Source of the DNA: Sulfuriroseicoccus oceanibius
Lineage (GTDB): Bacteria; Verrucomicrobiota; Verrucomicrobiia; Verrucomicrobiales; SLCJ01
DNA length: 64,000 nt
Direction: 5' to 3'
Assembly (NCBI RefSeq): GCF_010681825.2
Contig: NZ_CP066776.1
Coordinates: 1,178,001-1,242,000, forward strand
The notes below the pieces were generated by a model. The model was not told where the DNA came from. It searched no databases and saw only the letters and a program-made list of their open reading frames with translations. The position numbers and the translations under genes were made by a program. Shown one piece after another: positions 1 to 64,000 of the stretch; the stretch's first letter is position 1, and each line of letters begins with the position of its first letter.

Positions 1-1966
1 TTGGCACGCCATCGACCAGGTACAACGCCGAGCCATTTGAGTTGCCTCCGATCTCGATCAAGAGCGCCATGCCCGTGAGGTCGGAGGATGCCGGGGTGCA
101 GTTGATTTCTAAGGTGACGCCATTTTCTAGGACTGGTTGCGCGGTGGTTCGGTCTGTGGTGTCGCCTTCATATGCCGCGCTGTCAGGCTGGAGGCTGGTG
201 AGGAGGTCTGGGTCCGGTAGGTCGACTCCGGGGATGGAGAACCCAGTGCCGGAGGTGTCGCCATAGAGTGTGCGGAGACTGCGCAGTTTGGTCATGAGGT
301 CGATAACTAGCGCTTGGAACTGAGGCGTGCCGTCCACGCCGTCGGTTGGGTTATCAATGGTGCCTGTCTCCGCGTTGTAGAGCAGGTTGTTCATTTCATA
401 TGGATCCAGCAATAGGTCGAACAACTCCCATTGGTTGGCGCGTTCGTATTGGAAGATCAGCTTGTAGCGGTCCGTGCGGATGCCGTAGTGGCGGCCGACG
501 CGGTGCTCGGCGGTGTAGCCCTCATAGTAGTGGTAATAGATCGAGTCGCGCCAAGCGGCGGGTTGGTCGTTGGTTGCGGCGGTTGCCCAGCCGAGGAAGC
601 TTTCGCCGTGCATGGCGTCGTACTGGGTCACGCCCGCGGCTTCGAGTAGCGTTGGTGCGTAGTCGATGACCTGGACCATCTCGTTGACCTCGGTGCCCGG
701 TGTGATGAGTGAGTTCCCCGAGGCGTCCTTCCACTGCATCAAAAGCGGGGTGCGGAGTGACTCTTCATACATCCAGCGCTTGTCGAACCATCCGTGCTCG
801 CCGAGGTAGAAACCCTGGTCGGAGGCGTAGATCACGATGGTGTTGCGGTCGAGTTGGTTGGCTTCGAGGAAGTCGAGGATGTCGCCCACGCTGCGGTCGA
901 CTGATTTCGCGGTGAGCAGGTAGTCCTTGATGTAGCGTTGGTGGAAGTAGGCGTCCTTTTCGTCCTGAGTGAGGCTGTTGCGGTTGGCGTTCCACCACGT
1001 GCGGACTTCGTCGTAGGCCGTGCCGCCGAATGTGCTGCCATCGAGTTTGAGGTCTTCGTTCAAGCGCATGATGGCGGAGATCTCCATCTCTTGGGCGGCG
1101 GCGCTGGTGGCGCGGGTTGGGTAGCCGTTGCGGTAGTCGGAAAAGTTGGAAGGAACCGGTACCAGCGCTGGTGTCCACGAGGCGGGGTCTTCGGGAGCGG
1201 TTGTTGGGTTCGGGGTGACCGAGTAGTCCCATTCGACCTGACGGAAAGCTGCAGGGTCGATTTCCGCCGGGGCTGGGTTCCACACGCGGTGGGTGCCCTT
1301 GTGGTTGACCATAATGAAGAACGGATTGGTTTGGTTGGTGTCCAATCGGTTCTGGAGCCACGCCTGGGTGCGGTTGGTCAGCACGTCGGCAATGTATTCG
1401 CCGCTGTGGGTGATTGTTGTGGAGCCGCCGCTGGGTAGTGAGGTGATCAGTCGGGGGGAGTAGTATTCGCCCTGGCCTACGAGGTATTCGAAGTGGTCGA
1501 AGCCGGTGGGTGTGGTGCCGAGGTGCCATTTCCCGATCAGTGCGGTGCTGTAGCCGGCGGATTGGAGCAATTTGGGCAGCGTTTGTTGTGCTCCGTTGAA
1601 GCCGCCGGTGTTGGCTAGATGGCCGTTGGCGTGGGAGTGGAGGCCGGTGATGAGGTTGGCGCGCGACGGCTGGCAGATCGAGTTGCTGACGTAGCTGTGC
1701 GTGAACACAGCTCCTTGGTCTGCTAGACGGTCGATGTTCGGGGTCTGTGCCAGCGGGGAGTCTTTGAACACAAGGTCCTGAACGGTGGCGTTCGTGACGT
1801 TGTGATAGGCGCTGATGCCCTGCTGGGTGTGGTCGTCCGAGAAGAAGACCACGATGTTGGGGGCACTGGCTCGGGCTGTTGCGGCTGAAAGGGTCAGTGC
1901 GGCAAAGAGTCCGAGAGTCCGGGGGATACGTTTGGGGGCGGAGGGAAGGTTGCGGTTCAAGTTCAT
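1..1966 (-). CDS. Secreted sulfatase (partial, C-terminus off the left edge)
   Basis: The reading frame from the ATG at 1964-1966 stays open to the window edge, giving 655 residues so far. A signal peptide covers about residues 1-35 (basic start, then LGLFAALTLSAATARA). The sulfatase domain follows: metal-binding residues in VFFSDDH, then the formylglycine motif NSICQPSRANLITG, whose Cys (CxPSR) would be converted by a formylglycine-generating enzyme. The later IGKWHLG and YASDQGFYLGEHGWFDK segments are typical of family S1 sulfatases. After about residue 560 a region reads like the start of a LamG or other beta-sandwich module, which is cut. The likely role is desulfation of polysaccharides in the periplasm or outside the cell; the substrate cannot be told from sequence. 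Overlapping open frames on both strands are shadows. Confidence 0.93.
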   Translation of the reverse strand, partial: MNLNRNLPSAPKRIPRTLGLFAALTLSAATARASAPNIVVFFSDDHTQQGISAYHNVTNATVQDLVFKDSPLAQTPNIDRLADQGAVFTHSYVSNSICQPSRANLITGLHSHANGHLANTGGFNGAQQTLPKLLQSAGYSTALIGKWHLGTTPTGFDHFEYLVGQGEYYSPRLITSLPSGGSTTITHSGEYIADVLTNRTQAWLQNRLDTNQTNPFFIMVNHKGTHRVWNPAPAEIDPAAFRQVEWDYSVTPNPTTAPEDPASWTPALVPVPSNFSDYRNGYPTRATSAAAQEMEISAIMRLNEDLKLDGSTFGGTAYDEVRTWWNANRNSLTQDEKDAYFHQRYIKDYLLTAKSVDRSVGDILDFLEANQLDRNTIVIYASDQGFYLGEHGWFDKRWMYEESLRTPLLMQWKDASGNSLITPGTEVNEMVQVIDYAPTLLEAAGVTQYDAMHGESFLGWATAATNDQPAAWRDSIYYHYYEGYTAEHRVGRHYGIRTDRYKLIFQYERANQWELFDLLLDPYEMNNLLYNAETGTIDNPTDGVDGTPQFQALVIDLMTKLRSLRTLYGDTSGTGFSIPGVDLPDPDLLTSLQPDSAAYEGDTTDRTTAQPVLENGVTLEINCTPASSDLTGMALLIEIGGNSNGSALYLVDGVP

Positions 1967-2057
1967 AGCAGGATGGGCGTCCGTTCATGGTTGATGAAAG
2001 GACGTGCTCGAACGTGAACAGCGGATTCGGACTATTTCTTAATGAGGCGGAGATCGC

Positions 2058-2282
2058 TCAAAGCATCTCCAATGTGCGGAGGTAGAGTTGCTCCACTTTT
2101 TTCCGAGCCCATGGAGTCTTGCGCAGGAACTTGAGGCTGGATTTGATCGATGGGTTGTCGTTGAAGCAATTGATGCGGATACGGTACCCGAGGTCCTCCC
2201 AGCCGTAGGCGTCGACGAGGGTGGTGACGATTTGCTCCAGGGTGACTCCGTGGAGTGGGTTGTTCGGTTGGTCTTGGCTCAT
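2058..2282 (-). CDS. VF530-family small protein (DUF2132)
   Basis: A 74-residue protein. The core [28 protein letters not shown] and the run [27 protein letters not shown] match the VF530/DUF2132 family, small compact proteins proposed to bind DNA but without an assigned role. The ATG at 2280-2282 starts 8 bases after the stop of the upstream GTPase gene; an alternative in-frame start at 2309 would overlap that gene and precede the conserved region. The tight spacing suggests cotranscription with the GTPase. Family assignment is good; function is unknown. Confidence 0.8.
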
Positions 2283-2290
2283 CAGGGATG

Positions 2291-4333
2291 TTAATCGCGG
2301 GCTTTCCACAGGCGGTCTTCAGTGAGTGGTGTGACGCGCGGCGTGGAGGGAAGGTCGGTGGGCTCGGGCAGGTTGTGCGTGGTTTGCTTGCCCGAAGGGT
2401 CTGTGAATTCGACGTTGATCGGAGAGTCGGCAATCTTTCGGGGCAGGGCGAAGGCGTCGCAAGCGAGAGCGAACAACCGCGACAAATAGGGCAGTGTGTT
2501 CTTTTTGATCAACTCGTTTTGGAATGCAACGGCTCCGACGCTCATGCCGCCGATGCCGATGGCCAGCGCGGTGACTCCTGGGATGGCGCTGGAGATGGCG
2601 GTGGCTGCGTAAAGGGTGGCACCACCGTCGACGGCGGCCGTGACCAGTCCACCCAGAGCCGCGACGCCGCCCAGTGCGCCGAGTACGGAGCGGCCGCCGA
2701 TGGAGAATCGTTGTTTTGCGGTCATGGATTCCCACGAGCTTTTGGTGATGGCATCGAGGGACGTGGGATCGAAGTTTTCGATCGGGTGTGCGTTGAACTC
2801 GGTGACCACAGAGGACCAGGCGGAGGCGAGATCTTCGATGGGGATGTACGCGGGGCACCAGCGTTGCGAGTGCATTTCCGTGGCGAGTGACTGGGCGTTT
2901 GCGAGGCGGACGCTGCCGAGGTTGAGCCGGTCTTTGACGTCGCTCTCGAGGTCGCTGAGCTTGGTGTTGAATGGGTTGAGCTTTTTGAGCCATCGCTTGC
3001 CGTTGGCTAGGGCGCTGTCGAAGGGCTTCGCAAGTTTCAGAGTGAATTTCAGGGCGAGCGGCGCGGTGCGGATGAAGCTGTCGTTGAGCGCGTTGGCAAA
3101 CTTGATCGACGGAATCTGTAGGGGCTCTCCGGTCGATCGGTCGGTCATCATGCCGGTACAGAACTTGAGTAATCCGTCGCGGGTGGCTGCGATGGACGCC
3201 CGGCTCTCTTTAATCCATTCTTCGGTGGACGATCGTGCGGTGCGTTGGAGGTGGGTGAGCTCGTCCTCGTGGCTGGCGATTTTCACCTTTTGCAGCTCTG
3301 CGGCTTGGAACGTCGTGGTCAGTGCGGCCAGATCCGTGGTGCTTGCGGTTCCTTCGCTGAGGCGGAAAAAGGTGGGAAACTCATCGCCGGTTGCGCTGAC
3401 GCGGTGGTCGAAGCCCTCGACCATGGCGGGAGGTGTGAGTTCGCGCCAGCCTGGGCGGCCATTGCGGGATTCGATCATGAAGTCGAATGCCCCGAACACG
3501 TGGTCGCGTGCGATGTGGAAGGACTCCAACAGTCGCGTGAGGTCCGGGTCATCGAGAGTGGTGGCGGGTTGGCCCGGCTCGGGGCGGATCATGTTCACCA
3601 GCAGGAAGAGCGGGGCGCTCCCCATGCGGCTGCGGATCGCGGAAAGCATATCGTGGCAGATGCGGTCGCGGATGGCGTCGCGTTTCCAGACCATGAGGAA
3701 TGCAGAGCAGACGCGTGACGCGGCGGCCAGGAATTCCAGCCGTGGGTTTTGGGTGTCACCAGCGTCGTGGTCGTGGGTTTGAACGTCCGGGCAATCGAGG
3801 ATGGCGGCGCCCAGCGGTTCGAGAGCGGGATCACCGGCGACGAGTGGAGTGGCGAGTTGGTCGAGGTGGTCGCGGCCGCTGCGGTACTGTGCTGCGGATT
3901 TTTCGGGGTCAGGGTCGAGGAACTCGACCTGGCCACCGTGCGCCTGGGTCATCAAGTCGAGCAGCGTGGCTTTTTTGTCCGGCTGGTCGAGCCATGATTG
4001 GGGCACCCAGTAGACGAACCTGTGGGTGGCCGTAGCGCTGCCTTCGCCGCGTGGGATGCGGGCTTGGCCTTCTTTGCTGAGGAAACTGGCAACGACGCTG
4101 GACTTGCCGGCGTTGAGTTGTCCGGTGACCGCGATGATCGGGCGGTCGAGCATGGCGCGAGCGGTTTCCAGGTTGCTCTGGGCGCGATGGATTTCGTTGC
4201 TGAGCTCGGTCTGGCCCGCCTTGGTGAGGGCTTGCTGAAGGTTGAGGGTGGTGCCGTCATCGGGCCACTGGGAATCAGCAACGATGGATTCGAGCGGTGA
4301 TGGCGGGGGAGTGGCTGCGGACGAGTCAGGCAT
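2291..4333 (-). CDS. Dynamin-like large GTPase
   Basis: A 680-residue protein from the ATG at 4331-4333; an in-frame start at 4402 is possible but adds a non-conserved, proline-rich stretch. The P-loop GQLNAGKS lies at about residues 71-78, a switch-type Thr follows in SATATHR, and the G3 position reads LDCPD rather than DxxG. A classical NKxD is replaced by something like VNMIRPEP. The C-terminal part is helical and holds a long glycine/alanine-rich hydrophobic stretch (about residues 545-605) that could insert into a membrane. This layout fits bacterial dynamin-like or YfjP-type GTPases that act at membranes. The DxPD in place of DxxG and the degenerate G4 are odd and leave nucleotide hydrolysis uncertain. 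The VF530 gene follows after 8 bases. Confidence 0.7.
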
Positions 4334-4402
4334 GCAAGAGGTATCGTGCGGCTGCAGGTGCCTGTTGGCAAGTGTGGACGATGGACTTCGGAAGGGGGGC
4401 AT

Positions 4403-4433
4403 AGGTCCTATGAGTCCTATCGGACCTATGGGG
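4403..4433. repeat. Three tandem ~10-bp CCTAT-containing units
   Basis: Three imperfect 10-base units, GGTCCTATGA, GTCCTATCGG and ACCTATGGGG, sit head to tail just upstream of the dynamin-like GTPase gene. Parts of the array are self-complementary (TCCTAT against ATAGGA on the other strand). No gene is seen here. It could be a repeat or an operator; nothing in the sequence decides. Confidence 0.5.
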
Positions 4434-4473
4434 TGAATCTCCGTAGCTTCTGAAGTTGGTGCTCCTCAATTAC

Positions 4474-4516
4474 AAAAAAAACGCGCCCCGTCGGATGGTG
4501 GTCCGGCGGGGCGCGT
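4474..4516 (-). terminator. Rho-independent terminator of the aspartate aminotransferase gene
   Basis: A stem of about 15 pairs (ACGCGCCCCGTCGGA against TCCGGCGGGGCGCGT, one wobble) lies 23 bases beyond the stop codon on the minus strand. It is followed on that strand by a run of eight Ts (As at 4474-4481 on the plus strand). Confidence 0.9.
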
Positions 4517-4538
4517 GAGAATAGAGATCGCGGCTAGC

Positions 4539-5705
4539 TTAGTACGAGCGGCAGAAGTCTTCGAAGCGGTCGAGGCCTTCTTTGATCACGTCGAGCGAGG
4601 TCGCGTACGACAGGCGCACGGTGTAGTCGTTGCCGAAGGCGATGCCTGGGACAACGGCCACCTTGTAGCGGCTGAGCAGCTTGTCCGCGAAGTTGACCGA
4701 CTTGAGGCCGATCTTACGGATGTTGACGAGGAAGTAGAACGCACCCTTTGGTTCGATGGTGGTGACGTTGTGGATGCGGTTGAGGCGGCTGAGCATGTAC
4801 TTGCGGCGCATGTCGAGCTCTTCGCGCATGTCGTTGAGTGGTGCCTGGTCGCCCATGAGAGCAGCGATGGCGCCGTACTGGGCGAAGGTGGTAGGAGCGC
4901 TGGTCGAGTGGCTCTGGGCCTTGGCGATGGCCGCAGCGATCTTTTCAGGGGCTGCGGTGTATCCGAGGCGCCATCCGGTCATCGAGTAGGCTTTCGAGAA
5001 GCCGTTGACGGTGATGGTGAGGTCCTTCACTTCCTGGCTGAGCGAGGCGATCGAGATGTGCTCGGTGTCACCGTAGACGAGCTTTTCGTAGATCTCGTCG
5101 GAGAGGATGACGATGTCCTCGGAGAGGGCCACTTCAGCGATGGCTTCGAGCTCCGAGCGGCTGTACATGGCGCCGGTCGGGTTGCTTGGGCTGTTGAGGA
5201 TGACCATCTTGGTTTTGATGCTCATGTTGTCCTCGAACTGCTCAGCGGTGAGCTTCCAGCCGTTCTTTTCGTCGGTTTCGACGATCACAGGGACGGCACC
5301 CGCGAGGCGGACCATTTCCGGATAGCTGGTCCAGTAAGGGGATGGGATGATGACTTCGTCGCCTGGGTCGCAAACGGCGAGGATTGCGTTGAAGAGCGAG
5401 TGCTTGGCGCCGCAGTTGACCGAGATCTGGGAAACGTCGTACTCAAGGCCGTTGTCGACCATGAGTTTGTTGGCGATGGCTTCGCGAAGTGCAGGGAGAC
5501 CGGCGGCCGCGGTGTACTTGGTGGCACCTTGCTCGAGAGCGGCGATGCAGGCGGCTTTGATGTGATCCGGGGTATCGGTATCCGGTTCTCCGGCTCCGAA
5601 GCTGCAGACGTCTTCACCAGCGGCCTTCATTTCGGCGGCACGGTTGGTGACGGAAAGGGTCATTGACGGAGCAATGTTGGCGAGACGTTCGGCGGTGAGG
5701 TCCAT
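4539..5705 (-). CDS. aspC: Aspartate aminotransferase (class I/II, PLP-dependent)
   Basis: A 388-residue cytosolic enzyme that exchanges the amino group between aspartate and 2-oxoglutarate, linking amino acid synthesis to the TCA cycle. The PLP-binding lysine is K238 in GFSKAYSMTGWRLGY. SFGAGEPDTDTPDHIK near the N-terminus, NSPSNPTGAMYS, SDEIYEKLVY and the C-terminal VRLSYATS arginine are typical of the 1-beta aspartate/prephenate aminotransferase subgroup. The frame stays open 144 bases further upstream, but homology begins at MDLTAERLANIAPSMT, so the ATG at 5703-5705 is chosen. A long hairpin precedes the gene (5760-5805) and a strong terminator follows it. Some relatives also act on prephenate; substrate range is not decided here. 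Confidence 0.93.
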   Translation of the reverse strand: MDLTAERLANIAPSMTLSVTNRAAEMKAAGEDVCSFGAGEPDTDTPDHIKAACIAALEQGATKYTAAAGLPALREAIANKLMVDNGLEYDVSQISVNCGAKHSLFNAILAVCDPGDEVIIPSPYWTSYPEMVRLAGAVPVIVETDEKNGWKLTAEQFEDNMSIKTKMVILNSPSNPTGAMYSRSELEAIAEVALSEDIVILSDEIYEKLVYGDTEHISIASLSQEVKDLTITVNGFSKAYSMTGWRLGYTAAPEKIAAAIAKAQSHSTSAPTTFAQYGAIAALMGDQAPLNDMREELDMRRKYMLSRLNRIHNVTTIEPKGAFYFLVNIRKIGLKSVNFADKLLSRYKVAVVPGIAFGNDYTVRLSYATSLDVIKEGLDRFEDFCRSY

Positions 5706-5759
5706 GGTCAGTGCGATTGGGTAAAATTCGGATAATAGCTGGCTGCGCGTGAATGCTTT

Positions 5760-5805
5760 CAGACGCGTAGAGAAGCATCTGTCAAACTCGACAGATTCGC
5801 GTCTG
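5760..5805 (-). promoter_or_regulatory. Structured leader hairpin upstream of aspC
   Basis: In the 5' leader of the aminotransferase gene, 54 bases before its start, CAGACGCG (5760-5767) pairs perfectly with CGCGTCTG (5798-5805). Inside this outer stem a second stem, CTGTC/GACAG with loop AAACTC, forms. No T-run follows, so it is not an obvious terminator. It could be a cis-regulatory RNA element or a protein-binding palindrome. I do not match it to a known riboswitch class. Confidence 0.45.
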
Positions 5806-5958
5806 ATGCAAGCTAATAAACCCGCAGGATTCGAGGGAAATTTTAGCAAATGTTCCCCCGTGTCGGGGGCTGTCCTTGATCGGCGCAGGTGCTTGAGCGG
5901 CTGTGAAGCAGCGGTGGAGCGGGCTTGAATTCAAGGCGATCCGGTGGGACGGGTGGGC

Positions 5959-6645
5959 ATGATGGATTTACCAGAATCTCTCCGCTCCGTGCGTGCGCTG
6001 ATCTTTGATTTCGATGGCGTCATCGTCGACACCGAATGGGCGATCTTCCAGACGTGGAGCGAGCTCTTTGCTCGTCATGACGTTGAACTGAAGCTCGAAA
6101 CGTACGCTCAATGTGTGGGGAGTGACCATGACGCGTGGGACCCGAAGGCGCATCTGGAAGAGTTGTGTGGCTACGCGCTCGACTGGGACGCTGTGTTGCC
6201 GGAGAAGCATGCGGCATCGCGCCGGTTGATGGCGGGGCAGGGGGTGATGGACGGAGTGGTGGAGTGGTTGGATGCGGCTCAATGTGCGGGCTTGCCGGTG
6301 GCCGTGGCGTCCAGTTCGTCGCACGAGTGGGTCCATGGATGGCTGACCAAGTTGGAGCTGCGTGAGCGCTTCGTTTCTCTGAGTTGTCGCGACCATGTCG
6401 AGCGGATCAAACCGGCACCGGATTTGTTTCTGCACGCGGCGGCTCAATTGGAGGTCGATCCGGCGGCCGCGCTGGTGATCGAGGATTCCGCCAATGGCAC
6501 AGCCGCCGCGCATGCCGCGGGGATGCGGGTGGTCGCGGTGCCCAACCGGGTAACGGCACACCAGGATTTTTCCAAAGCCTGGCGTAGAGTGGGCTCGCTG
6601 GCTGAGCTGACGCTCGCCGATGCGCTGGAGCCCGTCGGCCGATAG
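5959..6645 (+). CDS. HAD-family phosphatase, beta-phosphoglucomutase-like
   Basis: About 228 residues. The four HAD motifs are present: DFDGVIVDTE (nucleophile and acid aspartates), the Ser/Thr in VASSSSHEW, the lysine in RIKPAPDLF, and the acidic IEDSANG. The helical cap between motifs I and II is of the C1 type, placing it in subfamily IA with sugar-phosphate phosphatases and beta-phosphoglucomutases. The GTG-initiated extension upstream is not conserved, so ATG at 5959 or 5962 is preferred; GGTGGG just upstream may serve as ribosome site. It is convergent with dnaB and shows no operon partner. The exact substrate is unknown. Confidence 0.85.
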   Translation: MMDLPESLRSVRALIFDFDGVIVDTEWAIFQTWSELFARHDVELKLETYAQCVGSDHDAWDPKAHLEELCGYALDWDAVLPEKHAASRRLMAGQGVMDGVVEWLDAAQCAGLPVAVASSSSHEWVHGWLTKLELRERFVSLSCRDHVERIKPAPDLFLHAAAQLEVDPAAALVIEDSANGTAAAHAAGMRVVAVPNRVTAHQDFSKAWRRVGSLAELTLADALEPVGR

Positions 6646-6664
6646 CCTCGCCCTGAAAATGAAT

Positions 6665-6697
6665 CAGCACTGCCCGTTGTGAGCTCGGGCAGTGCTG
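6665..6697. terminator. Hairpin between convergent HAD and dnaB genes
   Basis: A perfect 12-bp stem, CAGCACTGCCCG against CGGGCAGTGCTG with a 9-base loop, lies between two converging genes. There is no clear T-run on either strand, so it may be a weak or factor-assisted bidirectional terminator. Confidence 0.6.
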
Positions 6698-6754
6698 GGA
6701 TTTGGATTCGTAGGTAGATCTCAGCCCGCTGGCGAGCCGGGGCTGACGAGGGGC

Positions 6755-8215
6755 TTACTCGTCGTCGTCGGTGCGTGCGCGGTCGCGGAAACGCATGATC
6801 TCGTTGATGAACGTGAGTGGGATCTCACCGGTCGGGCCGTTACGTTGTTTCGCGATGATGAGTTCGGCTTCCCCTTGGCGTTCGTCTCGTTCGTCCTCGT
6901 TGGTAGCGTAGTAAGCGGAGCGGACGAGGAGGCCGACGACGTCGGCGTCCTGCTCGATCGATCCGGATTCACGCAGGTCGGAGAGCTTGGGTTTGTTGTC
7001 GGCTCGGCCTTCCGGGTTACGGTTAAGCTGGGCCAGCACCATGACCGGGACGTTGAGTTCCTTGGCGATTGCCTTGAGACCTGCGGAGATCTCAGCCACC
7101 TCGATCTGACGGTTTTCCTGAGCTCGCTTCGTGTTCGACTTCATCAGCTGGAGGTAGTCCACCGCGATGATCTTGAGCGGGTGCTGGTTGTGAATACGGC
7201 GGGCTTTGGCTCGCAGTTCGAGAATCGAGACACCCGGGGTGTCATCGACGAAAAGCTTGGACGCGGCGATCTGGCTCGCCGCCTTGGTGAGCTTGCGGAA
7301 GTCTTCCTTGGTTGCAAAGCCGTCACGGAAGCGGTTGAGCGGCACTCCTGCGCGGGCGCAAAGCAGACGTTGGATGAGCTGCTGGGTGGACATCTCCAAC
7401 GAGAACACAAGCGCCGGCTGGTTGAGGTCACAGGCAATGTGCTCGACCACGTTCATGACCAACGAGGTCTTACCCATGGCCGGACGGGCTGCGATAATGA
7501 ACATCTCACCGCCGTGGAGGCCGTCGGTCATGGCGTCGAGGTCTTTGAGGCCGGTGGTGGTGCCGTGGGTGCCCCCTTTGTTTTTCACCATTTCCTCGAA
7601 GACCTTCACCGCTTCGATGACTTCCTCTTTGGTGTTCTTCTTCTGATCCTTGGCGCCCATTTCGCGGATCTGGAGAATCCGTTGCTCCACGGTGTCGAGT
7701 AGAGGTTGGACATCTTCCTGTTCCTCGTAGGCGGAGGTGATGCACTCGGTGCACGACGAGATCACGCGGCGCAGGATGTACTTGTCGCGGATGATGTGTG
7801 CGTAGGTCGCAAAGTTGGCCGAGGTTGGGGCGAACTCACCGAGCTCGGCGATGTAGCTTGCGCCGCCGATCTCCTCGAGCTGGTTGCGGTCGATGAGCGT
7901 CTGCGTGAGCGTGACGATATCGATCGGCGTCCGTTTGTTCTGCAGTTCGAGCAGGATGGTGTAAATGAGCTCGTGGGCCGGATGGTGAAATGCGGCCGGG
8001 CTGAGAAGTGGGATGACTTCGTCGATGATGCGGCCTGGATCCTGAAGCATCGACGAGAGCAGTCCTCGTTCAGCGTCGTGGCTGCTTGGCACGGAGCGCA
8101 GGGCTTCGATTTGCTCGATGCTTTTGGCTTTGCGGTCCTTTTTGCGTGGTCCTGACTGAAGGGCTGGGCCGTTGTCGTTGTCGGTGACTTCCGGAGCGGA
8201 GGGAAAGGATGGCAT
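6755..8215 (-). CDS. dnaB: Replicative DNA helicase DnaB
   Basis: A 486-residue protein. An N-terminal primase-binding domain (VPSSHDAERGLLSSMLQDPGRIIDEV) is followed by the RecA-like helicase domain with Walker A AARPAMGKTS near residue 242, the Walker B-type IIAVDYLQLM, and the DnaB motif SDLRESGSIEQDADVV. It unwinds DNA at the chromosomal fork as a hexamer and recruits primase. The ATG at 8213-8215 gives MPSFPSAPEV; a charged linker of about 35 residues precedes the conserved domain. It lies downstream of the L9 gene on the same strand, an association also seen in many bacteria (rplI-dnaB), but here a terminator separates the two. Confidence 0.97.
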   Translation of the reverse strand: MPSFPSAPEVTDNDNGPALQSGPRKKDRKAKSIEQIEALRSVPSSHDAERGLLSSMLQDPGRIIDEVIPLLSPAAFHHPAHELIYTILLELQNKRTPIDIVTLTQTLIDRNQLEEIGGASYIAELGEFAPTSANFATYAHIIRDKYILRRVISSCTECITSAYEEQEDVQPLLDTVEQRILQIREMGAKDQKKNTKEEVIEAVKVFEEMVKNKGGTHGTTTGLKDLDAMTDGLHGGEMFIIAARPAMGKTSLVMNVVEHIACDLNQPALVFSLEMSTQQLIQRLLCARAGVPLNRFRDGFATKEDFRKLTKAASQIAASKLFVDDTPGVSILELRAKARRIHNQHPLKIIAVDYLQLMKSNTKRAQENRQIEVAEISAGLKAIAKELNVPVMVLAQLNRNPEGRADNKPKLSDLRESGSIEQDADVVGLLVRSAYYATNEDERDERQGEAELIIAKQRNGPTGEIPLTFINEIMRFRDRARTDDDE

Positions 8216-8358
8216 GGTCGGTGGGATCGCGGTGGGGTGAAGGGCGCACAATCTAGTCCATCAGTGGGGGCGCGCACAAGTGGGGAATGGGCCGATTGAG
8301 CCGATGGACAGCCGACGTCCGCGTGGAACGCTTGAGGAACCGAAGGCTGGGCGGGAAC

Positions 8359-8392
8359 AAAAAAATCGCACCTTCCGAGAGGGAAGGTGCGA
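8359..8392 (-). terminator. Rho-independent terminator after the L9 gene
   Basis: ATCGCACCTTCC pairs perfectly with GGAAGGTGCGAT around a short GAGAG loop. On the minus strand it is followed by a run of Ts. It ends transcription of rplI before dnaB. No gene is seen in the rest of the rplI-dnaB gap (8216-8434). Confidence 0.93.
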
Positions 8393-8434
8393 TCTGTAGT
8401 CGGCGCGGTAAGCGCCGGAAATCGGCTGGCGTAA

Positions 8435-8917
8435 TTACGCGTCAGCTGCTTCCTCTTCGCCACCCTTAGCGGTGACGTCGACGGTGAGCTTGGCGTGGAT
8501 TTCGCTGTGCACTTTGACTTCGAGGGTCTGGCTGCCGGTGGTTTTGATCGGCTTCTCGAGGACGATGGCGTGGCGGTCGATTTCGATGCCGGCCTGAGCC
8601 TTGAGTGCGTCTGCGATGTCGCTGCTGGTGATCGATCCGAAGGACTTGCCGCCCTGACCGGTTTCGAGTTCGAGGGCAACTTTGGCCTTCTTGATTTGTG
8701 CTGCGACCTCTTGGGCAACTTTGATCTCTTCAGCTTCGCGAGCAGCGCGGGCAGCTTTGAGTGCTTCCACGTGGCGGCGGTTAGCGTTGGTCGCTTCGTA
8801 TGCCTTGCCTTGTGGGATGAGGAAGTTGCGGGCGTATCCGGACTTGACGCTCACAACGTCAGCTTCAGCGCCGAGGCCTTCGATTTTCTCTTTCAGGATG
8901 ACGTCAGTCGTAGCCAT
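8435..8917 (-). CDS. rplI: 50S ribosomal protein L9
   Basis: A 160-residue protein. The N-terminal domain MATTDVILKEKIEGLGAEADVVSVKSGYARNFLIPQGKA carries the rRNA-binding signature (G-x2-G...V-x-V-x-x-GYARN-x-LIP-x-x-A). A long connecting helix and the C-terminal domain (GKSFGSITSSDIADAL) follow. The ATG at 8915-8917 has a good ribosome site (AGGAGA) eight bases upstream; the open frame beyond it is not conserved. The tail KGGEEEAADA is slightly longer than usual. No rpsF, ssb or rpsR neighbour is visible on the upstream side, where a divergent kinase gene begins. Confidence 0.97.
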   Translation of the reverse strand: MATTDVILKEKIEGLGAEADVVSVKSGYARNFLIPQGKAYEATNANRRHVEALKAARAAREAEEIKVAQEVAAQIKKAKVALELETGQGGKSFGSITSSDIADALKAQAGIEIDRHAIVLEKPIKTTGSQTLEVKVHSEIHAKLTVDVTAKGGEEEAADA

Positions 8918-9188
8918 AAATTCTCTCCTTGAAATTCGGATTGTGGTTGGGTCGCCCTCGTATCGTGTTGATGGCGGGGCAGGGAGGGAAGAAAGCAGGG
9001 ATTTCGGGCGTGTCAAGCCGAGCGCCTGCCAATTCGAGGAAATTTGCACTGAGATGAGAAAGTGTGGTGCCGCTTACTGTGTATTTGAGCGATTTCCGTC
9101 ACATCCCAAAGTTTTACTTTCGATCATTGTTTCATGGTGTAGATGGAAAATGGTCCCCCAAGCCTACCTTGTAACATTTTTTGCATAC

Positions 9189-11816
9189 ATGATGACCTGC
9201 CCGCCTCCTGATGAAATCAATGCCGAACTGGACGCCGACTTCAATGCTTGTCCGCATTGTCAGGCGGAGGTTGAGGTTTCGGCGTGTGCCCCATTTGAGA
9301 AAATTGCCTGCCCTGAATGTGGTGGCGCGATGCGTGTGCGGGTTCAGTTTGATCATTATGTGATCAAGAAGCAGCTCGGCGTTGGCGGAATGAGCCATGT
9401 CTTTGAGGCGTTGGATACCACACTGGACCGCCGCGTGGCGCTGAAGATCCTCAACCGCGAAAACAGTGCGGACGAGAGCCGGATCAAGCAATTCGAGCGT
9501 GAGGCCACACTCACGGCATCGGTTTCCAACCCGAACGTGGTGCGTGTCTTTGGCGTGGGGATCGCCAACGGTAACTTCTATATCGCGATGGAGCTGGTGG
9601 AGGGCTATTCGCTGGAGGAGCGGTTGCACGAGAAGGGCAAGATCGAAGAACAGCGTGTGCTGGACCTCGCGATCGAATCGGTAGACGGTCTGCGGGCGGC
9701 ATCGCGCGTGGGACTCATCCACAGGGACATCAAGCCGGGTAATATTCTGGTGACCAACGACGGCCATGCCAAGATCGTGGACTTCGGATTGGCTCTGATT
9801 TTCGAAGGCGGCGAAACCGAGGCGGACGAAGAAATGTGGGCGACTCCATATTACGTGCCGCCGGAGAAACTCGCAGGCGCGACCGAGGATATCCGGAGCG
9901 ATCTGTACAGTTTTGGTGCGACGTTGTTCCACTTGCTCGCCGGGCAGCCGATGTACAACACCAGCAGCAACAGCATCGAAGAGCTGCTGCAGGTGAAACA
10001 ACAATCGGTGAAGCTCGGGGCGGTGGCTCCGATGGTTTCCAGTGCCACTCAGCAGGTGGTAGATCGGTTGGTGATGCCAGATCCTGATCAGCGTTATGCG
10101 GATTACGATGCGTTGTACGACGAGTTGTGTGCTGCGCGTGATTCATTGCGTTCCTCCGCTGAAGCCGCTGTGGCTACCAAGGGCGTGGCCAAAGGCAAGG
10201 TGCAGAAGAAGAACACGGCGCTGAAAGTCGTGGGTGGGCTGGCGGTTTTGGGAGCGGTTGGTGGTGTGGTTGCCTGGCAGATGCTGCAGACCGCGATTGA
10301 TGACGGAAAAGCTGCCCTTGTGGAGGCTGGTAACGAGGTGGTTGAGGCTGTGAATGAGGAGATCGAAGCGGCGTCCAGCGGGTTTGAAGAGCGTGCCAAC
10401 GCAGACGCGGGAACGCGCTTCATCGAGGCGCGGGCGAGCTTGCTTGCGGGCGACTATGACAAGGCGGCCGATGAGTTTCAGAGTCTGATGAATGACTCCG
10501 CCACTTCGCAGCCGATGGCGAACTGGGCAGGCCTCAATGCGGCATTCGCTCACTACCTGCTGGGTCAGCCAGGCAAGGCGCGGATTGTGCTGGCGGAGAT
10601 GCGCGCGCATCCGAAGTTCGACGACTTGCTGATGGACGAGGATTTGCGCACCTACTTTGAACGAGTGAGCAGCACGGTGCTAACGAAGTGGCCTGTCGCC
10701 GAGAATGTGGTGGCTGATTTGCCAACCAATGGCGAATGGGGGTTTGCGGTGATGCTCTACGGCTTGAAGAACTGGGAACATGGCCGTTTCCAGTTGGCTT
10801 CCGAGATGATTGGGAAGGTGGATTTGGACAACGTGGAGCAGCGCTACGAGTGGCTGCGCGACTACCGTGGATTGCTGAACAATTACATCTACGATGCCAA
10901 GACCATGCTCAATTTGCCGTTGGATGAGACCGGTACGGTGAGCTCCGACGTGGACGTCACCATCGGTGTGTTGCAGCGTGCGCACGACGAGCTGAAGATG
11001 GAGGGCCGTGCGAAAGACATGGTCGCCGCACGCCTGGAGCGACTGCGCTCATTGAAGGTGGAGCTCGAAGAGGCCGAGCGCCGTGAGGTCGAACGCGAAC
11101 AACGCGAGTTGATCCGCAACGAGATGATCAAGGTTGCGAAGTTGCGTCCGCAGTTGAAGAAGCTGGGTGAGAGCTATCAGTTCCGTGAGGCGGCCGCGTT
11201 GGCGCGCAGCACCAAGCTCGAGACGTCGGAAGCCAAGAGTGAGATGAAGAACACGAGCTTCCTGTATCAGGGGTGTGAGCAGTTCATCGATTTGTTGATT
11301 CAGGATCTGAATGAACATTCGTTCCGAGGCTCGCTCAAGCTGACCGAGCGCAGTGCGGAAATGCGTGGCGTGACCGTGGTGAAGGCTACCAGCGCGAGCC
11401 TGGCGGTGCGCCGGGGCGGCGCTGTGTTCACTCAAAAGGTGGAGGAGATGCCGCAAGAGACATTGGTGAAGCTGGCCGAGTGGGCGTTGGAGCAGACCAA
11501 AGGTGCGGATGCACGCCAGGCTCGCTTCAAGGCACTGGCGGCGTTCTGTGTGTTTACCGGAGATCTTGAACGTGGCGATTCTGCGGCATCGGAGGTGAGC
11601 ATGCTTGACCGTGAGTTCACCAATGCGTGGAAGAGCCTGCGCCGCCGGGTGGACAAAGCGAATGCCAAAGCGGCCGAGCAGGCCGAACTTATGGAGGGCG
11701 CGTCGTCGTCCCGTGGAGGCTCCGATAGTTTGTTCGATGACTCGGGGAACGACGCACCGGATCCACTCGAAGGCGATTCCGGATTGGACGAGTCGCTCTT
11801 CGATGATCCGTTCTAA
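9189..11816 (+). CDS. Eukaryotic-type Ser/Thr protein kinase with N-terminal zinc ribbon and long helical C-terminal region
   Basis: About 875 residues. A short zinc-ribbon-like segment (CPHC at 21-24, CPEC at 41-44) is followed by a complete Hanks-type kinase domain: glycine loop LGVGGMSHV (63-71), VALKIL with Lys86, catalytic loop HRDIKPGN (178-185), DFG (198-200), and TPYYVPPE in place of APE. One transmembrane helix (about 347-367) separates this cytoplasmic part from a roughly 500-residue outer part with TPR-like helices and a charged coiled coil (EEAERREVEREQRELIRNEM). The C-terminus is acidic. ATGs at 9189 and 9192 are equally possible. Such membrane kinases phosphorylate proteins in signalling; ligand and targets are unknown. 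The gene diverges from rplI; the 270-base gap shows nothing else. Confidence 0.88.
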   Translation: MMTCPPPDEINAELDADFNACPHCQAEVEVSACAPFEKIACPECGGAMRVRVQFDHYVIKKQLGVGGMSHVFEALDTTLDRRVALKILNRENSADESRIKQFEREATLTASVSNPNVVRVFGVGIANGNFYIAMELVEGYSLEERLHEKGKIEEQRVLDLAIESVDGLRAASRVGLIHRDIKPGNILVTNDGHAKIVDFGLALIFEGGETEADEEMWATPYYVPPEKLAGATEDIRSDLYSFGATLFHLLAGQPMYNTSSNSIEELLQVKQQSVKLGAVAPMVSSATQQVVDRLVMPDPDQRYADYDALYDELCAARDSLRSSAEAAVATKGVAKGKVQKKNTALKVVGGLAVLGAVGGVVAWQMLQTAIDDGKAALVEAGNEVVEAVNEEIEAASSGFEERANADAGTRFIEARASLLAGDYDKAADEFQSLMNDSATSQPMANWAGLNAAFAHYLLGQPGKARIVLAEMRAHPKFDDLLMDEDLRTYFERVSSTVLTKWPVAENVVADLPTNGEWGFAVMLYGLKNWEHGRFQLASEMIGKVDLDNVEQRYEWLRDYRGLLNNYIYDAKTMLNLPLDETGTVSSDVDVTIGVLQRAHDELKMEGRAKDMVAARLERLRSLKVELEEAERREVEREQRELIRNEMIKVAKLRPQLKKLGESYQFREAAALARSTKLETSEAKSEMKNTSFLYQGCEQFIDLLIQDLNEHSFRGSLKLTERSAEMRGVTVVKATSASLAVRRGGAVFTQKVEEMPQETLVKLAEWALEQTKGADARQARFKALAAFCVFTGDLERGDSAASEVSMLDREFTNAWKSLRRRVDKANAKAAEQAELMEGASSSRGGSDSLFDDSGNDAPDPLEGDSGLDESLFDDPF

Positions 11817-11846
11817 CCGATGGGTTGGTTTTTTTGATCAAAAAAG

Positions 11847-11884
11847 AAATCCCGCTGCAGGGTCGTCTGCAGCGGGATTTTTTG
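11847..11884. terminator. Bidirectional terminator between kinase and selD
   Basis: AAATCCCGCTGCAG pairs perfectly with CTGCAGCGGGATTT across a 6-base loop, with a T-run after it on the plus strand and As before it (Ts on the minus strand). It serves the converging kinase and selD genes. Confidence 0.93.
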
Positions 11885-11917
11885 TGAGTGGGTCGGGCTT
11901 GTTGCGAGCACTCGGGA

Positions 11918-12976
11918 TCAGGCGAGCACCACGCGGGTGCCGTCCGCCTCCGCGGGCAGCACTTCGCCGACGATGGCGGCGCAGAGCGCGTTTTCCTCGC
12001 GCAGGATTTCGAGCACGCGGTCGACATGTGCTGGTGGCACGCAGAGCAGCAGGCCGCCGCTGGTCTGGGCGTCGGTGACGAGAGTCATGAAGTGATCCTC
12101 GACGCCTGCTTCGATGCGGGTCATGGGCTCGGCCATTTCCCGGTTCTTCTTTGACCCGCCGGGCACGCAGCCTTGTTGGATCAGCTCAAGGACGTCGGGA
12201 TCGACCAATGGGATGTCGGCCGTGTTGAGTTGGGCCGAGACCTGGCTGCTCTTGCAGATGTTGGCCAAATGTCCGAGCAGGCCGAAGCCCGTGACGTCGG
12301 TGGCTGCCTGGCACAACCCTTCACCGGCGATGGTGGCGCCCGGTGTGTTGAGTGTGCGCATGACATCGACGCTGGCGTCGATCATGGCGCCGGTGGCGAT
12401 GCCTCGTTTGATGGCGGTTGAGATGATGCCGGTCCCGATAGGTTTGCTCAGCACCAGGACGTCGCCGGGCTTGGCGCCTTCGTTCGACATCATGCGGTCC
12501 GGGTGGACGACGCCGGTGACCGAGAGGCCGTAGAGAGGCTCCGGGTTTTGCACGGTGTGGCCGCCGACCATAGCGCACTCGGCTTCCACTACTTTGTCGG
12601 CACCTCCTTTGAGGATCAGGTTGATCTGTTCCAGCGTGAGCTGGTCGGTGGGGACGCCCATGATGTTCATGGCGGTGATGGGCTTGCCGCCCATGGCGTA
12701 GACATCCGAGAGCGAGTTGGTCGCGGCGATCTGACCGAAGAGGTACGGGTCGTCGACGATGGGTGTGAAGAAGTCCAGCGTCTGCACCAGCGCGGTGTCA
12801 GGCGTCATTTGGTAGACCGCTGCGTCGTCCGAGGTGGCGGAGCCGACGATGACGGCTGGGTCGTGGTGTTGGTTGAGTCCACGCAGAACCTGCGTGAGTT
12901 CGGCTTGGCCGAGCTTGGATGCTCATCCAGCGCACGACGAGAGTTGGGTCAGGCGGGTAATGTCTTCGCGGGTCAT
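11918..12976 (-). CDS. selD: Selenide, water dikinase with in-frame UGA (selenocysteine) codon
   Basis: Makes selenophosphate from selenide and ATP, the selenium donor for selenocysteine. An ORF starting at 12808 misses the catalytic N-terminus. From the ATG at 12974-12976 the frame reads MTREDITRLTQLSSCAG, then TGA (12923-12925), then ASKLGQAELTQVL and on without break to the stop, 352 residues in all. The SelD family has Cys or Sec exactly here, in the xxCAG(C/U)xxK motif, with the catalytic Lys three residues on (K21). The body carries VVGGHTVQNPEP, GDVLVLSKPIGTG and TDVTGFGLLGHL, as expected. A tRNA-Sec gene 162 bases upstream on the same strand and a hairpin 26 bases after the UGA support readthrough. 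selA and selB are not in the window. Confidence 0.95.
12880..12896 (-). promoter_or_regulatory. Candidate bacterial SECIS hairpin in selD mRNA
   Basis: On the minus strand CACGCAG-GTT-CTGCGTG forms a perfect 7-bp stem whose apex reads AGGUUCU, similar to the GGU-containing apical loop of the E. coli fdhF SECIS. It begins 26 bases after the UGA codon. A second small stem (TCGGC-CAA-GCCGA) lies between them. Bacterial SECIS elements need a G-containing apical loop a few tens of bases after the UGA, so this is the better candidate. Confidence 0.6.
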
Positions 12977-13137
12977 GGAAATGGGAATTGGGATTCGGCA
13001 TCAATTACGCATAGCCCGTGGTTCAGAGCTAGCAGCAATTCGGTTGCGGCCGTGAGCGACGCTCCGTTGTCGGATTCGTTTAACCTGAATCAACCGCAGC
13101 TGCGGGCGGGATGTGAGCTCGACGCCAAGACGAAAAT

Positions 13138-13232
13138 TGGCGGAGAGGGAAGGAATCGAACCAACCTGACTCCGGTTAGAAGTCACAACGGTTTTGAAGA
13201 CCGCGGAGGCCACCAGGCACCCATCACTCTCC
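13138..13232 (-). tRNA. selC: tRNA-Sec (anticodon TCA)
   Basis: A 95-nt gene on the minus strand, the same length as E. coli tRNA-Sec, with CCA encoded. The anticodon arm is CGGT-CTTCAAA-ACCG, giving anticodon TCA, which reads UGA. The variable arm is long and paired (TGACTTC/GGAGTCA, 7 bp) and the D-arm is extended (GGGTGCC-TGGT-GGCCTCC), both features of tRNA-Sec. The acceptor stem GGAGAGTG/CCCTCTCC has one mismatch by eye, and the T stem has two apparent U-U pairs, which is unusual. It sits just upstream of selD. Confidence 0.9.
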
Positions 13233-13425
13233 GATTTTTGGCGGAGCCGCCGGTGGAATGTGCGCGCCCATTGCTGGGGGCTGGTCACCGGCGGGGGTAT
13301 CTATACACATCCGACTGCGGGGGTCTAACACGAAATTGCGGGATATTTCAGAGTGGATGCGGGGCGTGGGTTCGGCTCCAGATTTTCGTTGCGGGGGGCG
13401 GTGGGCTGCGGTTGAGTGAGCACAC

Positions 13426-14559
13426 ATGGGAGGACGACTGAAATTTGGCGTGCTTGACCGGTATATCGGTGGGCAGGTGCTTTTTGCCACGGTGTTTGGT
13501 GTGGTGGTGTTGTGCTTTGTTTTGGTGCTGGGCAACATCTTCAAGGAGATGCTGCCGCGCTTGGTGGATGGTCAGGTTTCGAGCGAATACTTTTTACGCT
13601 TCATCCTGTACGTGATGCCGTTTTCGTTGGTGTTCACGATTCCGTGGGGCTTTTTGACGGCGGTGTTGTTGGTGTTTGGCCGGCTTTCGGCGGACAACGA
13701 ATTGGTTACGATGCGGATGGCGGGCGTGAGTACGACGCGTTTGTGCATGCCTGTGTTTGTGTTGGGGATCGCGCTTTCTTCGATGTGCTGGTGGATCAAT
13801 GTGTCGGTGGCACCGAAGGCGAAGACGGCGATTGAGCAGATGTTTGTGGATATGGCGACGAACAACGCGCAGGCGGTGTTGGTGCCGGATCAGATGATCA
13901 CTGCGTTCCCTGGCAACATTATCTTCTTCCGCGACGAGGTGGATGGGAAGCTGCAGGATCTGACGCTTTTCAAGATGCACAAAGACCGACGCGTGGATAA
14001 TTTCGTCCATGCCAAGGAGGCGGAGTACGAGCAGGATTCCGAGGCGATGGCTTCATACATGCATCTGAGCGATGCTTATATTGCGATGCGCGAAAAGGGC
14101 TCCGACTCACAGGGCGTGAGGGAGTGGTCGCACAAGTGGATCCGCGATTCGACGCTGCCGGCAATCGATCTGAGCAAGCTCGACAACCGACGCTTGAAGT
14201 CGGGGATGCAGACCAACGGGGAACTGCGGGCATATCTCAATGGCGAACGCGATGTGGAGCTCAATAAAGAACAACGCAATAAGTTCCGCTCCGAGATCAG
14301 CAAGCGCTGGTCGTTCTCGCTGGCGTGCATCACGCTGGGCTTGATCGGGATCCCGCTGGGGATTACGGCGCAGCGGCGTGAGACGTCGATTGGCTTTGTG
14401 CTGAGTCTCGTGGTGGCGTGTATCTACTTCTTCTTCATCATTATCGGCGATACGTTTTCGTCGAAATCAGGGCCGCTTCCGCACATCCTGATGTGGATGC
14501 CTAATGTCTTGTTCCTGGGGTTGGGGGTGCATCTTTTCCGTAAGACGGCGAAGCGTTAG
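13426..14559 (+). CDS. LptF/LptG-family permease (YjgP/YjgQ)
   Basis: A 377-residue inner-membrane protein. Three hydrophobic helices near the N-terminus (VLFATVFGVVVLCFVLVLG, FILYVMPFSLVFTIPWGFLTAVLLVFG, CMPVFVLGIALSSMCWWINV) and three at the C-terminus flank a periplasmic beta-jellyroll region. The segment GRLSADNELVTMRMAGVS is the conserved coupling signature of LptF/LptG, the transmembrane subunits that, with the LptB ATPase, extract lipopolysaccharide from the inner membrane and pass it to the Lpt bridge. Which of the two paralogues this is cannot be told, and the partner genes are not adjacent. Nothing else is seen in the 193-base gap to the tRNA-Sec gene. Confidence 0.88.
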   Translation: MGGRLKFGVLDRYIGGQVLFATVFGVVVLCFVLVLGNIFKEMLPRLVDGQVSSEYFLRFILYVMPFSLVFTIPWGFLTAVLLVFGRLSADNELVTMRMAGVSTTRLCMPVFVLGIALSSMCWWINVSVAPKAKTAIEQMFVDMATNNAQAVLVPDQMITAFPGNIIFFRDEVDGKLQDLTLFKMHKDRRVDNFVHAKEAEYEQDSEAMASYMHLSDAYIAMREKGSDSQGVREWSHKWIRDSTLPAIDLSKLDNRRLKSGMQTNGELRAYLNGERDVELNKEQRNKFRSEISKRWSFSLACITLGLIGIPLGITAQRRETSIGFVLSLVVACIYFFFIIIGDTFSSKSGPLPHILMWMPNVLFLGLGVHLFRKTAKR

Positions 14560-14630
14560 GCCTGATCTGAAAACCTTTCGGGATTTCCTCTTGATGGCGC
14601 GGTGAATCCGGTGCATTTCCATGCGCAGTT

Positions 14631-15080
14631 ATGATTCACGTACTTTTTGGCACACACAGCGGCAACTCTGAAGATCTGGCCACCGAGTTGAGCGAACGGA
14701 TCGAGCAGGCCGGGCATGAAGTGGAAGTGATCGACCTCGGTGACGATCACGATGCCTCGTTGCTCGAGGGGATTGAGGTCGCGTTCTTCATCGTGAGTAC
14801 GTGGGGCGAGGGCGATCCTCCGCAGGATGTGCAGGACTTCTTCGAAGACGTGAAAGCACGCGAGCCAATGGGCTTGGAGAATATGAGCTTTGGCGTGCTG
14901 GCCCTGGGAGACAAGAGCTACGAGAACTTCTGCGGTTTTGGGAAGAACCTGGAGAAGGAGCTGCAGCGTCACGGGGCGGAGTCAGTGGTCGAGCGGATCG
15001 ACTGCGATGTGTTCTTCGATGATGACTACGAAGAATGGGCCGGACAGGTGATCGAGTGGGTGTCTGATTACGATGGGTAG
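14631..15080 (+). CDS. Flavodoxin-like protein (MioC/sulfite-reductase-type flavodoxin domain)
   Basis: 149 residues. The FMN phosphate loop is GTHSGNSEDLA (residues 7-17); STWGEGDPPQD and LALGDKSYENFCGFGK supply the isoalloxazine-binding loops as in the flavodoxin domains of sulfite reductase and cytochrome P450 reductase. It stands alone without a reductase domain, as in MioC, and would carry single electrons between an NADPH-dependent reductase and an unknown acceptor. It is acidic. It lies 71 bases after the Lpt permease gene on the same strand; no partner is evident. Confidence 0.88.
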   Translation: MIHVLFGTHSGNSEDLATELSERIEQAGHEVEVIDLGDDHDASLLEGIEVAFFIVSTWGEGDPPQDVQDFFEDVKAREPMGLENMSFGVLALGDKSYENFCGFGKNLEKELQRHGAESVVERIDCDVFFDDDYEEWAGQVIEWVSDYDG

Positions 15081-15158
15081 GATCGAGATGCCGGTGGATT
15101 ACAATCCGCTGGCGAATTGGTAAGTGGGTTGGCTTGAGATGCGTGCCATAATGGTGCC

Positions 15159-15548
15159 ATGAACGACACGCATTCCAAAACCATTGGCTACCTGCTTTGG
15201 ATCTTCGGCTTTCTCGGTGCCCACCGCTTTTACTATGGGCGCCAGATCACCGGCGTGATTTGGTTTTTCACGCTGGGATTGTTGGGGATTGGTTGGATCA
15301 TTGATCTGTTTTTGATCCCATGGATGGACCGCGATGCCGACTTCAAGTACACGGCCGGGCGGTATGATTATTCGATCGCGTGGATCTTACAGACGTTTCT
15401 CGGGATTTTTGGGATCCATCGGTTTTATCTCGGCAAGATCTGGACCGGTTTGTTGTGGCTTTGTACCGGCGGGTTGTTCGGCGTGGGATATGTTTATGAT
15501 TACTTCACGTTGAATGGTCAGGTGGACGAGGCGAACCGCCGTGGGTAG
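15159..15548 (+). CDS. Protein with two TM2 domains
   Basis: A 129-residue membrane protein containing two copies of the TM2 module. Each begins with a G(A/I)HRFYxG motif (FGFLGAHRFYYGRQITG at about 17-33, LGIFGIHRFYLGKIWTG at about 83-99), continues with a hydrophobic helix and ends in DLF or DYF acidic residues. TM2 proteins are small membrane proteins of uncertain role. The internal duplication is clear from the repeated motif and spacing (66 residues apart). It starts 78 bases after the flavodoxin gene. Confidence 0.85.
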   Translation: MNDTHSKTIGYLLWIFGFLGAHRFYYGRQITGVIWFFTLGLLGIGWIIDLFLIPWMDRDADFKYTAGRYDYSIAWILQTFLGIFGIHRFYLGKIWTGLLWLCTGGLFGVGYVYDYFTLNGQVDEANRRG

Positions 15549-15869
15549 TGTGAGCGGCGCGGAGGCCATTCCAATCGGGGTGTGTTGGGCGGTGCCGGTG
15601 GGCATTGGTTTGTGAGCGCGGCGTGGGGACGGTGTCGCGCGTGACGGCAGGAATGCCGTCCGACCAGCGCTTCGCGATTGATGCTGCGGTGGTTTCGGGG
15701 GGGGAGGTTGTGCCGCCCTTGCGGGGCTTTGGTTAGACTGAAGGTGGGTCCCATGCAGTTGGCATGGGCTGCGTTGGGCCGCACCTCCGGTGTTCGGATG
15801 CCTGATTTCCGAGATCCGATGGGCAATCTGGTTGCAATGGGTGGGTAAATTTGGGCATGCTTCTCGGCG
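15549..15869. other. Intergenic region with one palindromic repeat copy, no gene seen
   Basis: The 321 bases between the TM2 gene and glpK contain no supported gene. At about 15641-15676 lies an inverted copy of the palindromic module found four times at 51-52 kb: the GACGGCAGGAATGCCGTC hairpin followed by CCAGCGCTTCGC. The rest shows no structure I recognise. Confidence 0.6.
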
Positions 15870-17354
15870 ATGTCTGCCGATGTGATTGTTGCTTTGGACC
15901 AGGGGACGACGAGTTCGCGCGCGCTCGTGTTTGACCGCGATTCGCGGATCGTGGCGGTGGCGCAGAAGGAGTTCACTCAGCATTACCCGGTGCCTGGCTG
16001 GGTGGAGCATGATCCTGAGGAGATTTGGCAGACGCAGAAGCAAACCTTGGACGAGGCATTGGCTGAGGCGGGCGAGGTGAATGTGCGGGCGATCGGGATT
16101 GCTAATCAACGCGAGACGGTGGTGGTTTGGGATCGGAACACAGGGGCGCCCGTGTATAACGCGATTGTTTGGCAGGACCGCCGGACGGCCGATACGTGCC
16201 GCAAGATGGCGGCGGAAGACGGCGTGGTGGCAATGGTGGGGGACAGAACTGGGCTGCGTCTGGATCCGTATTTTTCAGCGACCAAGGCGGCGTGGATTTT
16301 GAACCATGTGGAGGGGGCTCGGGAGAAGGCGGAGCGGGGTGAGCTTGCGATGGGGACTGTTGATAGCTGGTTGGTGTGGAAGCTCACCGGCGGCAAGCTA
16401 CATGTCACCGACGAGAGCAATGCCTCGCGCAGTCTGCTGTACAACATTCACGAGCATTGCTGGGATGATGAAATGCTGGAGTTGTTTGGTATTCCGCGGT
16501 CGATGCTACCCAAGGTTTGCGATTCGAGCGGGATTTGCGGCGAGACATCGGACGGTGTGCCTATTGCGGGGATGGCGGGGGACCAGCAGGCCGCGTTGTT
16601 TGGTCAGGCGTGCTTTGAGAAGGGGATGGCAAAGAACACCTACGGCACGGGATGCTTCTTGCTGATGCACACGGGGACGGACGCGGTGCGCTCGGAGAAC
16701 GATTTGCTGACCACGGTGGCGTGGCGGATTCGGGGCGTGACTGAGTATGCGTTGGAGGGATCGGTTTTCATGGGGGGCGCGGTGGTGCAGTGGTTGCGCG
16801 ATGAAATGAAGATGGTGGAGACTGCGGCGGAATGCAGTGAGTTGGCGGCATCGGTGGACGATGCGGGCGGGCTGTTCTTGGTGCCGGCGTTTGCCGGGCT
16901 GGGGGCACCTCATTGGGATCCGTACGCGCGCGGTGTGGCGGTGGGGATGACGCGGGGGACGGGGCGGACGCAGTTCTGTCGTGCGGCGATTGAGGCAATT
17001 GCCTATCAGGTGAACGATCTGGCGGAGTGCATGGTGGCGGACAGCGGGGTGGCATTGGAGGAGTTGCGGGTGGACGGCGGTGCGGCGCGAAGTGATGTGT
17101 TGCTGCAGTTTCAGGCGGATCTGGCGCAAGTGGATGTGGTGCGGCCGGAGGTGGTGGAAACCACCGCGTTGGGGGCTGCGTACCTGGCTGGGTTGGCGGT
17201 CGGATTCTGGGACGGCCGCGAGGAAATTGGACGCCGCTGGGCGAAGGAACGCGTTTTTGATCCTGCTGGAGATAAGGAGGAGGTGGATGGGAAGGTGCGT
17301 GGATGGCGGCGGGCGGTGGAGCGAGCCAAACACTGGGAGGAAGAAAAGGACTAA
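15870..17354 (+). CDS. glpK: Glycerol kinase
   Basis: A 494-residue cytosolic FGGY-family kinase that phosphorylates glycerol to sn-glycerol 3-phosphate. [15 protein letters not shown] at the N-terminus binds ATP phosphate; [42 protein letters not shown] and the second phosphate loop [15 protein letters not shown] match glycerol kinases closely. The aspartate in [13 protein letters not shown] fits the usual catalytic and substrate regions. glpD begins 6 bases after the stop, so the two form an operon for glycerol use. No glycerol facilitator gene or GlpR is adjacent. Confidence 0.96.
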
Positions 17355-17360
17355 CAACTT

Positions 17361-18908
17361 ATGAACCGGGACGACGCATTACATGGGATTCGGGGAGCCA
17401 CCGCGCCGGTGGACTTTTGTATCATTGGAGGCGGTGCCACGGGGCTGGGGGCGGCTGTGGATGCCGCTGCGCGTGGCTACTCTGTGGTGTTGGTCGAGCA
17501 GTCGGATTTTGCCAAGGGGACGTCATCGCGTTCTACCAAGCTGGTGCATGGCGGGGTGCGTTACTTGCAACAGGGGAATGTGGGCTTGGTGCTTGAGGCA
17601 CTGCGCGAGCGGGGACGTTTGGCGAAGAACGCGCCGCACTTGGTCACGGATCAGGCGTTTGTGATTCCGAACTACAAGTGGTGGGAGGGGCCGTTTTACG
17701 GCGTGGGGATGAAGGTTTACGATGGGATGGCTGGCAAGTTGGGGCTTGGTCCGAGCAAGTGGTTGAGCAAGGAAGAGACTCTTGAGCGGATCCCTACGAT
17801 TGAGACGGATGGACTCGACGGTGGGGTGATCTATCACGACGGGCAGTTTGACGATGCGCGGCTGGCGGTGAACCTGGCGCAGACGGCGACCCAGCTCGGG
17901 GCGAAGGTGGTGAATTATGTACGCTGTGACGGGTTGATGAAGGATGAGCGGGGCCTTGTGATCGGAGCGAGGGCTACGGATTTGGAGAACGGCGAGTCGT
18001 TTGAAATTGCGGCGCGTTGTGTGATCAACGCGACGGGTGTGTTTACCGATTCGGTGCGCCGGATGGAAAAGGAGGAGGTGACACCGATGGTCGCTGCCAG
18101 CCAAGGGATCCACATCGTGTTGCCTCGCGATTTTCTGCCGGGGGACTCGGCAATCATGATCCCCAAGACGGATGATGGCCGCGTTTTGTTTGCCGTGCCT
18201 TGGCACGATTGCGTGGTGGTGGGGACGACGGATACTCCGATGCGTGATGTGAGCTTGGAACCGCGGGCGCTACCGGAGGAGGTGGAGTTCATCATGACTC
18301 ACGCGGCGAAGTATCTTACCAAGGACCCGCAACCGGAGGATGTGCTTAGTGTGTTTGCCGGGTTGCGTCCGTTGGTGCGGCCGAGTGGCGATGCGTCGAA
18401 CACAGCGGAGATTTCCCGCGATCATACGATTGTCGTGAGCGAGGGTGGTTTGGTTACGGTGTGTGGTGGGAAATGGACGACCTACCGTAAGATGGCGGAA
18501 GATGTGATTGATCAGGCAATGCTAGTGGCTGGTGTGGATGAGCGGCCGTGTGAGACGGTGCATTTGCAGATTCACGGCTGGACGCACCAGCGGATAGATG
18601 ACGGACATTTAGCGGTTTATGGGGCGGATGCTGAGGCGATTCGTCGCATGCGTGCCGGCGGTCGGGTGCATCCGAAGTTGAGCCTGACGCTTGGTGAGGT
18701 GCGTTGGCATGCGCGACATGAAATGGCGCGCACGGTGGAGGATGTGTTGGCGCGGCGACATCGGGCATTGTTGCTCGATGCGAAGTCAGCCCGCGAATCC
18801 GCCGTGGTGGTGGCGCGGGTGCTGGCGCATGAGTTGGAAAAAGACCAAGAGTGGCAGGACGCGCAGGTCGAGGCCTTCCGTGAACTCGCGGCTGGTTATT
18901 TGCTGTGA
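17361..18908 (+). CDS. glpD: Aerobic glycerol-3-phosphate dehydrogenase
   Basis: A 515-residue FAD flavoprotein, peripheral on the inner membrane, that oxidises glycerol 3-phosphate to dihydroxyacetone phosphate and passes electrons to quinone. The Rossmann FAD motif DFCIIGGGATGLGAAVDAAARG lies at about 17-38; SSRSTKLVHGGVRYL and FAGLRPLVRP are GlpD signatures, and CGGKWTTYRKMAEDV closes the FAD domain. A C-terminal helical domain follows. The gene is coupled to glpK (6-base gap; AAAAGGA precedes the ATG). Its last 13 bases overlap the 3' end of the convergent vapC-like gene. Confidence 0.96.
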   Translation: MNRDDALHGIRGATAPVDFCIIGGGATGLGAAVDAAARGYSVVLVEQSDFAKGTSSRSTKLVHGGVRYLQQGNVGLVLEALRERGRLAKNAPHLVTDQAFVIPNYKWWEGPFYGVGMKVYDGMAGKLGLGPSKWLSKEETLERIPTIETDGLDGGVIYHDGQFDDARLAVNLAQTATQLGAKVVNYVRCDGLMKDERGLVIGARATDLENGESFEIAARCVINATGVFTDSVRRMEKEEVTPMVAASQGIHIVLPRDFLPGDSAIMIPKTDDGRVLFAVPWHDCVVVGTTDTPMRDVSLEPRALPEEVEFIMTHAAKYLTKDPQPEDVLSVFAGLRPLVRPSGDASNTAEISRDHTIVVSEGGLVTVCGGKWTTYRKMAEDVIDQAMLVAGVDERPCETVHLQIHGWTHQRIDDGHLAVYGADAEAIRRMRAGGRVHPKLSLTLGEVRWHARHEMARTVEDVLARRHRALLLDAKSARESAVVVARVLAHELEKDQEWQDAQVEAFRELAAGYLL

Positions 18909-19285
18909 TGCTGCGGTGTGTCGAATGCGACGTTGAACTCGGCGGCAGCCGCGCCAAGGCGACGGTCACGCGTCCAGAGCAGGACTCCGGGGGCGGCAAT
19001 GACCGACGCTAGAATCAGCAGATCATTCCATTGTAGACCACGACCATAGAGCTGGTGGTGGTTGATGAATGTCAGCGTTTCGTGAAAACTTGCCGAGCGC
19101 ATTTGGGGCAGTTGTTGGAGATCTGCCAGAGTTTGTCTCCGTTTGGGGAGGTTGCCAACCGCCAGCTCACCGATGACCAGAGTGTGAGTGAGCAAGAGAT
19201 CATACTCCAGCAAGTGCGCGAGCGTGGAGTCGCCGCCTGAGAAGAAGTCACACCAGATGTTGGTGTCGGCGAGGACGCGGTTCAT
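18896..19285 (-). CDS. PIN-domain toxin, VapC-like
   Basis: A 129-residue PIN-domain ribonuclease. The acidic residues of the active site are visible: Asp7 in LADTNIW, Glu in VIGELAVG, Asp in WNDLLILAS and Asp in WTRDRRLG. VapC toxins cut specific RNAs to stop translation. Its start overlaps the stop of the upstream antitoxin gene by four bases (ATGA), the usual toxin-antitoxin coupling. Its 3' end overlaps glpD on the other strand by 13 bases, which may mean a later insertion beside glpD. Confidence 0.9.
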   Translation of the reverse strand: MNRVLADTNIWCDFFSGGDSTLAHLLEYDLLLTHTLVIGELAVGNLPKRRQTLADLQQLPQMRSASFHETLTFINHHQLYGRGLQWNDLLILASVIAAPGVLLWTRDRRLGAAAAEFNVAFDTPQHHSK

Positions 19286-19524
19286 GGGTTCTCAGACGGG
19301 TAGTTCTGGGGATCATCAGCGACGCAGATTGGCATGGAGCGCTGGTCCCTTGGGGGGACGGTAAATCCGGGCGCGGATCCGGCGAGCGCTTGCAGACGCT
19401 TGCGGCTCTCTGCTGCGACCAGAGCTTTTAGGGCAGCGTTGATGACAGGCGATGCGGACGATTCCCCCGTGATCTTGGCGGCTTCAGCGAACAGCTCGTC
19501 ATCAATGGTGACTGTGGTTCTCAT
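19282..19524 (-). CDS. Antitoxin, VapB-like (ribbon-helix-helix)
   Basis: An 80-residue protein. MRTTVTIDDELFAEAAKITG is a typical ribbon-helix-helix N-terminus of VapB antitoxins (a beta strand followed by a helix that dimerises and binds DNA). The C-terminal half (PRDQRSMPICVADDPQNYPSENP) is proline-rich and probably disordered, as expected for the toxin-neutralising tail. The family usually represses its own promoter as a complex with the toxin. The toxin gene follows with a four-base overlap. Confidence 0.87.
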   Translation of the reverse strand: MRTTVTIDDELFAEAAKITGESSASPVINAALKALVAAESRKRLQALAGSAPGFTVPPRDQRSMPICVADDPQNYPSENP

Positions 19525-19559
19525 GGTGCATCAATGATGCGTCTTTTGATGCTGCTATG

Positions 19560-21584
19560 TCAATCCGCGCTCTGGGCGGGTTGCGGAATTGCGAAGTCAG
19601 CCAATGGGATCTTTTGGAAGGTCATGTCCGCGACCGATGATTCGTAGACGATGCCGATGGTTTGGGCGTCGATCATGACGAGGCTGGAGTAGCCGTAGCC
19701 GCGTCCTTCGTCGAGTAGGATGTGACGTTGCTGGGGCCAGCTTTTGCCGTCGTCTAAGCTGAGCTGGATGGTCATGTTCCGGCGGTGGTGCTTATCCCGT
19801 GGGTTGGAGAAGAGGAGGACGTGGCGGCCGTCGGGGAGAGTGGTGCTGATGAGGCTGGCCATGCAGACGGGTTCGGGGAGCAGGCCGTGATCGGCGGAGT
19901 GCTTTTGCCAGGTTTCCCCAAGGTCGCGTGTGGTGGCGACGGCGCGGCCATTGGTGTGGTCTTTGAGGTGTCGGTTGCGGTTGTCGCGCATACTGAGCAT
20001 CAGGCTGCCGTCTGAGAGTTGGGCTACGGCGCACTCGGTCGTGTTTGTGCGTGCGGGGGAAGAGACGTGCCAGGTTTTACCCCGATCTTTGCTCCAGGTG
20101 ATGTTGGAGAATGGGTGGCCATTGGCGTCGCGACCCTGAGTGGGGATGACCAACGTGCCGTTGCTCATGGTGATGCCATTGCCCGGGGCGGGGGCGAAGA
20201 GGTACCAAGCCGGGTCTTTGATGGACTGGGTCCAGTTTTCGGGTTGCGACCATGTGCGGCCGTGATCGGACGAGCGGACGGCCATGAACTGAGTGGAGAC
20301 ACCAATTTCGTGGCCGGGTTCCGAGCCCTTGCCGACCCACTGGTGGGTGTTGGGCTTGCCGTGGGTCCAGCAGGCGGTGACGATGATCTCGCCGGTCTGG
20401 GTGTCGACGAGGATACCGGGATCCGAGCAGCCGTTCTCCTTCTGCGGTTTGCCGCCGTACTCGCCCATGTCCATGATCGGAACGGGAGGTGCCCAGGTCT
20501 GGCCGCCGTCGGTCGAGCGAGACAGTCCGATGTCCATGTGTTCCTGCAGGTCGCGTGCGCTGTTGTAGCGCATGTCATAGACGGCGAGCAGTGAGCCGTC
20601 GTTCGCTTTGGTGAGGGCGGGGATGCGGAAGGTGTGACAGTTGTGCTGGCCTTGTTTGTGAATGGCGTAGGCCAGGCGCATCGGGGATGGGGAGGTGGAC
20701 GGCGGGCTCATGGTGCGGCCATCTTCCAGCGCGACGGATTCCACGGTGACTGTAACCTGGTGCATGAGGTCGGCGCCCGGGGTGATCTGAACGGCGAGCC
20801 AGAAGTGGTTGGATCCTTGCTTCAAGGGTAGATTGGCAGCGAGCGTGGTTGTCGATTGAATGTCGGATGAGACGGTAGTCGGTTGGTCGGTTCTGCGTTG
20901 GTTGGCGCTGGTGTTGCGGAAGAGTGTGAGCTTGCGGATGTCTTTGGTGTCCGTGGTGCCGGCGAACGAGAGCCGCACGCTTTTCAGCGTGGTGGCTTCT
21001 TTGACCCGAATGTTCAAGTCGAGCAGCGCCAGGTCCGAGCCGTCGTTGAGCAATGGGATGATGGATTGGTCGACAATGACTTCATTGCTGGGGTGGCGCA
21101 GTGATCCGCTGACGGTCAGTGCCATCACATCCATGCGGTTGCGCAGCGGGCGGATGGTGAGGTGGTCGACGGGGCCGGTGAGCTTGTCGGTGGTGAATAC
21201 CTCCCGACCATCTAGCGAGAACGAGGTGCGGTTGTCCGCGTCGCGGCGGACGTTGAAGGCGAATGCTTTGTTTGCCTCAAGAGGGTTTGGAGCGTCCAGT
21301 AGCTTGGTGCGTCCGACGGCGCGGCCCTCTACGAACAAGCTTCCGTTTCTGGCGTCGAAGCCGAATAACAATGAATCTCCTATGCGGATGCCGGCGGCCG
21401 TACCTCCGAGGCGGTGAAGATTGAGAGTGGCTTTAATGTGAAACGGTCCGTCTTCGAGCTCGACCGGGAGTTGCTGGTTGGAGGTGGCCCCAACGATAGC
21501 TTTGTCCAGAGACCATGTGCCGGATGAGGCGGAAGAGGTGAAAGCGACCAGTAGGGTGAGGAGAGGCAGGAGTAAGCGGATCAT
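19560..21584 (-). CDS. Secreted sialidase (GH33-type, BNR repeats)
   Basis: 674 residues with a signal peptide (MIRLLLPLLTLLVAFTSSAS). The first ~300 residues look like beta-sandwich modules, the first of them LamG-like. The catalytic beta-propeller starts with HTFRIPAL (Arg320 of the arginine triad) and carries Asp boxes STDGGQTW (357-364), SSDHGRTW, SKDRGKTW and SLDDGKSW. TNTTECAVAQLSDGS and GYGYSSLVMID supply the expected Glu and Tyr of the active site. It releases terminal sialic acid from glycoconjugates outside the cytoplasm. No sialic acid catabolic genes are near. The gene lies 35 bases beyond the antitoxin gene but has no clear operon partner. Confidence 0.93.
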   Translation of the reverse strand: MIRLLLPLLTLLVAFTSSASSGTWSLDKAIVGATSNQQLPVELEDGPFHIKATLNLHRLGGTAAGIRIGDSLLFGFDARNGSLFVEGRAVGRTKLLDAPNPLEANKAFAFNVRRDADNRTSFSLDGREVFTTDKLTGPVDHLTIRPLRNRMDVMALTVSGSLRHPSNEVIVDQSIIPLLNDGSDLALLDLNIRVKEATTLKSVRLSFAGTTDTKDIRKLTLFRNTSANQRRTDQPTTVSSDIQSTTTLAANLPLKQGSNHFWLAVQITPGADLMHQVTVTVESVALEDGRTMSPPSTSPSPMRLAYAIHKQGQHNCHTFRIPALTKANDGSLLAVYDMRYNSARDLQEHMDIGLSRSTDGGQTWAPPVPIMDMGEYGGKPQKENGCSDPGILVDTQTGEIIVTACWTHGKPNTHQWVGKGSEPGHEIGVSTQFMAVRSSDHGRTWSQPENWTQSIKDPAWYLFAPAPGNGITMSNGTLVIPTQGRDANGHPFSNITWSKDRGKTWHVSSPARTNTTECAVAQLSDGSLMLSMRDNRNRHLKDHTNGRAVATTRDLGETWQKHSADHGLLPEPVCMASLISTTLPDGRHVLLFSNPRDKHHRRNMTIQLSLDDGKSWPQQRHILLDEGRGYGYSSLVMIDAQTIGIVYESSVADMTFQKIPLADFAIPQPAQSAD

Positions 21585-21722
21585 GGCGAATTAGGGGAGT
21601 GGCTATGATACGTATTCGCGGTCGGGATATGTCGCCGACCTGTTGGTTCTTAATTGGAACCAACTGCGGAAGGGCTCCCTGCTCGTGGTTGCATTCTGGT
21701 GAGACGCCCTATGTTGGGATCC

Positions 21723-22328
21723 ATGAACACGTGTGAATTTGATCTGCTAGGCGAACATGCATCCGAGGCGTACGGAATTTTGGCATCGTTGGTGACCCCA
21801 CGGCCGATCGCCTTGATCACATCGGTTTCGAGTGACGGCGCGGTGAATGCGGCGCCGTTTTCGTTTTTCAATGTATTTGGCAGCCGTCCGCCGATGGTGG
21901 TTGTGGCTCCGGGCAACCGTCCGTCCGGTGAGCCCAAGGATACGGCGCGAAATATTCGGGCGAACCGTGAGTTCGTGGTGAATTTGGTCGACGAGGCGAT
22001 TGGGGCTCAGATGGCGGCTTGTGCGGATCCTTTGGGACCGGGTGAGAGTGAAATTGATCACGTTGGGTTCACGACGGTGGAGTCATCGGTCGTGGCGCCA
22101 CCGCGGATTGCCGAGGCTCCGGTGGCGTTGGAGTGTGTCGAGCACAGCACCCAGCGGATTGGCGACAACCGGTTGGTAATCGGGATCGTGCACCGCGTGC
22201 ATGTGCGCGAGGGGATCATGGATCCTGAGACGTGCAAGCTGGTGGATGACGGCGCTGGCTATGCACCGATTGGGCGGATGGCGAGCCCGGATTGGTACTG
22301 CCGCACGTCGGATAAATTGCGGATCTGA
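21723..22328 (+). CDS. Flavin reductase-like domain protein (FMN-binding)
   Basis: 201 residues from ATG 21723 (MNTCEFDLLGEH); the upstream open frame is not conserved. YGILASLVTPRPIALITSVSSDGAVNAAPFSFFNVFGSRPPMVV is the signature of the flavin reductase-like split barrel (DIM6/NTAB type), which binds FMN; RNIRANREFVVNLVDE fits the same family. Members reduce flavin or act as flavoprotein oxidoreductases; the substrate is unknown. It is divergent from the sialidase gene and convergent with the Gre-like gene. Confidence 0.85.
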   Translation: MNTCEFDLLGEHASEAYGILASLVTPRPIALITSVSSDGAVNAAPFSFFNVFGSRPPMVVVAPGNRPSGEPKDTARNIRANREFVVNLVDEAIGAQMAACADPLGPGESEIDHVGFTTVESSVVAPPRIAEAPVALECVEHSTQRIGDNRLVIGIVHRVHVREGIMDPETCKLVDDGAGYAPIGRMASPDWYCRTSDKLRI

Positions 22329-22388
22329 GGGAAGAGGCGGCGAGATCCCGTCCTCACTCAGAGGGCGGGGGCGCCGCATTGGGTACGG

Positions 22389-22859
22389 TTAGATCACCTC
22401 GGAGATGAAGCGGTCGCCGCCGTCGAGGAAGTCGCCGGGGCTGTGGTTGACGAGTTCTTCGCCACGCGGGGATTGCGGAGTGATGACCGTGGTCGGGTGT
22501 TCCGAGAGTTCGGTTTCCAGTTCGATGCCTCCGCCGGCCGGGAGGATGAAGTAGGCGTCGTCCTCACCACTGGTGACGTCGCTTACGACGACGAGTGTGC
22601 CATTGGCGACGTGGGGTGGGTGCTCCGGGAGTTTGATGCGCGAGAGCACCGATATGGCTTCGGCGAGTTCCTCGGATTTTTCGGCCTGGGCACCGGCGAG
22701 GTACGAGGCTTCGAGGCCGCGGGTGTCGTACTTGCCTTCCGACTTGCACTCGGAGTCGGTGGCGTAGTCGCGCGCTTCTTTGGCGGCGTTGGTGAGTTTT
22801 TCCAAGTCGGCTTCGAGGCGTGCGATGACTTGGTCGACGAGCGATTGTTTATCGATCAT
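22389..22859 (-). CDS. GreA/GreB-like transcript cleavage factor homologue
   Basis: 156 residues from the ATG at 22857-22859. The N-terminal half is a helical hairpin (MIDKQSLVDQVIARLEADLEKLTNAAKEARDYATDSE, then KYDTRGLEASYLAGAQAEKSEELAEAISVLSRI), similar to the coiled coil that Gre factors insert into RNA polymerase. The C-terminal half (NGTLVVVSDVTSGEDDAYFILPAGGGIELE, then TPQSPRGEELVNHSPGDFL) matches the Gre C-terminal domain. It differs from housekeeping GreA in length and tip sequence, and is probably one of the Gre-like paralogues rather than greA. It lies 17 bases downstream of the HNH gene, likely in one transcript. Confidence 0.7.
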   Translation of the reverse strand: MIDKQSLVDQVIARLEADLEKLTNAAKEARDYATDSECKSEGKYDTRGLEASYLAGAQAEKSEELAEAISVLSRIKLPEHPPHVANGTLVVVSDVTSGEDDAYFILPAGGGIELETELSEHPTTVITPQSPRGEELVNHSPGDFLDGGDRFISEVI

Positions 22860-22876
22860 GAGATTGGCGTGATGTG

Positions 22877-23431
22877 CTAGATGGTGTTGCCCTTGCTGGC
22901 GTTGCACGTGCGGCAGAGCAGTTGGATGTTGCGTTCGGTGGCGCTGCCGCCTTTGGAGAATGGGATGATGTGGTCGAACTCGAGGTTTTCGTTGTCGCCG
23001 CACGAGACGCAGCGTCCGCCGTCGCGTTGCCAGACAAAGATACGGACTTTTTCCGGGATGGGTTCGCGTTGACGGGATTCGCTGGCCATGCCGCTGAACT
23101 TGGTGCGCAGGCGTTCCATGGCTTTACGCTCACGGTCGAATGCTTCGCGGATCGTGAGCGCGATGTCTTCGTCGTCGAAGTCTTCAACGGCGGTGATGTC
23201 GAACTCGCAGTCCTTGAAGAACCAGATGCCAGAGTCGCCGTAGGGGGCTGGTTCGTGTTCGATTTCTTCCCAGAATCGGTGGTCATTGACCAGTTGTTTC
23301 AGCGCTTTGCGTCGGCGCAGGTGATCGGTGGTGCAGCCTTTGAGGCGTGCGGTCAGGCCTCCGGGCATCTCGGCAAGATCTTCGCTCAGTGCCTGACGGG
23401 CATTGCGGCGGGTGATTTTGGGCAATCTCAT
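22877..23431 (-). CDS. HNH endonuclease family protein
   Basis: 184 residues. The C-terminus holds a zinc-bound HNH domain: RDGGRCVSCGDNENLEFDHIIPFSKGGSATERNIQLLCRTCNASKGN, with Cys pairs CVSC and CRTC and the DH of FDHI. The N-terminal ~110 residues are basic and then acidic with no domain I recognise. HNH proteins of this kind range from homing or restriction nucleases to DNA repair enzymes; the neighbours give no clear hint. The Gre-like gene follows 17 bases downstream. Confidence 0.85.
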   Translation of the reverse strand: MRLPKITRRNARQALSEDLAEMPGGLTARLKGCTTDHLRRRKALKQLVNDHRFWEEIEHEPAPYGDSGIWFFKDCEFDITAVEDFDDEDIALTIREAFDRERKAMERLRTKFSGMASESRQREPIPEKVRIFVWQRDGGRCVSCGDNENLEFDHIIPFSKGGSATERNIQLLCRTCNASKGNTI

Positions 23432-23506
23432 GCGTTGTGGGGTCGGCTGCGTTTGGGTGGAAAATGATTTGCCACAGGTCGGGCAAATGAGCTACGACGA
23501 TCAGCC

Positions 23507-24280
23507 ATGAATGGCAAGATGATGATGCAAGTGGTTGGCGCGATTGCGCTGGGAGCCGGCGGATTTGTGGCGGGACGGATGACGGCGGACGGCGGGAGCG
23601 CTGGCGGAGCACCGGCCCCAGTGCTGGCGCGCGAGGTGGAAGCGGTTACCAAAGTGATCGTTGAGTCTGGCCCAAGTGTGGCTCCTGCGGTGGTAGACGC
23701 CCCACGAAATACGGTGATTCCGGTCGTTGAGGCCAAAGAACGCGCCGTCGTATTGCCATCGGATGCCTTGTCTTTGTTGAGCTCGGTCCAAGTGCGCGTG
23801 CCGCAGGGGCGGTTGTTCGAAAACAACGATCCGGCTGAGGCAGCTTTGGGAATTGTGGATCAGGAGAAGGCTGAGCTGCAGCAGGCCTTCCGCAAGGCGC
23901 TGGCCGAAGTGAAGGCCGCTGAAGCAGGCGCGACCAATTTCATCCCCGAGGACGGCGGAGTCACCATGCTGACAGTTTCGCCAACCCCGGCGGCACGCAA
24001 TCGTCTGCGGGCTGAATTTGCTTCCAGGGCGTCCGAGATTCTCGGCGATGAGCGGGGGAAGGCATTCGTCGCGATCAAGGGAGGCGATGCGTTGTTTGGT
24101 GCCGGCGACATGGAGAAAAACTACATGATCGAGGAAACCGACACCGGTTACCGGATTTCGGTGATGGAGGGAGACGATCGTCGTGTCTTGATCGGTGACT
24201 CCGTTCCGGAAACGTTGCGCCATATCACTGACGTGGCCGGGCTCGATCCGAACCCAGTGCCGCAGGTGGACGACGAGTAA
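23507..24280 (+). CDS. Hypothetical membrane-anchored protein
   Basis: 257 residues of unknown function. The N-terminus is hydrophobic (MMMQVVGAIALGAGGFVAGRM, about residues 5-25), glycine-rich and without a clear cleavage site, so it may be an anchor. An alanine/valine/proline-rich linker follows, then a helical acidic region (EKAELQQAFRKALAEVKAAEAG) and a compact C-terminal part with TDTGYRISVMEGDDRRVLIGDSVPETLRHI. I recognise no domain. It is divergent from the HNH gene and convergent with the SahR-like regulator gene 22 bases on. The translated region is intact and shows coding bias. Confidence 0.7.
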   Translation: MNGKMMMQVVGAIALGAGGFVAGRMTADGGSAGGAPAPVLAREVEAVTKVIVESGPSVAPAVVDAPRNTVIPVVEAKERAVVLPSDALSLLSSVQVRVPQGRLFENNDPAEAALGIVDQEKAELQQAFRKALAEVKAAEAGATNFIPEDGGVTMLTVSPTPAARNRLRAEFASRASEILGDERGKAFVAIKGGDALFGAGDMEKNYMIEETDTGYRISVMEGDDRRVLIGDSVPETLRHITDVAGLDPNPVPQVDDE

Positions 24281-24302
24281 GGTTTTGCCGGAGGAGACCG
24301 GG

Positions 24303-25232
24303 CTACGCCTTGTTGCCGATTGCCAGCAGCGTCTGGTAGTGCGGAGGTTCGTCTTCGCGGTCGACGACCGAGGATTCGATCTGCGTGAAGCCGGCCTTTT
24401 GCAGCATGGCGCGGAGTTCGACTTCGGAAAAGCCGAGCCATAGGTCCGCGTGGAGTTCGCGGGCTTCTTCGAACTGATGCTGGAGCAGATCGAGTACGAC
24501 GACGCGGCCGCCGGGTTTGACGATGCGGAAGGCTTCGCGTAGTGCGCGCTGTGGGGACTCGGCGTGGTGGAGCGCCTGGCTGAAAAGCGCCAGGTCCACG
24601 GAGTTGTCTTCTACCGGGATGTGCTCGATATCGCCGTGGCGGTACTCGAGGTTTTTGAGGTCGTGTTCTTTGGCGAGTCGGTCTCCGTACTCGACCATGG
24701 CTTCCGAGTTGTCGATTGCGATGACCCTTTCAGCACGCTGGGCGAGCAGTTGGCTGAGCGTGCCTTCTCCTGCGCCGAGGTCAGCAATGACCATTGGCGG
24801 CATCAGTTTGATCAAGGTTTCCGCCAGACCCTTCCACGAGCGGCCGGGGACGTAATCGCGGCCGAACCTGCCGGCGAGTTGGTCGAAGTGCGCGCGCATT
24901 TTATCACGGCGTTTGGCGAGGACGAGGTCGAGCGCTGCGGCGTCGTTAGGCCATTCCTCGAGTTCATCGCGCGATTGCTCGAGCAGTTGGCGCACGGTGG
25001 GCATGTCATCGACGTCAGGGTGGAGCGTGTAGAAGTTATTCTTGCCGCTGCGGCGGTCATCGACCAAATGCGCCTGCTTGAGTTGGGCGAGTTGGGTGGA
25101 AATCCGGCTCTGTCCCATGCCGAGGATTGTCTGGATCTCGGCCACTGTGAGTGAGTGATTTTCAACGAGTAAGCACAATCGGACGCGGGTCGGGTCGCTC
25201 AGTGCTTTGATGACTTTTAGGATTGACGCCAT
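24303..25232 (-). CDS. ArsR-type regulator fused to SAM-dependent methyltransferase domain (SahR-like)
   Basis: 309 residues. An ArsR winged-helix domain (SDPTRVRLCLLVENHSLTVAEIQTILGMGQSRISTQLAQLKQAHLV, about residues 11-55) is followed by a class I methyltransferase fold with IADLGAGEGTLSQLLA near 149, the acidic IDNSEAM, and LFSQALHHAESPQRALREAFRIVKPGGRVVVLDLL. This architecture is that of SahR, described in Proteobacteria as an S-adenosylhomocysteine-sensing repressor of methionine-cycle genes. Here it is divergent from metK (63-base gap) and near ahcY, which fits that role. The methyltransferase-like part may sense ligand instead of catalysing. An ordinary methyltransferase with an HTH cannot be excluded. 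Confidence 0.82.
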   Translation of the reverse strand: MASILKVIKALSDPTRVRLCLLVENHSLTVAEIQTILGMGQSRISTQLAQLKQAHLVDDRRSGKNNFYTLHPDVDDMPTVRQLLEQSRDELEEWPNDAAALDLVLAKRRDKMRAHFDQLAGRFGRDYVPGRSWKGLAETLIKLMPPMVIADLGAGEGTLSQLLAQRAERVIAIDNSEAMVEYGDRLAKEHDLKNLEYRHGDIEHIPVEDNSVDLALFSQALHHAESPQRALREAFRIVKPGGRVVVLDLLQHQFEEARELHADLWLGFSEVELRAMLQKAGFTQIESSVVDREDEPPHYQTLLAIGNKA

Positions 25233-25295
25233 GGGGTGTAGTGTTATGTGTACCCATCAACAAATCAAGATTTAACGATACGAGAAATTTTCAAT

Positions 25296-26501
25296 ATGTC
25301 TGAGCACTACATCTTCTCCTCTGAGTCGGTCGGCGAGGGGCATCCGGACAAAGTCTGCGATACCATCTCCGACGCCATCCTCGACGCCTGCCTGGCGGAC
25401 GATCCGAAAAGCCGTGTGGCCTGTGAAACGTTCGTGAAGGACAACATGGTCGGAGTGGCTGGTGAGATCACCACAAATGCCGATGTCTCCTACGAAGATC
25501 TCGTGCGCGACACCGTGCGTGAGATTGGTTATTGCGAGGACGCGGTGGGCTCCGAGCCGGACAAGTACAGCTACACCTGTAAGTTCGACGCGGATCATCT
25601 CTTCTTCCTCAACCTGCTGGGCAAGCAGTCGCGTGATATCGCCCAGGGCGTGGACGCGGAAGGCGCGGATCACAAAGGCACCGCCGAGCAGGGTGCTGGT
25701 GACCAGGGCATCATGTACGGATACGCGGTGCGTGAGACCGACGAGTTGTTGCCGATTCCAATCGCCTACGCCCACCGTCTGGGGACCAACTTGCGCGAAC
25801 TGCGCCGGGGTGGCAACCACGGGTGGCTGCGTCCGGATGCCAAGACCCAGCTTAGCGTGGAGTACAATGGCAACACGCCGACCCGTATCGCTGCGGTGGT
25901 GGTTTCGACGATGCACGCACGTGAGATCGATACGCCGGAGATCCGCGAGATCCTCAAGCGCGATTTGATTTTGCCGACCTTGCCGGAGAACCTGATCGAT
26001 GACCGCACGGAGTTCCTGATCAACCCGACCGGACGATTCGTGGTCGGTGGCCCTGAGGGGGACGCTGGTCTGACCGGGCGCAAGATCATTGTGGACACCT
26101 ACGGTGGTGCCGGCCGTCACGGTGGTGGTGCTTTCTCTGGTAAAGATCCATCGAAGGTGGACCGCTCGGCTGCTTACATGTGCCGCTGGGTGGCGAAGAA
26201 CATCGTCGCCGCAGAGCTTGCGGACCGCGTTGAGTTGCAGGTTGCGTATGCGATCGGCCACCCGCATCCGGTGAGCTTGCAGGTGGACACTTTTGGCACC
26301 GCCCATGTGGATCCGGCCAAGATCAAGAAAGCGGTGAACGAGGTGTTCTCGTTCAAGCCTGCCGACATCGTCAGCTCGCTCGATCTGTTGCGCCCGATTT
26401 ACGGAGCGACCACCAACTACGGCCACTTCGGTGCCTCCAGCGCGGATTTGCCATGGGAGCAGGCGAACAAAGTCGACGAGTTGCGGGCGGTTGTTGGTTA
26501 G
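25296..26501 (+). CDS. metK: S-adenosylmethionine synthetase
   Basis: A 401-residue cytosolic enzyme making SAM from methionine and [28 protein letters not shown] at the N-terminus, [12 protein letters not shown] (the GAGDQG signature), and [25 protein letters not shown] (the GGGAFSxKDP signature) are all present. ATG 25296 is chosen; the upstream frame is not conserved. The shared 63-base region with the SahR-like regulator suggests joint control. The gene is separated from ahcY by the inverted-repeat cassette at 26517-27016, so the two may once have been adjacent. Confidence 0.97.
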
Positions 26502-26516
26502 GGCTGCGTTAAAAGT

Positions 26517-26544
26517 TTGCTAGTTTTCAGTGTTCAGTTTTCAG
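26517..26544 (+). repeat. Left terminal inverted repeat of the four-helix-bundle cassette
   Basis: Reads TTGCTAG followed by TTTTCAG, TGTTCAG, TTTTCAG, i.e. one variant heptamer plus three near-identical ones. It is exactly complementary to 26989-27016. Confidence 0.95.
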
Positions 26545-26615
26545 GGGCGTGTTGCGGGAGTCGCTCGTAATGGGGGATCCGGTGCTGCTTCTTGGGGCTG
26601 AACAAATCGCACATC

Positions 26616-26999
26616 ATGTCTTTGAGTACGTTCGAGGATCTGGAGGTTTGGAGACGCGCGTCCCGATTGGCGGTGGACGTCTGCGTTGCTTACCACGAGT
26701 CCAAGAATTACGCGCTCAAGGACCAGCTCATTCGCTCGTCGCTTTCGATCCCTTCCAATATAGCGGAAGGCGCGGAGCGCGATGCTGATGGGGATTTCAA
26801 ACGATTTCTTCGTATCGCAAAGGGCTCGTGCGGAGAACTGAGAACGCAACTTTACATCGACCAGCGCACCCGGGAATCACTGGGACTCCCGGTTCCAGAG
26901 GCACTTTCTAGTTTCATCAGCGAAACCAGAGAAATCGCCGCCATGCTCCAAGGCTTGATCAGCAGCATCGATCGCCGCAGCAATCATTCTGAAAACTGA
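26616..26999 (+). CDS. Four-helix-bundle protein of the S23 / rRNA-intervening-sequence family
   Basis: 127 residues from ATG 26616 (MSLSTFEDLEVWRRASRLAVDVCVAYH). LEVWRRA near the start, then LKDQLIRSSLSIPSNIAEGAERDADGDFKRFLRIAKGSCGELRTQL, is the diagnostic pattern of the S23-type four-helix bundle, first seen in insertions in 23S rRNA genes and related to the Avd accessory protein of diversity-generating retroelements. Here there is neither an rRNA gene nor a reverse transcriptase nearby. The gene lies wholly within perfect inverted repeats, and its stop codon (26997-26999) falls inside the right repeat. The biochemical role of free-standing members is unknown. Confidence 0.9.
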   Translation: MSLSTFEDLEVWRRASRLAVDVCVAYHESKNYALKDQLIRSSLSIPSNIAEGAERDADGDFKRFLRIAKGSCGELRTQLYIDQRTRESLGLPVPEALSSFISETREIAAMLQGLISSIDRRSNHSEN

Positions 27000-27016
27000 A
27001 CACTGAAAACTAGCAA
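26989..27016 (-). repeat. Right terminal inverted repeat of the four-helix-bundle cassette
   Basis: Reads CTGAAAA, CTGAACA, CTGAAAA, CTAGCAA on the plus strand, the exact reverse complement of 26517-26544. It contains the stop codon of the four-helix-bundle gene. Confidence 0.95.
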
Positions 27017-27059
27017 CCTTTCCCCGCTAGTTCGAAACCTCACAAACTACAAAATACCC

Positions 27060-28487
27060 ATGTCTACTACAACTATCCCAACCGACGACTACAAGGTCGC
27101 GGACATCACGCTTGCTGACTTTGGTCGCAAGGAAATTGAAATTGCCGAGCACGAGATGCCGGGCTTGATGGCGACACGCGCCAAGTACGGACCTGAGAAG
27201 CCGCTGGCCGGTGTGCGCATCATGGGCTCGCTGCACATGACCATCCAGACCGCTGTGTTGATCGAAACACTGGTCGAGCTGGGTGCCGAGGTGCGCTGGG
27301 TTTCGTGCAACATCTTCTCGACTCAGGATCACGCGGCGGCTGCCATTGCCAAAGCAGGTGTGCCTGTGTTCGCCTGGAAGGGCGAGACGCTTGAGGAATA
27401 CTGGTGGTGCACGTGGCAGGCGCTCGTTAACCGCGATGGCCTCGGTCCTCAGTTGATCGTCGACGATGGTGGTGACGCGACATTGCTCATCCACAAAGGT
27501 TACGAGATGGAGAATGGCTCGGACTGGGTGAACCAGCCGGCCTCGAGCGAGGAAGAGCAGGTGATCAAGAACCTACTCAAGAAGATCGGCGCAGAGCAGC
27601 CAGGCATCTTCGCCAAGATCGTTGCCGACTGGAAGGGTGTGTCGGAAGAGACCACCACCGGTGTCCACCGTTTGTACCAGATGGCCAAAGAGGGAACCTT
27701 GCTCGTTCCTGCGATCAACGTGAACGACTCGGTGACCAAGTCGAAGTTCGACAACCTGTACGGTTGCCGTGAGTCGTTGGTCGACGGCATCAAGCGTGCG
27801 ACCGACGTGATGATTTCCGGCAAGGTGGCCGTGGTTTGTGGATACGGTGACGTTGGCAAGGGCTGTGCCCAGGCGCTGCGTGGCCAGGGTGCCCAGGTCG
27901 TGGTGACCGAGGTCGACCCGATCTGCGCCCTGCAGGCTGCGATGGAAGGCTACCGCGTGCTGACTGTGGAAGACACACTCGGCTGGGGTGACATCTACGT
28001 GACCACCACCGGTAACTACGACATCATCCGTCTTGAGCACATGGAGAAGATGAAGGATCAGGCGATTGTTTGTAACATCGGCCACTTCGACAACGAGATC
28101 CAGATCGAGAAGCTCAACAAGGCGGAAGGCGTGGTGAAAACCAACATCAAGCCGCAGGTGGACAAGTACACGTTCCCAACGGGTAACAGCCTCTACATGC
28201 TGGCTGAAGGTCGCTTGGTGAACCTCGGCTGCGCTACCGGTCACCCAAGCTTCGTGATGAGCAACAGCTTCACCAACCAGACGCTGGCTCAGATCGACTT
28301 GTGGAAGAACAAGGACAAGTACCAGGCCGGCGAAGTGATGGTGCTGCCGAAGTACCTCGACGAAGAGGTGGCACGTCTCCACTTGGAGAAGATCGGCTGC
28401 AAGCTGACCAAGCTGAGCCCTGAGCAGGCTGCGTACATCGGCGTTGAAGTCGAAGGTCCGTTCAAGCCAGAGCACTACCGCTACTAA
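27060..28487 (+). CDS. ahcY: Adenosylhomocysteinase
   Basis: A 475-residue cytosolic NAD-dependent enzyme that splits S-adenosylhomocysteine into adenosine and homocysteine, relieving inhibition of methyltransferases. [40 protein letters not shown] and the NAD-binding [34 protein letters not shown] are the two family signatures; the C-terminus ends in the expected KPEHYRY. The central insertion ([30 protein letters not shown]) marks the longer bacterial form. It completes the SAM cycle with metK. A strong terminator follows. Confidence 0.97.
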
Positions 28488-28510
28488 GCGGGGATTCCAG
28501 CGATGAACTA

Positions 28511-28550
28511 ATAAGCCCTATAGGATGCGTCCTATAGGGCTTATTTTGTT
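28511..28550 (+). terminator. Rho-independent terminator after ahcY
   Basis: ATAAGCCCTATAGGA pairs perfectly with TCCTATAGGGCTTAT around a TGCG loop, followed by TTTTGTT. It lies 23 bases after the ahcY stop and also reads as a stem for the converging gene at 28559. Confidence 0.93.
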
Positions 28551-28558
28551 AAGTGTTC

Positions 28559-29587
28559 TTACTCTGCGATATCCTGACCTCGGATCATCTGCCAGAGCGA
28601 GGCGAATGGTGAGTCGGCGTCGGTATCGGTGCGGCGGAAGTGTTTTTGGGTGACGTGTTGGTCGGGTTGGTCCGGGGTGAGTTCGATGGCCCAGAGTGGT
28701 TGGATCGAGTTGGGGAGCATGGCGTAGCGGAGGTCTCCGAGGACGTTGCGGTCTCCGTCGACGAAGCACAGCGCGCCCTGGGCGAAGTGCTTGTAGCGTT
28801 GGATGTCGTAGGCGTGGGTGGAATCCGCAGGGACCAGCGATGCGAGTGTGGCGTCGTCTACGACGTCGACCGATTCTCCTTCATAGAGGCGTGGGGTGGC
28901 GAATGGGGGCTGCCACACGGCATCGACGTAATAGGTGCCTTGGTAGCGGTAGATGGTGCGCCAGAGAACGAGGTTGGCGAACGACGGGCGGGCATTGACC
29001 TCTTCTGCCACGTGGCCGCGGGACTCTGCGAGTTCCAAGGCACGGGCTTCGGCGCGCTCGCGTTGGACAATCCCGAGCCCGAAATATACCAGGCAGATTG
29101 CCAGCGAGGTGCGGACGATGGTCGGGCTCTTGCGGGCGGCGCCGATGATCAACAGCACCAGCAATGGCAGGGTGAAAATCGGATCGATAATCGAGATGAT
29201 GTCCCACGAGATGCGGGCATTGGAAAACGGTAGCAGCAAATGGGTGCCGTAGCTGGTACAGGCATCGAGTAGTCCGTGGGAAAGAGCGCCCAAGGTGGCG
29301 AACAGAAACAGCTCGCGGAAGCTCCATTCGCGTTTGAGCAGTTTGCCGAGCCCTAGCGAGAGGGCCGCCACCAGCACTCCGATGATGGGTGCGAACAGAA
29401 TGGCGTGGGTGAAGTGGCGATGGTACTGCAGCGTCAGCAGTGGATCGGTGGACGATTTGATGAGTACGTCCAGATCGGGCAGGGCGCCGGCGAGACCGCC
29501 GATGAGCAATGCGCGACGAACTGAGGATTTGCGACTGGCGATTCCTGCTGCAGCCGCACCGAAGCACACTTGGGAGATTGGATCCAT
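28559..29587 (-). CDS. YdjM-type membrane-bound metal-dependent hydrolase (DUF457)
   Basis: 342 residues from the ATG at 29585-29587 (MDPISQVCFGAAAAG). Several membrane helices (ALLIGGLAGALPDLDVL, FAPIIGVLVAALSLGLG, FTLPLLVLLIIGAA, LAICLVYFGLGIV) carry conserved polar residues: LPDLD, YHRHFTHAIL and LGALSHGLLDACTSYGTHLL. These His/Asp motifs are those of the YdjM/DUF457 family, annotated as metal-dependent hydrolases although a reaction is rarely shown. The C-terminal ~140 residues are soluble and less conserved. It converges on ahcY. Confidence 0.83.
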   Translation of the reverse strand: MDPISQVCFGAAAAGIASRKSSVRRALLIGGLAGALPDLDVLIKSSTDPLLTLQYHRHFTHAILFAPIIGVLVAALSLGLGKLLKREWSFRELFLFATLGALSHGLLDACTSYGTHLLLPFSNARISWDIISIIDPIFTLPLLVLLIIGAARKSPTIVRTSLAICLVYFGLGIVQRERAEARALELAESRGHVAEEVNARPSFANLVLWRTIYRYQGTYYVDAVWQPPFATPRLYEGESVDVVDDATLASLVPADSTHAYDIQRYKHFAQGALCFVDGDRNVLGDLRYAMLPNSIQPLWAIELTPDQPDQHVTQKHFRRTDTDADSPFASLWQMIRGQDIAE

Positions 29588-29885
29588 GGCGCCCAACCTA
29601 GCCGAGTGGGCGTCAATGGCAATCTTATCAGTGCGGAGTGACTGTGCTGATTTTTCAGTTCGCTTGTGCCGCGGGGGGGGCTTATCCCATTTAAACGCTC
29701 ACCTTGTCGGAACCGATGGGGGGTGAATGAGTAGGACAAGGGATGAAGAAAGTGATCTTGGCGGGATCTTTTTGAGTGATGCTGCGTTGCTCACAGCTCA
29801 GGTAGCCCGCTAGCATCGCAGTTCGCGCCTTGCCTCACTCGAAAAAGCTCTCCGCCATTCCGCCAATTTGACCGTCCAAATGGTA
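29588..29885. other. Intergenic region with an imperfect inverted repeat, no gene seen
   Basis: No gene is supported in these 298 bases. CTTTTTGAGTGA (29768-29779) and TCACTCGAAAAAG (29835-29847) are near-perfect inverted repeats flanking 55 bases that include GCTAGC and further short complementary runs. It could be a small non-autonomous element or a structured RNA. Confidence 0.45.
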
Positions 29886-30344
29886 TTATCGGCGCGGTAA
29901 CGCGATTTTCGATTTGAAGGTCACTTCGATGTTCGGGTCTTCCACCGGGAGTACGCGCACTGTCCAAGGAGATGTCATGACCTGTGTTTGTGGGCCGCCT
30001 CCCGGAAGCTTCTGATGTACGGGCACAATCAGTTTGCCGTTTTTGACTTCGGGGTCTCCGATTTGTACCGAGTAGCCACCTGAGCTTCTGGATCCCATGA
30101 AGACAGCGACGACGATCGACTTGTCGAAGTCGACATTGGGCACAGCTGGTTTTGGTTCGACGGTGCGATGGATGCGCTGCCAAAGGGGGGCAAAGGACTC
30201 GGCCGAGCGCACCACGACTTGATCGCTTTTACTGACTCCGGAGTGTTGGCCGGACCAACTGGTTGGGGCTGCTGCGGCGTCCCCGGCACTGACCAGAGTC
30301 GGGGTGGCTGCCATCAGGGCGACGAGCGGAAGGATCCATTTCAT
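29886..30344 (-). CDS. Secreted PrcB C-terminal-domain protein
   Basis: 152 residues from the ATG at 30342-30344, with a signal peptide MKWILPLVALMAATPTLVSAG. The mature part has SAESFAPLWQRIHRT, then VDFDKSIVVAVFMGSRSSGGYSVQI and KLIVPVHQKLPGGGPQTQVMTSPWTVRVLPV, which matches the PrcB C-terminal domain, named for a protein that associates with the Treponema PrtP protease. The function outside spirochaetes is unknown. The NUDIX gene ends 43 bases upstream on the same strand, so they may be cotranscribed. Confidence 0.75.
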   Translation of the reverse strand: MKWILPLVALMAATPTLVSAGDAAAAPTSWSGQHSGVSKSDQVVVRSAESFAPLWQRIHRTVEPKPAVPNVDFDKSIVVAVFMGSRSSGGYSVQIGDPEVKNGKLIVPVHQKLPGGGPQTQVMTSPWTVRVLPVEDPNIEVTFKSKIALPRR

Positions 30345-30386
30345 CCGGCGAGAGTGCCACGGACCGGCGTGGGCGGGCAAGCGGGA

Positions 30387-30962
30387 TCAAACCCCGGCAA
30401 GCTCGATCTCACCGCGGGCGAGCATCAGTTCCAGGCGTAGCAGAGACGCGACTGACATTGCGTCGCAGATGTCGCCGCGATGGACCATTTCGAATGCGTC
30501 GCGCAGCGGCAGCCGGCGTACGGCGAGTTGTTCAGTCTCTTCGGGTTCAGCTTCGCCGTGGGTGATGCCGGTGGCGACGAAGCTGGCGGTGAGCTCGGTG
30601 CTGACGCAGTTGGAGAGCTGCATTTCGAGGATGGGTTGGTAGTGGATGGCGCTGAGGCCGACCTCTTCCTTCAGCTCACGTGCGGCACAGGCGATAGTGG
30701 ACTCGCCGATGGGTGCGCCGCCTTCGGGCACCTCCCACTCGTAGGTTTTGGTGGGAAACCGGTACTGACCTACGAGCCAGGTGTGCCCCTCGTCATCGAC
30801 TGGGATCACGGCGACCGCGGTGTTCTTGAACTCGACGACGCCGTAGATGCCGGGATTGCCGGCAGGGTTGGTGACTTGGTGTTCCACCACCTTGATCCAT
30901 GGGTTGTCGTACTTGGTCTCGGCGGAGTGGATGGTCCAGGGGGAGTCGGGGGCTTCGGGCAT
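30387..30962 (-). CDS. NUDIX hydrolase, ADP-ribose pyrophosphatase-like
   Basis: 191 residues. The NUDIX box GGAPIGESTIACAARELKEEVGL fits Gx5Ex7REUxEExGU exactly and would bind Mg2+ and hydrolyse a nucleoside diphosphate linked to another group. The preceding GQYRFPTKTYEWEVPEGG is typical of the ADP-sugar (NudF-like) branch. The start MPEAPDSPW at 30962 is supported by the later conserved SAETKYDNPWIKV strand. It may share a transcript with the PrcB-domain gene. Confidence 0.9.
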   Translation of the reverse strand: MPEAPDSPWTIHSAETKYDNPWIKVVEHQVTNPAGNPGIYGVVEFKNTAVAVIPVDDEGHTWLVGQYRFPTKTYEWEVPEGGAPIGESTIACAARELKEEVGLSAIHYQPILEMQLSNCVSTELTASFVATGITHGEAEPEETEQLAVRRLPLRDAFEMVHRGDICDAMSVASLLRLELMLARGEIELAGV

Positions 30963-31062
30963 GGTGTGGCGTGCGGTGGGTTGAAGATTGAGGGAGATAA
31001 TGATTGCCGAATGGCGCGATGAGAGGAAGATAGCGAGGTAGCTTCCCCGGACAAAGTAGACT

Positions 31063-32244
31063 GTGACGACCGAATCTGAAAATCACTCCCACTCCGCAGT
31101 GCGCGCCTTGGTTGGTGTTGCCGCGCTGGTGGTGGTATTGACTGGGGTGAAGCTGGCGGCGGACTTTTTGATTCCGATCTTGCTGGCGTTTTTCATCGCG
31201 GTGCTGAGTTTCCCGATGGTGCGTTTTTTGCGGGTTCATCGCTGCCCGCGTTGGTTGGCGGTGATTGCCACCTTGTTGGTGGACTTCGCGGTGCTGGTGG
31301 GGATTGGATTTTTGTTCAGCAGTCTGGCGCAGGACTTCCAAGTGCGATGGGAGCTCTTCTACGAAGAACGTCTGCGCACAATGGGCAATGACTCCGTGGC
31401 GTGGGCCGAGGACATGCTGGTCAAGGCCGGGGTTGAAGATGCGAGCCAGCGGGTGACGGAGATTTTCAACGTGGACAACGTGATGTCGCTGGCCAAGTCC
31501 AACGTGGGCCTGGTGGCTGGCAAGCTTGCTGGGTTCCTGCAGGTGACCTTCATCGTGTTGTTGCTGATGGTCTTCATGTTGACTGAGGGGCGGGCGTTCT
31601 CGCGCAAGATGCCCAAGCTCAAAGGCATGAACGGACCGGATTTCAGCCAGCTTGGGCGGTCTGCCAAGGACATTCAGAAGTACCTGGCGATCAAGACTGG
31701 TGTCAGCATGGCGACTGGTTTCTTCGCTTGGTTGCTGTGCTTCTTCCTCGATTTGGACTTTCCGTTGCTGTGGGGGATCGTGGCGTTTGCGTTCAACTAC
31801 ATCCCGGCGATTGGATCGATCATCGCAGCGATTCCTCCGGCATTGCTGGCTGTGATTCAGCATGGGTTCCCCGAAGCAATGGTGGTGCTGGCGGGCTACC
31901 TTTTGATCAACATGGTCTGGGGGAACCTGATCGAGCCGACTCTGATGGGGCAGCGGTTTGGAATATCGACTCTGGTGGTGCTGCTTTCGGTGATGTTCTG
32001 GGGCTTTATTTTCGGGCCTGTCGGGATGTTCCTGGCGGTGCCGCTGACGATGATGGTCAAAGTGGTGCTCGATAACAGCAAGGACCTGAAGTGGCTGTCC
32101 TACCTGCTGGAGAAAGAGAGCACGACGCCGCGGATCGCCAAGGTGCTCGCCAATTCGGTGATCGAGGAACAGGATCAGGAAGCCGAAGATCAAAGTGCTC
32201 CTGCCGGCTCAAAGCGGAAGAAGCCGGTGAGTGTGACCGAGTAG
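31063..32244 (+). CDS. AI-2E / PerM family transporter
   Basis: 393 residues beginning with GTG at 31063; no ATG precedes the first membrane helix. Hydrophobic helices near the start (ALVGVAALVVVLTGVKLAADFLIPILLAFFIAVLSFP) and four or more near the end (VSMATGFFAWLLCFFLDL, LLWGIVAFAFNYIPAIGSIIAAIPPALLA, VVLAGYLLINMVWGNLIEPTLMGQRFGIS) surround a helical soluble region. NYIPAIGSIIAAIPP and GNLIEPTLMG are the family signatures. Members export AI-2 or other small molecules or act as Na+/H+ antiporters; the substrate here is unknown. The C-terminal tail is charged. The 226-base gap to the pseudokinase gene holds nothing recognisable. Confidence 0.88.
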   Translation: MTTESENHSHSAVRALVGVAALVVVLTGVKLAADFLIPILLAFFIAVLSFPMVRFLRVHRCPRWLAVIATLLVDFAVLVGIGFLFSSLAQDFQVRWELFYEERLRTMGNDSVAWAEDMLVKAGVEDASQRVTEIFNVDNVMSLAKSNVGLVAGKLAGFLQVTFIVLLLMVFMLTEGRAFSRKMPKLKGMNGPDFSQLGRSAKDIQKYLAIKTGVSMATGFFAWLLCFFLDLDFPLLWGIVAFAFNYIPAIGSIIAAIPPALLAVIQHGFPEAMVVLAGYLLINMVWGNLIEPTLMGQRFGISTLVVLLSVMFWGFIFGPVGMFLAVPLTMMVKVVLDNSKDLKWLSYLLEKESTTPRIAKVLANSVIEEQDQEAEDQSAPAGSKRKKPVSVTE

Positions 32245-32470
32245 TCGTTCTGTTCGACATCTGATCGGACGGGTGTTGTCCGTCGATCTCTGTCGATTCT
32301 TGAGCAAATGCGGTGGGTTGCAGCGGTTGAGCGTGGGCGTGAATTGGCGTTCGGACCGTGAATCACCGATTCAGATTTTGGTTTCCGTCGGACGCTTGTC
32401 ACCGTAACCTTTCCTTTCTAGACGAAGATCGTCTCCCGAATTTCTCCCTTTGTAATTCTTCTCGTTGCTC

Positions 32471-35050
32471 ATGGATCTGCCCCAAATTCCCGGATACACG
32501 ATTCACTCATTGATGGCTCATGGTGCGTGTGGTGATTCGCATCTGGCGACGGGTCCGTCGGGTGAGGCATGTGTGGTCAAGGTGTTCAAGACGATGTCGA
32601 TCAACCGCCGCCTGCTGGGTGAGACGCTTGAGCGGATTGCTTCCGCCGGTGAGATGGAGGGCGTGCTTCCGGTGATCGATTACGATCTCGACCAGCGGCC
32701 GCCGTATTTGATCGAGCCGTTGATTGGCAAAGTGGAGGGGGACGTCTGCGCCAGTCGCTCGCTCTACGATTACATCGGTAGTGAAATCGCATCCGACACC
32801 GCGTGGGAATGGGTGTTGCAGTTGTGTCGGGGCGTGGCTGGGTTGCACCGGTTGGGCTTGGCGCATTGCAATTTGAAGCCGGGGAATGTGCTGGTGGACG
32901 AGGCCGGCGGTGGCGCATTGTTCGTCAGTGACTACGGCCAGGGATGGGTGCACGGGATTTACCAAATGGACCCGAGCAGCTCGTATCTGCATGCACCGCC
33001 TGAGCAATTGCTGCATCCCGATGGAGTGGACAGCGGGGGCGGTGGACGCTGGGACGTGTACGCGTTCGGAGTCTTGGCGTACCGGCTGTTGACCGGTCAT
33101 TTTCCCCGTGGTCATGGAGCCTTCTCGCACTTGGAGAAGAAGCTGCTGGCGCGGGATCCGAGTGTGCAATCCTTGACGCCCGCTCAGGTCGCCAATGCCT
33201 TGAATGAGGAGACGAATATCTCGTGGCCGAGTGAGGCGCAGTCGTGGGCCGAACAACAACGCCGCCGAGTGATCGAATACTGCCTGCGCTTGGATCCTGA
33301 TGAGCGCTGGATCGATCTGCGAGAGGTCGAGCGTGAGTTCCTCCAAGTGGAAAGCGAAGTCGACCTGCGCCGTGAGCGTCAGCGCGTGATCGACTACAAG
33401 CACTCGATGAATGGGAAGCTCAAAACCTTCCGTCTGGCAGCTGCCGGATTCGCCGGGTTGTTCGTGCTCACCGCGGGGTCGACTCTGGTTTACCGCCATC
33501 TATACAAGGACAAGAGCGACGCGCTGGTGCAGGCGGAGGACGACAAAGCCAAGGCGCTGGCGGCGAAAGATGCCGAGATTGCCATCCGCGAGGCAGAGGT
33601 GGAGCGCAAGATTTCAGAGGCTCGCCGAACTGCGGCGGGAGCGGTTGCGGGGCAGCAGGCTTTGTTGGGAACTTTGGTCAAATCTCAGGAACAGGCGGAT
33701 TTGCTCTTCGATTTGGTAATGGACAAGCGGCCGGTGCAGTCACCTGGGTTCCGCGAGTACTCGGATACCGTGGGGGAGTTGGAAAAGTTCTACACCGAGT
33801 ATTTGAGCCAGTTTGAGAGTGACGAGGGGATGGAGGTCGAGCGGGCTCGCGCCATGACCAAGTTGGCGGAGTTGTCTCTGGCGGCGGGGCGCAACGAGCA
33901 GGCCCGCGAGCGGTTCAGTGCGGCGGCTGGGCAGTGGCGTCCGATTGTCGGGGCTCATCCAGAGGACGAGGACTCGCGCGGTCGGTTGGCTGTGGTGTTG
34001 TTGAAGTTGTCGCGATTGGAGTTTCAGGCCGATGATATTGATGCGGCACGCATGAGTGTCGATGTGGCGCAAAACATGCTCGAGCTGTTGACCAAGACCA
34101 ATGGAGGCGACGTCGAGTACGGGAAATGGCTCGCTGAGTCGCATGTCCAGAAGGGATTGGTGATGCGGCAGCAGGGAGACGTGGAAGCGGCGATTGCCGA
34201 GTACCGGCGGGCGGTTGAACTGTACCGCACACTGGGTGACCGCACCGGTGACTTCAACTTCCGCTCGGACTTGGCGCACAGCTATATCGAGCTGGGTAAG
34301 CTGGTGCGGGGAACGGATAATTTTGAGGCGGCTTTGATGATCCAGAAGGACGCGTTGGCGACTTTGGTCGAGATGAACGAGGAACGCCCGGAGTTGGTGC
34401 ACTCGAAGTTTGAGCAAGCGCGCGCGTTCGGTGAGATTGCTGAGATTCAATTGGAGCTCGGTGAGATCGAGGAGGCGCGCAAGATGAAGACCAAAGCGGT
34501 GGATCTGTTGCGGGACGCGCTGAAGGAGGCTCCAGATCAGAATGGGGAGGAGCTGCGGTTTGAACTTGCCAAGCATCTGTCGGGATTGGCTCGGGCGCTG
34601 CGGGACAGTGGCCAGTCGAGCAATGCCCGCCGCGAGTTGGACGAAGCGATGAAGTTGTTCGACGAGCTGGTGGATGCGCATCCGGAAAAGTCGCTCTATC
34701 GCTACCGCCGGGCACTGGCGATGTGGCAATCCGCCGAGATGATCTCCGGCCAGGGGCAGCACTCGGAGGCCCGGAAGATTAACGAGAAAGCTGTGGTCGA
34801 ATTGCGGCGCTTGCTGGATGAAGGCGGGCTTGCCGAGGATCAAAAGCGGCAGATTGAGATTTCGCTGGCTTATCTCTTCGGTGACTTGGCGCACATCTCC
34901 GAGGTTGCGAAGGAACGTGAGGACGCCGTCGGGTTCTTCCGCAAGGCGGAGAAGCAGTGGAGTCATATCGCGTCGCAGTACGGTGAGGATCCGATGATCA
35001 GCGATGCCCTGGTTTGGTGCCGCCGCCGCTTGAGCGATCTGTCGCAGTAG
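32471..35050 (+). CDS. Protein kinase-like protein with TPR repeats, probable pseudokinase
   Basis: 859 residues from ATG 32471. The kinase fold is present: Lys37 in VVKVFK, GGGRWDVYAFGVLAYRLLTGHFP and the catalytic loop at 132-139. But the loop reads HCNLKPGN, so the catalytic Asp of HRD is Asn134, and DFG is DYG (154-156). The glycine loop AHGACGDSH is also degenerate. This argues for a pseudokinase. One transmembrane helix (about 322-341) leads to a coiled coil and a long TPR array (for example GDVEAAIAEYRRAVELYRTLGDRTG), which would lie outside the cytoplasm. It probably senses or scaffolds rather than phosphorylates. A companion active kinase lies at 9.2 kb. Confidence 0.85.
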   Translation: MDLPQIPGYTIHSLMAHGACGDSHLATGPSGEACVVKVFKTMSINRRLLGETLERIASAGEMEGVLPVIDYDLDQRPPYLIEPLIGKVEGDVCASRSLYDYIGSEIASDTAWEWVLQLCRGVAGLHRLGLAHCNLKPGNVLVDEAGGGALFVSDYGQGWVHGIYQMDPSSSYLHAPPEQLLHPDGVDSGGGGRWDVYAFGVLAYRLLTGHFPRGHGAFSHLEKKLLARDPSVQSLTPAQVANALNEETNISWPSEAQSWAEQQRRRVIEYCLRLDPDERWIDLREVEREFLQVESEVDLRRERQRVIDYKHSMNGKLKTFRLAAAGFAGLFVLTAGSTLVYRHLYKDKSDALVQAEDDKAKALAAKDAEIAIREAEVERKISEARRTAAGAVAGQQALLGTLVKSQEQADLLFDLVMDKRPVQSPGFREYSDTVGELEKFYTEYLSQFESDEGMEVERARAMTKLAELSLAAGRNEQARERFSAAAGQWRPIVGAHPEDEDSRGRLAVVLLKLSRLEFQADDIDAARMSVDVAQNMLELLTKTNGGDVEYGKWLAESHVQKGLVMRQQGDVEAAIAEYRRAVELYRTLGDRTGDFNFRSDLAHSYIELGKLVRGTDNFEAALMIQKDALATLVEMNEERPELVHSKFEQARAFGEIAEIQLELGEIEEARKMKTKAVDLLRDALKEAPDQNGEELRFELAKHLSGLARALRDSGQSSNARRELDEAMKLFDELVDAHPEKSLYRYRRALAMWQSAEMISGQGQHSEARKINEKAVVELRRLLDEGGLAEDQKRQIEISLAYLFGDLAHISEVAKEREDAVGFFRKAEKQWSHIASQYGEDPMISDALVWCRRRLSDLSQ

Positions 35051-35074
35051 GAACGATGCGCTCAAGTACGCGTT

Positions 35075-35683
35075 ATGTGGGACCTCTCGTTTTCAGTGCG
35101 ACTCGTCGTTCTTGGCGTGGTGATGCTCGCGGTTGCGGGGGTGGACTATGGGGTCAAACGCGAGCGTGCGACGAAGTGGCGAGAGTATGCTTTTCTCTGT
35201 GTGGCTGGGTTGGTGGGCGGCCTGTTCGGGATGGCAGTGGATCAGATCACCGGGCGGATATCACCGGAGTACTTTGAGTTCGGTAAAGGGATTTCGCCAG
35301 GTCCGGGGTACTGGTCCTCGGTAATGGCGTTGGGGTTCCGCGCTGGATTCTTTGGTGGGCTCTTGGTAGGTGTGGCTGCTCTCATGGCCAACAACCCAAG
35401 GCCGGAATTGGAGAGGCTGTCGTGGCGGAGATTGGGCGGTTTGCTGTGGTGGCCGATGGCTGCGGCGGCGCTCGGAGCCGCGGGGTGCGGAGTCGTCGGG
35501 GCGATGGATGTTTTTGGACTGAAATCCGGTTTGGATGCTGCTGAGATCATCCAAGGCGGCAGGCTGCTGGCGGTGCAAGGAGCTCACTTCGGGTTGTACC
35601 TTGGTGGGTTGCTTGGAGTGGTGCTGGTGGTGCGCAGGGTTCGTCGCATGAGACGCGAGCTCGGAGCAGTCAGGATTTCCTGA
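35075..35683 (+). CDS. Hypothetical multi-pass membrane protein
   Basis: 202 residues with about five hydrophobic segments: VRLVVLGVVMLAVAGVDYG, YAFLCVAGLVGGLFGMAV, ALGFRAGFFGGLLVGVAALMA, LGGLLWWPMAAAALGAAGCGVVGAM and FGLYLGGLLGVVLVVRRV, ending in a basic tail. I do not recognise the family. It starts 24 bases after the pseudokinase gene and is read in the same direction, so it may be cotranscribed and act at the membrane with that protein. Confidence 0.7.
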   Translation: MWDLSFSVRLVVLGVVMLAVAGVDYGVKRERATKWREYAFLCVAGLVGGLFGMAVDQITGRISPEYFEFGKGISPGPGYWSSVMALGFRAGFFGGLLVGVAALMANNPRPELERLSWRRLGGLLWWPMAAAALGAAGCGVVGAMDVFGLKSGLDAAEIIQGGRLLAVQGAHFGLYLGGLLGVVLVVRRVRRMRRELGAVRIS

Positions 35684-35726
35684 GCTCGGTCGGGAAGAAC
35701 TGGTGGGATGTGCTAGGGTGCGGGCA

Positions 35727-36230
35727 ATGGGAAAGCTCAAGCAACAATATGAGACCGATGGCTATTTCGGGATCGGTATCCTCCACGCCCGTAATGGGAC
35801 CAACATCGGCACGCTGTGGCGTACGGCCTATATTCTCGGGGCGTCGTACATTTTCACCATCGACCGCAAATATCAGAAACAGTCGACGGACATCACGCAA
35901 ACGTGGAGCCGGATCCCGCTTTTCCATTACGACGACTTTGATGCGTTTTACGACAACCTGCCGCGTGGCTGCCAGTTGGTCGGCTTGGAGCTGACGGATG
36001 ACTCGGTGCCTATTTCTGAGTTCGTGCACCCTCCGCGAGCCGTGTATTTGCTAGGGTGCGAGAATGTCGGCTTGCCGCGCAAGGTGCTGGACCGTTGTCA
36101 TTCGGTGGTTTCGCTGCCGGGCAACTTCAGCTTGAACGTGGCGGTGGCCGGGAGCGTGGTCGCCTACGACCGGGTGAACAAAATCGGCGGGCGGCTGCCG
36201 GAGCGCACCGATGTGGCGCCCGAGCACTGA
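35727..36230 (+). CDS. SpoU/TrmH-family RNA 2'-O-methyltransferase
   Basis: 167 residues from ATG 35727. The three SPOUT motifs are visible: RNGTNIGTLWRTA (motif 1), VYLLGCENVGLPRKVL (motif 2), and LPGNFSLNVAVAGSVVAYD (motif 3), which form the knotted SAM site. It is short, without an extra RNA-binding domain, so it resembles TrmL-type tRNA methylases that modify the wobble base ribose, but rRNA targets are possible. The gene stands between two unknown genes. Confidence 0.87.
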   Translation: MGKLKQQYETDGYFGIGILHARNGTNIGTLWRTAYILGASYIFTIDRKYQKQSTDITQTWSRIPLFHYDDFDAFYDNLPRGCQLVGLELTDDSVPISEFVHPPRAVYLLGCENVGLPRKVLDRCHSVVSLPGNFSLNVAVAGSVVAYDRVNKIGGRLPERTDVAPEH

Positions 36231-36287
36231 TTGCCTCGGATTGTGATTCGCTGTGGCGGTATGGGCCGTCCGGCTGTATGAGTGCCA

Positions 36288-36566
36288 ATGAAGCTGGAAC
36301 AAGGACAGGTTTGGAAGCGCGAGGCGGACTTTCTGCGCATCGTGAAATGGGAGCGGTTGGCGATTGAATACAAGCAACTGACCGACCTGATTGATGGGGA
36401 AGGGACTCATCATCGCGTGACCAAGAAGGAATTTTGCAAGTTGATCAAAGGAGCCGCGCTCTATGATCCTGCGCGTGACGAGGCGGCCTTCGTCGATCCT
36501 GACGAGGTTGCCGACCAGTCCGAAGAGGCAGCGGATGCCGATTCCGCTGCGGAGCAGTCCGAATGA
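36288..36566 (+). CDS. Small acidic hypothetical protein
   Basis: 92 residues from ATG 36288; a GTG six bases upstream is an alternative. The N-terminal 60 residues (KLEQGQVWKREADFLRIVKWERLAIEYKQL, then THHRVTKKEFCKLIKGA) look like a folded domain, and the tail is strongly acidic (VADQSEEAADADSAAEQSE). I do not recognise the family. A terminator follows 7 bases after the stop, which supports a real gene end. Confidence 0.65.
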   Translation: MKLEQGQVWKREADFLRIVKWERLAIEYKQLTDLIDGEGTHHRVTKKEFCKLIKGAALYDPARDEAAFVDPDEVADQSEEAADADSAAEQSE

Positions 36567-36573
36567 CGGCACG

Positions 36574-36609
36574 AAAAAGCCACCACCCGATGCGGGCGGT
36601 GGCTTTTTT
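36574..36609. terminator. Bidirectional terminator between small protein and fucosidase genes
   Basis: GCCACCACCC pairs with GGGCGGTGGC (one mismatch) with a run of five As before and six Ts after, so it works in both directions for these converging genes. Confidence 0.9.
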
Positions 36610-36629
36610 GATAATGGGTGATCGCTGGC

Positions 36630-38852
36630 TTAGCGGGTCAGCACACCGATCTCGGCGGCCGAGCTGTGCGGCTTGCCTTCGATCGACTGGACGCCGATGA
36701 AGCGCAGATAGCGGACACGTGGGAACGTGCGCTTAAAGCGGATCTCGCGCTCGGTCGGGTCGTTTTCGATGTTATCGAAGCGTCCCTCTCCGGCTGCCAC
36801 CCAGTTTTCGCCGTCGCGGCTGAGCTCTACCTTGTATTGGTTGAGGATGCCGCCCTTGGCGCCGCCGTGGCGTGGCAGGTAGGTGAACCCGGTAAGGTCG
36901 AGTTCCTCGCCCAGATTGATGGTGATGCTGTGGGGCATTGGGTCGGTACCGCCGCTCCACTTCGAGTGCCAGATGGTTTTTGGATCGCCGTCGATTGCCA
37001 TGGCGGCGCCCTCGTTCGAGCCTGGGTTTTCGCTGCTCACCGCATGAATGCTCCACTTCGTTTTGGCGATGTCGAAGCGCGCGGTGGTCGGCTCACTGCG
37101 TTCGTCTTCGCGGGTTGCCATCGCGGTGACCACACCGCCTTTAGGCAATGGGAAACTGCCGGTGTACTGCGGTGAGTTCGCGGTTGGGGTGCTGCCGTCG
37201 GTGGTGAAGCGGATGACGCCATTACCGTCGATGGTGACGGTGCCTTCGCGGTCGCGGGTGATAGCCGGTGCCTTCAGTGGCGCGCGGTCGTAGTGGACCG
37301 AAACGTGGCTGATCTTAGGCTCGAGGCGGTGGTCCTCGATGCGCAGGCGGATCTTGCTGGTTTCGACATCACGGAAGCTGAGAATGCGCTTGTAGCCAAT
37401 GGTTGTGGCGGTAGCGACTTCCTGCCATTCGCCGTCGATCCAGGCGTCCAGCGCGTGGGCGTCGACCTGCTGGCCGTGAGTGGCCACGTCTTCCATGATC
37501 ATGCAGCGGTTGATGGTCGCTGGTTGATCAAAGGTGTAGACATTGCCCTCGGCTGTCAGAGTGGCTGCGGTGGTGCCGTAGGTGGACTCAATGCGTTTGC
37601 CCAAGGCGAGCAGAGCTTTTTCGTCGCGCGGGGAGAAGCGTCCGTTGCGGTTCGGTGGGACGTTCAAGAGCAACACTGCATTGCCGCCGATCGAGTTTTC
37701 GTAAATCGAGAACAACTCCTCGGCGCTGCGCACGTGTTGGTTTTCGTCGCGCCAGAACCATCCGTGACGGATGGATGTGTCGACTTCCGATGGGAACCAG
37801 TGGACGAAGTCACCGAAATCAGCGACGCGTTGGCGGCTTCCGAGGTCTTCTGCGCGCCAGCTGCCGATGCCCCAGGTTTTTCGCACTTTCGGGTCGCCCT
37901 TGATTGGCATAGGTGACCACTCGGACTGGCGGGTGTGGCCGGCTTCGTTGCCGCACCAGCGGATGTCCGGTCCGCCGAAGATAGCGGCATCTGGAGCGAG
38001 CTCGCGGATCATTTCAAACCAGATCTCCTCGGTGTACTGCTGGCCGCCCTTGCGTTTCGGGTGGGCGCCGTCGAACCAAACCTCGTGGATCGGGCCGTAC
38101 TCTGTGAGGAGCTCGTAGAGCTGGTTGAGCATCAGTCGGTTGTAGTCGTCGACTTCGTAGGTGAAGGTCGGCTTGCCTTCAGGAGCCGGGCGACCTTTGG
38201 TCGGATTGGTGCTGAAGTGCTTCGGATCGGTTGGGATGACGGTCTTTTGGTACTTGCTCAAGTTACCGTAGAGTCCGTCTTCGTTCTCGATCTGATAGAG
38301 GTCGGCAGGGGAAAGATAGACGCCGAGCTTCAGGCCGTGCTTTTTGCATGATTCGGCGAGGCGGCGCAGCACGTCTCCTTTGCCATTTTCCCATGGTGAT
38401 GCGAGCACAGAGAACTTGTCGTTGTAGCGGGTCTGCCACGTGCAGAAGCCGTCGTGGTGCTTCACGGTGATCACCATCAACTTCATACCGGCAGCTTTGG
38501 CGATACGGCACCATTGGTCGGTGTCGACATCGGTCGGGTTGAAGACTTTCGGGTCTTCCTTGCCGTTGCCCCATTCGACGCCGGTGAATGTGTTCGGGCC
38601 GAAGTGGATGAAACAGGTGAACTCGAGTTTTTGCCAATCGAGTTGTTGTTTGGTAGGTCTGGTTTTCGAAGCTTTGGCAACGCGCATGTTGGCGCTGTCC
38701 CCCGGTTCAAAGACGATGGTGTTGGCGGGCTCGATGGTGTCGAGTTTCGCACGCTCCGCATCGGTGAGTTCCAGTGCCGCGACGGCGGATGGAGCGAGTC
38801 CGAGCAGAGCGGAAATCGTCCATGCGAGTGGGCGCTTAGGGTCTAATATCAT
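36630..38852 (-). CDS. Secreted alpha-L-fucosidase (GH29) with C-terminal carbohydrate-binding modules
   Basis: 740 residues with an N-terminal signal sequence (PLAWTISALLGLAPSAVAA). The GH29 barrel spans about 70-430; the nucleophile is Asp261 in HEVWFDGAHPKR, and FIHFGPNTFTGVEWG and VKHHDGFCTWQT are typical of the family. After the barrel come a beta-sandwich (STYGTTAATLTAEGNVY on), a FN3/chitobiase-like segment (ITTRDREGTVTI-type region with DGSTPTANSPQYTG) and a terminal F5/8 type C domain (SGGTDPMPHSITINLGEELDLTGFTYLP). It releases alpha-linked fucose outside the cytoplasm. It stands alone, with a tRNA gene upstream. Confidence 0.94.
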   Translation of the reverse strand: MILDPKRPLAWTISALLGLAPSAVAALELTDAERAKLDTIEPANTIVFEPGDSANMRVAKASKTRPTKQQLDWQKLEFTCFIHFGPNTFTGVEWGNGKEDPKVFNPTDVDTDQWCRIAKAAGMKLMVITVKHHDGFCTWQTRYNDKFSVLASPWENGKGDVLRRLAESCKKHGLKLGVYLSPADLYQIENEDGLYGNLSKYQKTVIPTDPKHFSTNPTKGRPAPEGKPTFTYEVDDYNRLMLNQLYELLTEYGPIHEVWFDGAHPKRKGGQQYTEEIWFEMIRELAPDAAIFGGPDIRWCGNEAGHTRQSEWSPMPIKGDPKVRKTWGIGSWRAEDLGSRQRVADFGDFVHWFPSEVDTSIRHGWFWRDENQHVRSAEELFSIYENSIGGNAVLLLNVPPNRNGRFSPRDEKALLALGKRIESTYGTTAATLTAEGNVYTFDQPATINRCMIMEDVATHGQQVDAHALDAWIDGEWQEVATATTIGYKRILSFRDVETSKIRLRIEDHRLEPKISHVSVHYDRAPLKAPAITRDREGTVTIDGNGVIRFTTDGSTPTANSPQYTGSFPLPKGGVVTAMATREDERSEPTTARFDIAKTKWSIHAVSSENPGSNEGAAMAIDGDPKTIWHSKWSGGTDPMPHSITINLGEELDLTGFTYLPRHGGAKGGILNQYKVELSRDGENWVAAGEGRFDNIENDPTEREIRFKRTFPRVRYLRFIGVQSIEGKPHSSAAEIGVLTR

Positions 38853-39046
38853 GTTCTTTCAGAGGTTGGCTAATGTTGCCTGCCTGATGCTCTTGAGGCA
38901 GGGATTCGGGCGGTTTGTTGTTGCGTGCGTGCGCATCAACGGATGATGCTGATTTCATCTTACAGGCGTAAGTTTTATTTGAGGTTTTTTAGTAATTTCA
39001 GTTGCAGATTATCCGATTCGTTGCATTTTGCCGTCCCGATTCACGT

Positions 39047-39131
39047 GCTCGCGTGGCGGAATTGGTAGACGCGCATGATTCAGGTTCATGTGGGGAGACC
39101 CGTGGAGGTTCGAGTCCTCTCGCGAGCACCA
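39047..39131 (+). tRNA. tRNA-Leu (anticodon CAG)
   Basis: 85 nt including encoded CCA. Acceptor stem GCTCGCG/CGCGAGC is perfect with discriminator A. The anticodon arm CATGA-TTCAGGT-TCATG gives CAG, reading CUG leucine codons. The variable arm is longer than in class I tRNAs, as expected for tRNA-Leu, and the T arm GGAGG-TTCGAGT-CCTCT is normal. Confidence 0.97.
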
Positions 39132-39208
39132 CTTTCAAGATCACCGGATCGAGTCAAACATGACTCTCCGGTGATTTTTTTTGTCCTGATCCCGGCGAGC
39201 TTGGATAC

Positions 39209-40021
39209 TCACCGTTGGCATTTCGGGCAGAAGAATGTCGAGCGCTGGCCGAGGACGATGCGCTTGATGGTGCTGCCGCATGTGTTGCAGCTTTCGCCCT
39301 CACGGCCGTAGACGTGGAGTTGTTGGGCGAAGTAGCCAGGTTGACCGTCGCTGTTGACGAAGTCGCGTAGCGTGGTGCCGCCTTGTTCGATCGCGGCGGC
39401 GAGGCGGTCTTTGATGGCCGTTACCAGACGTTGGTAACGTTCCGTCGATATGCGGTTGGCTTGGCGCTTCGGGTGGATGCCGGCGAGGAAGAGCGCCTCA
39501 CAGGCGTAGATGTTACCGACTCCTACCACCACCTCGTTGTTCATGATGAGCAGTTTCACGGCGCAACGGCGGTTGGTTGCGGCTTGAACCAGAGTGTTGC
39601 CGTCAAACGCATCGGTGAGTGGTTCCGGCCCGAGGTGTGCGAGTAGCTCGTGCTGCAGGGGATCTTGGGCGGTCCACGTGACGATGCCGAAGCGGCGTGG
39701 GTCGTGGTAGCGCAGCTCGGATCCGTCATCGAGGTGGATCACGACGTGGTCGTGTTTTTTGAGCGGGGTGGACGGATCCGCCATGCGCAGACTGCCGGAC
39801 ATGCCGAGATGAATAATAAGGTGTCCGTGGCCGCAGTCGATGAGCAGGTATTTGGCGCGGCGGGAAACTGAGCGGATCGTGGATCCGGCGAGAGCTTCCA
39901 CTTCCTCGGGCACGTGGACGCGCAGGCGCGGCTGGTGGACGTCGACACGGGTGATCTTGCGGCCAACGAGGTGAGGGCGCACGCCACGGGCGGTGGTTTC
40001 GACTTCGGGCAACTCGGGCAT
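39209..40021 (-). CDS. mutM: Formamidopyrimidine-DNA glycosylase
   Basis: 270 residues. The mature N-terminus PELPEVET carries the catalytic Pro and Glu; HLGMSGSLRM, YHDPRRFG and VGVGNIYACEALFLAGIHP (helix-two-turn-helix) follow, and the C-terminal zinc finger has CNTCG...CPKCQ. The enzyme removes 8-oxoguanine and formamidopyrimidines from DNA and cuts the abasic site. The stop lies a few residues after the zinc finger, as usual. The HAD gene upstream on the same strand ends 33 bases before its start. Confidence 0.96.
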   Translation of the reverse strand: MPELPEVETTARGVRPHLVGRKITRVDVHQPRLRVHVPEEVEALAGSTIRSVSRRAKYLLIDCGHGHLIIHLGMSGSLRMADPSTPLKKHDHVVIHLDDGSELRYHDPRRFGIVTWTAQDPLQHELLAHLGPEPLTDAFDGNTLVQAATNRRCAVKLLIMNNEVVVGVGNIYACEALFLAGIHPKRQANRISTERYQRLVTAIKDRLAAAIEQGGTTLRDFVNSDGQPGYFAQQLHVYGREGESCNTCGSTIKRIVLGQRSTFFCPKCQR

Positions 40022-40054
40022 CGGGGCAGTTCCTTCTAGAGTGGGCTCACCGGG

Positions 40055-40855
40055 TTAGATGATCAGTCGTCCTTCGGCGGCGAAGTGTTCGATGGCTTCG
40101 AGCACGCCTTCGCCCGCCGGCCGGGTGGCGACGAAGCCTCTCTGGTCGCGCACGTGGTCTTTGACTTCCTCCACCGCATTGGACGGGCAGGCGATCATGC
40201 CGGCGATGTTGCGGTTGAGCTTGGTCATGTCGTTGAAGCTGTCGCCGATGGCGAAGACGTTTTCGCTGGGGAGGTCGAGCGAGCGTGCCAGCTCGGCGAG
40301 CGACGTTCCCTTGGTGAACCCACGATGGCTGAAGCGCAGGTAGATGGCATTGCGCTCGTAGTGGAGGTCAGGGACGGCGTCGATATGCTGGTCGATAAAC
40401 TCGCAGATCACAGCCATTTCATCCTCGGTGGACGAGACAATGCCGGCGTGTTCTCCGGTTTGGGCGCCGAACTGTGCGCGGGTTTCCGAGGCGACGAATG
40501 CGCGGATTTTTTCGAGTACGTGATGGGCTTCGCTGAAGAGATCATCGTGAGCCCGGATGCCGCGTGCGTTCCAGTCGCCATGGTCGTGCCAGTCGCCCTC
40601 ATGTCGGCGGTAGATCTCGCGTTCCCGGGCGATCAAAAAGTGGGGCAGCTCGTCGAGGTTGTGGTCGGAGAACCCTTCCAACGAGTAGTCAATGGAGCGG
40701 CCGGTGTTGACTGCCCAGAGTGAGCCATGGGCGGCGAGGCGGGCGAGCATGGCGACCAAGTCCCGGTGCACCGGACCGCGGGTGACGTAGTCGATCAGCG
40801 TACCGTCGAAATCGAACGAGAGCAGGGCGGGGGGCTGGACGATGGGTTTGGTCAT
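40055..40855 (-). CDS. HAD hydrolase, Cof / sucrose-phosphatase-like
   Basis: 266 residues. Motif I is LLSFDFDGTLIDY, the Thr of motif II lies in AVNTGRS, the lysine in FTKGTSL, and motif IV is AIGDSFNDMTKL (GDxxND), which marks subfamily IIB with a C2 cap. Such enzymes dephosphorylate sugar phosphates, sucrose phosphate or phosphoserine-like compounds; the substrate cannot be told. The start is MTKPIVQPPALL at 40855. Likely one transcript with mutM downstream. Confidence 0.83.
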   Translation of the reverse strand: MTKPIVQPPALLSFDFDGTLIDYVTRGPVHRDLVAMLARLAAHGSLWAVNTGRSIDYSLEGFSDHNLDELPHFLIAREREIYRRHEGDWHDHGDWNARGIRAHDDLFSEAHHVLEKIRAFVASETRAQFGAQTGEHAGIVSSTEDEMAVICEFIDQHIDAVPDLHYERNAIYLRFSHRGFTKGTSLAELARSLDLPSENVFAIGDSFNDMTKLNRNIAGMIACPSNAVEEVKDHVRDQRGFVATRPAGEGVLEAIEHFAAEGRLII

Positions 40856-40877
40856 GATGGGGTGGAAACTGGTGGCT

Positions 40878-42512
40878 TCACGATGCGAAAACCGGATGCT
40901 GCAGAAGCTGCCACAGGCGGTGGACGATCAATGCGGTGAGCGTGAGATGGCAGCCAAGGTAGACCCATGTCATGGTACGCGCGAGGCGTGGAGTCGGGGC
41001 TTCTTCCGCGGTGTCGGCGCTTTGGCGGAGGCGGCGCAGGGCTTTTTCCGAGAAAGCGATGAGCCCGAGAGCCATCGGCGCGACCAGTGCCATCATGAAG
41101 CGTTCGCCGTCGCCGACCTGGGTGTACCAGCCGTGGAGCATGGCGTAGAGCGCGAAGATACCGACGAGGAAAATGGCTTGCGGGCCGATTTCAAACCAAG
41201 GTTTCAAGTTCACCGTGCCTTTGCTGGCGCGGCGGATGTGCGCCTTCTGCCACCAGCCCGCGGCGGTCAGTGCGAGCATCGGGAGGGCGAGGAGAAGAAA
41301 GTGTAAGCCGCGGTCGGGGAGGATTTCGCGCCAAGGTTTGAGCGCGGCGTCCTTCTTGTCTGGTTGTTTCGTTTCCTTTGGGTTGAAGAAGCGGGCGACC
41401 TGGTGCCATGACCCGTCGGCGAGACGGCGGCCGGCGGTTTCCGGCGTGTGGCGCTCGAGGTAGTTGCCGAGTGAGGGTTTGTCCTCGGGCTTCATGGCGG
41501 CGAGCTTTTCGCGGGTATTGTGGTTGCCCATCCAGACGTAGCCTTCTTCGAAGCTGTCCATCCACATCCAGTAGCTAGGGAAGCTGTGGGTTGGTGAGCC
41601 GAAACGTTCGTAGCGGTGGCTCATGCTTGGGCCGTTGATGAAGAGGAATGCGATGGCAAAGAGGAGAGTGCCCAGGATGTGGTTTTGCCAGCTCCAGCGG
41701 CTCTTGGGGCGGAGTCCTGCTTTGCCGATGAGGCGTGGCAGCACCGCCGCCAGGAAGCGGTAGGTGGTGAGGAGAAAGAATGCCATCACCGCAGGCCCCA
41801 TCGAGCCTTTGGCGAGGTAAGCCAGCGAGCTGACGATGCCAAACACAGCGTAAAGCCAGAGTGGGTTGCGCTTGATCAACCCGAGCGCGCAGAGGAATGA
41901 GAGCAGGAAGAGCGCGTAGTAGATCGGCTCGGGTTGGAAATAGACCGATCGCGGAAGGAATGCGCCGAATCCGGCGATCAGAGTGAAATTGATCACTGCG
42001 AGAGGAGACCAGCGCAGTGAGAGCAATACCGCCAGGAGCGCCAGAAAGATGCCGCTGAACCAGAGGTTCCAGCTTTTCCCTTTGGCGAGGAACACGTGGT
42101 CATCGTCGTCTGCGATGTTGCTGGCGATGCGCGGCCAGAGCGGCTGGACGACGCCCTCGGAGTAATGGGGCATCCACTGCCACAGCGCCTCGCCGACACT
42201 TTCCTCGATCGACCACTCGGCCCGCTCCTTGGCGATGCGGGCGAGTTTCATGTTGTGGGATTGGTCGGACTTGTGAGGTTTGAGGTTGGTTTGGGTGGCC
42301 AGGGCGTCGCCGAGCGGGATGTAGGCGCAGGCCATCAAGGCGAGCGCTACGAGCGTGATGAGTAGGCGCAGCCACGCTGATTTTGGCAGCGGCCAGACTT
42401 TGCGCGGTGGTGCGCTGGCTGGTGTCTGGTCGGTGGATTCGGTCGCGGATGGGGGCGTGTCGGATGTTGCTGCCACAGCGGCGACGTTAGGGGGAATCCC
42501 CGCTTCGCGCAA
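40878..42512 (-). CDS. Polytopic membrane protein, possibly GT-C glycosyltransferase-like
   Basis: About 544 residues. No ATG is available before the first helix; TTG at 42512 is the assumed start and a GTG some 13 codons later is an alternative. At least ten hydrophobic helices are seen (WLRLLITLVALALMACAYIPLG, GIFLALLAVLLSLRWSPLAVINF, YYALFLLSFLCALGLI, LYAVFGIVSSLAYLAKGSMGPAVMAFFLLTTYRFLAAV and more). Between them is a long loop with SFPSYWMWMDSFEEGYVWMGNHNTREKLAAM. Layout and the early loop (ATQTNLKPHKSDQSHNMKLARIAKERAEW) resemble GT-C type transferases, but I see no decisive motif, so the function is open. Confidence 0.6.
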   Translation of the reverse strand: MREAGIPPNVAAVAATSDTPPSATESTDQTPASAPPRKVWPLPKSAWLRLLITLVALALMACAYIPLGDALATQTNLKPHKSDQSHNMKLARIAKERAEWSIEESVGEALWQWMPHYSEGVVQPLWPRIASNIADDDDHVFLAKGKSWNLWFSGIFLALLAVLLSLRWSPLAVINFTLIAGFGAFLPRSVYFQPEPIYYALFLLSFLCALGLIKRNPLWLYAVFGIVSSLAYLAKGSMGPAVMAFFLLTTYRFLAAVLPRLIGKAGLRPKSRWSWQNHILGTLLFAIAFLFINGPSMSHRYERFGSPTHSFPSYWMWMDSFEEGYVWMGNHNTREKLAAMKPEDKPSLGNYLERHTPETAGRRLADGSWHQVARFFNPKETKQPDKKDAALKPWREILPDRGLHFLLLALPMLALTAAGWWQKAHIRRASKGTVNLKPWFEIGPQAIFLVGIFALYAMLHGWYTQVGDGERFMMALVAPMALGLIAFSEKALRRLRQSADTAEEAPTPRLARTMTWVYLGCHLTLTALIVHRLWQLLQHPVFAS

Positions 42513-42530
42513 AGCGGAAGTTTCGGGTGG

Positions 42531-42701
42531 TCAATCCGGTTGGCCGGGGCGTGGCGGCTTGGGGGCAGGGCAGGAACAACCGCCCGATCCGCAGCCGCCG
42601 GATTTACGCTTTTTGCGGCGGATGATCCAGCGCGCGGCGAAGGCGGCGATGGTGACGGCCACCACGCCGAGTGCGATCCACGATTGGAGGTCTTCAGGCA
42701 T
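42531..42701 (-). CDS. FeoB-associated Cys-rich membrane protein
   Basis: A 56-residue gene. The ATG is at 42699-42701, with AGGAGA eight bases upstream. The protein starts MPEDLQSWIALGVVAVTIAA (a single membrane helix), then basic RRKKRKSG and a cysteine cluster CGSGGCSCP, and ends in a proline-rich tail. This is the pattern of the small FeoB-associated Cys-rich proteins that follow feoB in many bacteria. It starts 30 bases after the feoB stop. It may help assemble or regulate the transporter; its role is not settled. Confidence 0.85.
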   Translation of the reverse strand: MPEDLQSWIALGVVAVTIAAFAARWIIRRKKRKSGGCGSGGCSCPAPKPPRPGQPD

Positions 42702-42731
42702 AGAATCTCCTGCGGGAGGTCGGTCGACCGC

Positions 42732-44807
42732 TTAGCCGAAGAATCGGCTGCCGATCTGGTAAACCGCCATCGCTGCGAAGTAGGCGAAAGTCGTCATGTA
42801 AACGACTTGGAAGATCGGCCACTTCCACGAGGCTGTCTCGCGTTTCACCACCGCGAAGGTGGCGATGCACTGCTGGGCGAAAACGTAGAAGACCAAGAGC
42901 CCTGCGCAGACCCAGAACGAGAAGATCGGGCGGCCGTCAGGATGTTTGGCGTTGGCGAGCGCTGTCTTAAGTTCCTCCTCCTCGGCTTCCTCGCCCACTT
43001 TGTAAATGATGCCGATGGCGCTGTTGAAGACTTCACGGGCAGCGAACGACCAAACGATGGCTGAACCGATTTTCCAGTCGTAGCCGAGTGGTTCGACGAC
43101 AGGCTCGATGATTTTGCCAGCCTGGCCCATGTAGGACTGCTCCAGAGCGATTTCACGCGGGGTGTCCGGATCCGCAGGTTTCGGATAGGTCGATGCGGCC
43201 CAGATCAGGATGGAGAGGCCCAGGATGATGGTGCCGGCGCGCTTGAGGAAGACGAGTCCGCGGTCGAGCAGTTGTTGGAAAACGAGCTTCCAACCCGGCA
43301 TGCGGTACGGAGGAAGTTCGATCAAGAATGGTGATGCGGCGTTCTTGGAGAAGGCGCGCTTGAAGATCCATGCGAAGAAGAACGCGCCCAGCGTGCCCAA
43401 TGCGTAGAGCCCGAACATCAAGGACGTGCGGGTTGCTGCGTCGGCGTTCGGGGTCATCACGCCGATGAGGATCACGTAGACCGGCAGGCGTGCGGTGCAG
43501 CTCATCAATGGGGCGACGAGGATCGTGACCAGTCGGTCTTTGTCGTCTTCGATGGTGCGGGTACCCATGATGCCTGGGATGGCGCAGGCGTAGGAGGAGA
43601 GCAGTGGAATGAAGGATTTTCCGTTCAGGCCCACTTTCGACATCAAGCGGTCCATGATGAACGCGGCGCGTGCCATGTAGCCGGAGCTTTCGAGCACCCC
43701 GATGAAGAAGAACAAAATGAGGATCTGCGGGAGGAAGATGACCACGCCGCCGACACCTCCGATGATGCCATTGACGATCAAATCCTTGAGGTCGCCTTCG
43801 CCGAGGCTGGCGCCTGCCCATTCGCCGAGCTTGCTGAAGCCTGCGTCGATCCAGTCCATCGGCACCGAGGCCAGAGTGAACATGGAGTAGAACATGGTGA
43901 CCATCACCGCGATGAAGATCAGCCAGCCCTTGATCGGGTGGATCAAGGTGGCGTCAAGCTTGTCGCTGAAGCTCAGCTCCATCGGCGCGTCGCCTCCGCG
44001 CACCGAGGCTGCGGAAATTTGACCAATGGTCTCGTAGCGGGCGGCTACGATGCGGCTCTCGATCGGCAAGTCGCTGTCCGCGGCTTCGCCGTTGATGATG
44101 GGTTCGAGTTCGTCGAGCAGTGAGTGGTCGATGCAGTGATCGTGGGTGCGGTCGCGCATCGCGCGGTCGCTGATGATGGTGAGTGCGTGGGCGGCTGCGT
44201 TGGGGACGCCGCGCGCGATGAGAACTTCCGCGGACTTCTCGAGGATGCGTTCCACGTCTTCGCCGGCGTTCCAGCGGCGGTGTGAGCGATGAGGAGTGCG
44301 CGAGAGGGCGCCTTTGATGTCGACTATGCCGATCTCCTGGTTGGCCTGGCATGGGATGACGGGTGTGCCGCCGAGTTGCTGGCTGAGCGCGTCGGGGTCG
44401 ATGCGTTGGCCCTTTTCTTCCAGTACGTCGACCATGTTGAGTGCGACGATGACCGGGAGTTTGAGGTCGATGACCTGGAGGACGAGGTAGAGGTTGCGCT
44501 CCAGGTTGGAGGCGTCGACCACGCAGAGGACAGCGTCCGGTCGGTCGGTGCCTTTGAGGTCTCCGAGCAGAACGTCACGTGCGACGCGTTCGTCGTCCGA
44601 GCGGGCGGAGAGGCTGTAGGTGCCGGGGAGGTCGAGAAGCTCGATTTTCTCGCCATGAAGCGAGCGCATTTCACCGACCTTCTTTTCAACCGTGACGCCA
44701 GGGTAGTTGCCTACCTTTTGGCGTAAGCCGGTGAGAGCGTTGAAGAGCGTGGTCTTGCCGCAGTTCGGGTTGCCGACGAGGGCGATCTTACGTGCTGGTG
44801 AGGACAT
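42732..44807 (-). CDS. feoB: Ferrous iron transporter FeoB
   Basis: A 691-residue inner-membrane Fe2+ transporter. The N-terminal G-protein domain has GNPNCGKTTLFNALTG (G1), VGNYPGVTVEKK (G2 region), LDLPGTYSL (G3) and ALNMVD (G4). A helical spacer follows, then the gated membrane domain with Cys residues in YACAIPGIMGTRTIEDDKDRL and in SCTARLPVY. This is the standard FeoB layout. It is the third gene of a feo operon, 29 bases after feoA, and is followed by the FeoB-associated protein. Confidence 0.97.
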   Translation of the reverse strand: MSSPARKIALVGNPNCGKTTLFNALTGLRQKVGNYPGVTVEKKVGEMRSLHGEKIELLDLPGTYSLSARSDDERVARDVLLGDLKGTDRPDAVLCVVDASNLERNLYLVLQVIDLKLPVIVALNMVDVLEEKGQRIDPDALSQQLGGTPVIPCQANQEIGIVDIKGALSRTPHRSHRRWNAGEDVERILEKSAEVLIARGVPNAAAHALTIISDRAMRDRTHDHCIDHSLLDELEPIINGEAADSDLPIESRIVAARYETIGQISAASVRGGDAPMELSFSDKLDATLIHPIKGWLIFIAVMVTMFYSMFTLASVPMDWIDAGFSKLGEWAGASLGEGDLKDLIVNGIIGGVGGVVIFLPQILILFFFIGVLESSGYMARAAFIMDRLMSKVGLNGKSFIPLLSSYACAIPGIMGTRTIEDDKDRLVTILVAPLMSCTARLPVYVILIGVMTPNADAATRTSLMFGLYALGTLGAFFFAWIFKRAFSKNAASPFLIELPPYRMPGWKLVFQQLLDRGLVFLKRAGTIILGLSILIWAASTYPKPADPDTPREIALEQSYMGQAGKIIEPVVEPLGYDWKIGSAIVWSFAAREVFNSAIGIIYKVGEEAEEEELKTALANAKHPDGRPIFSFWVCAGLLVFYVFAQQCIATFAVVKRETASWKWPIFQVVYMTTFAYFAAMAVYQIGSRFFG

Positions 44808-44836
44808 GGCGATGGCCGGTAGGGGATTCGATGAAA

Positions 44837-45076
44837 TTAGGTGGGGCGCACGGTGACACCGGCTGCTTCGGCTTTGCGGATGCTCAGCTTGTAGCCCCGG
44901 ACTTCCAGCTCGATGGGGTCGCCCAGCGGGGCACGGCGTACCACTTTCACAGCGGTGCCAGGCAAAAGCCCCATCTCTTGCAAACGCTGCATCCCAGCAA
45001 TGGACGGATCCATCGCAACTACCGAGGCAGATCCCCCCGGCATAATCTCAGACAACGAAACGGGCGAATCAGACAT
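44837..45076 (-). CDS. feoA: FeoA domain protein (second copy)
   Basis: 79 residues from the ATG at 45074-45076. The SH3-like FeoA fold is clear: VSLSEIMPGGSASVVAMD, then GMQRLQEMGLLPGTAVKVVRRAPLGDPIELEVRGYKLSIRKAEA. FeoA binds FeoB at the cytoplasmic face and is needed for Fe2+ uptake. This is the better match to canonical FeoA of the two in this operon. Tight spacing to feoB. Confidence 0.93.
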   Translation of the reverse strand: MSDSPVSLSEIMPGGSASVVAMDPSIAGMQRLQEMGLLPGTAVKVVRRAPLGDPIELEVRGYKLSIRKAEAAGVTVRPT

Positions 45077-45134
45077 GGTCGAATCAGTCAGGTAGATCAA
45101 AAAAAGAGGCCGGATGAACGATCCGGCCGGAGAA

Positions 45135-45401
45135 TTAAGCAACGACGATGCTTTCGGCGAGCTTCTTACTTAGCGCCACCCGCGACCCGCATACGGTGCA
45201 GACCGTGTTGCCGCCATTGGTGATTTTCCGCACCCGGGCTTGCTCGCAGAAGCCCATCTCGCGCAGGCGGTGGCAGGTGGCTTCGCAGCCCTTGAGTGCC
45301 ACTACTTGGAAGTCGCAGCCCACCGACGCACCAAAAAGCGTCTGTTCACCGACAGACTTGCCGGCTTTGACGTGGGATCGACGGATAAGGGAGAAGCGCA
45401 T
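45135..45401 (-). CDS. FeoA-like protein (first copy)
   Basis: 88 residues, first gene of the feo operon. GCDFQVVALKGCEATCHRLREMGFCEQARVRKITNGGNTVCTVCGSRVALSKKLAESIVV has the FeoA glycine pattern (RLREMGF, then the turn and CGSRVALS). It is unusual in carrying five cysteines, including GCEATC and CTVC, which could bind metal; the canonical FeoA next to it lacks them. It may be a metal-sensing or scaffolding subunit. A putative Fur box lies 20 bases upstream. Confidence 0.85.
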   Translation of the reverse strand: MRFSLIRRSHVKAGKSVGEQTLFGASVGCDFQVVALKGCEATCHRLREMGFCEQARVRKITNGGNTVCTVCGSRVALSKKLAESIVVA

Positions 45402-45420
45402 ACCTAAGCGAATTTTATCG

Positions 45421-45439
45421 TAATGCGACTCAGTATCAA
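45421..45439 (-). promoter_or_regulatory. Candidate Fur box before the feo operon
   Basis: On the minus strand the 19 bases TTGATACTGAGTCGCATTA lie 20 bases before the first feoA start. They resemble Fur boxes of the TTGNGANTGANTCGCAA type seen in several phyla, with a central ACTCAGT palindrome. Position and the iron-uptake function fit Fur repression. Confidence 0.55.
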
Positions 45440-45745
45440 ATGGTATTTATGCGTCGCTGGCGGAAATGATGCGGATTTCGGAATGACGGGCAAATCCGGT
45501 CATGGGGTGACCTGTTGGATTCGGGGGCGGGGGGGGCTAAGGAACCGGCGCCCAAGGGCTCAAGAAACGCTGAGCACAGTTGTGATTTACGCGTAAGTTG
45601 TTGGTTCTTGGGGGCGGGTGGTTCTTCGGTGTGCTGATGAGCTTCTCCAACCTTATCCTTGAGAGATGCGTACCGTTCTGACAGGTTCTGGATCGATTCT
45701 TGCTTGCTCTGGGAAATACGCCTGATTTGCAGAAACTACTTTACT

Positions 45746-47488
45746 ATGATTAATCTTCGATCCTCGCTCCGCCTATTGATTGCCGGCTTGCTGTCAGTTT
45801 GCTTTGTCGGCTCCGCATCCGCGTCTGAACGATCTGATGAGATCGCGGCCAAGATGGACACCTTGCTTGAGCCGGTGAAAGAGATCCTCAATGCGGTGAT
45901 CTTTGTCACGGTGCCGATTGGGGAAAGCAATGTGCCTGCGGTGCTGATTTTGTTGGCGGGCACGGCGATGTTTTTGACGGTGTACTTCAAGTTCCTCAAC
46001 GTGCGGGCGCTGGGATTGGCGTTCAAGACGGTGAAAGGGAAGTACTCTGAAGCGGATGATCCGGGTCAGATCACGCATTTCCAGGCGTTGACGACCGCGC
46101 TTTCGGCGACGGTGGGCTTGGGCAACATTGCAGGCGTGGCGCTGGCGATTGGTCTTGGTGGTCCTGGTGCGGTGTTGTGGATGATTGTGATGGGGGTGCT
46201 CGGGATGACCTCGAAGTTCACCGAATGTACGCTGGGTGTGCGTTACCGCCAGATTGGCGAGGACGGCCGTGCCCACGGTGGGGGGATGTTTTACCTTCGT
46301 GACGGTTTGAAAGAACGCGGCCTTGGCTGGCTCGGCAAGATTTTGGCGATTGTCTTCGCGTTGGGATGTATTGGTGGCGCGATTGGCGCGGGTAATATGT
46401 TCCAGATCAACCAGGCGCATCAGCAGGTCTCCGAGACGTTTGGGATTTTTGACGGTCCTGGAGGTGCGTGGCAGTTCGGTGCGATTATCGCAGTGCTGGT
46501 CGGGATGGTGATTATCGGTGGCATCAAAGCCATTGCCCGGGTGACCGAGGTCTTGGTTCCGTTCATGTGCCTGACCTACGTGTTGGCTTGTTTCGTGGTG
46601 TTGTTTACCCATGCGGGGGACGTGCCGGCGGCGTTTGCGACGATCGTGAGTGAGGCCTTCAGCCCGAGTGCCGCGGTGGGTGGATTCATTGGTGGCTTGA
46701 TCCAAGGGGTGCAGCGCGGTGTATTCTCCAACGAAGCGGGGGTGGGATCGGCTGCGATTGCCCACGCCGCGGTGAAGACGCGACGTCCAGCCAGTGAGGG
46801 CGTGGTGGCATTGCTCGAGCCTCTGATGGATACGGTGATCGTTTGCACCATGACCGCCTTGGTGATTGTGGTCACCGGCATGTGGAAAGTGGATGCCGAC
46901 ATCGACAAGGAAGTCGCTCTGATGCAGTCGCCGGCTCTCGAACAGACCACCGGCATTACTCTTGCTCCGGGCACACAGCTCAAGGTGCTGGAAAAAGAAG
47001 AAAAGCCGGACGGTGCGGCGAAGGACTGGGCTCCTGCTTGGGCCAAGGTCAAAGTGCGTGACACCGAACAAACCGGCTACGTCGCCACAAAGGATTATCT
47101 CGATCGATCCGACACAGCCGGCGGCATCTGGATGACGTCGAAGGCATTCGAAGGCGTGATCGGCTGGTTCCCATATGTCCTCGCGATTGCCGTGTTCTTG
47201 TTCGCCTTCTCGACCATGATTTCGTGGTCGTACTACGGTGGTCAGGCGATTGGCTACATCTTCGGTGAGAACCGCGTGGTGATTAACATCTACAAGGTGA
47301 TCTTCTGCGGATTTGTGGTGGTGGGCGCCACCGCGTCGCTGGGCAACGTGCTGGCGATTTCCGATGCGCTGTTCTTCGCGATGGTGGTGCCGAACCTGAT
47401 CGGAGTGTACTTGCTGCTGCCAGTGGTCAAAGAAGAGCTCAAGAAGTTCCGCGACCACGCGGCGCGCATCGACCGCGGCGACGCGTAA
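45746..47488 (+). CDS. AGCS-family sodium:amino acid symporter with extra soluble insertion
   Basis: 580 residues from ATG 45746; the open frame upstream is not conserved. An N-terminal signal-like helix (LLIAGLLSVCFVGSASAS) precedes the usual about eleven helices. FQALTTALSATVGLGNIAGVALAIGLGGPGAVLW is the family signature, and GGMFYLRDGLKERG and VFSNEAGVGSAAIAHAAVKT are typical. It imports alanine or a similar amino acid with Na+. Unusual is a roughly 75-residue soluble insertion at about 380-455 (GTQLKVLEKEEKPDG, then WAKVKVRDTEQTGYVATKDYL) that reads like an SH3-type barrel between two membrane helices. The 345-base gap upstream holds the Fur box and no gene. Confidence 0.9.
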   Translation: MINLRSSLRLLIAGLLSVCFVGSASASERSDEIAAKMDTLLEPVKEILNAVIFVTVPIGESNVPAVLILLAGTAMFLTVYFKFLNVRALGLAFKTVKGKYSEADDPGQITHFQALTTALSATVGLGNIAGVALAIGLGGPGAVLWMIVMGVLGMTSKFTECTLGVRYRQIGEDGRAHGGGMFYLRDGLKERGLGWLGKILAIVFALGCIGGAIGAGNMFQINQAHQQVSETFGIFDGPGGAWQFGAIIAVLVGMVIIGGIKAIARVTEVLVPFMCLTYVLACFVVLFTHAGDVPAAFATIVSEAFSPSAAVGGFIGGLIQGVQRGVFSNEAGVGSAAIAHAAVKTRRPASEGVVALLEPLMDTVIVCTMTALVIVVTGMWKVDADIDKEVALMQSPALEQTTGITLAPGTQLKVLEKEEKPDGAAKDWAPAWAKVKVRDTEQTGYVATKDYLDRSDTAGGIWMTSKAFEGVIGWFPYVLAIAVFLFAFSTMISWSYYGGQAIGYIFGENRVVINIYKVIFCGFVVVGATASLGNVLAISDALFFAMVVPNLIGVYLLLPVVKEELKKFRDHAARIDRGDA

Positions 47489-47521
47489 CGTGCGGATCGC
47501 CCTTGAGGCGATGATTTTCAC

Positions 47522-47564
47522 GAGGCCCGGGGTTGGTATCCAATCCCGGGCCTTCGTTGTGTTT
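47522..47564 (+). terminator. Hairpin terminator after the symporter gene
   Basis: GAGGCCCGGGGTTGG pairs with CCAATCCCGGGCCTTC with one or two imperfections; GTTGTGTTTT follows. The T-run is weak. Confidence 0.65.
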
Positions 47565-47652
47565 TCGGCTATGGGTAGAGGCAGAGGGAGATCCGTGACA
47601 AAGCCGGTCCGTTCTTGATTGTCGTGCAGATGGCATCCATCCTTGGCGTCCC

Positions 47653-49722
47653 ATGGCACGGAAATACGAGATCAAATCCAGCGCACCGGCAAACCGCACA
47701 GGCATCGACTTCCGTGCCGAACTCAACGACGACCAATATGCCGCGGTGACCTCGCGTCCCGGGCCGTCGTTGGTCATCGCCGGTGCCGGCTCAGGCAAGA
47801 CGCGCACGCTCACCTACCGCGTCGCCTACCTGCTCGACAACCACATGGACCCGCGCAGCATCCTGCTGCTCACCTTCACCAACAAAGCCTCGAAGGAAAT
47901 GCTCGAGCGGGTGAAGGAACTCGTTCCTTTCGACCTCTCCAACCTGTGGGGCGGCACCTTCCACTCGATCGGCAACCGCATCCTGCGCAAACACGCCGAC
48001 CTCATCGGCCTCGGACGCAACTTTTCCATCCTCGATCGCGATGACCAGAAGTCGCTGATGAAAGCGGCGATCCAGAAGGCCGGGATCGACACCAAAGCGG
48101 TGCGTTTTCCCAAGACGGATCCGCTGATCGATCTTTTCAGCTACAGCACCAACACAATGCAGGACCCTCGCGAGGTGCTGCAGTGGCGCTATTCGTTCGA
48201 TGCCTCGTTGCATGAAGACATCCTCAAAGTCGGGATGGCGTATGAGCAGCTGAAGCGCGAGTCGAATGCCGCGGACTTCGACGATTTGCTCTACTTGTGC
48301 TACCGCATGTTCAAGAAGAACCCGGACGTGCTGGCACGGTATCAGGAGCGCTTTCGCTTTATCCTGGTGGACGAGTACCAGGACACCAACCTGCTGCAGG
48401 CCGCGCTGATCGACCAGCTCGCCGGAAAGCACAAGAGTCTGATGGTGGTGGGTGACGACGCGCAGTCGATCTACTCGTGGCGCGGTGCCAACTTTGAGAA
48501 CATCATTAAGTTCACCGAGCGCTACCCGAAGGCGAAGACCTACAAGATCGAGACGAATTACCGCTCGGTACCGGAGGTGCTGCAGGCCGCCAATGCCTGT
48601 ATTTCCAACAACCGGAAACAGTTCGCCAAAGTGCTGCAGCCGGCCCGCAAGAGCCAGGAAGCCAAGCCGGTGCTGGCGCCGGTGCTCGACCTGCGCACTC
48701 AGTCGCAGTTTGTCGCACAGCGGGTGCAGGAGCTCAATGAAGAGGAGGGCGTGCCATTTGAAGAGATCGCAATTCTTTACCGTGCGCACTTCCATTCGAT
48801 GGAGATCCAGATGGAGTTCACGCGACGCGGGATTCCGTTCCGGGTGACCAGCGGTTTGCGCTTTTTCGAGCAAGCGCACATCAAGGACGTGGCGGCGTTT
48901 ATGCGTCTGGCGGTGAACCCACGGGACGCGGTTTCGTTCAAACGTCTGGTGCTGATGCTGCCTGGGATTGGTGAACGATCGGCGGATAAATTGTGGCGCG
49001 AGTGGGCGGCCCAGTTGCCGGCGCTTGACGGCGAAAAGTTGGAATCGTTTGGCAACGCGCTCAAAGCACTCAAGCCCCCGAAGAAGGCGGCATCGGCGTG
49101 GCAACAGTTCGCCGATACCGTGGACGAACTCGCACCCGGCGGCGAACCCGCCACTCCGACTCAGATGATTTTCTCAGTGGTCGAGGGCTGCTACGACGAG
49201 TATGCGCGCAATGCCTTTACCAACTACGACCAACGGCGTCAGGACCTGCAGCAGTTGCAAGCGTTTGCCGAAGGCATGACCGATGTCGAGGAGTTGCTGA
49301 CCCAGCTGGCTCTGATGGGCGGAGTGGATGTTTCCAACGATCGGCCGGCGGAGAACGAGGATCACGATGTGGTGACGCTTTCCACCGTTCACCAGGCGAA
49401 GGGACTGGAATGGGATGTCGTGTTCGCAGTCGGTCTGGCGGACGGTAAGTTCCCCAACGAACGTGCGCTCGATGCCGATGACCCGGACACGGAGGAGGAA
49501 GAACGCCGATTGTTCTACGTCACCCTGACCCGCGCCAAGACACAGCTGTACCTGACCTATCCGCAGCTCTGGAGCACGCCGCATCAGGGATCGATGCCGG
49601 TGCTGCCGTCGCGCTTTATTCAGGAGCTGGATCCCGACTTGTTCGACACCTGGCAGATCGGCTCCAGCGCTCCGAACATGTGGTACGACGATGAGGATGA
49701 CGACGACGATTACCCGTTTTAG
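47653..49722 (+). CDS. UvrD/Rep-family DNA helicase (PcrA-like)
   Basis: 689 residues. All superfamily 1A motifs are seen: Q-motif LNDDQYAAVTSRPG, Walker A VIAGAGSGKTRT (I), GTFHSIGNRIL (Ib), FILVDEYQDTN (II), VVGDDAQSIYSWRGA (III), TNYRSVPEVL (IV), VVTLSTVHQAKGLEWDVVF (V) and EERRLFYVTLTRAK (VI). It unwinds DNA 3' to 5' in repair or replication restart. It is somewhat shorter than E. coli UvrD (720) and ends in an acidic tail (WYDDEDDDDDYPF) instead of the usual C-terminal domain. It stands alone. Confidence 0.93.
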   Translation: MARKYEIKSSAPANRTGIDFRAELNDDQYAAVTSRPGPSLVIAGAGSGKTRTLTYRVAYLLDNHMDPRSILLLTFTNKASKEMLERVKELVPFDLSNLWGGTFHSIGNRILRKHADLIGLGRNFSILDRDDQKSLMKAAIQKAGIDTKAVRFPKTDPLIDLFSYSTNTMQDPREVLQWRYSFDASLHEDILKVGMAYEQLKRESNAADFDDLLYLCYRMFKKNPDVLARYQERFRFILVDEYQDTNLLQAALIDQLAGKHKSLMVVGDDAQSIYSWRGANFENIIKFTERYPKAKTYKIETNYRSVPEVLQAANACISNNRKQFAKVLQPARKSQEAKPVLAPVLDLRTQSQFVAQRVQELNEEEGVPFEEIAILYRAHFHSMEIQMEFTRRGIPFRVTSGLRFFEQAHIKDVAAFMRLAVNPRDAVSFKRLVLMLPGIGERSADKLWREWAAQLPALDGEKLESFGNALKALKPPKKAASAWQQFADTVDELAPGGEPATPTQMIFSVVEGCYDEYARNAFTNYDQRRQDLQQLQAFAEGMTDVEELLTQLALMGGVDVSNDRPAENEDHDVVTLSTVHQAKGLEWDVVFAVGLADGKFPNERALDADDPDTEEEERRLFYVTLTRAKTQLYLTYPQLWSTPHQGSMPVLPSRFIQELDPDLFDTWQIGSSAPNMWYDDEDDDDDYPF

Positions 49723-50086
49723 GCAGGGTGAGGTGTCTCGGTGATTGAGGTGGCGAATGCCCGCACAGAGGGCGGCGCGTTCTCTCTACGACAGGAGTGT
49801 CGTAGCTCCATCGGTTTGTGGTCTGCGGCGGTGGCTGGATGGAGCAAGGACACTCCTGTCCTTGATATGCGAGGTGGTGCGGGATGGGGGAGAATCCTCA
49901 CGCAGAAATGGAGGAAGGCGCGGTGTGAGCTCCTGAGGATTGTAACCTAATCACTATCTGTGATCATCTGCGTCGATCTGTGGCCGCGGAGCGATTCTCT
50001 CCCAGCATCGGTGGCTGACTGATGGTGTCCGGATGCGCTGTGGATCTGTGGTTGAGGGATGATCGATTGTGGCTAGGTTGGCGGCG
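49723..50086. other. Intergenic region with palindromic hairpins, no gene seen
   Basis: About 364 bases with no supported gene. It holds two perfect 8-bp hairpins, CTACGACA-ggag-TGTCGTAG (49786-49805) and CAAGGACA-ctcc-TGTCCTTG (49845-49864). The short arms GCTCCATC (about 49805-49812) and GATGGAGC (about 49838-49845) link them as a third inverted pair. The motif GCTCCATCG recurs in the 250-bp tandem repeats at 51 kb. Confidence 0.65.
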
Positions 50087-50818
50087 ATGGCAGACGAGCA
50101 ACCAACCAAATCATCGGACGACCTGGGCTACGGCTGGGCTGCATTCAAGCAACTGTGGGGCGAAACGTGGCGCGATACGTGGTCGTTCCTCCGTCGTTAT
50201 TGGATCTTCTGGGCGTTGGCGACCATTGCCGTGCTGGTGTGGTGCTTCTATGCCGTTTGGCCGTACGACAAAGATTGGCTCGCGTTCTACCGCGCGATCG
50301 GTGGCGGCAAGAAGAGCGCGACGATGGACTGGGCCAACTTCATCGGCGATTCCGGTGACCTCGCGCAGTACAATATCATCGTTACCGCCGGGTTCTGGTT
50401 TGTCGGGCGTTGGGCGAAAAAGCGCAATTGGCAGAGGATCGCGATTGCCACCTTCATTGCCTGTCTGCTCGCCGGTCTGACGTGCAATGTTTTCCGCGCA
50501 ACACTGGGGCGTCCGCGTCCGAGCGCGCAGATCAAGCAGGAGCTGGACGATCGCTTCTATGGCCCGAAGCCGAAGTCGCATTTCCATGGCTTCCCATCGG
50601 GGCATACCGCCACGGCATTTGGAACGGCGGTGCCAGTGGCGATTACTTCGCCGGTGGTCGGTGTTCCCGTGTTGGCTTACGCCGGATCGATGGGCTGGGC
50701 GCGCATGTACCAATACCAGCATCACCCGACCGATATCATCGTTGGGGGGTATCTCGGGGTGATGTTTGGCGTGGCGGCCGCGGCATCGGTGCGGAAGAGG
50801 CGGAAGGGAGATTGCTAG
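50087..50818 (+). CDS. PAP2-family phosphatase
   Basis: 243 residues from ATG 50087; a GTG 18 bases upstream is an alternative. Helices YWIFWALATIAVLVWCFYAVW, YNIIVTAGFWFVGRW and IAIATFIACLLAGLTCNV enclose the phosphatase motifs: RATLGRPRP (C1), FPSGHTATAFG (C2) and WARMYQYQHHPTDIIVG (C3). These catalyse dephosphorylation of lipid phosphates such as phosphatidate or undecaprenyl pyrophosphate at the membrane. The stop codon TAG at 50816-50818 lies inside the left heptamer repeat of the 50812-52115 block, so the C-terminus (KRRKGDC) may have been shortened or replaced. Confidence 0.86.
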   Translation: MADEQPTKSSDDLGYGWAAFKQLWGETWRDTWSFLRRYWIFWALATIAVLVWCFYAVWPYDKDWLAFYRAIGGGKKSATMDWANFIGDSGDLAQYNIIVTAGFWFVGRWAKKRNWQRIAIATFIACLLAGLTCNVFRATLGRPRPSAQIKQELDDRFYGPKPKSHFHGFPSGHTATAFGTAVPVAITSPVVGVPVLAYAGSMGWARMYQYQHHPTDIIVGGYLGVMFGVAAAASVRKRRKGDC

Positions 50819-50840
50819 TTTGCTAGTGTTCAGTTTTCAG
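50812..50840 (+). repeat. Left heptamer repeat of the 1.3-kb block
   Basis: Built of TTGCTAG twice, then TGTTCAG and TTTTCAG. It contains the stop codon of the PAP2 gene. It matches 26517-26544 except for a duplicated TTGCTAG unit and one heptamer. Confidence 0.85.
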
Positions 50841-50932
50841 TGGGGGCGTGGCGGCGGAGTTTGCGCGGCCATCGGGTGACGGCTGTGGCTTTGGTGGAAT
50901 CGCAGGCTCGGTCGGGAATGGGGGTGGGGATG

Positions 50933-51939
50933 TGGTCGCTGCGCTCCGTAGGGATTGGTGGCCGGATTGGAAACCGGCGGTCCGTGGGGCGCTGCGTGAT
51001 GCGGAGGGGGGCATGGAGGTTCGACGTCCTCGTCGACAGGCGGCTGGCTTTCCGTGGACGTCGAGGGGTGGCGGAGTCGCGCGTTCAACCTCAAGAGTGA
51101 GGTTGCTCCATCGACGCAAGCATGACGATGCGAAGCGCTGGAGGGATGGCGTTCCTGCCGTCGGTGAGGTGGGGTGATGGTAGTGGTCGCTGCGCTCCGT
51201 AGGGAATGGTGGCCGGATTGGAAACCGGCGGTCCGTGGGGCGCTGCGTGATGCGAGGGGGGGCATGGAGGTTCGACGTCCTCGTCGACAGGAGGGACGGG
51301 GGGCTGCGTGGACGCCGAGGTGTGGCGGAGTCTCGCGTTCAACCTCAAGAGTGAGGTTGCTCCATCGACGCTCGTATGACCATGCGAAGCGCTGGAGGGA
51401 CGGCGTTCCTGCCGTCGGGATGGCGGTGCGGTGATGGTAGTGGTCGCTGCGCTACGTAGGGATTGGTGGCCGGATTGGAAACCGGCGGTCCGTGGGGCGC
51501 TGCGTGATGCGGAGGGGGGCATGGAGGTTCGACGTCCTCGTCGACAGGAGGGGCGGGGGGCTGCGTGGACGCCGAGGTGTGGCGGAGTCGCGCGTTCAAC
51601 CTCAAGAGTGAGGTTGCTCCATCGACGCTCGTATGATTGAGCGAAGCGCTGGAGGGACGGCATTCCTGCCGTCGGTGCGGTGATGGTAGTGGTCGCTGCG
51701 CTACGTAGGGATTGGTGGCAGGATTGGAAACAGTCGGTCCATGGGGCGCTGCGTGATGCGAGGGGGGGCATGGAGGTTCGACGTCCTCGTCGACAGGAGG
51801 GACGGGGGTGTTTGGTTTTGCGTGGACGTCGAGGGGTGGCGGAGTCGTGCGTTCAACCTCAAGAGTGAGGTTGCTCCATCGACGCTCGTATGATTGAGCG
51901 AAGCGCTGGAGGGACGGCGTTCCTGCCGTCGGGATGGCG
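50933..51939. repeat. Four tandem copies of a ~250-bp unit rich in palindromes
   Basis: Copies begin with TGGTCGCTGCGCT at 50933, 51184, 51441 and 51690, i.e. spacings of 251, 257 and 249 bases. Each unit holds the same series: CCGGattggaaaCCGG; a GACGTCCTCGTCGAC palindrome; AACCTCA-agag-TGAGGTT; the tag GCTCCATCGACG; GCGAAGCGCTGG; and GACGGCgttcctGCCGTC. Copies differ by a few substitutions and short indels (the stretch after CGACAGG is longer in copies 2-4). Translated frames give near-identical Arg/Pro-rich peptides and are not supported as genes. Confidence 0.9.
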
Positions 51940-52084
51940 GTGTGGTGCGGGACGGCATCGAGATGAGCCGATTACCGCCGCCGGAGGATTGGTGTCGATC
52001 GCGATGAGGATACCGATAGCGATAGCGGATGGCGCGCCGATGTTCTTATGCCTCTATTCCTTCCCAACACTTTCGCCGTCAGGA

Positions 52085-52115
52085 ACTGAAAACTACCAGC
52101 TGAAAACTAGCAAAC
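52085..52115 (-). repeat. Right heptamer repeat of the 1.3-kb block
   Basis: CTGAAAA, CTACCAG, CTGAAAA and CTAGCAA in register, followed by AC. The last two units equal the outer half of 26989-27016. It lies 6 bases beyond the priA stop codon. Confidence 0.85.
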
Positions 52116-52121
52116 TCTCTT

Positions 52122-54476
52122 CTACGTCACCTGATAGCAATCCACGTCGACGCCGAGGTAGACGTCATCGGGGACGGTGAAGGAGGCGAGGGTTTCGCGC
52201 AGTGGTTTGAGGATGTGGTTCGGGTTGGTGGCGCGGAGGAAGACGTGGTAGCGGAATTGTCCCTTCACGCGGGCGATGGCGGCGGGCAGAGGTTCGCCGA
52301 TCATGACGTTTTGCGGCAGCTTCGGTTTCAGTGTGGCGATCAGGTTCTGCAGCGTGAACTCGGCCATGTTCTCCTTGGTCGAGCGGGTCATGATGCCGAC
52401 CATCCGGGCGTAGGGCGGGTAGCCGAAGGCCTGGCGGAACTCGAGCTCCTGCGACGAATAGCCGTCGAAGTCGTGCTGGCGCGCGAACTGAATCGACGGA
52501 CTGTGCGGGCTGAAGGTCTGGACAATCACCTCACCGGACAAATCACCACGCCCCGCGCGGCCAGCCACCTGGGTCAGTAGTTGGAACACACGCTCGCCCG
52601 CACGGAAGTCGGGGATGTGCAGGCCGATGTCCGCGTTGAGGATCCCGACCAGCGTCACGTTTGGGAAGTGCAGCCCTTTGGCGATCATCTGGGTGCCAAT
52701 GACAATCTGTGTCTTGCCGGTTTTGAAGCGGTTGAGTGCTTCGACCAGGCGCTCCTTGCGGCGCATGGCATCGGCGTCGATGCGCTCGACGCTGGCTTTC
52801 GGGAAAACCTTGCTGATCACTTCCTCGACGCGTTGGGTTCCGAAGCCGTTGAACTTGATCCCGGGTTCGCGGCACTCAGGGCAGCGGGTGGGCGCGACTT
52901 GTTCGTACCCGCACATGTGGCAGATCAAGCGGTCGGCTGATTTGTGGAACGTGAGCGCGATGCTGCAGTGCTTGCATTCGCAGGTCGCGCCGCAGGCCAG
53001 GCACTGTAGCGACGGTGAGAACCCACGGCGGTTGAGGAAGAGAATGGTCTGCTCGCCGCGCTCGAGGCGCTTTTCCATCGCCTGTCGCAGCGGCTCCGAC
53101 AAAATCGTGACGTCCTTGCGTTTGGTCGCTTCGATCTTCATGTCGACCACCCGGATCAGCGGGAGCTGGCGGTCGTCGATGCGTGTCATCATGCGCAAGC
53201 CCTCGTACTTTCCTTTGCGCACGTTCTCCCAGCTTTCCAGCGACGGGGTGGCGCTGCCGAGCACCACGGCACAGCCGCAGATTTTTGCCCGCACGACCGC
53301 CACGTCACGGGCTTGGTAACGTGGTGGGTTGTCTTGTTTGTAGGAGTTCTCGTGCTCTTCATCGACGACGATGATGCCGAGGTCCGGCACCGGAGCGAAG
53401 ACCGCCGAGCGAGCGCCGACCACGATGCGTGCCCGGCCGCTGCGGATGCGTTGCCATTCGTCGAAGCGTTCGCCGTCGGAGAGGTGGCTGTGCAACACGG
53501 CAACGCCACCGGCCTGCTGGCTGAAGCGGCTTTTGAAGCGCTCGACGGTTTGTGGGGTGAGGGCAATTTCGGGTACCAGCACGATCGCGCCTTTGCCTTG
53601 GTCGATCGCGTGCTGGATGCTCTGCAGGTAGACTTCCGTTTTTCCGGACCCTGTCACACCGAGCAGCAAAATCGGCTTCGGGGCGTCGGCATCAATGGCG
53701 GTGTGGATTGCGGTGACGGCGGTTTGTTGGTCGCCGGTGAGTTCAAGCGCCGAGTCGCCGACGATGTCCGCATTGGCAAAGGGATCGCGCTCCACTTGTT
53801 CGGTCACGACTTCGAGCCAGCCCTTGGATTCCAGCGACCGAACCGATGTACGCACGTCGTTGCCGAGGTCGCTCGCAAGATCCGCCAGCGCGATCTTGTG
53901 GCCCGGTGCCTTGGCGAGTTTGGTCAGCACGGCGACTTGTTTGGGCGCACGTTTGCGCAGGGCCAGGCCCTCGTCGCTGTCGGCTTTCCACGGCTTTTTC
54001 ATCACCGCGGTCAGGCGTGTCTTTTCCTTGGTCTTTTCGTCGCGAATGTTCGACGGCAGCATCGTCTGCATCACCGATGCCATCGACGCGATGTAGTAGT
54101 CCGCCATCCACGACGCGAGTTTGAGCAGGTCGGGTGGCAGGCTCGGGCGTTCGTCGATGACGCGGGTGATGGGTTTCAACGCGCGCCGGACCTTGTCGTC
54201 GAGCGCCGCCACGCCACCCTCTCGTACTTCCACAATCGTACCGCGCAGGTTGCGGTTGCGTAGCGGCACCATCACGCGGCTGCCGAGGTGCGCGAGGTCC
54301 GCCATTGCGCCGGGCGCCAGGTAGTCGTAGGCCTGGTCGTTGGCGTTGTCTAACATGACTGACACCACCTTGCCGTCGATGGCAGGGGGCGCGGCATCAC
54401 CCGCGCTACCGCCGAACAAATCGTCGGAGGTCGCCGGGGCGTAAACGGGGGGGCGGAAGAATGGACTGCGGATCAC
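52122..54476 (-). CDS. priA: Primosomal protein N' (PriA helicase)
   Basis: About 784 residues, starting with GTG at 54476; a later ATG (residue 41) is possible but would trim the 3'-DNA-binding domain. Walker A is LLGVTGSGKTEVY, DEAH-box-like IVVDEEHENSYKQ follows, and VVLGSATPSLE, FLNRRGFSPSLQC and the QVAGRAGRGDLSGEVIVQ motif are present. Eight zinc-binding cysteines are seen between LQCLACGATCECKHC and CHMCGYEQVAPTRCPEC. PriA restarts stalled replication forks with DnaB. Its stop is 6 bases from the right heptamer repeat. Confidence 0.95.
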   Translation of the reverse strand: MIRSPFFRPPVYAPATSDDLFGGSAGDAAPPAIDGKVVSVMLDNANDQAYDYLAPGAMADLAHLGSRVMVPLRNRNLRGTIVEVREGGVAALDDKVRRALKPITRVIDERPSLPPDLLKLASWMADYYIASMASVMQTMLPSNIRDEKTKEKTRLTAVMKKPWKADSDEGLALRKRAPKQVAVLTKLAKAPGHKIALADLASDLGNDVRTSVRSLESKGWLEVVTEQVERDPFANADIVGDSALELTGDQQTAVTAIHTAIDADAPKPILLLGVTGSGKTEVYLQSIQHAIDQGKGAIVLVPEIALTPQTVERFKSRFSQQAGGVAVLHSHLSDGERFDEWQRIRSGRARIVVGARSAVFAPVPDLGIIVVDEEHENSYKQDNPPRYQARDVAVVRAKICGCAVVLGSATPSLESWENVRKGKYEGLRMMTRIDDRQLPLIRVVDMKIEATKRKDVTILSEPLRQAMEKRLERGEQTILFLNRRGFSPSLQCLACGATCECKHCSIALTFHKSADRLICHMCGYEQVAPTRCPECREPGIKFNGFGTQRVEEVISKVFPKASVERIDADAMRRKERLVEALNRFKTGKTQIVIGTQMIAKGLHFPNVTLVGILNADIGLHIPDFRAGERVFQLLTQVAGRAGRGDLSGEVIVQTFSPHSPSIQFARQHDFDGYSSQELEFRQAFGYPPYARMVGIMTRSTKENMAEFTLQNLIATLKPKLPQNVMIGEPLPAAIARVKGQFRYHVFLRATNPNHILKPLRETLASFTVPDDVYLGVDVDCYQVT

Positions 54477-54521
54477 AAACGAGCGGATCGGGGTGAAACC
54501 AATTGAACGGATGAATTGGTT

Positions 54522-55541
54522 CTATCCTGCCTGGGCCTGGCCACCGGACGCGCCGGTGATGGCGTCGATACGCTGCAACTGATCGTCGCTGAAGGCCGGG
54601 GAGTTCAGAGCCTCCAGGTTTCCGGCGAGTTGTTGCGGTGTGCGTGCTCCGATCAATGCGGACGTGACCTGCGGGCGCTGCAGCACCCAGGCGAGCGCCA
54701 TGGTGTTGAGTGGTTCGCCCCGTTCTTTGGCAATCTCTGCCAGCGCGCGGATTTTCTCCACGTTGTTCATCACCTGGTCGGTGGTGAGGAACCCGTCATC
54801 ACGTGCGGCACGGGATTCGCTCGGGATTCGGTCGAGGTACTTTTCGGTCAGCATGCCCTGCGCCAATGGCGAGAAGCAGATGCAGCCGAGACGTGTGTCG
54901 TCGATGGTTTGGGAGAGTTGGGTTTGTTCCGGCCAGCGGTTGAGCAGGTTGTAGATGTGCTGGTGGATGACCACCGGGATATGGCGCTCCCGCAGGATGC
55001 GCACGGCTTCGGCGGTGGCTTGGCCTTCGTACTTTGAGATGCCGGCGTAGAGCGCCTTTCCTTGTTCCACCGCAGTAGCGACCGCGCCGATGGTTTCCTC
55101 GAGCGGGGTGTCAGGATCCGGGCGGTGGGTGTAGAAAATGTCGACGTAATCGAGCTTCATCCGCTTGAGGCTCTGCTCGAGGCTGGCGAGCAGGTGCTTG
55201 CGGCTGCCGCCGTCGCCATACGGCCCGGGCCACATCAAGTGCCCGGCCTTGGTGGAAATCACCAGTTCATCGCGCAAGTCGCCGAAGTCCTGACGGAAGA
55301 GACGACCAAAAACCGTTTCCGCACTGCCCGGAGGCGGGCCGTAGTTGTTGGCCAAATCAAAGTGGGTGATCCCTGCGTCAAAGGCATCGCGCAGCATCTG
55401 GCGGGCGTCGAGATGGTCGTCGTTGGCGCCGAAGTTGTGCCAAAGCCCGAGGGACAGAGCGGGAAGTTGGAGGCCACTGTTGCCGCAGCGGCGGTATTCC
55501 ATGGTCTCGTAGCGGCCGGTGTTGGGATGGTAGTCGGACAT
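54522..55541 (-). CDS. Aldo-keto reductase, YghZ-like
   Basis: 339 residues. The start MSDYHPNTGRYETMEYRRCGNSGLQLPALSLGLWHNFG aligns well with E. coli YghZ (L-glyceraldehyde 3-phosphate reductase), so 55541 is chosen. The catalytic tetrad is visible: Asp in HFDLANNYG, Tyr in the same motif, Lys in ELVISTKAGH, His in DIFYTHRPDPDTPLEE. It binds NADPH and probably detoxifies aldehydes such as L-glyceraldehyde 3-phosphate or methylglyoxal. It is divergent from the SPFH pair and follows no operon partner. Confidence 0.9.
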   Translation of the reverse strand: MSDYHPNTGRYETMEYRRCGNSGLQLPALSLGLWHNFGANDDHLDARQMLRDAFDAGITHFDLANNYGPPPGSAETVFGRLFRQDFGDLRDELVISTKAGHLMWPGPYGDGGSRKHLLASLEQSLKRMKLDYVDIFYTHRPDPDTPLEETIGAVATAVEQGKALYAGISKYEGQATAEAVRILRERHIPVVIHQHIYNLLNRWPEQTQLSQTIDDTRLGCICFSPLAQGMLTEKYLDRIPSESRAARDDGFLTTDQVMNNVEKIRALAEIAKERGEPLNTMALAWVLQRPQVTSALIGARTPQQLAGNLEALNSPAFSDDQLQRIDAITGASGGQAQAG

Positions 55542-55783
55542 AGGTGCGTGGGCTCGGTTGCTCTGTCGAGACTACCCGCACCTGCCCCATCGTGGAACCC
55601 AGAATATCGAGGAATTCACAGATTCTCGGGAGGGGATGGAAGGGCGGTGCGCTCTATGACCGTCTCTTTTTGTTACAAGATTGCGGTATTCGCTAGATTC
55701 TTCTTGGCGTTGGGCTGGGCGGTTCTACACTCGCGCCGAAATCGACGCCTGCCGGGTGCGGGTGTCTCCTATTGAACCGTCTT

Positions 55784-56749
55784 ATGGAAATCGTATTGAT
55801 AGTGCTCGGCATGTTGGTTGCTGCCGGGATTGTGTTGGCGTTTGGGGTGTACACGATCGGGCCGACCCAGCGTGGTGTGTTGGCTTCGTTTGGTCGTGCG
55901 CAGCGGGTGGGGAACCAAAGGATTGGCGATGATCCGGAGCTTGGTGCGTTGCTCAGCGACGAGGAAAAAGCACGCTACGACTATCCGGTGATCCGCGTGA
56001 TCAAGCCGGGCGGGCCGTATTTCAAATGGCCTTGGCAGAAGCTGACCAAGGTGGACATGACCATCAAGACCACCGACATCACGTGGGATCCGGACATTGT
56101 CCAGGGATCGATCGAGTCGGTGACAAAGGACAACCTGACGGTGCAGATTTCCGGCCAGATCCGGTGGCGTCCGTGCGAACGCAACTTGTACGCCTATGTC
56201 TATGGCGTGAAGAACCCACCGGCGCACATCATGGGGTACTTCGTTTCCGTGCTGCGGGATCGTATTGCGACATTCAGCAACTCCGATGCCGAGCTCCCGA
56301 ATGGGGAAGTGGTCGAGGGGATTTCTATCAACGACCTGCGTAAGAACTTGTCGACGATCAACCAGTACATGGAGGAAAGCTGTGTGAAGACCGCAGCGCG
56401 CTATGGCATCGAGCTCGACGCCGCATTGATCACGACCATCGATCCGCCGTCCGAAGTGGATGAGGCATTGGCATCGATCAACACGACGAGTAACAACGTG
56501 GCTGCTGAGATTTCGCAGGCCAAGGCCGAGGCCGACCAGACCTTGAAGATGGCCGAGCAGGCGGTGCAGATCGCCGAGAACCGCGCCAACGCCGAAGCGG
56601 CTCCGTTGCTCGAGCTCTCCGAGACCTTGACCCAGATGTATCAAAACGGCGGGCGCCCGGCGCTCGATTCCTATTTGCGCAATGCGGCGGTGCCATTGCG
56701 CGAGAAGGCCAGCCAGACACTCATTTCCACCAACCCGAACAACGCCTAA
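55784..56749 (+). CDS. SPFH-domain (stomatin/prohibitin-type) membrane protein, first of a pair
   Basis: 321 residues from ATG 55784 (MEIVLIVLGMLVAAGIVLAFG, the membrane anchor). YTIGPTQRGVLASFGRAQRVG begins the SPFH domain; PVIRVIKPGGPYFKWPWQKLTKVDMTIKTTDITWDPDIVQ and TKDNLTVQISGQIRWRP follow. The C-terminal helical tail (EISQAKAEADQTLKMAEQAVQIAENRANAEAAP) would form the flotillin-like coiled coil. SPFH proteins form ring-like scaffolds in membranes. The second SPFH gene starts 13 bases after the stop. Confidence 0.86.
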   Translation: MEIVLIVLGMLVAAGIVLAFGVYTIGPTQRGVLASFGRAQRVGNQRIGDDPELGALLSDEEKARYDYPVIRVIKPGGPYFKWPWQKLTKVDMTIKTTDITWDPDIVQGSIESVTKDNLTVQISGQIRWRPCERNLYAYVYGVKNPPAHIMGYFVSVLRDRIATFSNSDAELPNGEVVEGISINDLRKNLSTINQYMEESCVKTAARYGIELDAALITTIDPPSEVDEALASINTTSNNVAAEISQAKAEADQTLKMAEQAVQIAENRANAEAAPLLELSETLTQMYQNGGRPALDSYLRNAAVPLREKASQTLISTNPNNA

Positions 56750-56762
56750 CCGAACCTAGATC

Positions 56763-57635
56763 ATGGCATATTTTATCATTGGCTTTCTGCTCGCATTGAT
56801 CGGGATTCCGCTCGTGTATCGTTTCGGAGGGATGCTGCAGTTGTGGCGCGTGATCCCGGAGAAGACCGTCCTGGTGTACACGCTTTTTGGCAAAGTGATC
56901 GGCGAACTCGACGAGGCCGGGATCAACTTTCCGTTCACCCGTTTCGGGCCGAAGGCGTTCCTCGTTCCGTTTTTCGGCAAGGTGTACAAGGTCTCGACGA
57001 ACATTCATCAGTACTATTTGCGCAACCAGTTGGTGAACTCGGAAGAGGGCGCGCCAATGGGTGTGGGGATTTGGTACGAATGCTATGTCAGCAACCCGAA
57101 GGCGTATTTGTTTGAGAACTCGGAGCCGGTGCGTTCGTTGTCGGCGAACGTTTCCACAGCGGTGATCAAGCAGTTGTCCAATTTGAAGCTGGATGTGTTG
57201 TTGGAGGACCGCGATGCGTTGTCTCGCATGGTGAGGTCGGAGGTTTCGCCGAAGTCGCAGCAGTGGGGCTTTACCTTGGGGTCGACGTACATCCGTAAAG
57301 TGGCATTCCGCGACCAGGGGATGATCAAGGAGATCGAGCGCAAGGTGGTCAACCGCTTGCGTCAGGTCACGGCGTCGATGCGCCAGGACGGTGAGAACCG
57401 CGTGGCGATCATCCGATCGAACGCGGAGAAAGAAGCGTCGCGTCGTTTGGGTAAAGCGCAGGCGGTGCGTCCGCAGATTGTGGGTGAAGCATTGTCCGAG
57501 ATTCGCGAGAATCCGGAAGTCGCCGAGGTGCTTTTTGATCTGCTAGATCTTCAGGCGACCCTCAAGAGCGAGGGTAAGATCATCCTCAACACCGGTGACC
57601 AGCACGGCGGGCCGGGGATGTTGGTGAATGTATGA
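56763..57635 (+). CDS. SPFH-domain membrane protein, second of a pair
   Basis: 290 residues, a paralogue of the preceding gene with a hydrophobic N-terminus ([20 protein letters not shown]). [35 protein letters not shown] is the SPFH start; the later part ([41 protein letters not shown]) is the coiled-coil arm. It is missing the long Ala-rich tail of its partner. Two adjacent SPFH genes suggest a hetero-oligomer, as with HflK and HflC, but these are not clear orthologues of either. The 532 bases after it are repetitive. Confidence 0.83.
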
Positions 57636-57919
57636 GAAGGGCGGGATGAGACGTCCCTTCCGGACGTGGATGCTGAGGTCATGCCAATCCCGGGATTCCG
57701 TCCCGGGCCGGTATGAGAGGTGCGTTCCGCACCGGAGTGTGGTGTTTCGCTTGGACGAAGGTGTGGTTAGGTTGGCTCTGGAGCGGGGCTTGTCCGGGTA
57801 AACCGCACCTGCGGCGCGAGGGAGAATGGGGGCGCATACCAGCGGATGAATCCGCTGGCTAGCCGGTAAGTCATCGCTCCGCGATGGGGGGCAACCTGAT
57901 GGTAGGTTGCGTTGATCGG
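57636..57919. repeat. Cluster of short palindromes
   Basis: No gene is seen. Perfect or near-perfect hairpins follow each other: CCCGGGA-TTCCG-TCCCGGG (57689-57707), GGTGCG-TTC-CGCACC (57719-57733), CCAGCGGATGAATCCGCTGG (57839-57858) and GCAACCT...AGGTTGC (57891-57910). They look like members of a REP-type family. Confidence 0.75.
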
Positions 57920-58071
57920 GTGAGAGCGTGAGAGCGTGAGAGCGTGGGAGCGTGGGAGCGTGGGAGCGTGGGAGCGTGGGAGCGTGGGAGCGTGGGAGCG
58001 TGGGAGCGTGGGAGCGTGGGAGCGTGGGAGCGTGGGAGCGTGGGAGCGTGGGAGCGTGGGAGCGTGGGAGC
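57920..58071. repeat. 8-bp tandem array, 19 copies
   Basis: Three copies of GTGAGAGC (57920-57943) are followed by sixteen copies of GTGGGAGC (57944-58071), without interruption. The period of 8 is not a multiple of 3. It is a microsatellite-like array, likely to vary in copy number. Confidence 0.97.
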
Positions 58072-58083
58072 GTGGTGTCGCGG

Positions 58084-58158
58084 AGCGACGGGTTACCGGT
58101 TAGCCGGAGGTTTCAACCTCCGGGGTAGTAGCCGGGAAGAGTTCGTCCCGAAGGGACG
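58084..58158. repeat. Palindromes next to the insertion sequence
   Basis: Hairpins CCGGAGGTT-TC-AACCTCCGG (58104-58123) and CGTCCC-GAA-GGGACG (58144-58158) continue the palindrome cluster. The insertion sequence lies at the end of the last hairpin. Confidence 0.7.
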
Positions 58159-58167
58159 GTTTATTGG

Positions 58168-59500
58168 TAGTGTGCCAAAGCTTCTGCAAAAAGGGTCATG
58201 ATGATTGATTAGGTTTTTAACAAAACAAGAACCCCTAATCGTCACACCATGACCCCACGACCAGATAAGACCACAACGCCGCAGTTGAAAAGTATTCTTG
58301 CCGAGCAGGAAGATTTTCTGAGGCCCTTGGTTCAGAAATTGATGCAGGAGATGCTCGAAGAAGAAATGAACGAGACACTCCAGGCGGTAAAATCAGAACG
58401 CAGCGACAGACGCCGAGGTTATCGCAGCGGCAGTTATCAACGCAGTCTCCTGACACGGGTAGGAAGGATCGAGCTGCGCGTCCCTCAAGATCGCGACGGA
58501 CTCTTCAGCACCGAGATCTTCGATCGCTATCAACGCAGCGAGAAGGCTTTGGTAAGCACCCTGATCGAAATGTACGTGCAGGGCGTCTCGACACGTAAAG
58601 TCGCGCAGATCACCGAGGAGCTCTGCGGTCACCGGGTCAGCGCCAGTGTGGTAAGCAGGCTGAACAAAACGTTGGACGAAGAGCTTGAGAACTTTGCCCG
58701 ACGCAAGCTCAACCACGCTTATCCTTACCTCATCCTGGATGCCCGCTACGAAAAGGTTCGAGAGAACGGCGTGGTGCGCAGCCAGGCTGTGTTGATCGCC
58801 ATTGGCATCAGTTGGGATGGCCGACGGGAGGTCCTTGCTACCGAGCTCGATCAAAGGGAAAGCGGAAGCAGCTGGAAGAACTTCCTACTTCAACTCAAGC
58901 AACGCGGACTGACGGGTGTTGAGTTCTGCGTGACTGATAACCATGCCGGCCTGCGACGAGCTATCAGCGAAGTGCTTCCCGAGGCGCTGTGGCAACGCTG
59001 CTACGTCCACTTCCTTCGCAACGCTCTTGATCATCTACCTCGCAAGCATGACGACGACTGCTGCACCGAGCTGCGCTGGATCTATGACCGTCGAGACATC
59101 AATGAAGCGCGTCAGGATCTGCGGGCATGGTTGGCGAAGTGGGGAGGCAAATACCACAAGCTCTGTGACTGGGTCGAAAGTGAGATCGAAGAAACGCTCA
59201 CCTTTTATCGACTTCCCAGAGAGCATCACAAGCATCTCAAAAGCACGAATATGCTCGAGCGACTCAATGAGGAGATTAAGCGTCGTACGCACATTATCCG
59301 AACCTTCCCCAACCAGGCTGCAGCCCAACGTTTAATCCGGGCTGTCACGCATCAAGTCCATGAGCAGTGGATCGATCAACACCGCTACCTGAACATGGAT
59401 CACCTCAAAGAAGCCCAAAAGCTCAGCCTTACTTCAAATCAAACGTCCGCAGCCTGATCATCATCCATCAAACCCTTTTTGCAGAACTTGACGTACATAA
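58168..59500 (+). mobile_element. IS256-family insertion sequence with 11-bp flanking direct repeat
   Basis: About 1333 bp, encoding one transposase. Near the ends are inverted repeats with a shared core TTCTGCAAAAAGGGT (58182-58196 and its complement at about 59471-59485). The outermost bases are less conserved. CGGTTTATTGG occurs directly at both sides (58157-58167 and 59501-59511) and is read as the target duplication, slightly longer than the 8-9 bp usual in this family. The element appears intact. Confidence 0.85.
58249..59457 (+). CDS. IS256-family transposase
   Basis: 402 residues, the usual length for the mutator-type IS256 family. The DDE residues are visible: Asp in YLILDARYEKV, Asp in VEFCVTDNHAGLRRA, and Glu in STNMLERLNEEIKRRTHIIRTFPN. 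The N-terminal region includes LAEQEDFLRPLVQKLMQEMLEEEMNETLQA and the RRGYRSGSYQRSLLT segment typical of the family. It catalyses cut-and-paste or circle-mediated transposition of its own element. No frameshift or truncation is seen, so it may be active. Confidence 0.95.
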   Translation: MTPRPDKTTTPQLKSILAEQEDFLRPLVQKLMQEMLEEEMNETLQAVKSERSDRRRGYRSGSYQRSLLTRVGRIELRVPQDRDGLFSTEIFDRYQRSEKALVSTLIEMYVQGVSTRKVAQITEELCGHRVSASVVSRLNKTLDEELENFARRKLNHAYPYLILDARYEKVRENGVVRSQAVLIAIGISWDGRREVLATELDQRESGSSWKNFLLQLKQRGLTGVEFCVTDNHAGLRRAISEVLPEALWQRCYVHFLRNALDHLPRKHDDDCCTELRWIYDRRDINEARQDLRAWLAKWGGKYHKLCDWVESEIEETLTFYRLPREHHKHLKSTNMLERLNEEIKRRTHIIRTFPNQAAAQRLIRAVTHQVHEQWIDQHRYLNMDHLKEAQKLSLTSNQTSAA

Positions 59501-59718
59501 CCGGTTTATTGGAATGCTGCTGGTTGAGTGGGGTGTGCTCTACTGTCATCGCATGTCCCTCAGCGTAGCATGGTGTACGGGGTGGAATAGGATCGCCTTT
59601 GGGAAGCGGGTGTGTGAGGCTGCTTGCCGGGCCAATTGAGCGAAGCGGTTGGCAGGCGCTCATGAGCGGTGCTCGGGGGATGGCGGCAAGGGCTCTTTGG
59701 TTGGAACTCGATAGACGC

Positions 59719-60060
59719 ATGGAATTTTCAGCAACAACCTGGCTGCAGCTTTTCTCCGCGGTCTCCTTTTTGGGGTTTGGCGTGGCTTGTCTCGTTTCCC
59801 AGCGCATGGTGGCGGAGTTCGAGCGCTATGGGATCCCACGTTTCCGGGCGTTGACCGGTGTGTTGCAGTTGCTGGGAGCGACTGGGCTATTGGTCGGATT
59901 GAAAGTGGTTTGGATCGGCGCGCTGGCGGCCTCCGGGTTGGGGGTGTTGATGCTGTTGGGCTTTGGGGTGCGCTTGATGATCCGCGACGGGTTTTGGCGA
60001 TCGCTGCCGGCGTTTCTGTACTGCGTGATGAACATTTATGTAGCGCTGCGGCTGTGGTGA
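59719..60060 (+). CDS. Small DoxX-like membrane protein
   Basis: 113 residues from ATG 59719. Four hydrophobic segments (WLQLFSAVSFLGFGVACLVS, FRALTGVLQLLGATGLLVGL, WIGALAASGLGVLMLLGFGV, SLPAFLYCVMNIYVAL) and the ALTGVLQLLGATGLLVG loop resemble the DoxX-like family. Function is unknown; some relatives are linked to thiosulfate or quinone metabolism. The 218 bases between the IS and this gene show nothing else. A second DoxX-like gene follows after 43 bases. Confidence 0.7.
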   Translation: MEFSATTWLQLFSAVSFLGFGVACLVSQRMVAEFERYGIPRFRALTGVLQLLGATGLLVGLKVVWIGALAASGLGVLMLLGFGVRLMIRDGFWRSLPAFLYCVMNIYVALRLW

Positions 60061-60103
60061 TCGTTTTGCATTGTAGGTCTGTTGAAATCAACCCCACGCC
60101 GCC

Positions 60104-60466
60104 ATGCTTACGCTTCAAGTTATTCTACAAGTTGTGATCGCCCTAGGAGTTCTCAATGTGTGGCTGGTTCGAGCGGGGAAGGCGACGCCTTGGCGGGGTG
60201 GCGGTGCCACGAATATGAAAGAGGAATTTGCGGTTTACGGGCTGTCGGAATCGGTGATGAAGGTGGTGGGTGGTTTGAAGATTCTGTTCGCGTTGATGTT
60301 GTTGGTTGGAATTTGGGTGCCGGTTTTGGTTCTTCCTGCGGCAGCCGGGATGGCGGTGTTGATGACGGGGGCTGTGATGATGCACGTCAAAGTGAAGGAC
60401 GCTCCGCAGAAGTCGCTGCCGGCATTCACGATGTTGGTGATGTCGGTGCTGGTGATTGTTTTGTAG
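60104..60466 (+). CDS. DoxX-like membrane protein
   Basis: 120 residues with four hydrophobic segments (LQVILQVVIALGVLNVWLV, VVGGLKILFALMLLVGIWVPVLVLPAAAGMAVLMTGAVMMH, LPAFTMLVMSVLVIVL). SVMKVVGGLKILFALMLLVGIW matches DoxX_2-type proteins. It lies in the same direction 43 bases after another small membrane protein of related layout, and the two may form a complex. Function is not known. Confidence 0.75.
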   Translation: MLTLQVILQVVIALGVLNVWLVRAGKATPWRGGGATNMKEEFAVYGLSESVMKVVGGLKILFALMLLVGIWVPVLVLPAAAGMAVLMTGAVMMHVKVKDAPQKSLPAFTMLVMSVLVIVL

Positions 60467-60564
60467 CGAGTCGCTAGTGATTTGAGAGAGGGCAGCCGGG
60501 GGGGGCGTAAGCTGCGCTTGCGCTCGGTTGCACGGAAACTGGAAGTGCTGACGCTGAGAGCGAG

Positions 60565-61629
60565 ATGTCTATTCTTCAGAAACCGATCCAATTGGGAGCT
60601 TTCGAGCTCAAGAACCGTCTGGTAATGGCACCGCTTACCCGCTGCCGTGCGAGTGAAGGGCGTGTGCCCAATGAGTTAATGGCCGAGTATTATGCCCAGC
60701 GGGCGTCGGCCGGGTTGATTTTATCGGAAGCGACGTCGGTGAACCCGATGGGGGTGGGGTATCCGGATACACCGGGTTTGTGGAGCGCCGACCAGGTCGA
60801 GGGCTGGAAGATGGTAACGTCCGCCGTGCATAAGAAGGGGGGGCTGATTCTGGCCCAGTTGTGGCATGTCGGGCGGATATCCGATCCGAGTTATCTCAAT
60901 GGCGAACTGCCGGTGGCACCGTCGCCGATCGCTCCGGATGGACATGTGTCGCTGATCCGTCCGCAGAAGCCATTCGTGACGCCGCGGGCGCTGACGGTCG
61001 ACGAGATCAAAGCGACGATTGAGGACTATCGGGTGGCTGCAGAGCACGCGAAGGCGGCTGGGTTCGACGGGGTGGAGTTGCACGGAGCGAATGGCTATTT
61101 GCCTGAGCAGTTCCTGCACAGCTCGACCAACCATCGGACGGATGAATATGGCGGGTCGATTGAGAACCGTGCGCGCTTTTTGCTAGAGGCACTGGATGCG
61201 TTGATCTCGGTGTGGGGTGCGGAGCGCGTAGGGCTCCACCTTTCCCCGCAAGGCGACGCCCATGATGCCGGCGATGCGACGCCTCTGGAAACGAACGTCT
61301 ACCTGGCGGAGCAGAGCAAACAGCGCGGGATTGCGTTCATCTTCCTGCGCGAGGATATCAAAGCGGAGAAACGACTTACGCCAGTCATCAAAGAGACGTT
61401 CGGCAATGGCGTGATTGCCAACCAGGAGTTGAATAAAGAGCAGGCGGAAACCTTGGTTGAGAGCGGAGTGGCCGACGCGGTGTCGTTCGGCCGCTGGTTC
61501 ATTGCCAACCCGGATCTGCCGCAGCGCTTTGCCCAGGATGCGCCGCTCAATGAGGCGGATCCGAACACATTCTACGGCGGCGGATCGGAGGGCTATACCG
61601 ATTATCCGTTTTTGAATGGAGATGGTTGA
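60565..61629 (+). CDS. Old-yellow-enzyme family NADH:flavin oxidoreductase (NemA-like)
   Basis: 354 residues, an FMN-dependent TIM barrel. RLVMAPLTRCRA near the start, LILAQLWHVGRIS, VELHGANGYLPEQFLHSSTNHRTDEYGGSIENRARF (the OYE signature, with the HxxN pair that binds substrate), and the phosphate loop VADAVSFGRWFIANPDL are present. The enzymes reduce activated C=C bonds such as enones and nitroesters using NAD(P)H. The natural substrate is not known. It lies upstream of the polyketide operon, but a terminator separates them. Confidence 0.93.
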   Translation: MSILQKPIQLGAFELKNRLVMAPLTRCRASEGRVPNELMAEYYAQRASAGLILSEATSVNPMGVGYPDTPGLWSADQVEGWKMVTSAVHKKGGLILAQLWHVGRISDPSYLNGELPVAPSPIAPDGHVSLIRPQKPFVTPRALTVDEIKATIEDYRVAAEHAKAAGFDGVELHGANGYLPEQFLHSSTNHRTDEYGGSIENRARFLLEALDALISVWGAERVGLHLSPQGDAHDAGDATPLETNVYLAEQSKQRGIAFIFLREDIKAEKRLTPVIKETFGNGVIANQELNKEQAETLVESGVADAVSFGRWFIANPDLPQRFAQDAPLNEADPNTFYGGGSEGYTDYPFLNGDG

Positions 61630-61656
61630 TCCACACCGCTTTCGTTTGTGAAACCG

Positions 61657-61691
61657 GCCCGTACTGAGATCCTCTCGGCACGGGCATTTTT
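61657..61691 (+). terminator. Terminator after the old-yellow-enzyme gene
   Basis: GCCCGT-A-CTGAGA pairs with TCTCGG-C-ACGGGC (one wobble, one mismatch) around TCC, followed by ATTTTT. Confidence 0.85.
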
Positions 61692-61812
61692 GAGGCGTCT
61701 TTGGCAGGCGCGGATGCGGAAGAGCAACTTTGTCGACTGGTCCTGATGTTGTAATGGGGCAGTGATGTAGACGAGAGGTCGGGGCGGGTTCGCTGGTGGT
61801 GGCAGCAACTTG

Positions 61813-62442
61813 ATGAAGCGGATAGTGGAACCCGAGATACTCGATGGGCTGGCGGAGGATGATCCTCGGGCAGTGAGAAGTCGTGGCGACTTGCGTTTCA
61901 TCAATCTGATGATGGGCGGGGAACGATGGATTGTGCGTGCCGTGTCGCAGTTCTCGCAGGCGACCACGGTGGTGGATTTGGGTGCTGGAGAAGGGAGGCT
62001 GGCAAACCGTATCAAGCGAGCGTATCCGCAGCTGGATGTGGTGGCAGTGGATTTGCACGCGCGGCCGCCGGGATTGGACACAGGTATCCGCTGGCTTCAG
62101 GGCGATGCTCTTGATGGAAACCTTCATTTTGGCAGGGATGCGATCGTGGTTGCCAACTTGTTCCTTCATCACTTTGGAGAATCACAGTTGGAGCAACTTG
62201 GGCAGCGGTTTTCGGACGTCGGAGGCTGGTTGTGCCATGAGCCGCATCGGTCCGCCGGGGCTCTGTTTTGGGGGCGCTTGTTGTTGCCTTTTGTTGGTAG
62301 TGTGACGCGGCACGACATGATGGTGAGTATCCGGGCGGGGTTTGTTCCTGACGAATTGCGGAAGGTGATCGGGACGAGCGGTGATTGGTCTGAAGCGGTA
62401 TCGACGTTCGGCGGGCTGCGTAGCAAGGTGGTGTGCGTATGA
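61813..62442 (+). CDS. Class I SAM-dependent methyltransferase of the type III PKS operon
   Basis: 209 residues from ATG 61813 (a TTG precedes). TTVVDLGAGEGRLANRIKRAYPQLDVVAVDLHARPPG is motif I and the acidic loop; IRWLQGDALDGNL and DAIVVANLFLHHFGESQLEQL follow. It stops at a TGA that overlaps the ATG of the next gene (ATGA), so translation is coupled. In the srsABC operon of Streptomyces a methyltransferase (SrsB) acts on the phenolic product of the type III PKS; an analogous role is inferred here. Confidence 0.85.
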   Translation: MKRIVEPEILDGLAEDDPRAVRSRGDLRFINLMMGGERWIVRAVSQFSQATTVVDLGAGEGRLANRIKRAYPQLDVVAVDLHARPPGLDTGIRWLQGDALDGNLHFGRDAIVVANLFLHHFGESQLEQLGQRFSDVGGWLCHEPHRSAGALFWGRLLLPFVGSVTRHDMMVSIRAGFVPDELRKVIGTSGDWSEAVSTFGGLRSKVVCV

Positions 62443-63455
62443 AGGATGTGCGGATCGTAGGTGGCGGCTTGGCTGGGCTTTCGCTCGGGATCGCGCTTCG
62501 GGAACGAGGTGTGCCGGTGAGGGTGTTGGAAGCCGGGCGTTATCCGCAGCATCGGGTCTGCGGTGAGTTTATTTGTGGCGTGAGTGATGATGTGCTCGAT
62601 TCACTCGGGGTGATCGATTTGTTGAGTGATGCGGTTGAGCACAGCCGGATGGCTTGGTGGGTGGGGGATGAGTTGGTGATGACGCGTCCAATGCCGCAAT
62701 CCGCGCGGGGGATTTCCCGTTATGTTCTGGACCAAAGGCTGGCCGATCGGTTTTGCGAGTTCGGTGGTGATTTGATGGTCGGGCGGCGGGGGACCGAAGA
62801 ACGGTCGGAGGGTGTGGTCTGGGCGGCGGGTAAGCGCAAGGCCGGAGGGCGCACGTGGATCGGGCTCAAAGTGCATATCGACCTTGCTTCGGTCGACGGA
62901 TTGGAAATGCATGTCGGTGAGCGGGGCTATCTTGGTTTGTGCCGGGTGGCCGGAGACCGGGTCAATGCTTGTGGGCTTTTCAGGATGGATCAGGGGCTGA
63001 AAGGGCGCGGTGGGGATTTGTTATTGCGTTATTTGGAGGCCAATGGACTTGGCTCATTGGCCCGGCGCCTGGCGGAGGGGGAAATGGATGCCACCTCGTT
63101 CTCAGCCACCGCTGGATTTTCCCTGGGATCGCAGCCCTCAGGCGGTCAGGTGTGTATCGGAGACCGGCTTAATTTGATTCCCCCCTTCACAGGTAACGGC
63201 ATGAGCATGGCCCTTGAGAGCAGTGCTTTGTTGATGCCTCTGCTGGTTCGGTACTCGAAGGGCGAGCTCACCTGGGATGCCGTGGCAAGGAAGTACGCTG
63301 AGGCTGGGCGTGGGCAGTTTTCGCGTCGGATGACGACTGCGAAGGTTTTGCACCCGATGTTATTTCACCCTCTTGGAAGGGGTGTTCTGTCTCGGTTAGC
63401 CCGTGGCGGTGTGCTACCTCTTGATTATTTGTTCAACCGTTTACGCACCCCATGA
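62439..63455 (+). CDS. FAD-dependent oxidoreductase (geranylgeranyl-reductase-like) of the type III PKS operon
   Basis: 338 residues from ATG 62439, with ATGA overlaps at both ends. The FAD motif is VRIVGGGLAGLSLGIALRERGVPVRVLEAG (residues 4-33); the second motif VCIGDRLNLIPPFTGNGMSMALESS lies near the C-terminus. The layout fits the FAD-binding monooxygenase or geranylgeranyl reductase family. In a type III PKS cluster it would hydroxylate or oxidise the polyketide, or reduce a side chain. The catalysed step cannot be told from sequence. Confidence 0.86.
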   Translation: MKDVRIVGGGLAGLSLGIALRERGVPVRVLEAGRYPQHRVCGEFICGVSDDVLDSLGVIDLLSDAVEHSRMAWWVGDELVMTRPMPQSARGISRYVLDQRLADRFCEFGGDLMVGRRGTEERSEGVVWAAGKRKAGGRTWIGLKVHIDLASVDGLEMHVGERGYLGLCRVAGDRVNACGLFRMDQGLKGRGGDLLLRYLEANGLGSLARRLAEGEMDATSFSATAGFSLGSQPSGGQVCIGDRLNLIPPFTGNGMSMALESSALLMPLLVRYSKGELTWDAVARKYAEAGRGQFSRRMTTAKVLHPMLFHPLGRGVLSRLARGGVLPLDYLFNRLRTP

Positions 63456-64000
63456 TTCTTCAAGGTATTGCCAGTTCGTTTCCGTCGGCCAGTTTTAGTC
63501 AGGGCGACTGCCTGAATGCGATGAAGAGTGCGTCGTTTTGGCCGCAATTGAACCCTCGGTCCAGAGAGGTTTTAACCAAGGTGTTGGAAGGCACCAGTGG
63601 AATTGAGAAGCGACATTTTGCGCTTGAGAGACTTGAGGATGCGTGGACCCGCGATGCGCAACAACTCAACGAAGCTTACGAGCAGCGGGCTCCCGAGTTG
63701 TCTGCAGAGGCTGTCGTGAAGGCACTGCAGAAGGCCAATGTGGATGTGGCGGATGTGGATGCGTTGTTTGTGTGTTCCTGTACGGGTTTTCTGTGTCCTG
63801 GCGTGAGCTCGCATTTGGCTGAGCGGTTGGGGCTTCGGGACGATGTCTTTTTACAGGATATGACGGGTTTTGGTTGTGGGGCCTCAGTGCCGATGTGGAG
63901 GGCGGCGTCGGGTTATATTTCCCAGAACCCGGATGCGGTGATCGTGACTGTGGCGGTCGAGGTTTGTTCGGCTGCGTTTTACGTGGAGGATGATTTCGGG
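63452..64000 (+). CDS. Type III polyketide synthase (partial, C-terminus off the right edge)
   Basis: 183 residues from ATG 63452, overlapping the upstream stop by four bases. The thiolase-like fold of chalcone synthases is seen: ALFVCSCTGFLCPGVSSHLAERLGL, then FLQDMTGFGCGASVPMWRAASGY, whose Cys142 is the acyl-loading nucleophile. The catalytic His and Asn lie beyond the edge. Family enzymes are ~350-400 residues and condense malonyl-CoA onto an acyl starter to give alkylpyrones, alkylresorcinols or related compounds. The preceding methyltransferase and flavoenzyme genes are coupled to it. Confidence 0.9.
   Translation, partial: MILQGIASSFPSASFSQGDCLNAMKSASFWPQLNPRSREVLTKVLEGTSGIEKRHFALERLEDAWTRDAQQLNEAYEQRAPELSAEAVVKALQKANVDVADVDALFVCSCTGFLCPGVSSHLAERLGLRDDVFLQDMTGFGCGASVPMWRAASGYISQNPDAVIVTVAVEVCSAAFYVEDDFG

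Follow-up and report, generated by a model that had tools for sequence, protein, structure and literature searches.

The S23 element between metK and ahcY

We analysed a window of 64,000 nucleotides from the 3.50-Mb genome of Sulfuriroseicoccus oceanibius (G000). Between metK and ahcY, and so not in an rRNA gene, the window carries a single gene of the S23 four-helix-bundle family framed by two inverted arms (Table 1). All three genes lie on one strand. The arms form a perfect inverted repeat of 28 bp; with the flanking bases included, the match covers 33 nt at 97%, starting at 26512 on the left and ending at 27021 on the right. The chance of a perfect 28-mer pair at such spacing is approximately 64000 x 1000 / 4^28, far below 1e-6. 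A chance inverted repeat was ruled out by this perfect match and by the comparisons of own and swapped arms given below.

The product of the inner ORF matched PF05635 (E=4.3e-27; 94.9 bits against a cut-off of 33.8) and exceeded the cut-offs of the NCBIfam profiles NF008912 and TIGR02436 (95.9 bits against 24). Its TGA stop codon (26997-26999) falls within the right arm. No transposase or recombinase was found in the element, the sole Pfam match of its single gene being PF05635. A simple promoter scan of the surroundings detected no sigma-70-type promoter-like site, which is weak evidence only. When the transcript of the element was folded, the arms paired as a long stem (z -5.8).

Table 1. 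Coordinates of the element, its host genes and a solo arm in the window
Feature	Position	Strand	Basis or remark
metK, host gene left of the element	25296..26501	+	ORF; homologous metK adjoins ahcY in relatives
Left arm (TTGCTAG TTTTCAG TGTTCAG TTTTCAG; four heptamers)	26517..26544	+	exact reverse complement of right arm
S23 / four-helix-bundle gene, 127 aa	26616..26999	+	ORF; PF05635, TIGR02436, NF008912
Right arm (CTGAAAA CTGAACA CTGAAAA CTAGCAA)	26989..27016	+	exact reverse complement of left arm
ahcY, host gene right of the element	27060..28487	+	ORF; 90% identical in G001
Solo arm without S23, TTGCTAGTTTGCTAGTGTTCAGTTTTCAG, end type as in the left arm of the element	50809..50840 (left edge approximate)	+	exact core match at G000:C1:1228825-1228840; sequence read

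An earlier, sequence-only reading of this DNA had described 28-base ends that are exact reverse complements built of four heptamers, around a lone S23-type gene with its stop in the right repeat, the whole parting two genes of the SAM cycle. The sequence, the profiles and the ORF bear out this description, with metK as the left neighbour and ahcY as the right one. The length of exactly 500 bp given there holds if the edges are placed at the perfect 28-mers.

Matched arms are general among S23 genes

The S. oceanibius genome contains seven PF05635 genes, and at least one was present in 50 of the 57 genomes of the order. We scored the left flank of each of 113 elements of the order for pairing with the right flank, comparing own pairs with swapped ones. 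The median score was 42 for own pairs and 17 for swapped pairs. In 75 cases the own partner scored best of all 113, and in 106 it was among the top five. Both flanks showed a period of 7 (autocorrelation 0.37 and 0.36, against 0.25 far away), though some elements had a period of 8, 10 or 11 instead, and convincing arms were missing in approximately 12 of the 113. A set of 75 GTDB loci from Bacteroidota, Planctomycetota, Proteobacteria, Acidobacteriota, Fibrobacterota and other phyla behaved in the same way, with a pairing score of 33 for own and 16 for swapped flanks and a period of 7 at 0.41 and 0.39. As a negative control, the flanks of ahcY scored 17 in both own and swapped pairs and had no period. 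Tandem Repeats Finder overlooks the degenerate arms of S23 genes.

The repeat unit varied from one of the 113 elements to the next. The arms are element-specific, and one fixed end sequence common to the family was ruled out. This goes beyond or against the sequence-only reading: matching of the two arms is general, while CTGAAAA is not fixed and each element has a private repeat. The junctions occupied by S23 genes include metK-ahcY, livG-livF, moxR-DUF58, sucC-sucD, carA-carB and dnaK-dnaJ (gene names assigned partly by reading the proteins). Four of the S23 genes of S. oceanibius lie within approximately 12 kb (L230:10897-19032 and L231:2019-2340; 2.571-2.582 Mb of the genome) in an apparent polysaccharide gene cluster, and the model match of one of them crosses a TAG.

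Arms track the protein and change together

Among 96 elements, arm similarity rose with S23 identity, from approximately 10.5 at <30% to 28 at 60-70% and 41.5 at >70%. The antisense control stayed flat near 9 (Mantel 0/300). The same climb was seen among pairs at unrelated sites. At sites with orthologous flanks, the two arms of one element were more alike than either was to the arm of the ortholog in 28 of 46 compared pairs, suggesting that arms turn over fast and jointly; the pairs are non-independent, and so show concerted change and not a count of events.

Arms and heptamer arrays without an S23 gene

The exact 28-mer occurs in the S. oceanibius genome only at the two arm sites. A search with a 16-nt core of the arm, allowing up to two mismatches, gave 38 matches in this genome (some overlapping, and four of them the element itself) against 3 for a reversed control pattern, which indicates that degenerate copies of the arm are dispersed through the genome. 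We read the sequence around six places with an exact core; all were single arms, none was paired, and most had a GTTTGCTAG-like outer end. One such arm lies in the window (Table 1). Approximately 90 bp from it is a 257-bp tandem repeat of 3.9 copies (window positions 50932-51932), and further on the 8-mer GTGGGAGC is present in 19.5 near-perfect copies (57920-58075).

In Pseudoxanthomonas wuyuanensis, whose genome has three S23 genes, a carA-S23-carB element carries arms of the form CGGGACC(GGGGACC)3. The matches listed for this genome comprised 38 arrays and nine close pairs, and all of the pairs were oriented as in the element. One pair frames S23; the arms of the other eight are 49-178 bp apart, too short a distance for an S23 gene. 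Also in Pseudoxanthomonas, at L356 ~1501-1720, an array of GGGGACT/GGGGACC units is followed by an array of TCGTTTC heptamers resembling the arms of another S23 gene (L373).

Dispersed arrays of 7-bp tandem units, like those of S23 arms, have been reported in other bacteria: GGGAATC arrays in Xanthomonas, with 70-75 convergent pairs (PMC4692102), TAACTGA arrays in Beggiatoaceae (PMC4679880) and GGGACCG arrays in Geobacter (PMC2700814). A text search of the Xanthomonas and Beggiatoaceae papers gave no link to S23. We infer that the arrays of all three groups may derive from S23 elements.

Signs of gain, exchange and decay

We compared filled and empty sites elsewhere in the family. In one genus the moxR-DUF58 junction was filled in one of 30 genomes (G032) and empty in the other 29 that were read, including a congener whose DUF58 is 95% identical. 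Comparison of G032 with the empty site in G071 showed that the insert displaced approximately 60 bp, taking out the spacer together with the former start codon; no target-site duplication was seen in this single filled/empty comparison.

At a site beside an MFS gene, the similarities of flanks and elements were in conflict. Between G059 and G028 the flanks were 87-89% identical and the elements 67%, while between G013 and G028 the flanks were 74-79% and the elements 82% identical. Remnants were also found at this site: G016 retains part of an S23 gene together with the right arm, and G009 possibly some of the left arm. We checked 26 plasmid records for insertion polymorphism, and all were below 60% identity; Calothrix brevissima NIES-22 has two similar contexts on two plasmids.

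These comparisons are signs of gain, exchange and decay and not observed events. The earlier proposal of a minimal mobile or mobilised element agrees well with them at the level of the family, and also with the copies at other sites and the arrays without S23; the copy at metK-ahcY is itself not recent, and no movement of it was seen.

A second family with the same build

A scan for paired arms over 400 kb of the S. oceanibius genome and the window returned two further frames, both around GxxExxY (PDDEXK_3) genes (L229:3280-3784 and L236:9707-10243) and one of them between nuoD and nuoE. Their arms are inverted, approximately 30 nt long and made of short tandem units. Matched arms, taken as those scoring higher than 95% of swapped pairs, were present at 21 of the 29 GxxExxY loci of the order. 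Like S23 elements, GxxExxY (TIGR04256 / PF13366) loci span ~500 bp and are framed by inverted arms that match each other and consist of short tandem units. They differ in the protein, which is unrelated and belongs to the PD-(D/E)XK superfamily, and in the unit, which by eye is approximately 9-11 nt long. A gene-poor region (L230:12980-13930) contains the repeated motifs CCGCAGATT..CGCAGATTG, AATCATGTCAATCCTGTCTAA and CGCAAAG, resembling GxxExxY arm units.

Alternative explanations

The strongest competing explanation places the function of the arms in RNA: they would be complementary because a stem cut by RNase III releases the S23 part of the operon mRNA, in the manner of the intervening sequences (IVSs) of 23S rRNA. 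In keeping with this, both neighbours run in the direction of S23 in 100 elements and opposite to it in 9 (crude ORF calls), the transcript at metK-ahcY folds as described above, and RNase III cleaves in vitro the IVS of Coxiella, whose terminal stem is 28 bp long and which also contains heptamers (PMC4990558). However, G.U mismatches between the arms were in no excess on the sense strand under strict alignment (125, against 153 antisense), looser alignments tilted further towards antisense G.U, and the gene-less pairs and solo arms need no function in RNA excision. We regard this explanation as unlikely, though of the four alternatives it is the one that keeps most weight.

A second possibility is that S23 at metK-ahcY is an ordinary resident gene of the operon, vertically inherited, with a local role and regulatory arms. 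Related S23 genes occupy this junction in six genomes from three families (G000, G001, G048, G020, G024 and G053), and all six fall within one supported clade of nine members. Such a distribution also fits long vertical residence. Yet metK and ahcY are contiguous without S23 in many of the order's other genomes. The element is thus not fixed in all relatives; fixation in all of them, with the repeats found nowhere else, is what the sequence-only reading would have taken as a sign of immobility. The same clade is also found elsewhere, with two of its other three members at sucC-sucD (in one of these, L027, the contig covers the sucD side alone) and the third beside nrdB. L027, from a different family of the order, has the nearest arm, agreeing with ours at 22 of 23 bases, and an S23 protein 52% identical. 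Other S23 genes lie at unrelated operons. We regard an ordinary resident gene as improbable.

That Y1 transposases of the IS200/RAYT type mobilise the element in trans, by acting on hairpins of the arms, is weakly possible, and we give it little credence. Y1_Tnp was found in 51 of 57 genomes, its partial correlation with S23 counts was 0.31, and the six genomes free of Y1 have no S23 gene or one. This correlation is weak and not controlled for shared ancestry, some Y1-free genomes nevertheless carry an S23 gene, and the arms are private to the S23 lineage and not to the transposase. Mobilisation by a reverse transcriptase, suggested by the resemblance of Avd from diversity-generating retroelements to PF05635 (PMC10053308) and well suited to a sense-oriented RNA intermediate, is the least credible of the four, because no RVT_1 match was found in G000, in G032 with its recent gain or in G053 with its 16 S23 genes, and S23 and reverse transcriptase counts were uncorrelated once genome size was removed (partial r 0.02).

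Proposed mechanism

The best reading of the build, the element-specific match of the arms, its tracking of the protein, the sense bias, the signs of gain, replacement and decay and the arrays without S23, all established at the level of sequence, is a minimal mobile element related to the IVSs of 23S rRNA and resident in operon junctions. In this model the unit would consist of a lone S23 gene framed by two inverted arms, each an array of short tandem repeats. It would reside between genes that are transcribed together, and its expression probably comes from the host transcript. The copy at metK-ahcY is, on this view, an old resident of its junction. An S23 oligomer would recognise its own arms and help the unit, as well as copies consisting of arms alone, to enter intercistronic DNA. 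The solved relatives of S23 are 2GSC, a five-bundle assembly, and 2RLD. The strand chemistry would probably come from host enzymes, because the S23 family has no nuclease or recombinase motif known to us. One arm may be copied into the other at the DNA level, by template switching or by gene conversion through a hairpin, since the two arms of an element change in concert as orthologous elements grow apart. A mobile element working by self-recognition of the arms, host chemistry and DNA-level equalisation is, in our judgement, the probable explanation, and it suggests that S23 cassettes represent a type of minimal mobile element in bacteria that has received little study. Against it count that neither direct movement nor a target duplication or excision product was seen, that the metK-ahcY junction is occupied in six genomes of three families, and that the gene-less arms read in S. 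oceanibius are unpaired.

A broader proposal is more speculative. S23 elements could be a class of minimal mobile element widespread across many phyla, each joining a small oligomeric protein without catalytic activity to private tandem-repeat ends; protein and ends would co-evolve, and the ends would be copied into each other. Such a class could be the source of many unexplained heptamer arrays of bacteria. The IVSs of rRNA would then form one branch of it, and GxxExxY elements would be a parallel invention. We put this forward tentatively, as possible but somewhat doubtful. S23 genes annotated as 'four helix bundle' are common in the genomes searched, and the build common to many phyla makes their role testable as recognition of ends by a protein. 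The proposal also offers a common origin for rRNA IVSs and for dispersed heptamer arrays earlier read as regulatory signals, and GxxExxY is a second family pointing to the same logic.

Comparison with known systems

REP/RAYT systems (REPtrons) have a gene within inverted ends and many gene-less copies of those ends. The S23 element resembles them in its inverted ends and in the dispersed copies, seen here as the excess of core matches, the six solo arms and the inverted pairs of Pseudoxanthomonas. It differs in having no Y1 transposase, with a four-helix-bundle gene in its place, and in ends that are tandem arrays private to each element. The short gene-less pairs of Pseudoxanthomonas, with the ends of a gene-bearing element, recall MITEs; in contrast to these, the S23 element has no recognised transposase and showed no target duplication in the one filled/empty comparison. 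The same two features, the lack of an encoded transposase or recombinase and of a target duplication at moxR-DUF58, set it apart from classical insertion sequences and transposons. Avd goes with a linked reverse transcriptase and with template/variable repeats; no RVT_1 match was present in the S. oceanibius genome.

Among the open-access papers searched, we found no account of S23 genes outside rRNA that are framed by matched tandem-repeat ends private to each element. The protein family is already known, and of the known systems the rRNA intervening sequence comes closest. S23p-coding insertions occur in the 16S and 23S genes of CPR bacteria (PMC11270868). In Coxiella burnetii, the 23S IVS is 428 nt long, encodes S23p and ends in a 28-bp inverted repeat, with tandem GACAGAT heptamers of strain-variable copy number upstream of the ORF (PMC4990558). 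Protein family, size, a 28-bp terminal inverted repeat and tandem heptamers are thus common to both, and the S. oceanibius element likewise has an S23 ORF within a perfect terminal stem that folds. The difference is that it lies between protein genes, and the IVS papers contain no description of matched arrays, specific to each element, at sites other than rRNA. Since it lacks the defining location, we do not file it as an IVS; by analogy it may nevertheless work like one, and there is a real chance that the S23 element is a new class.
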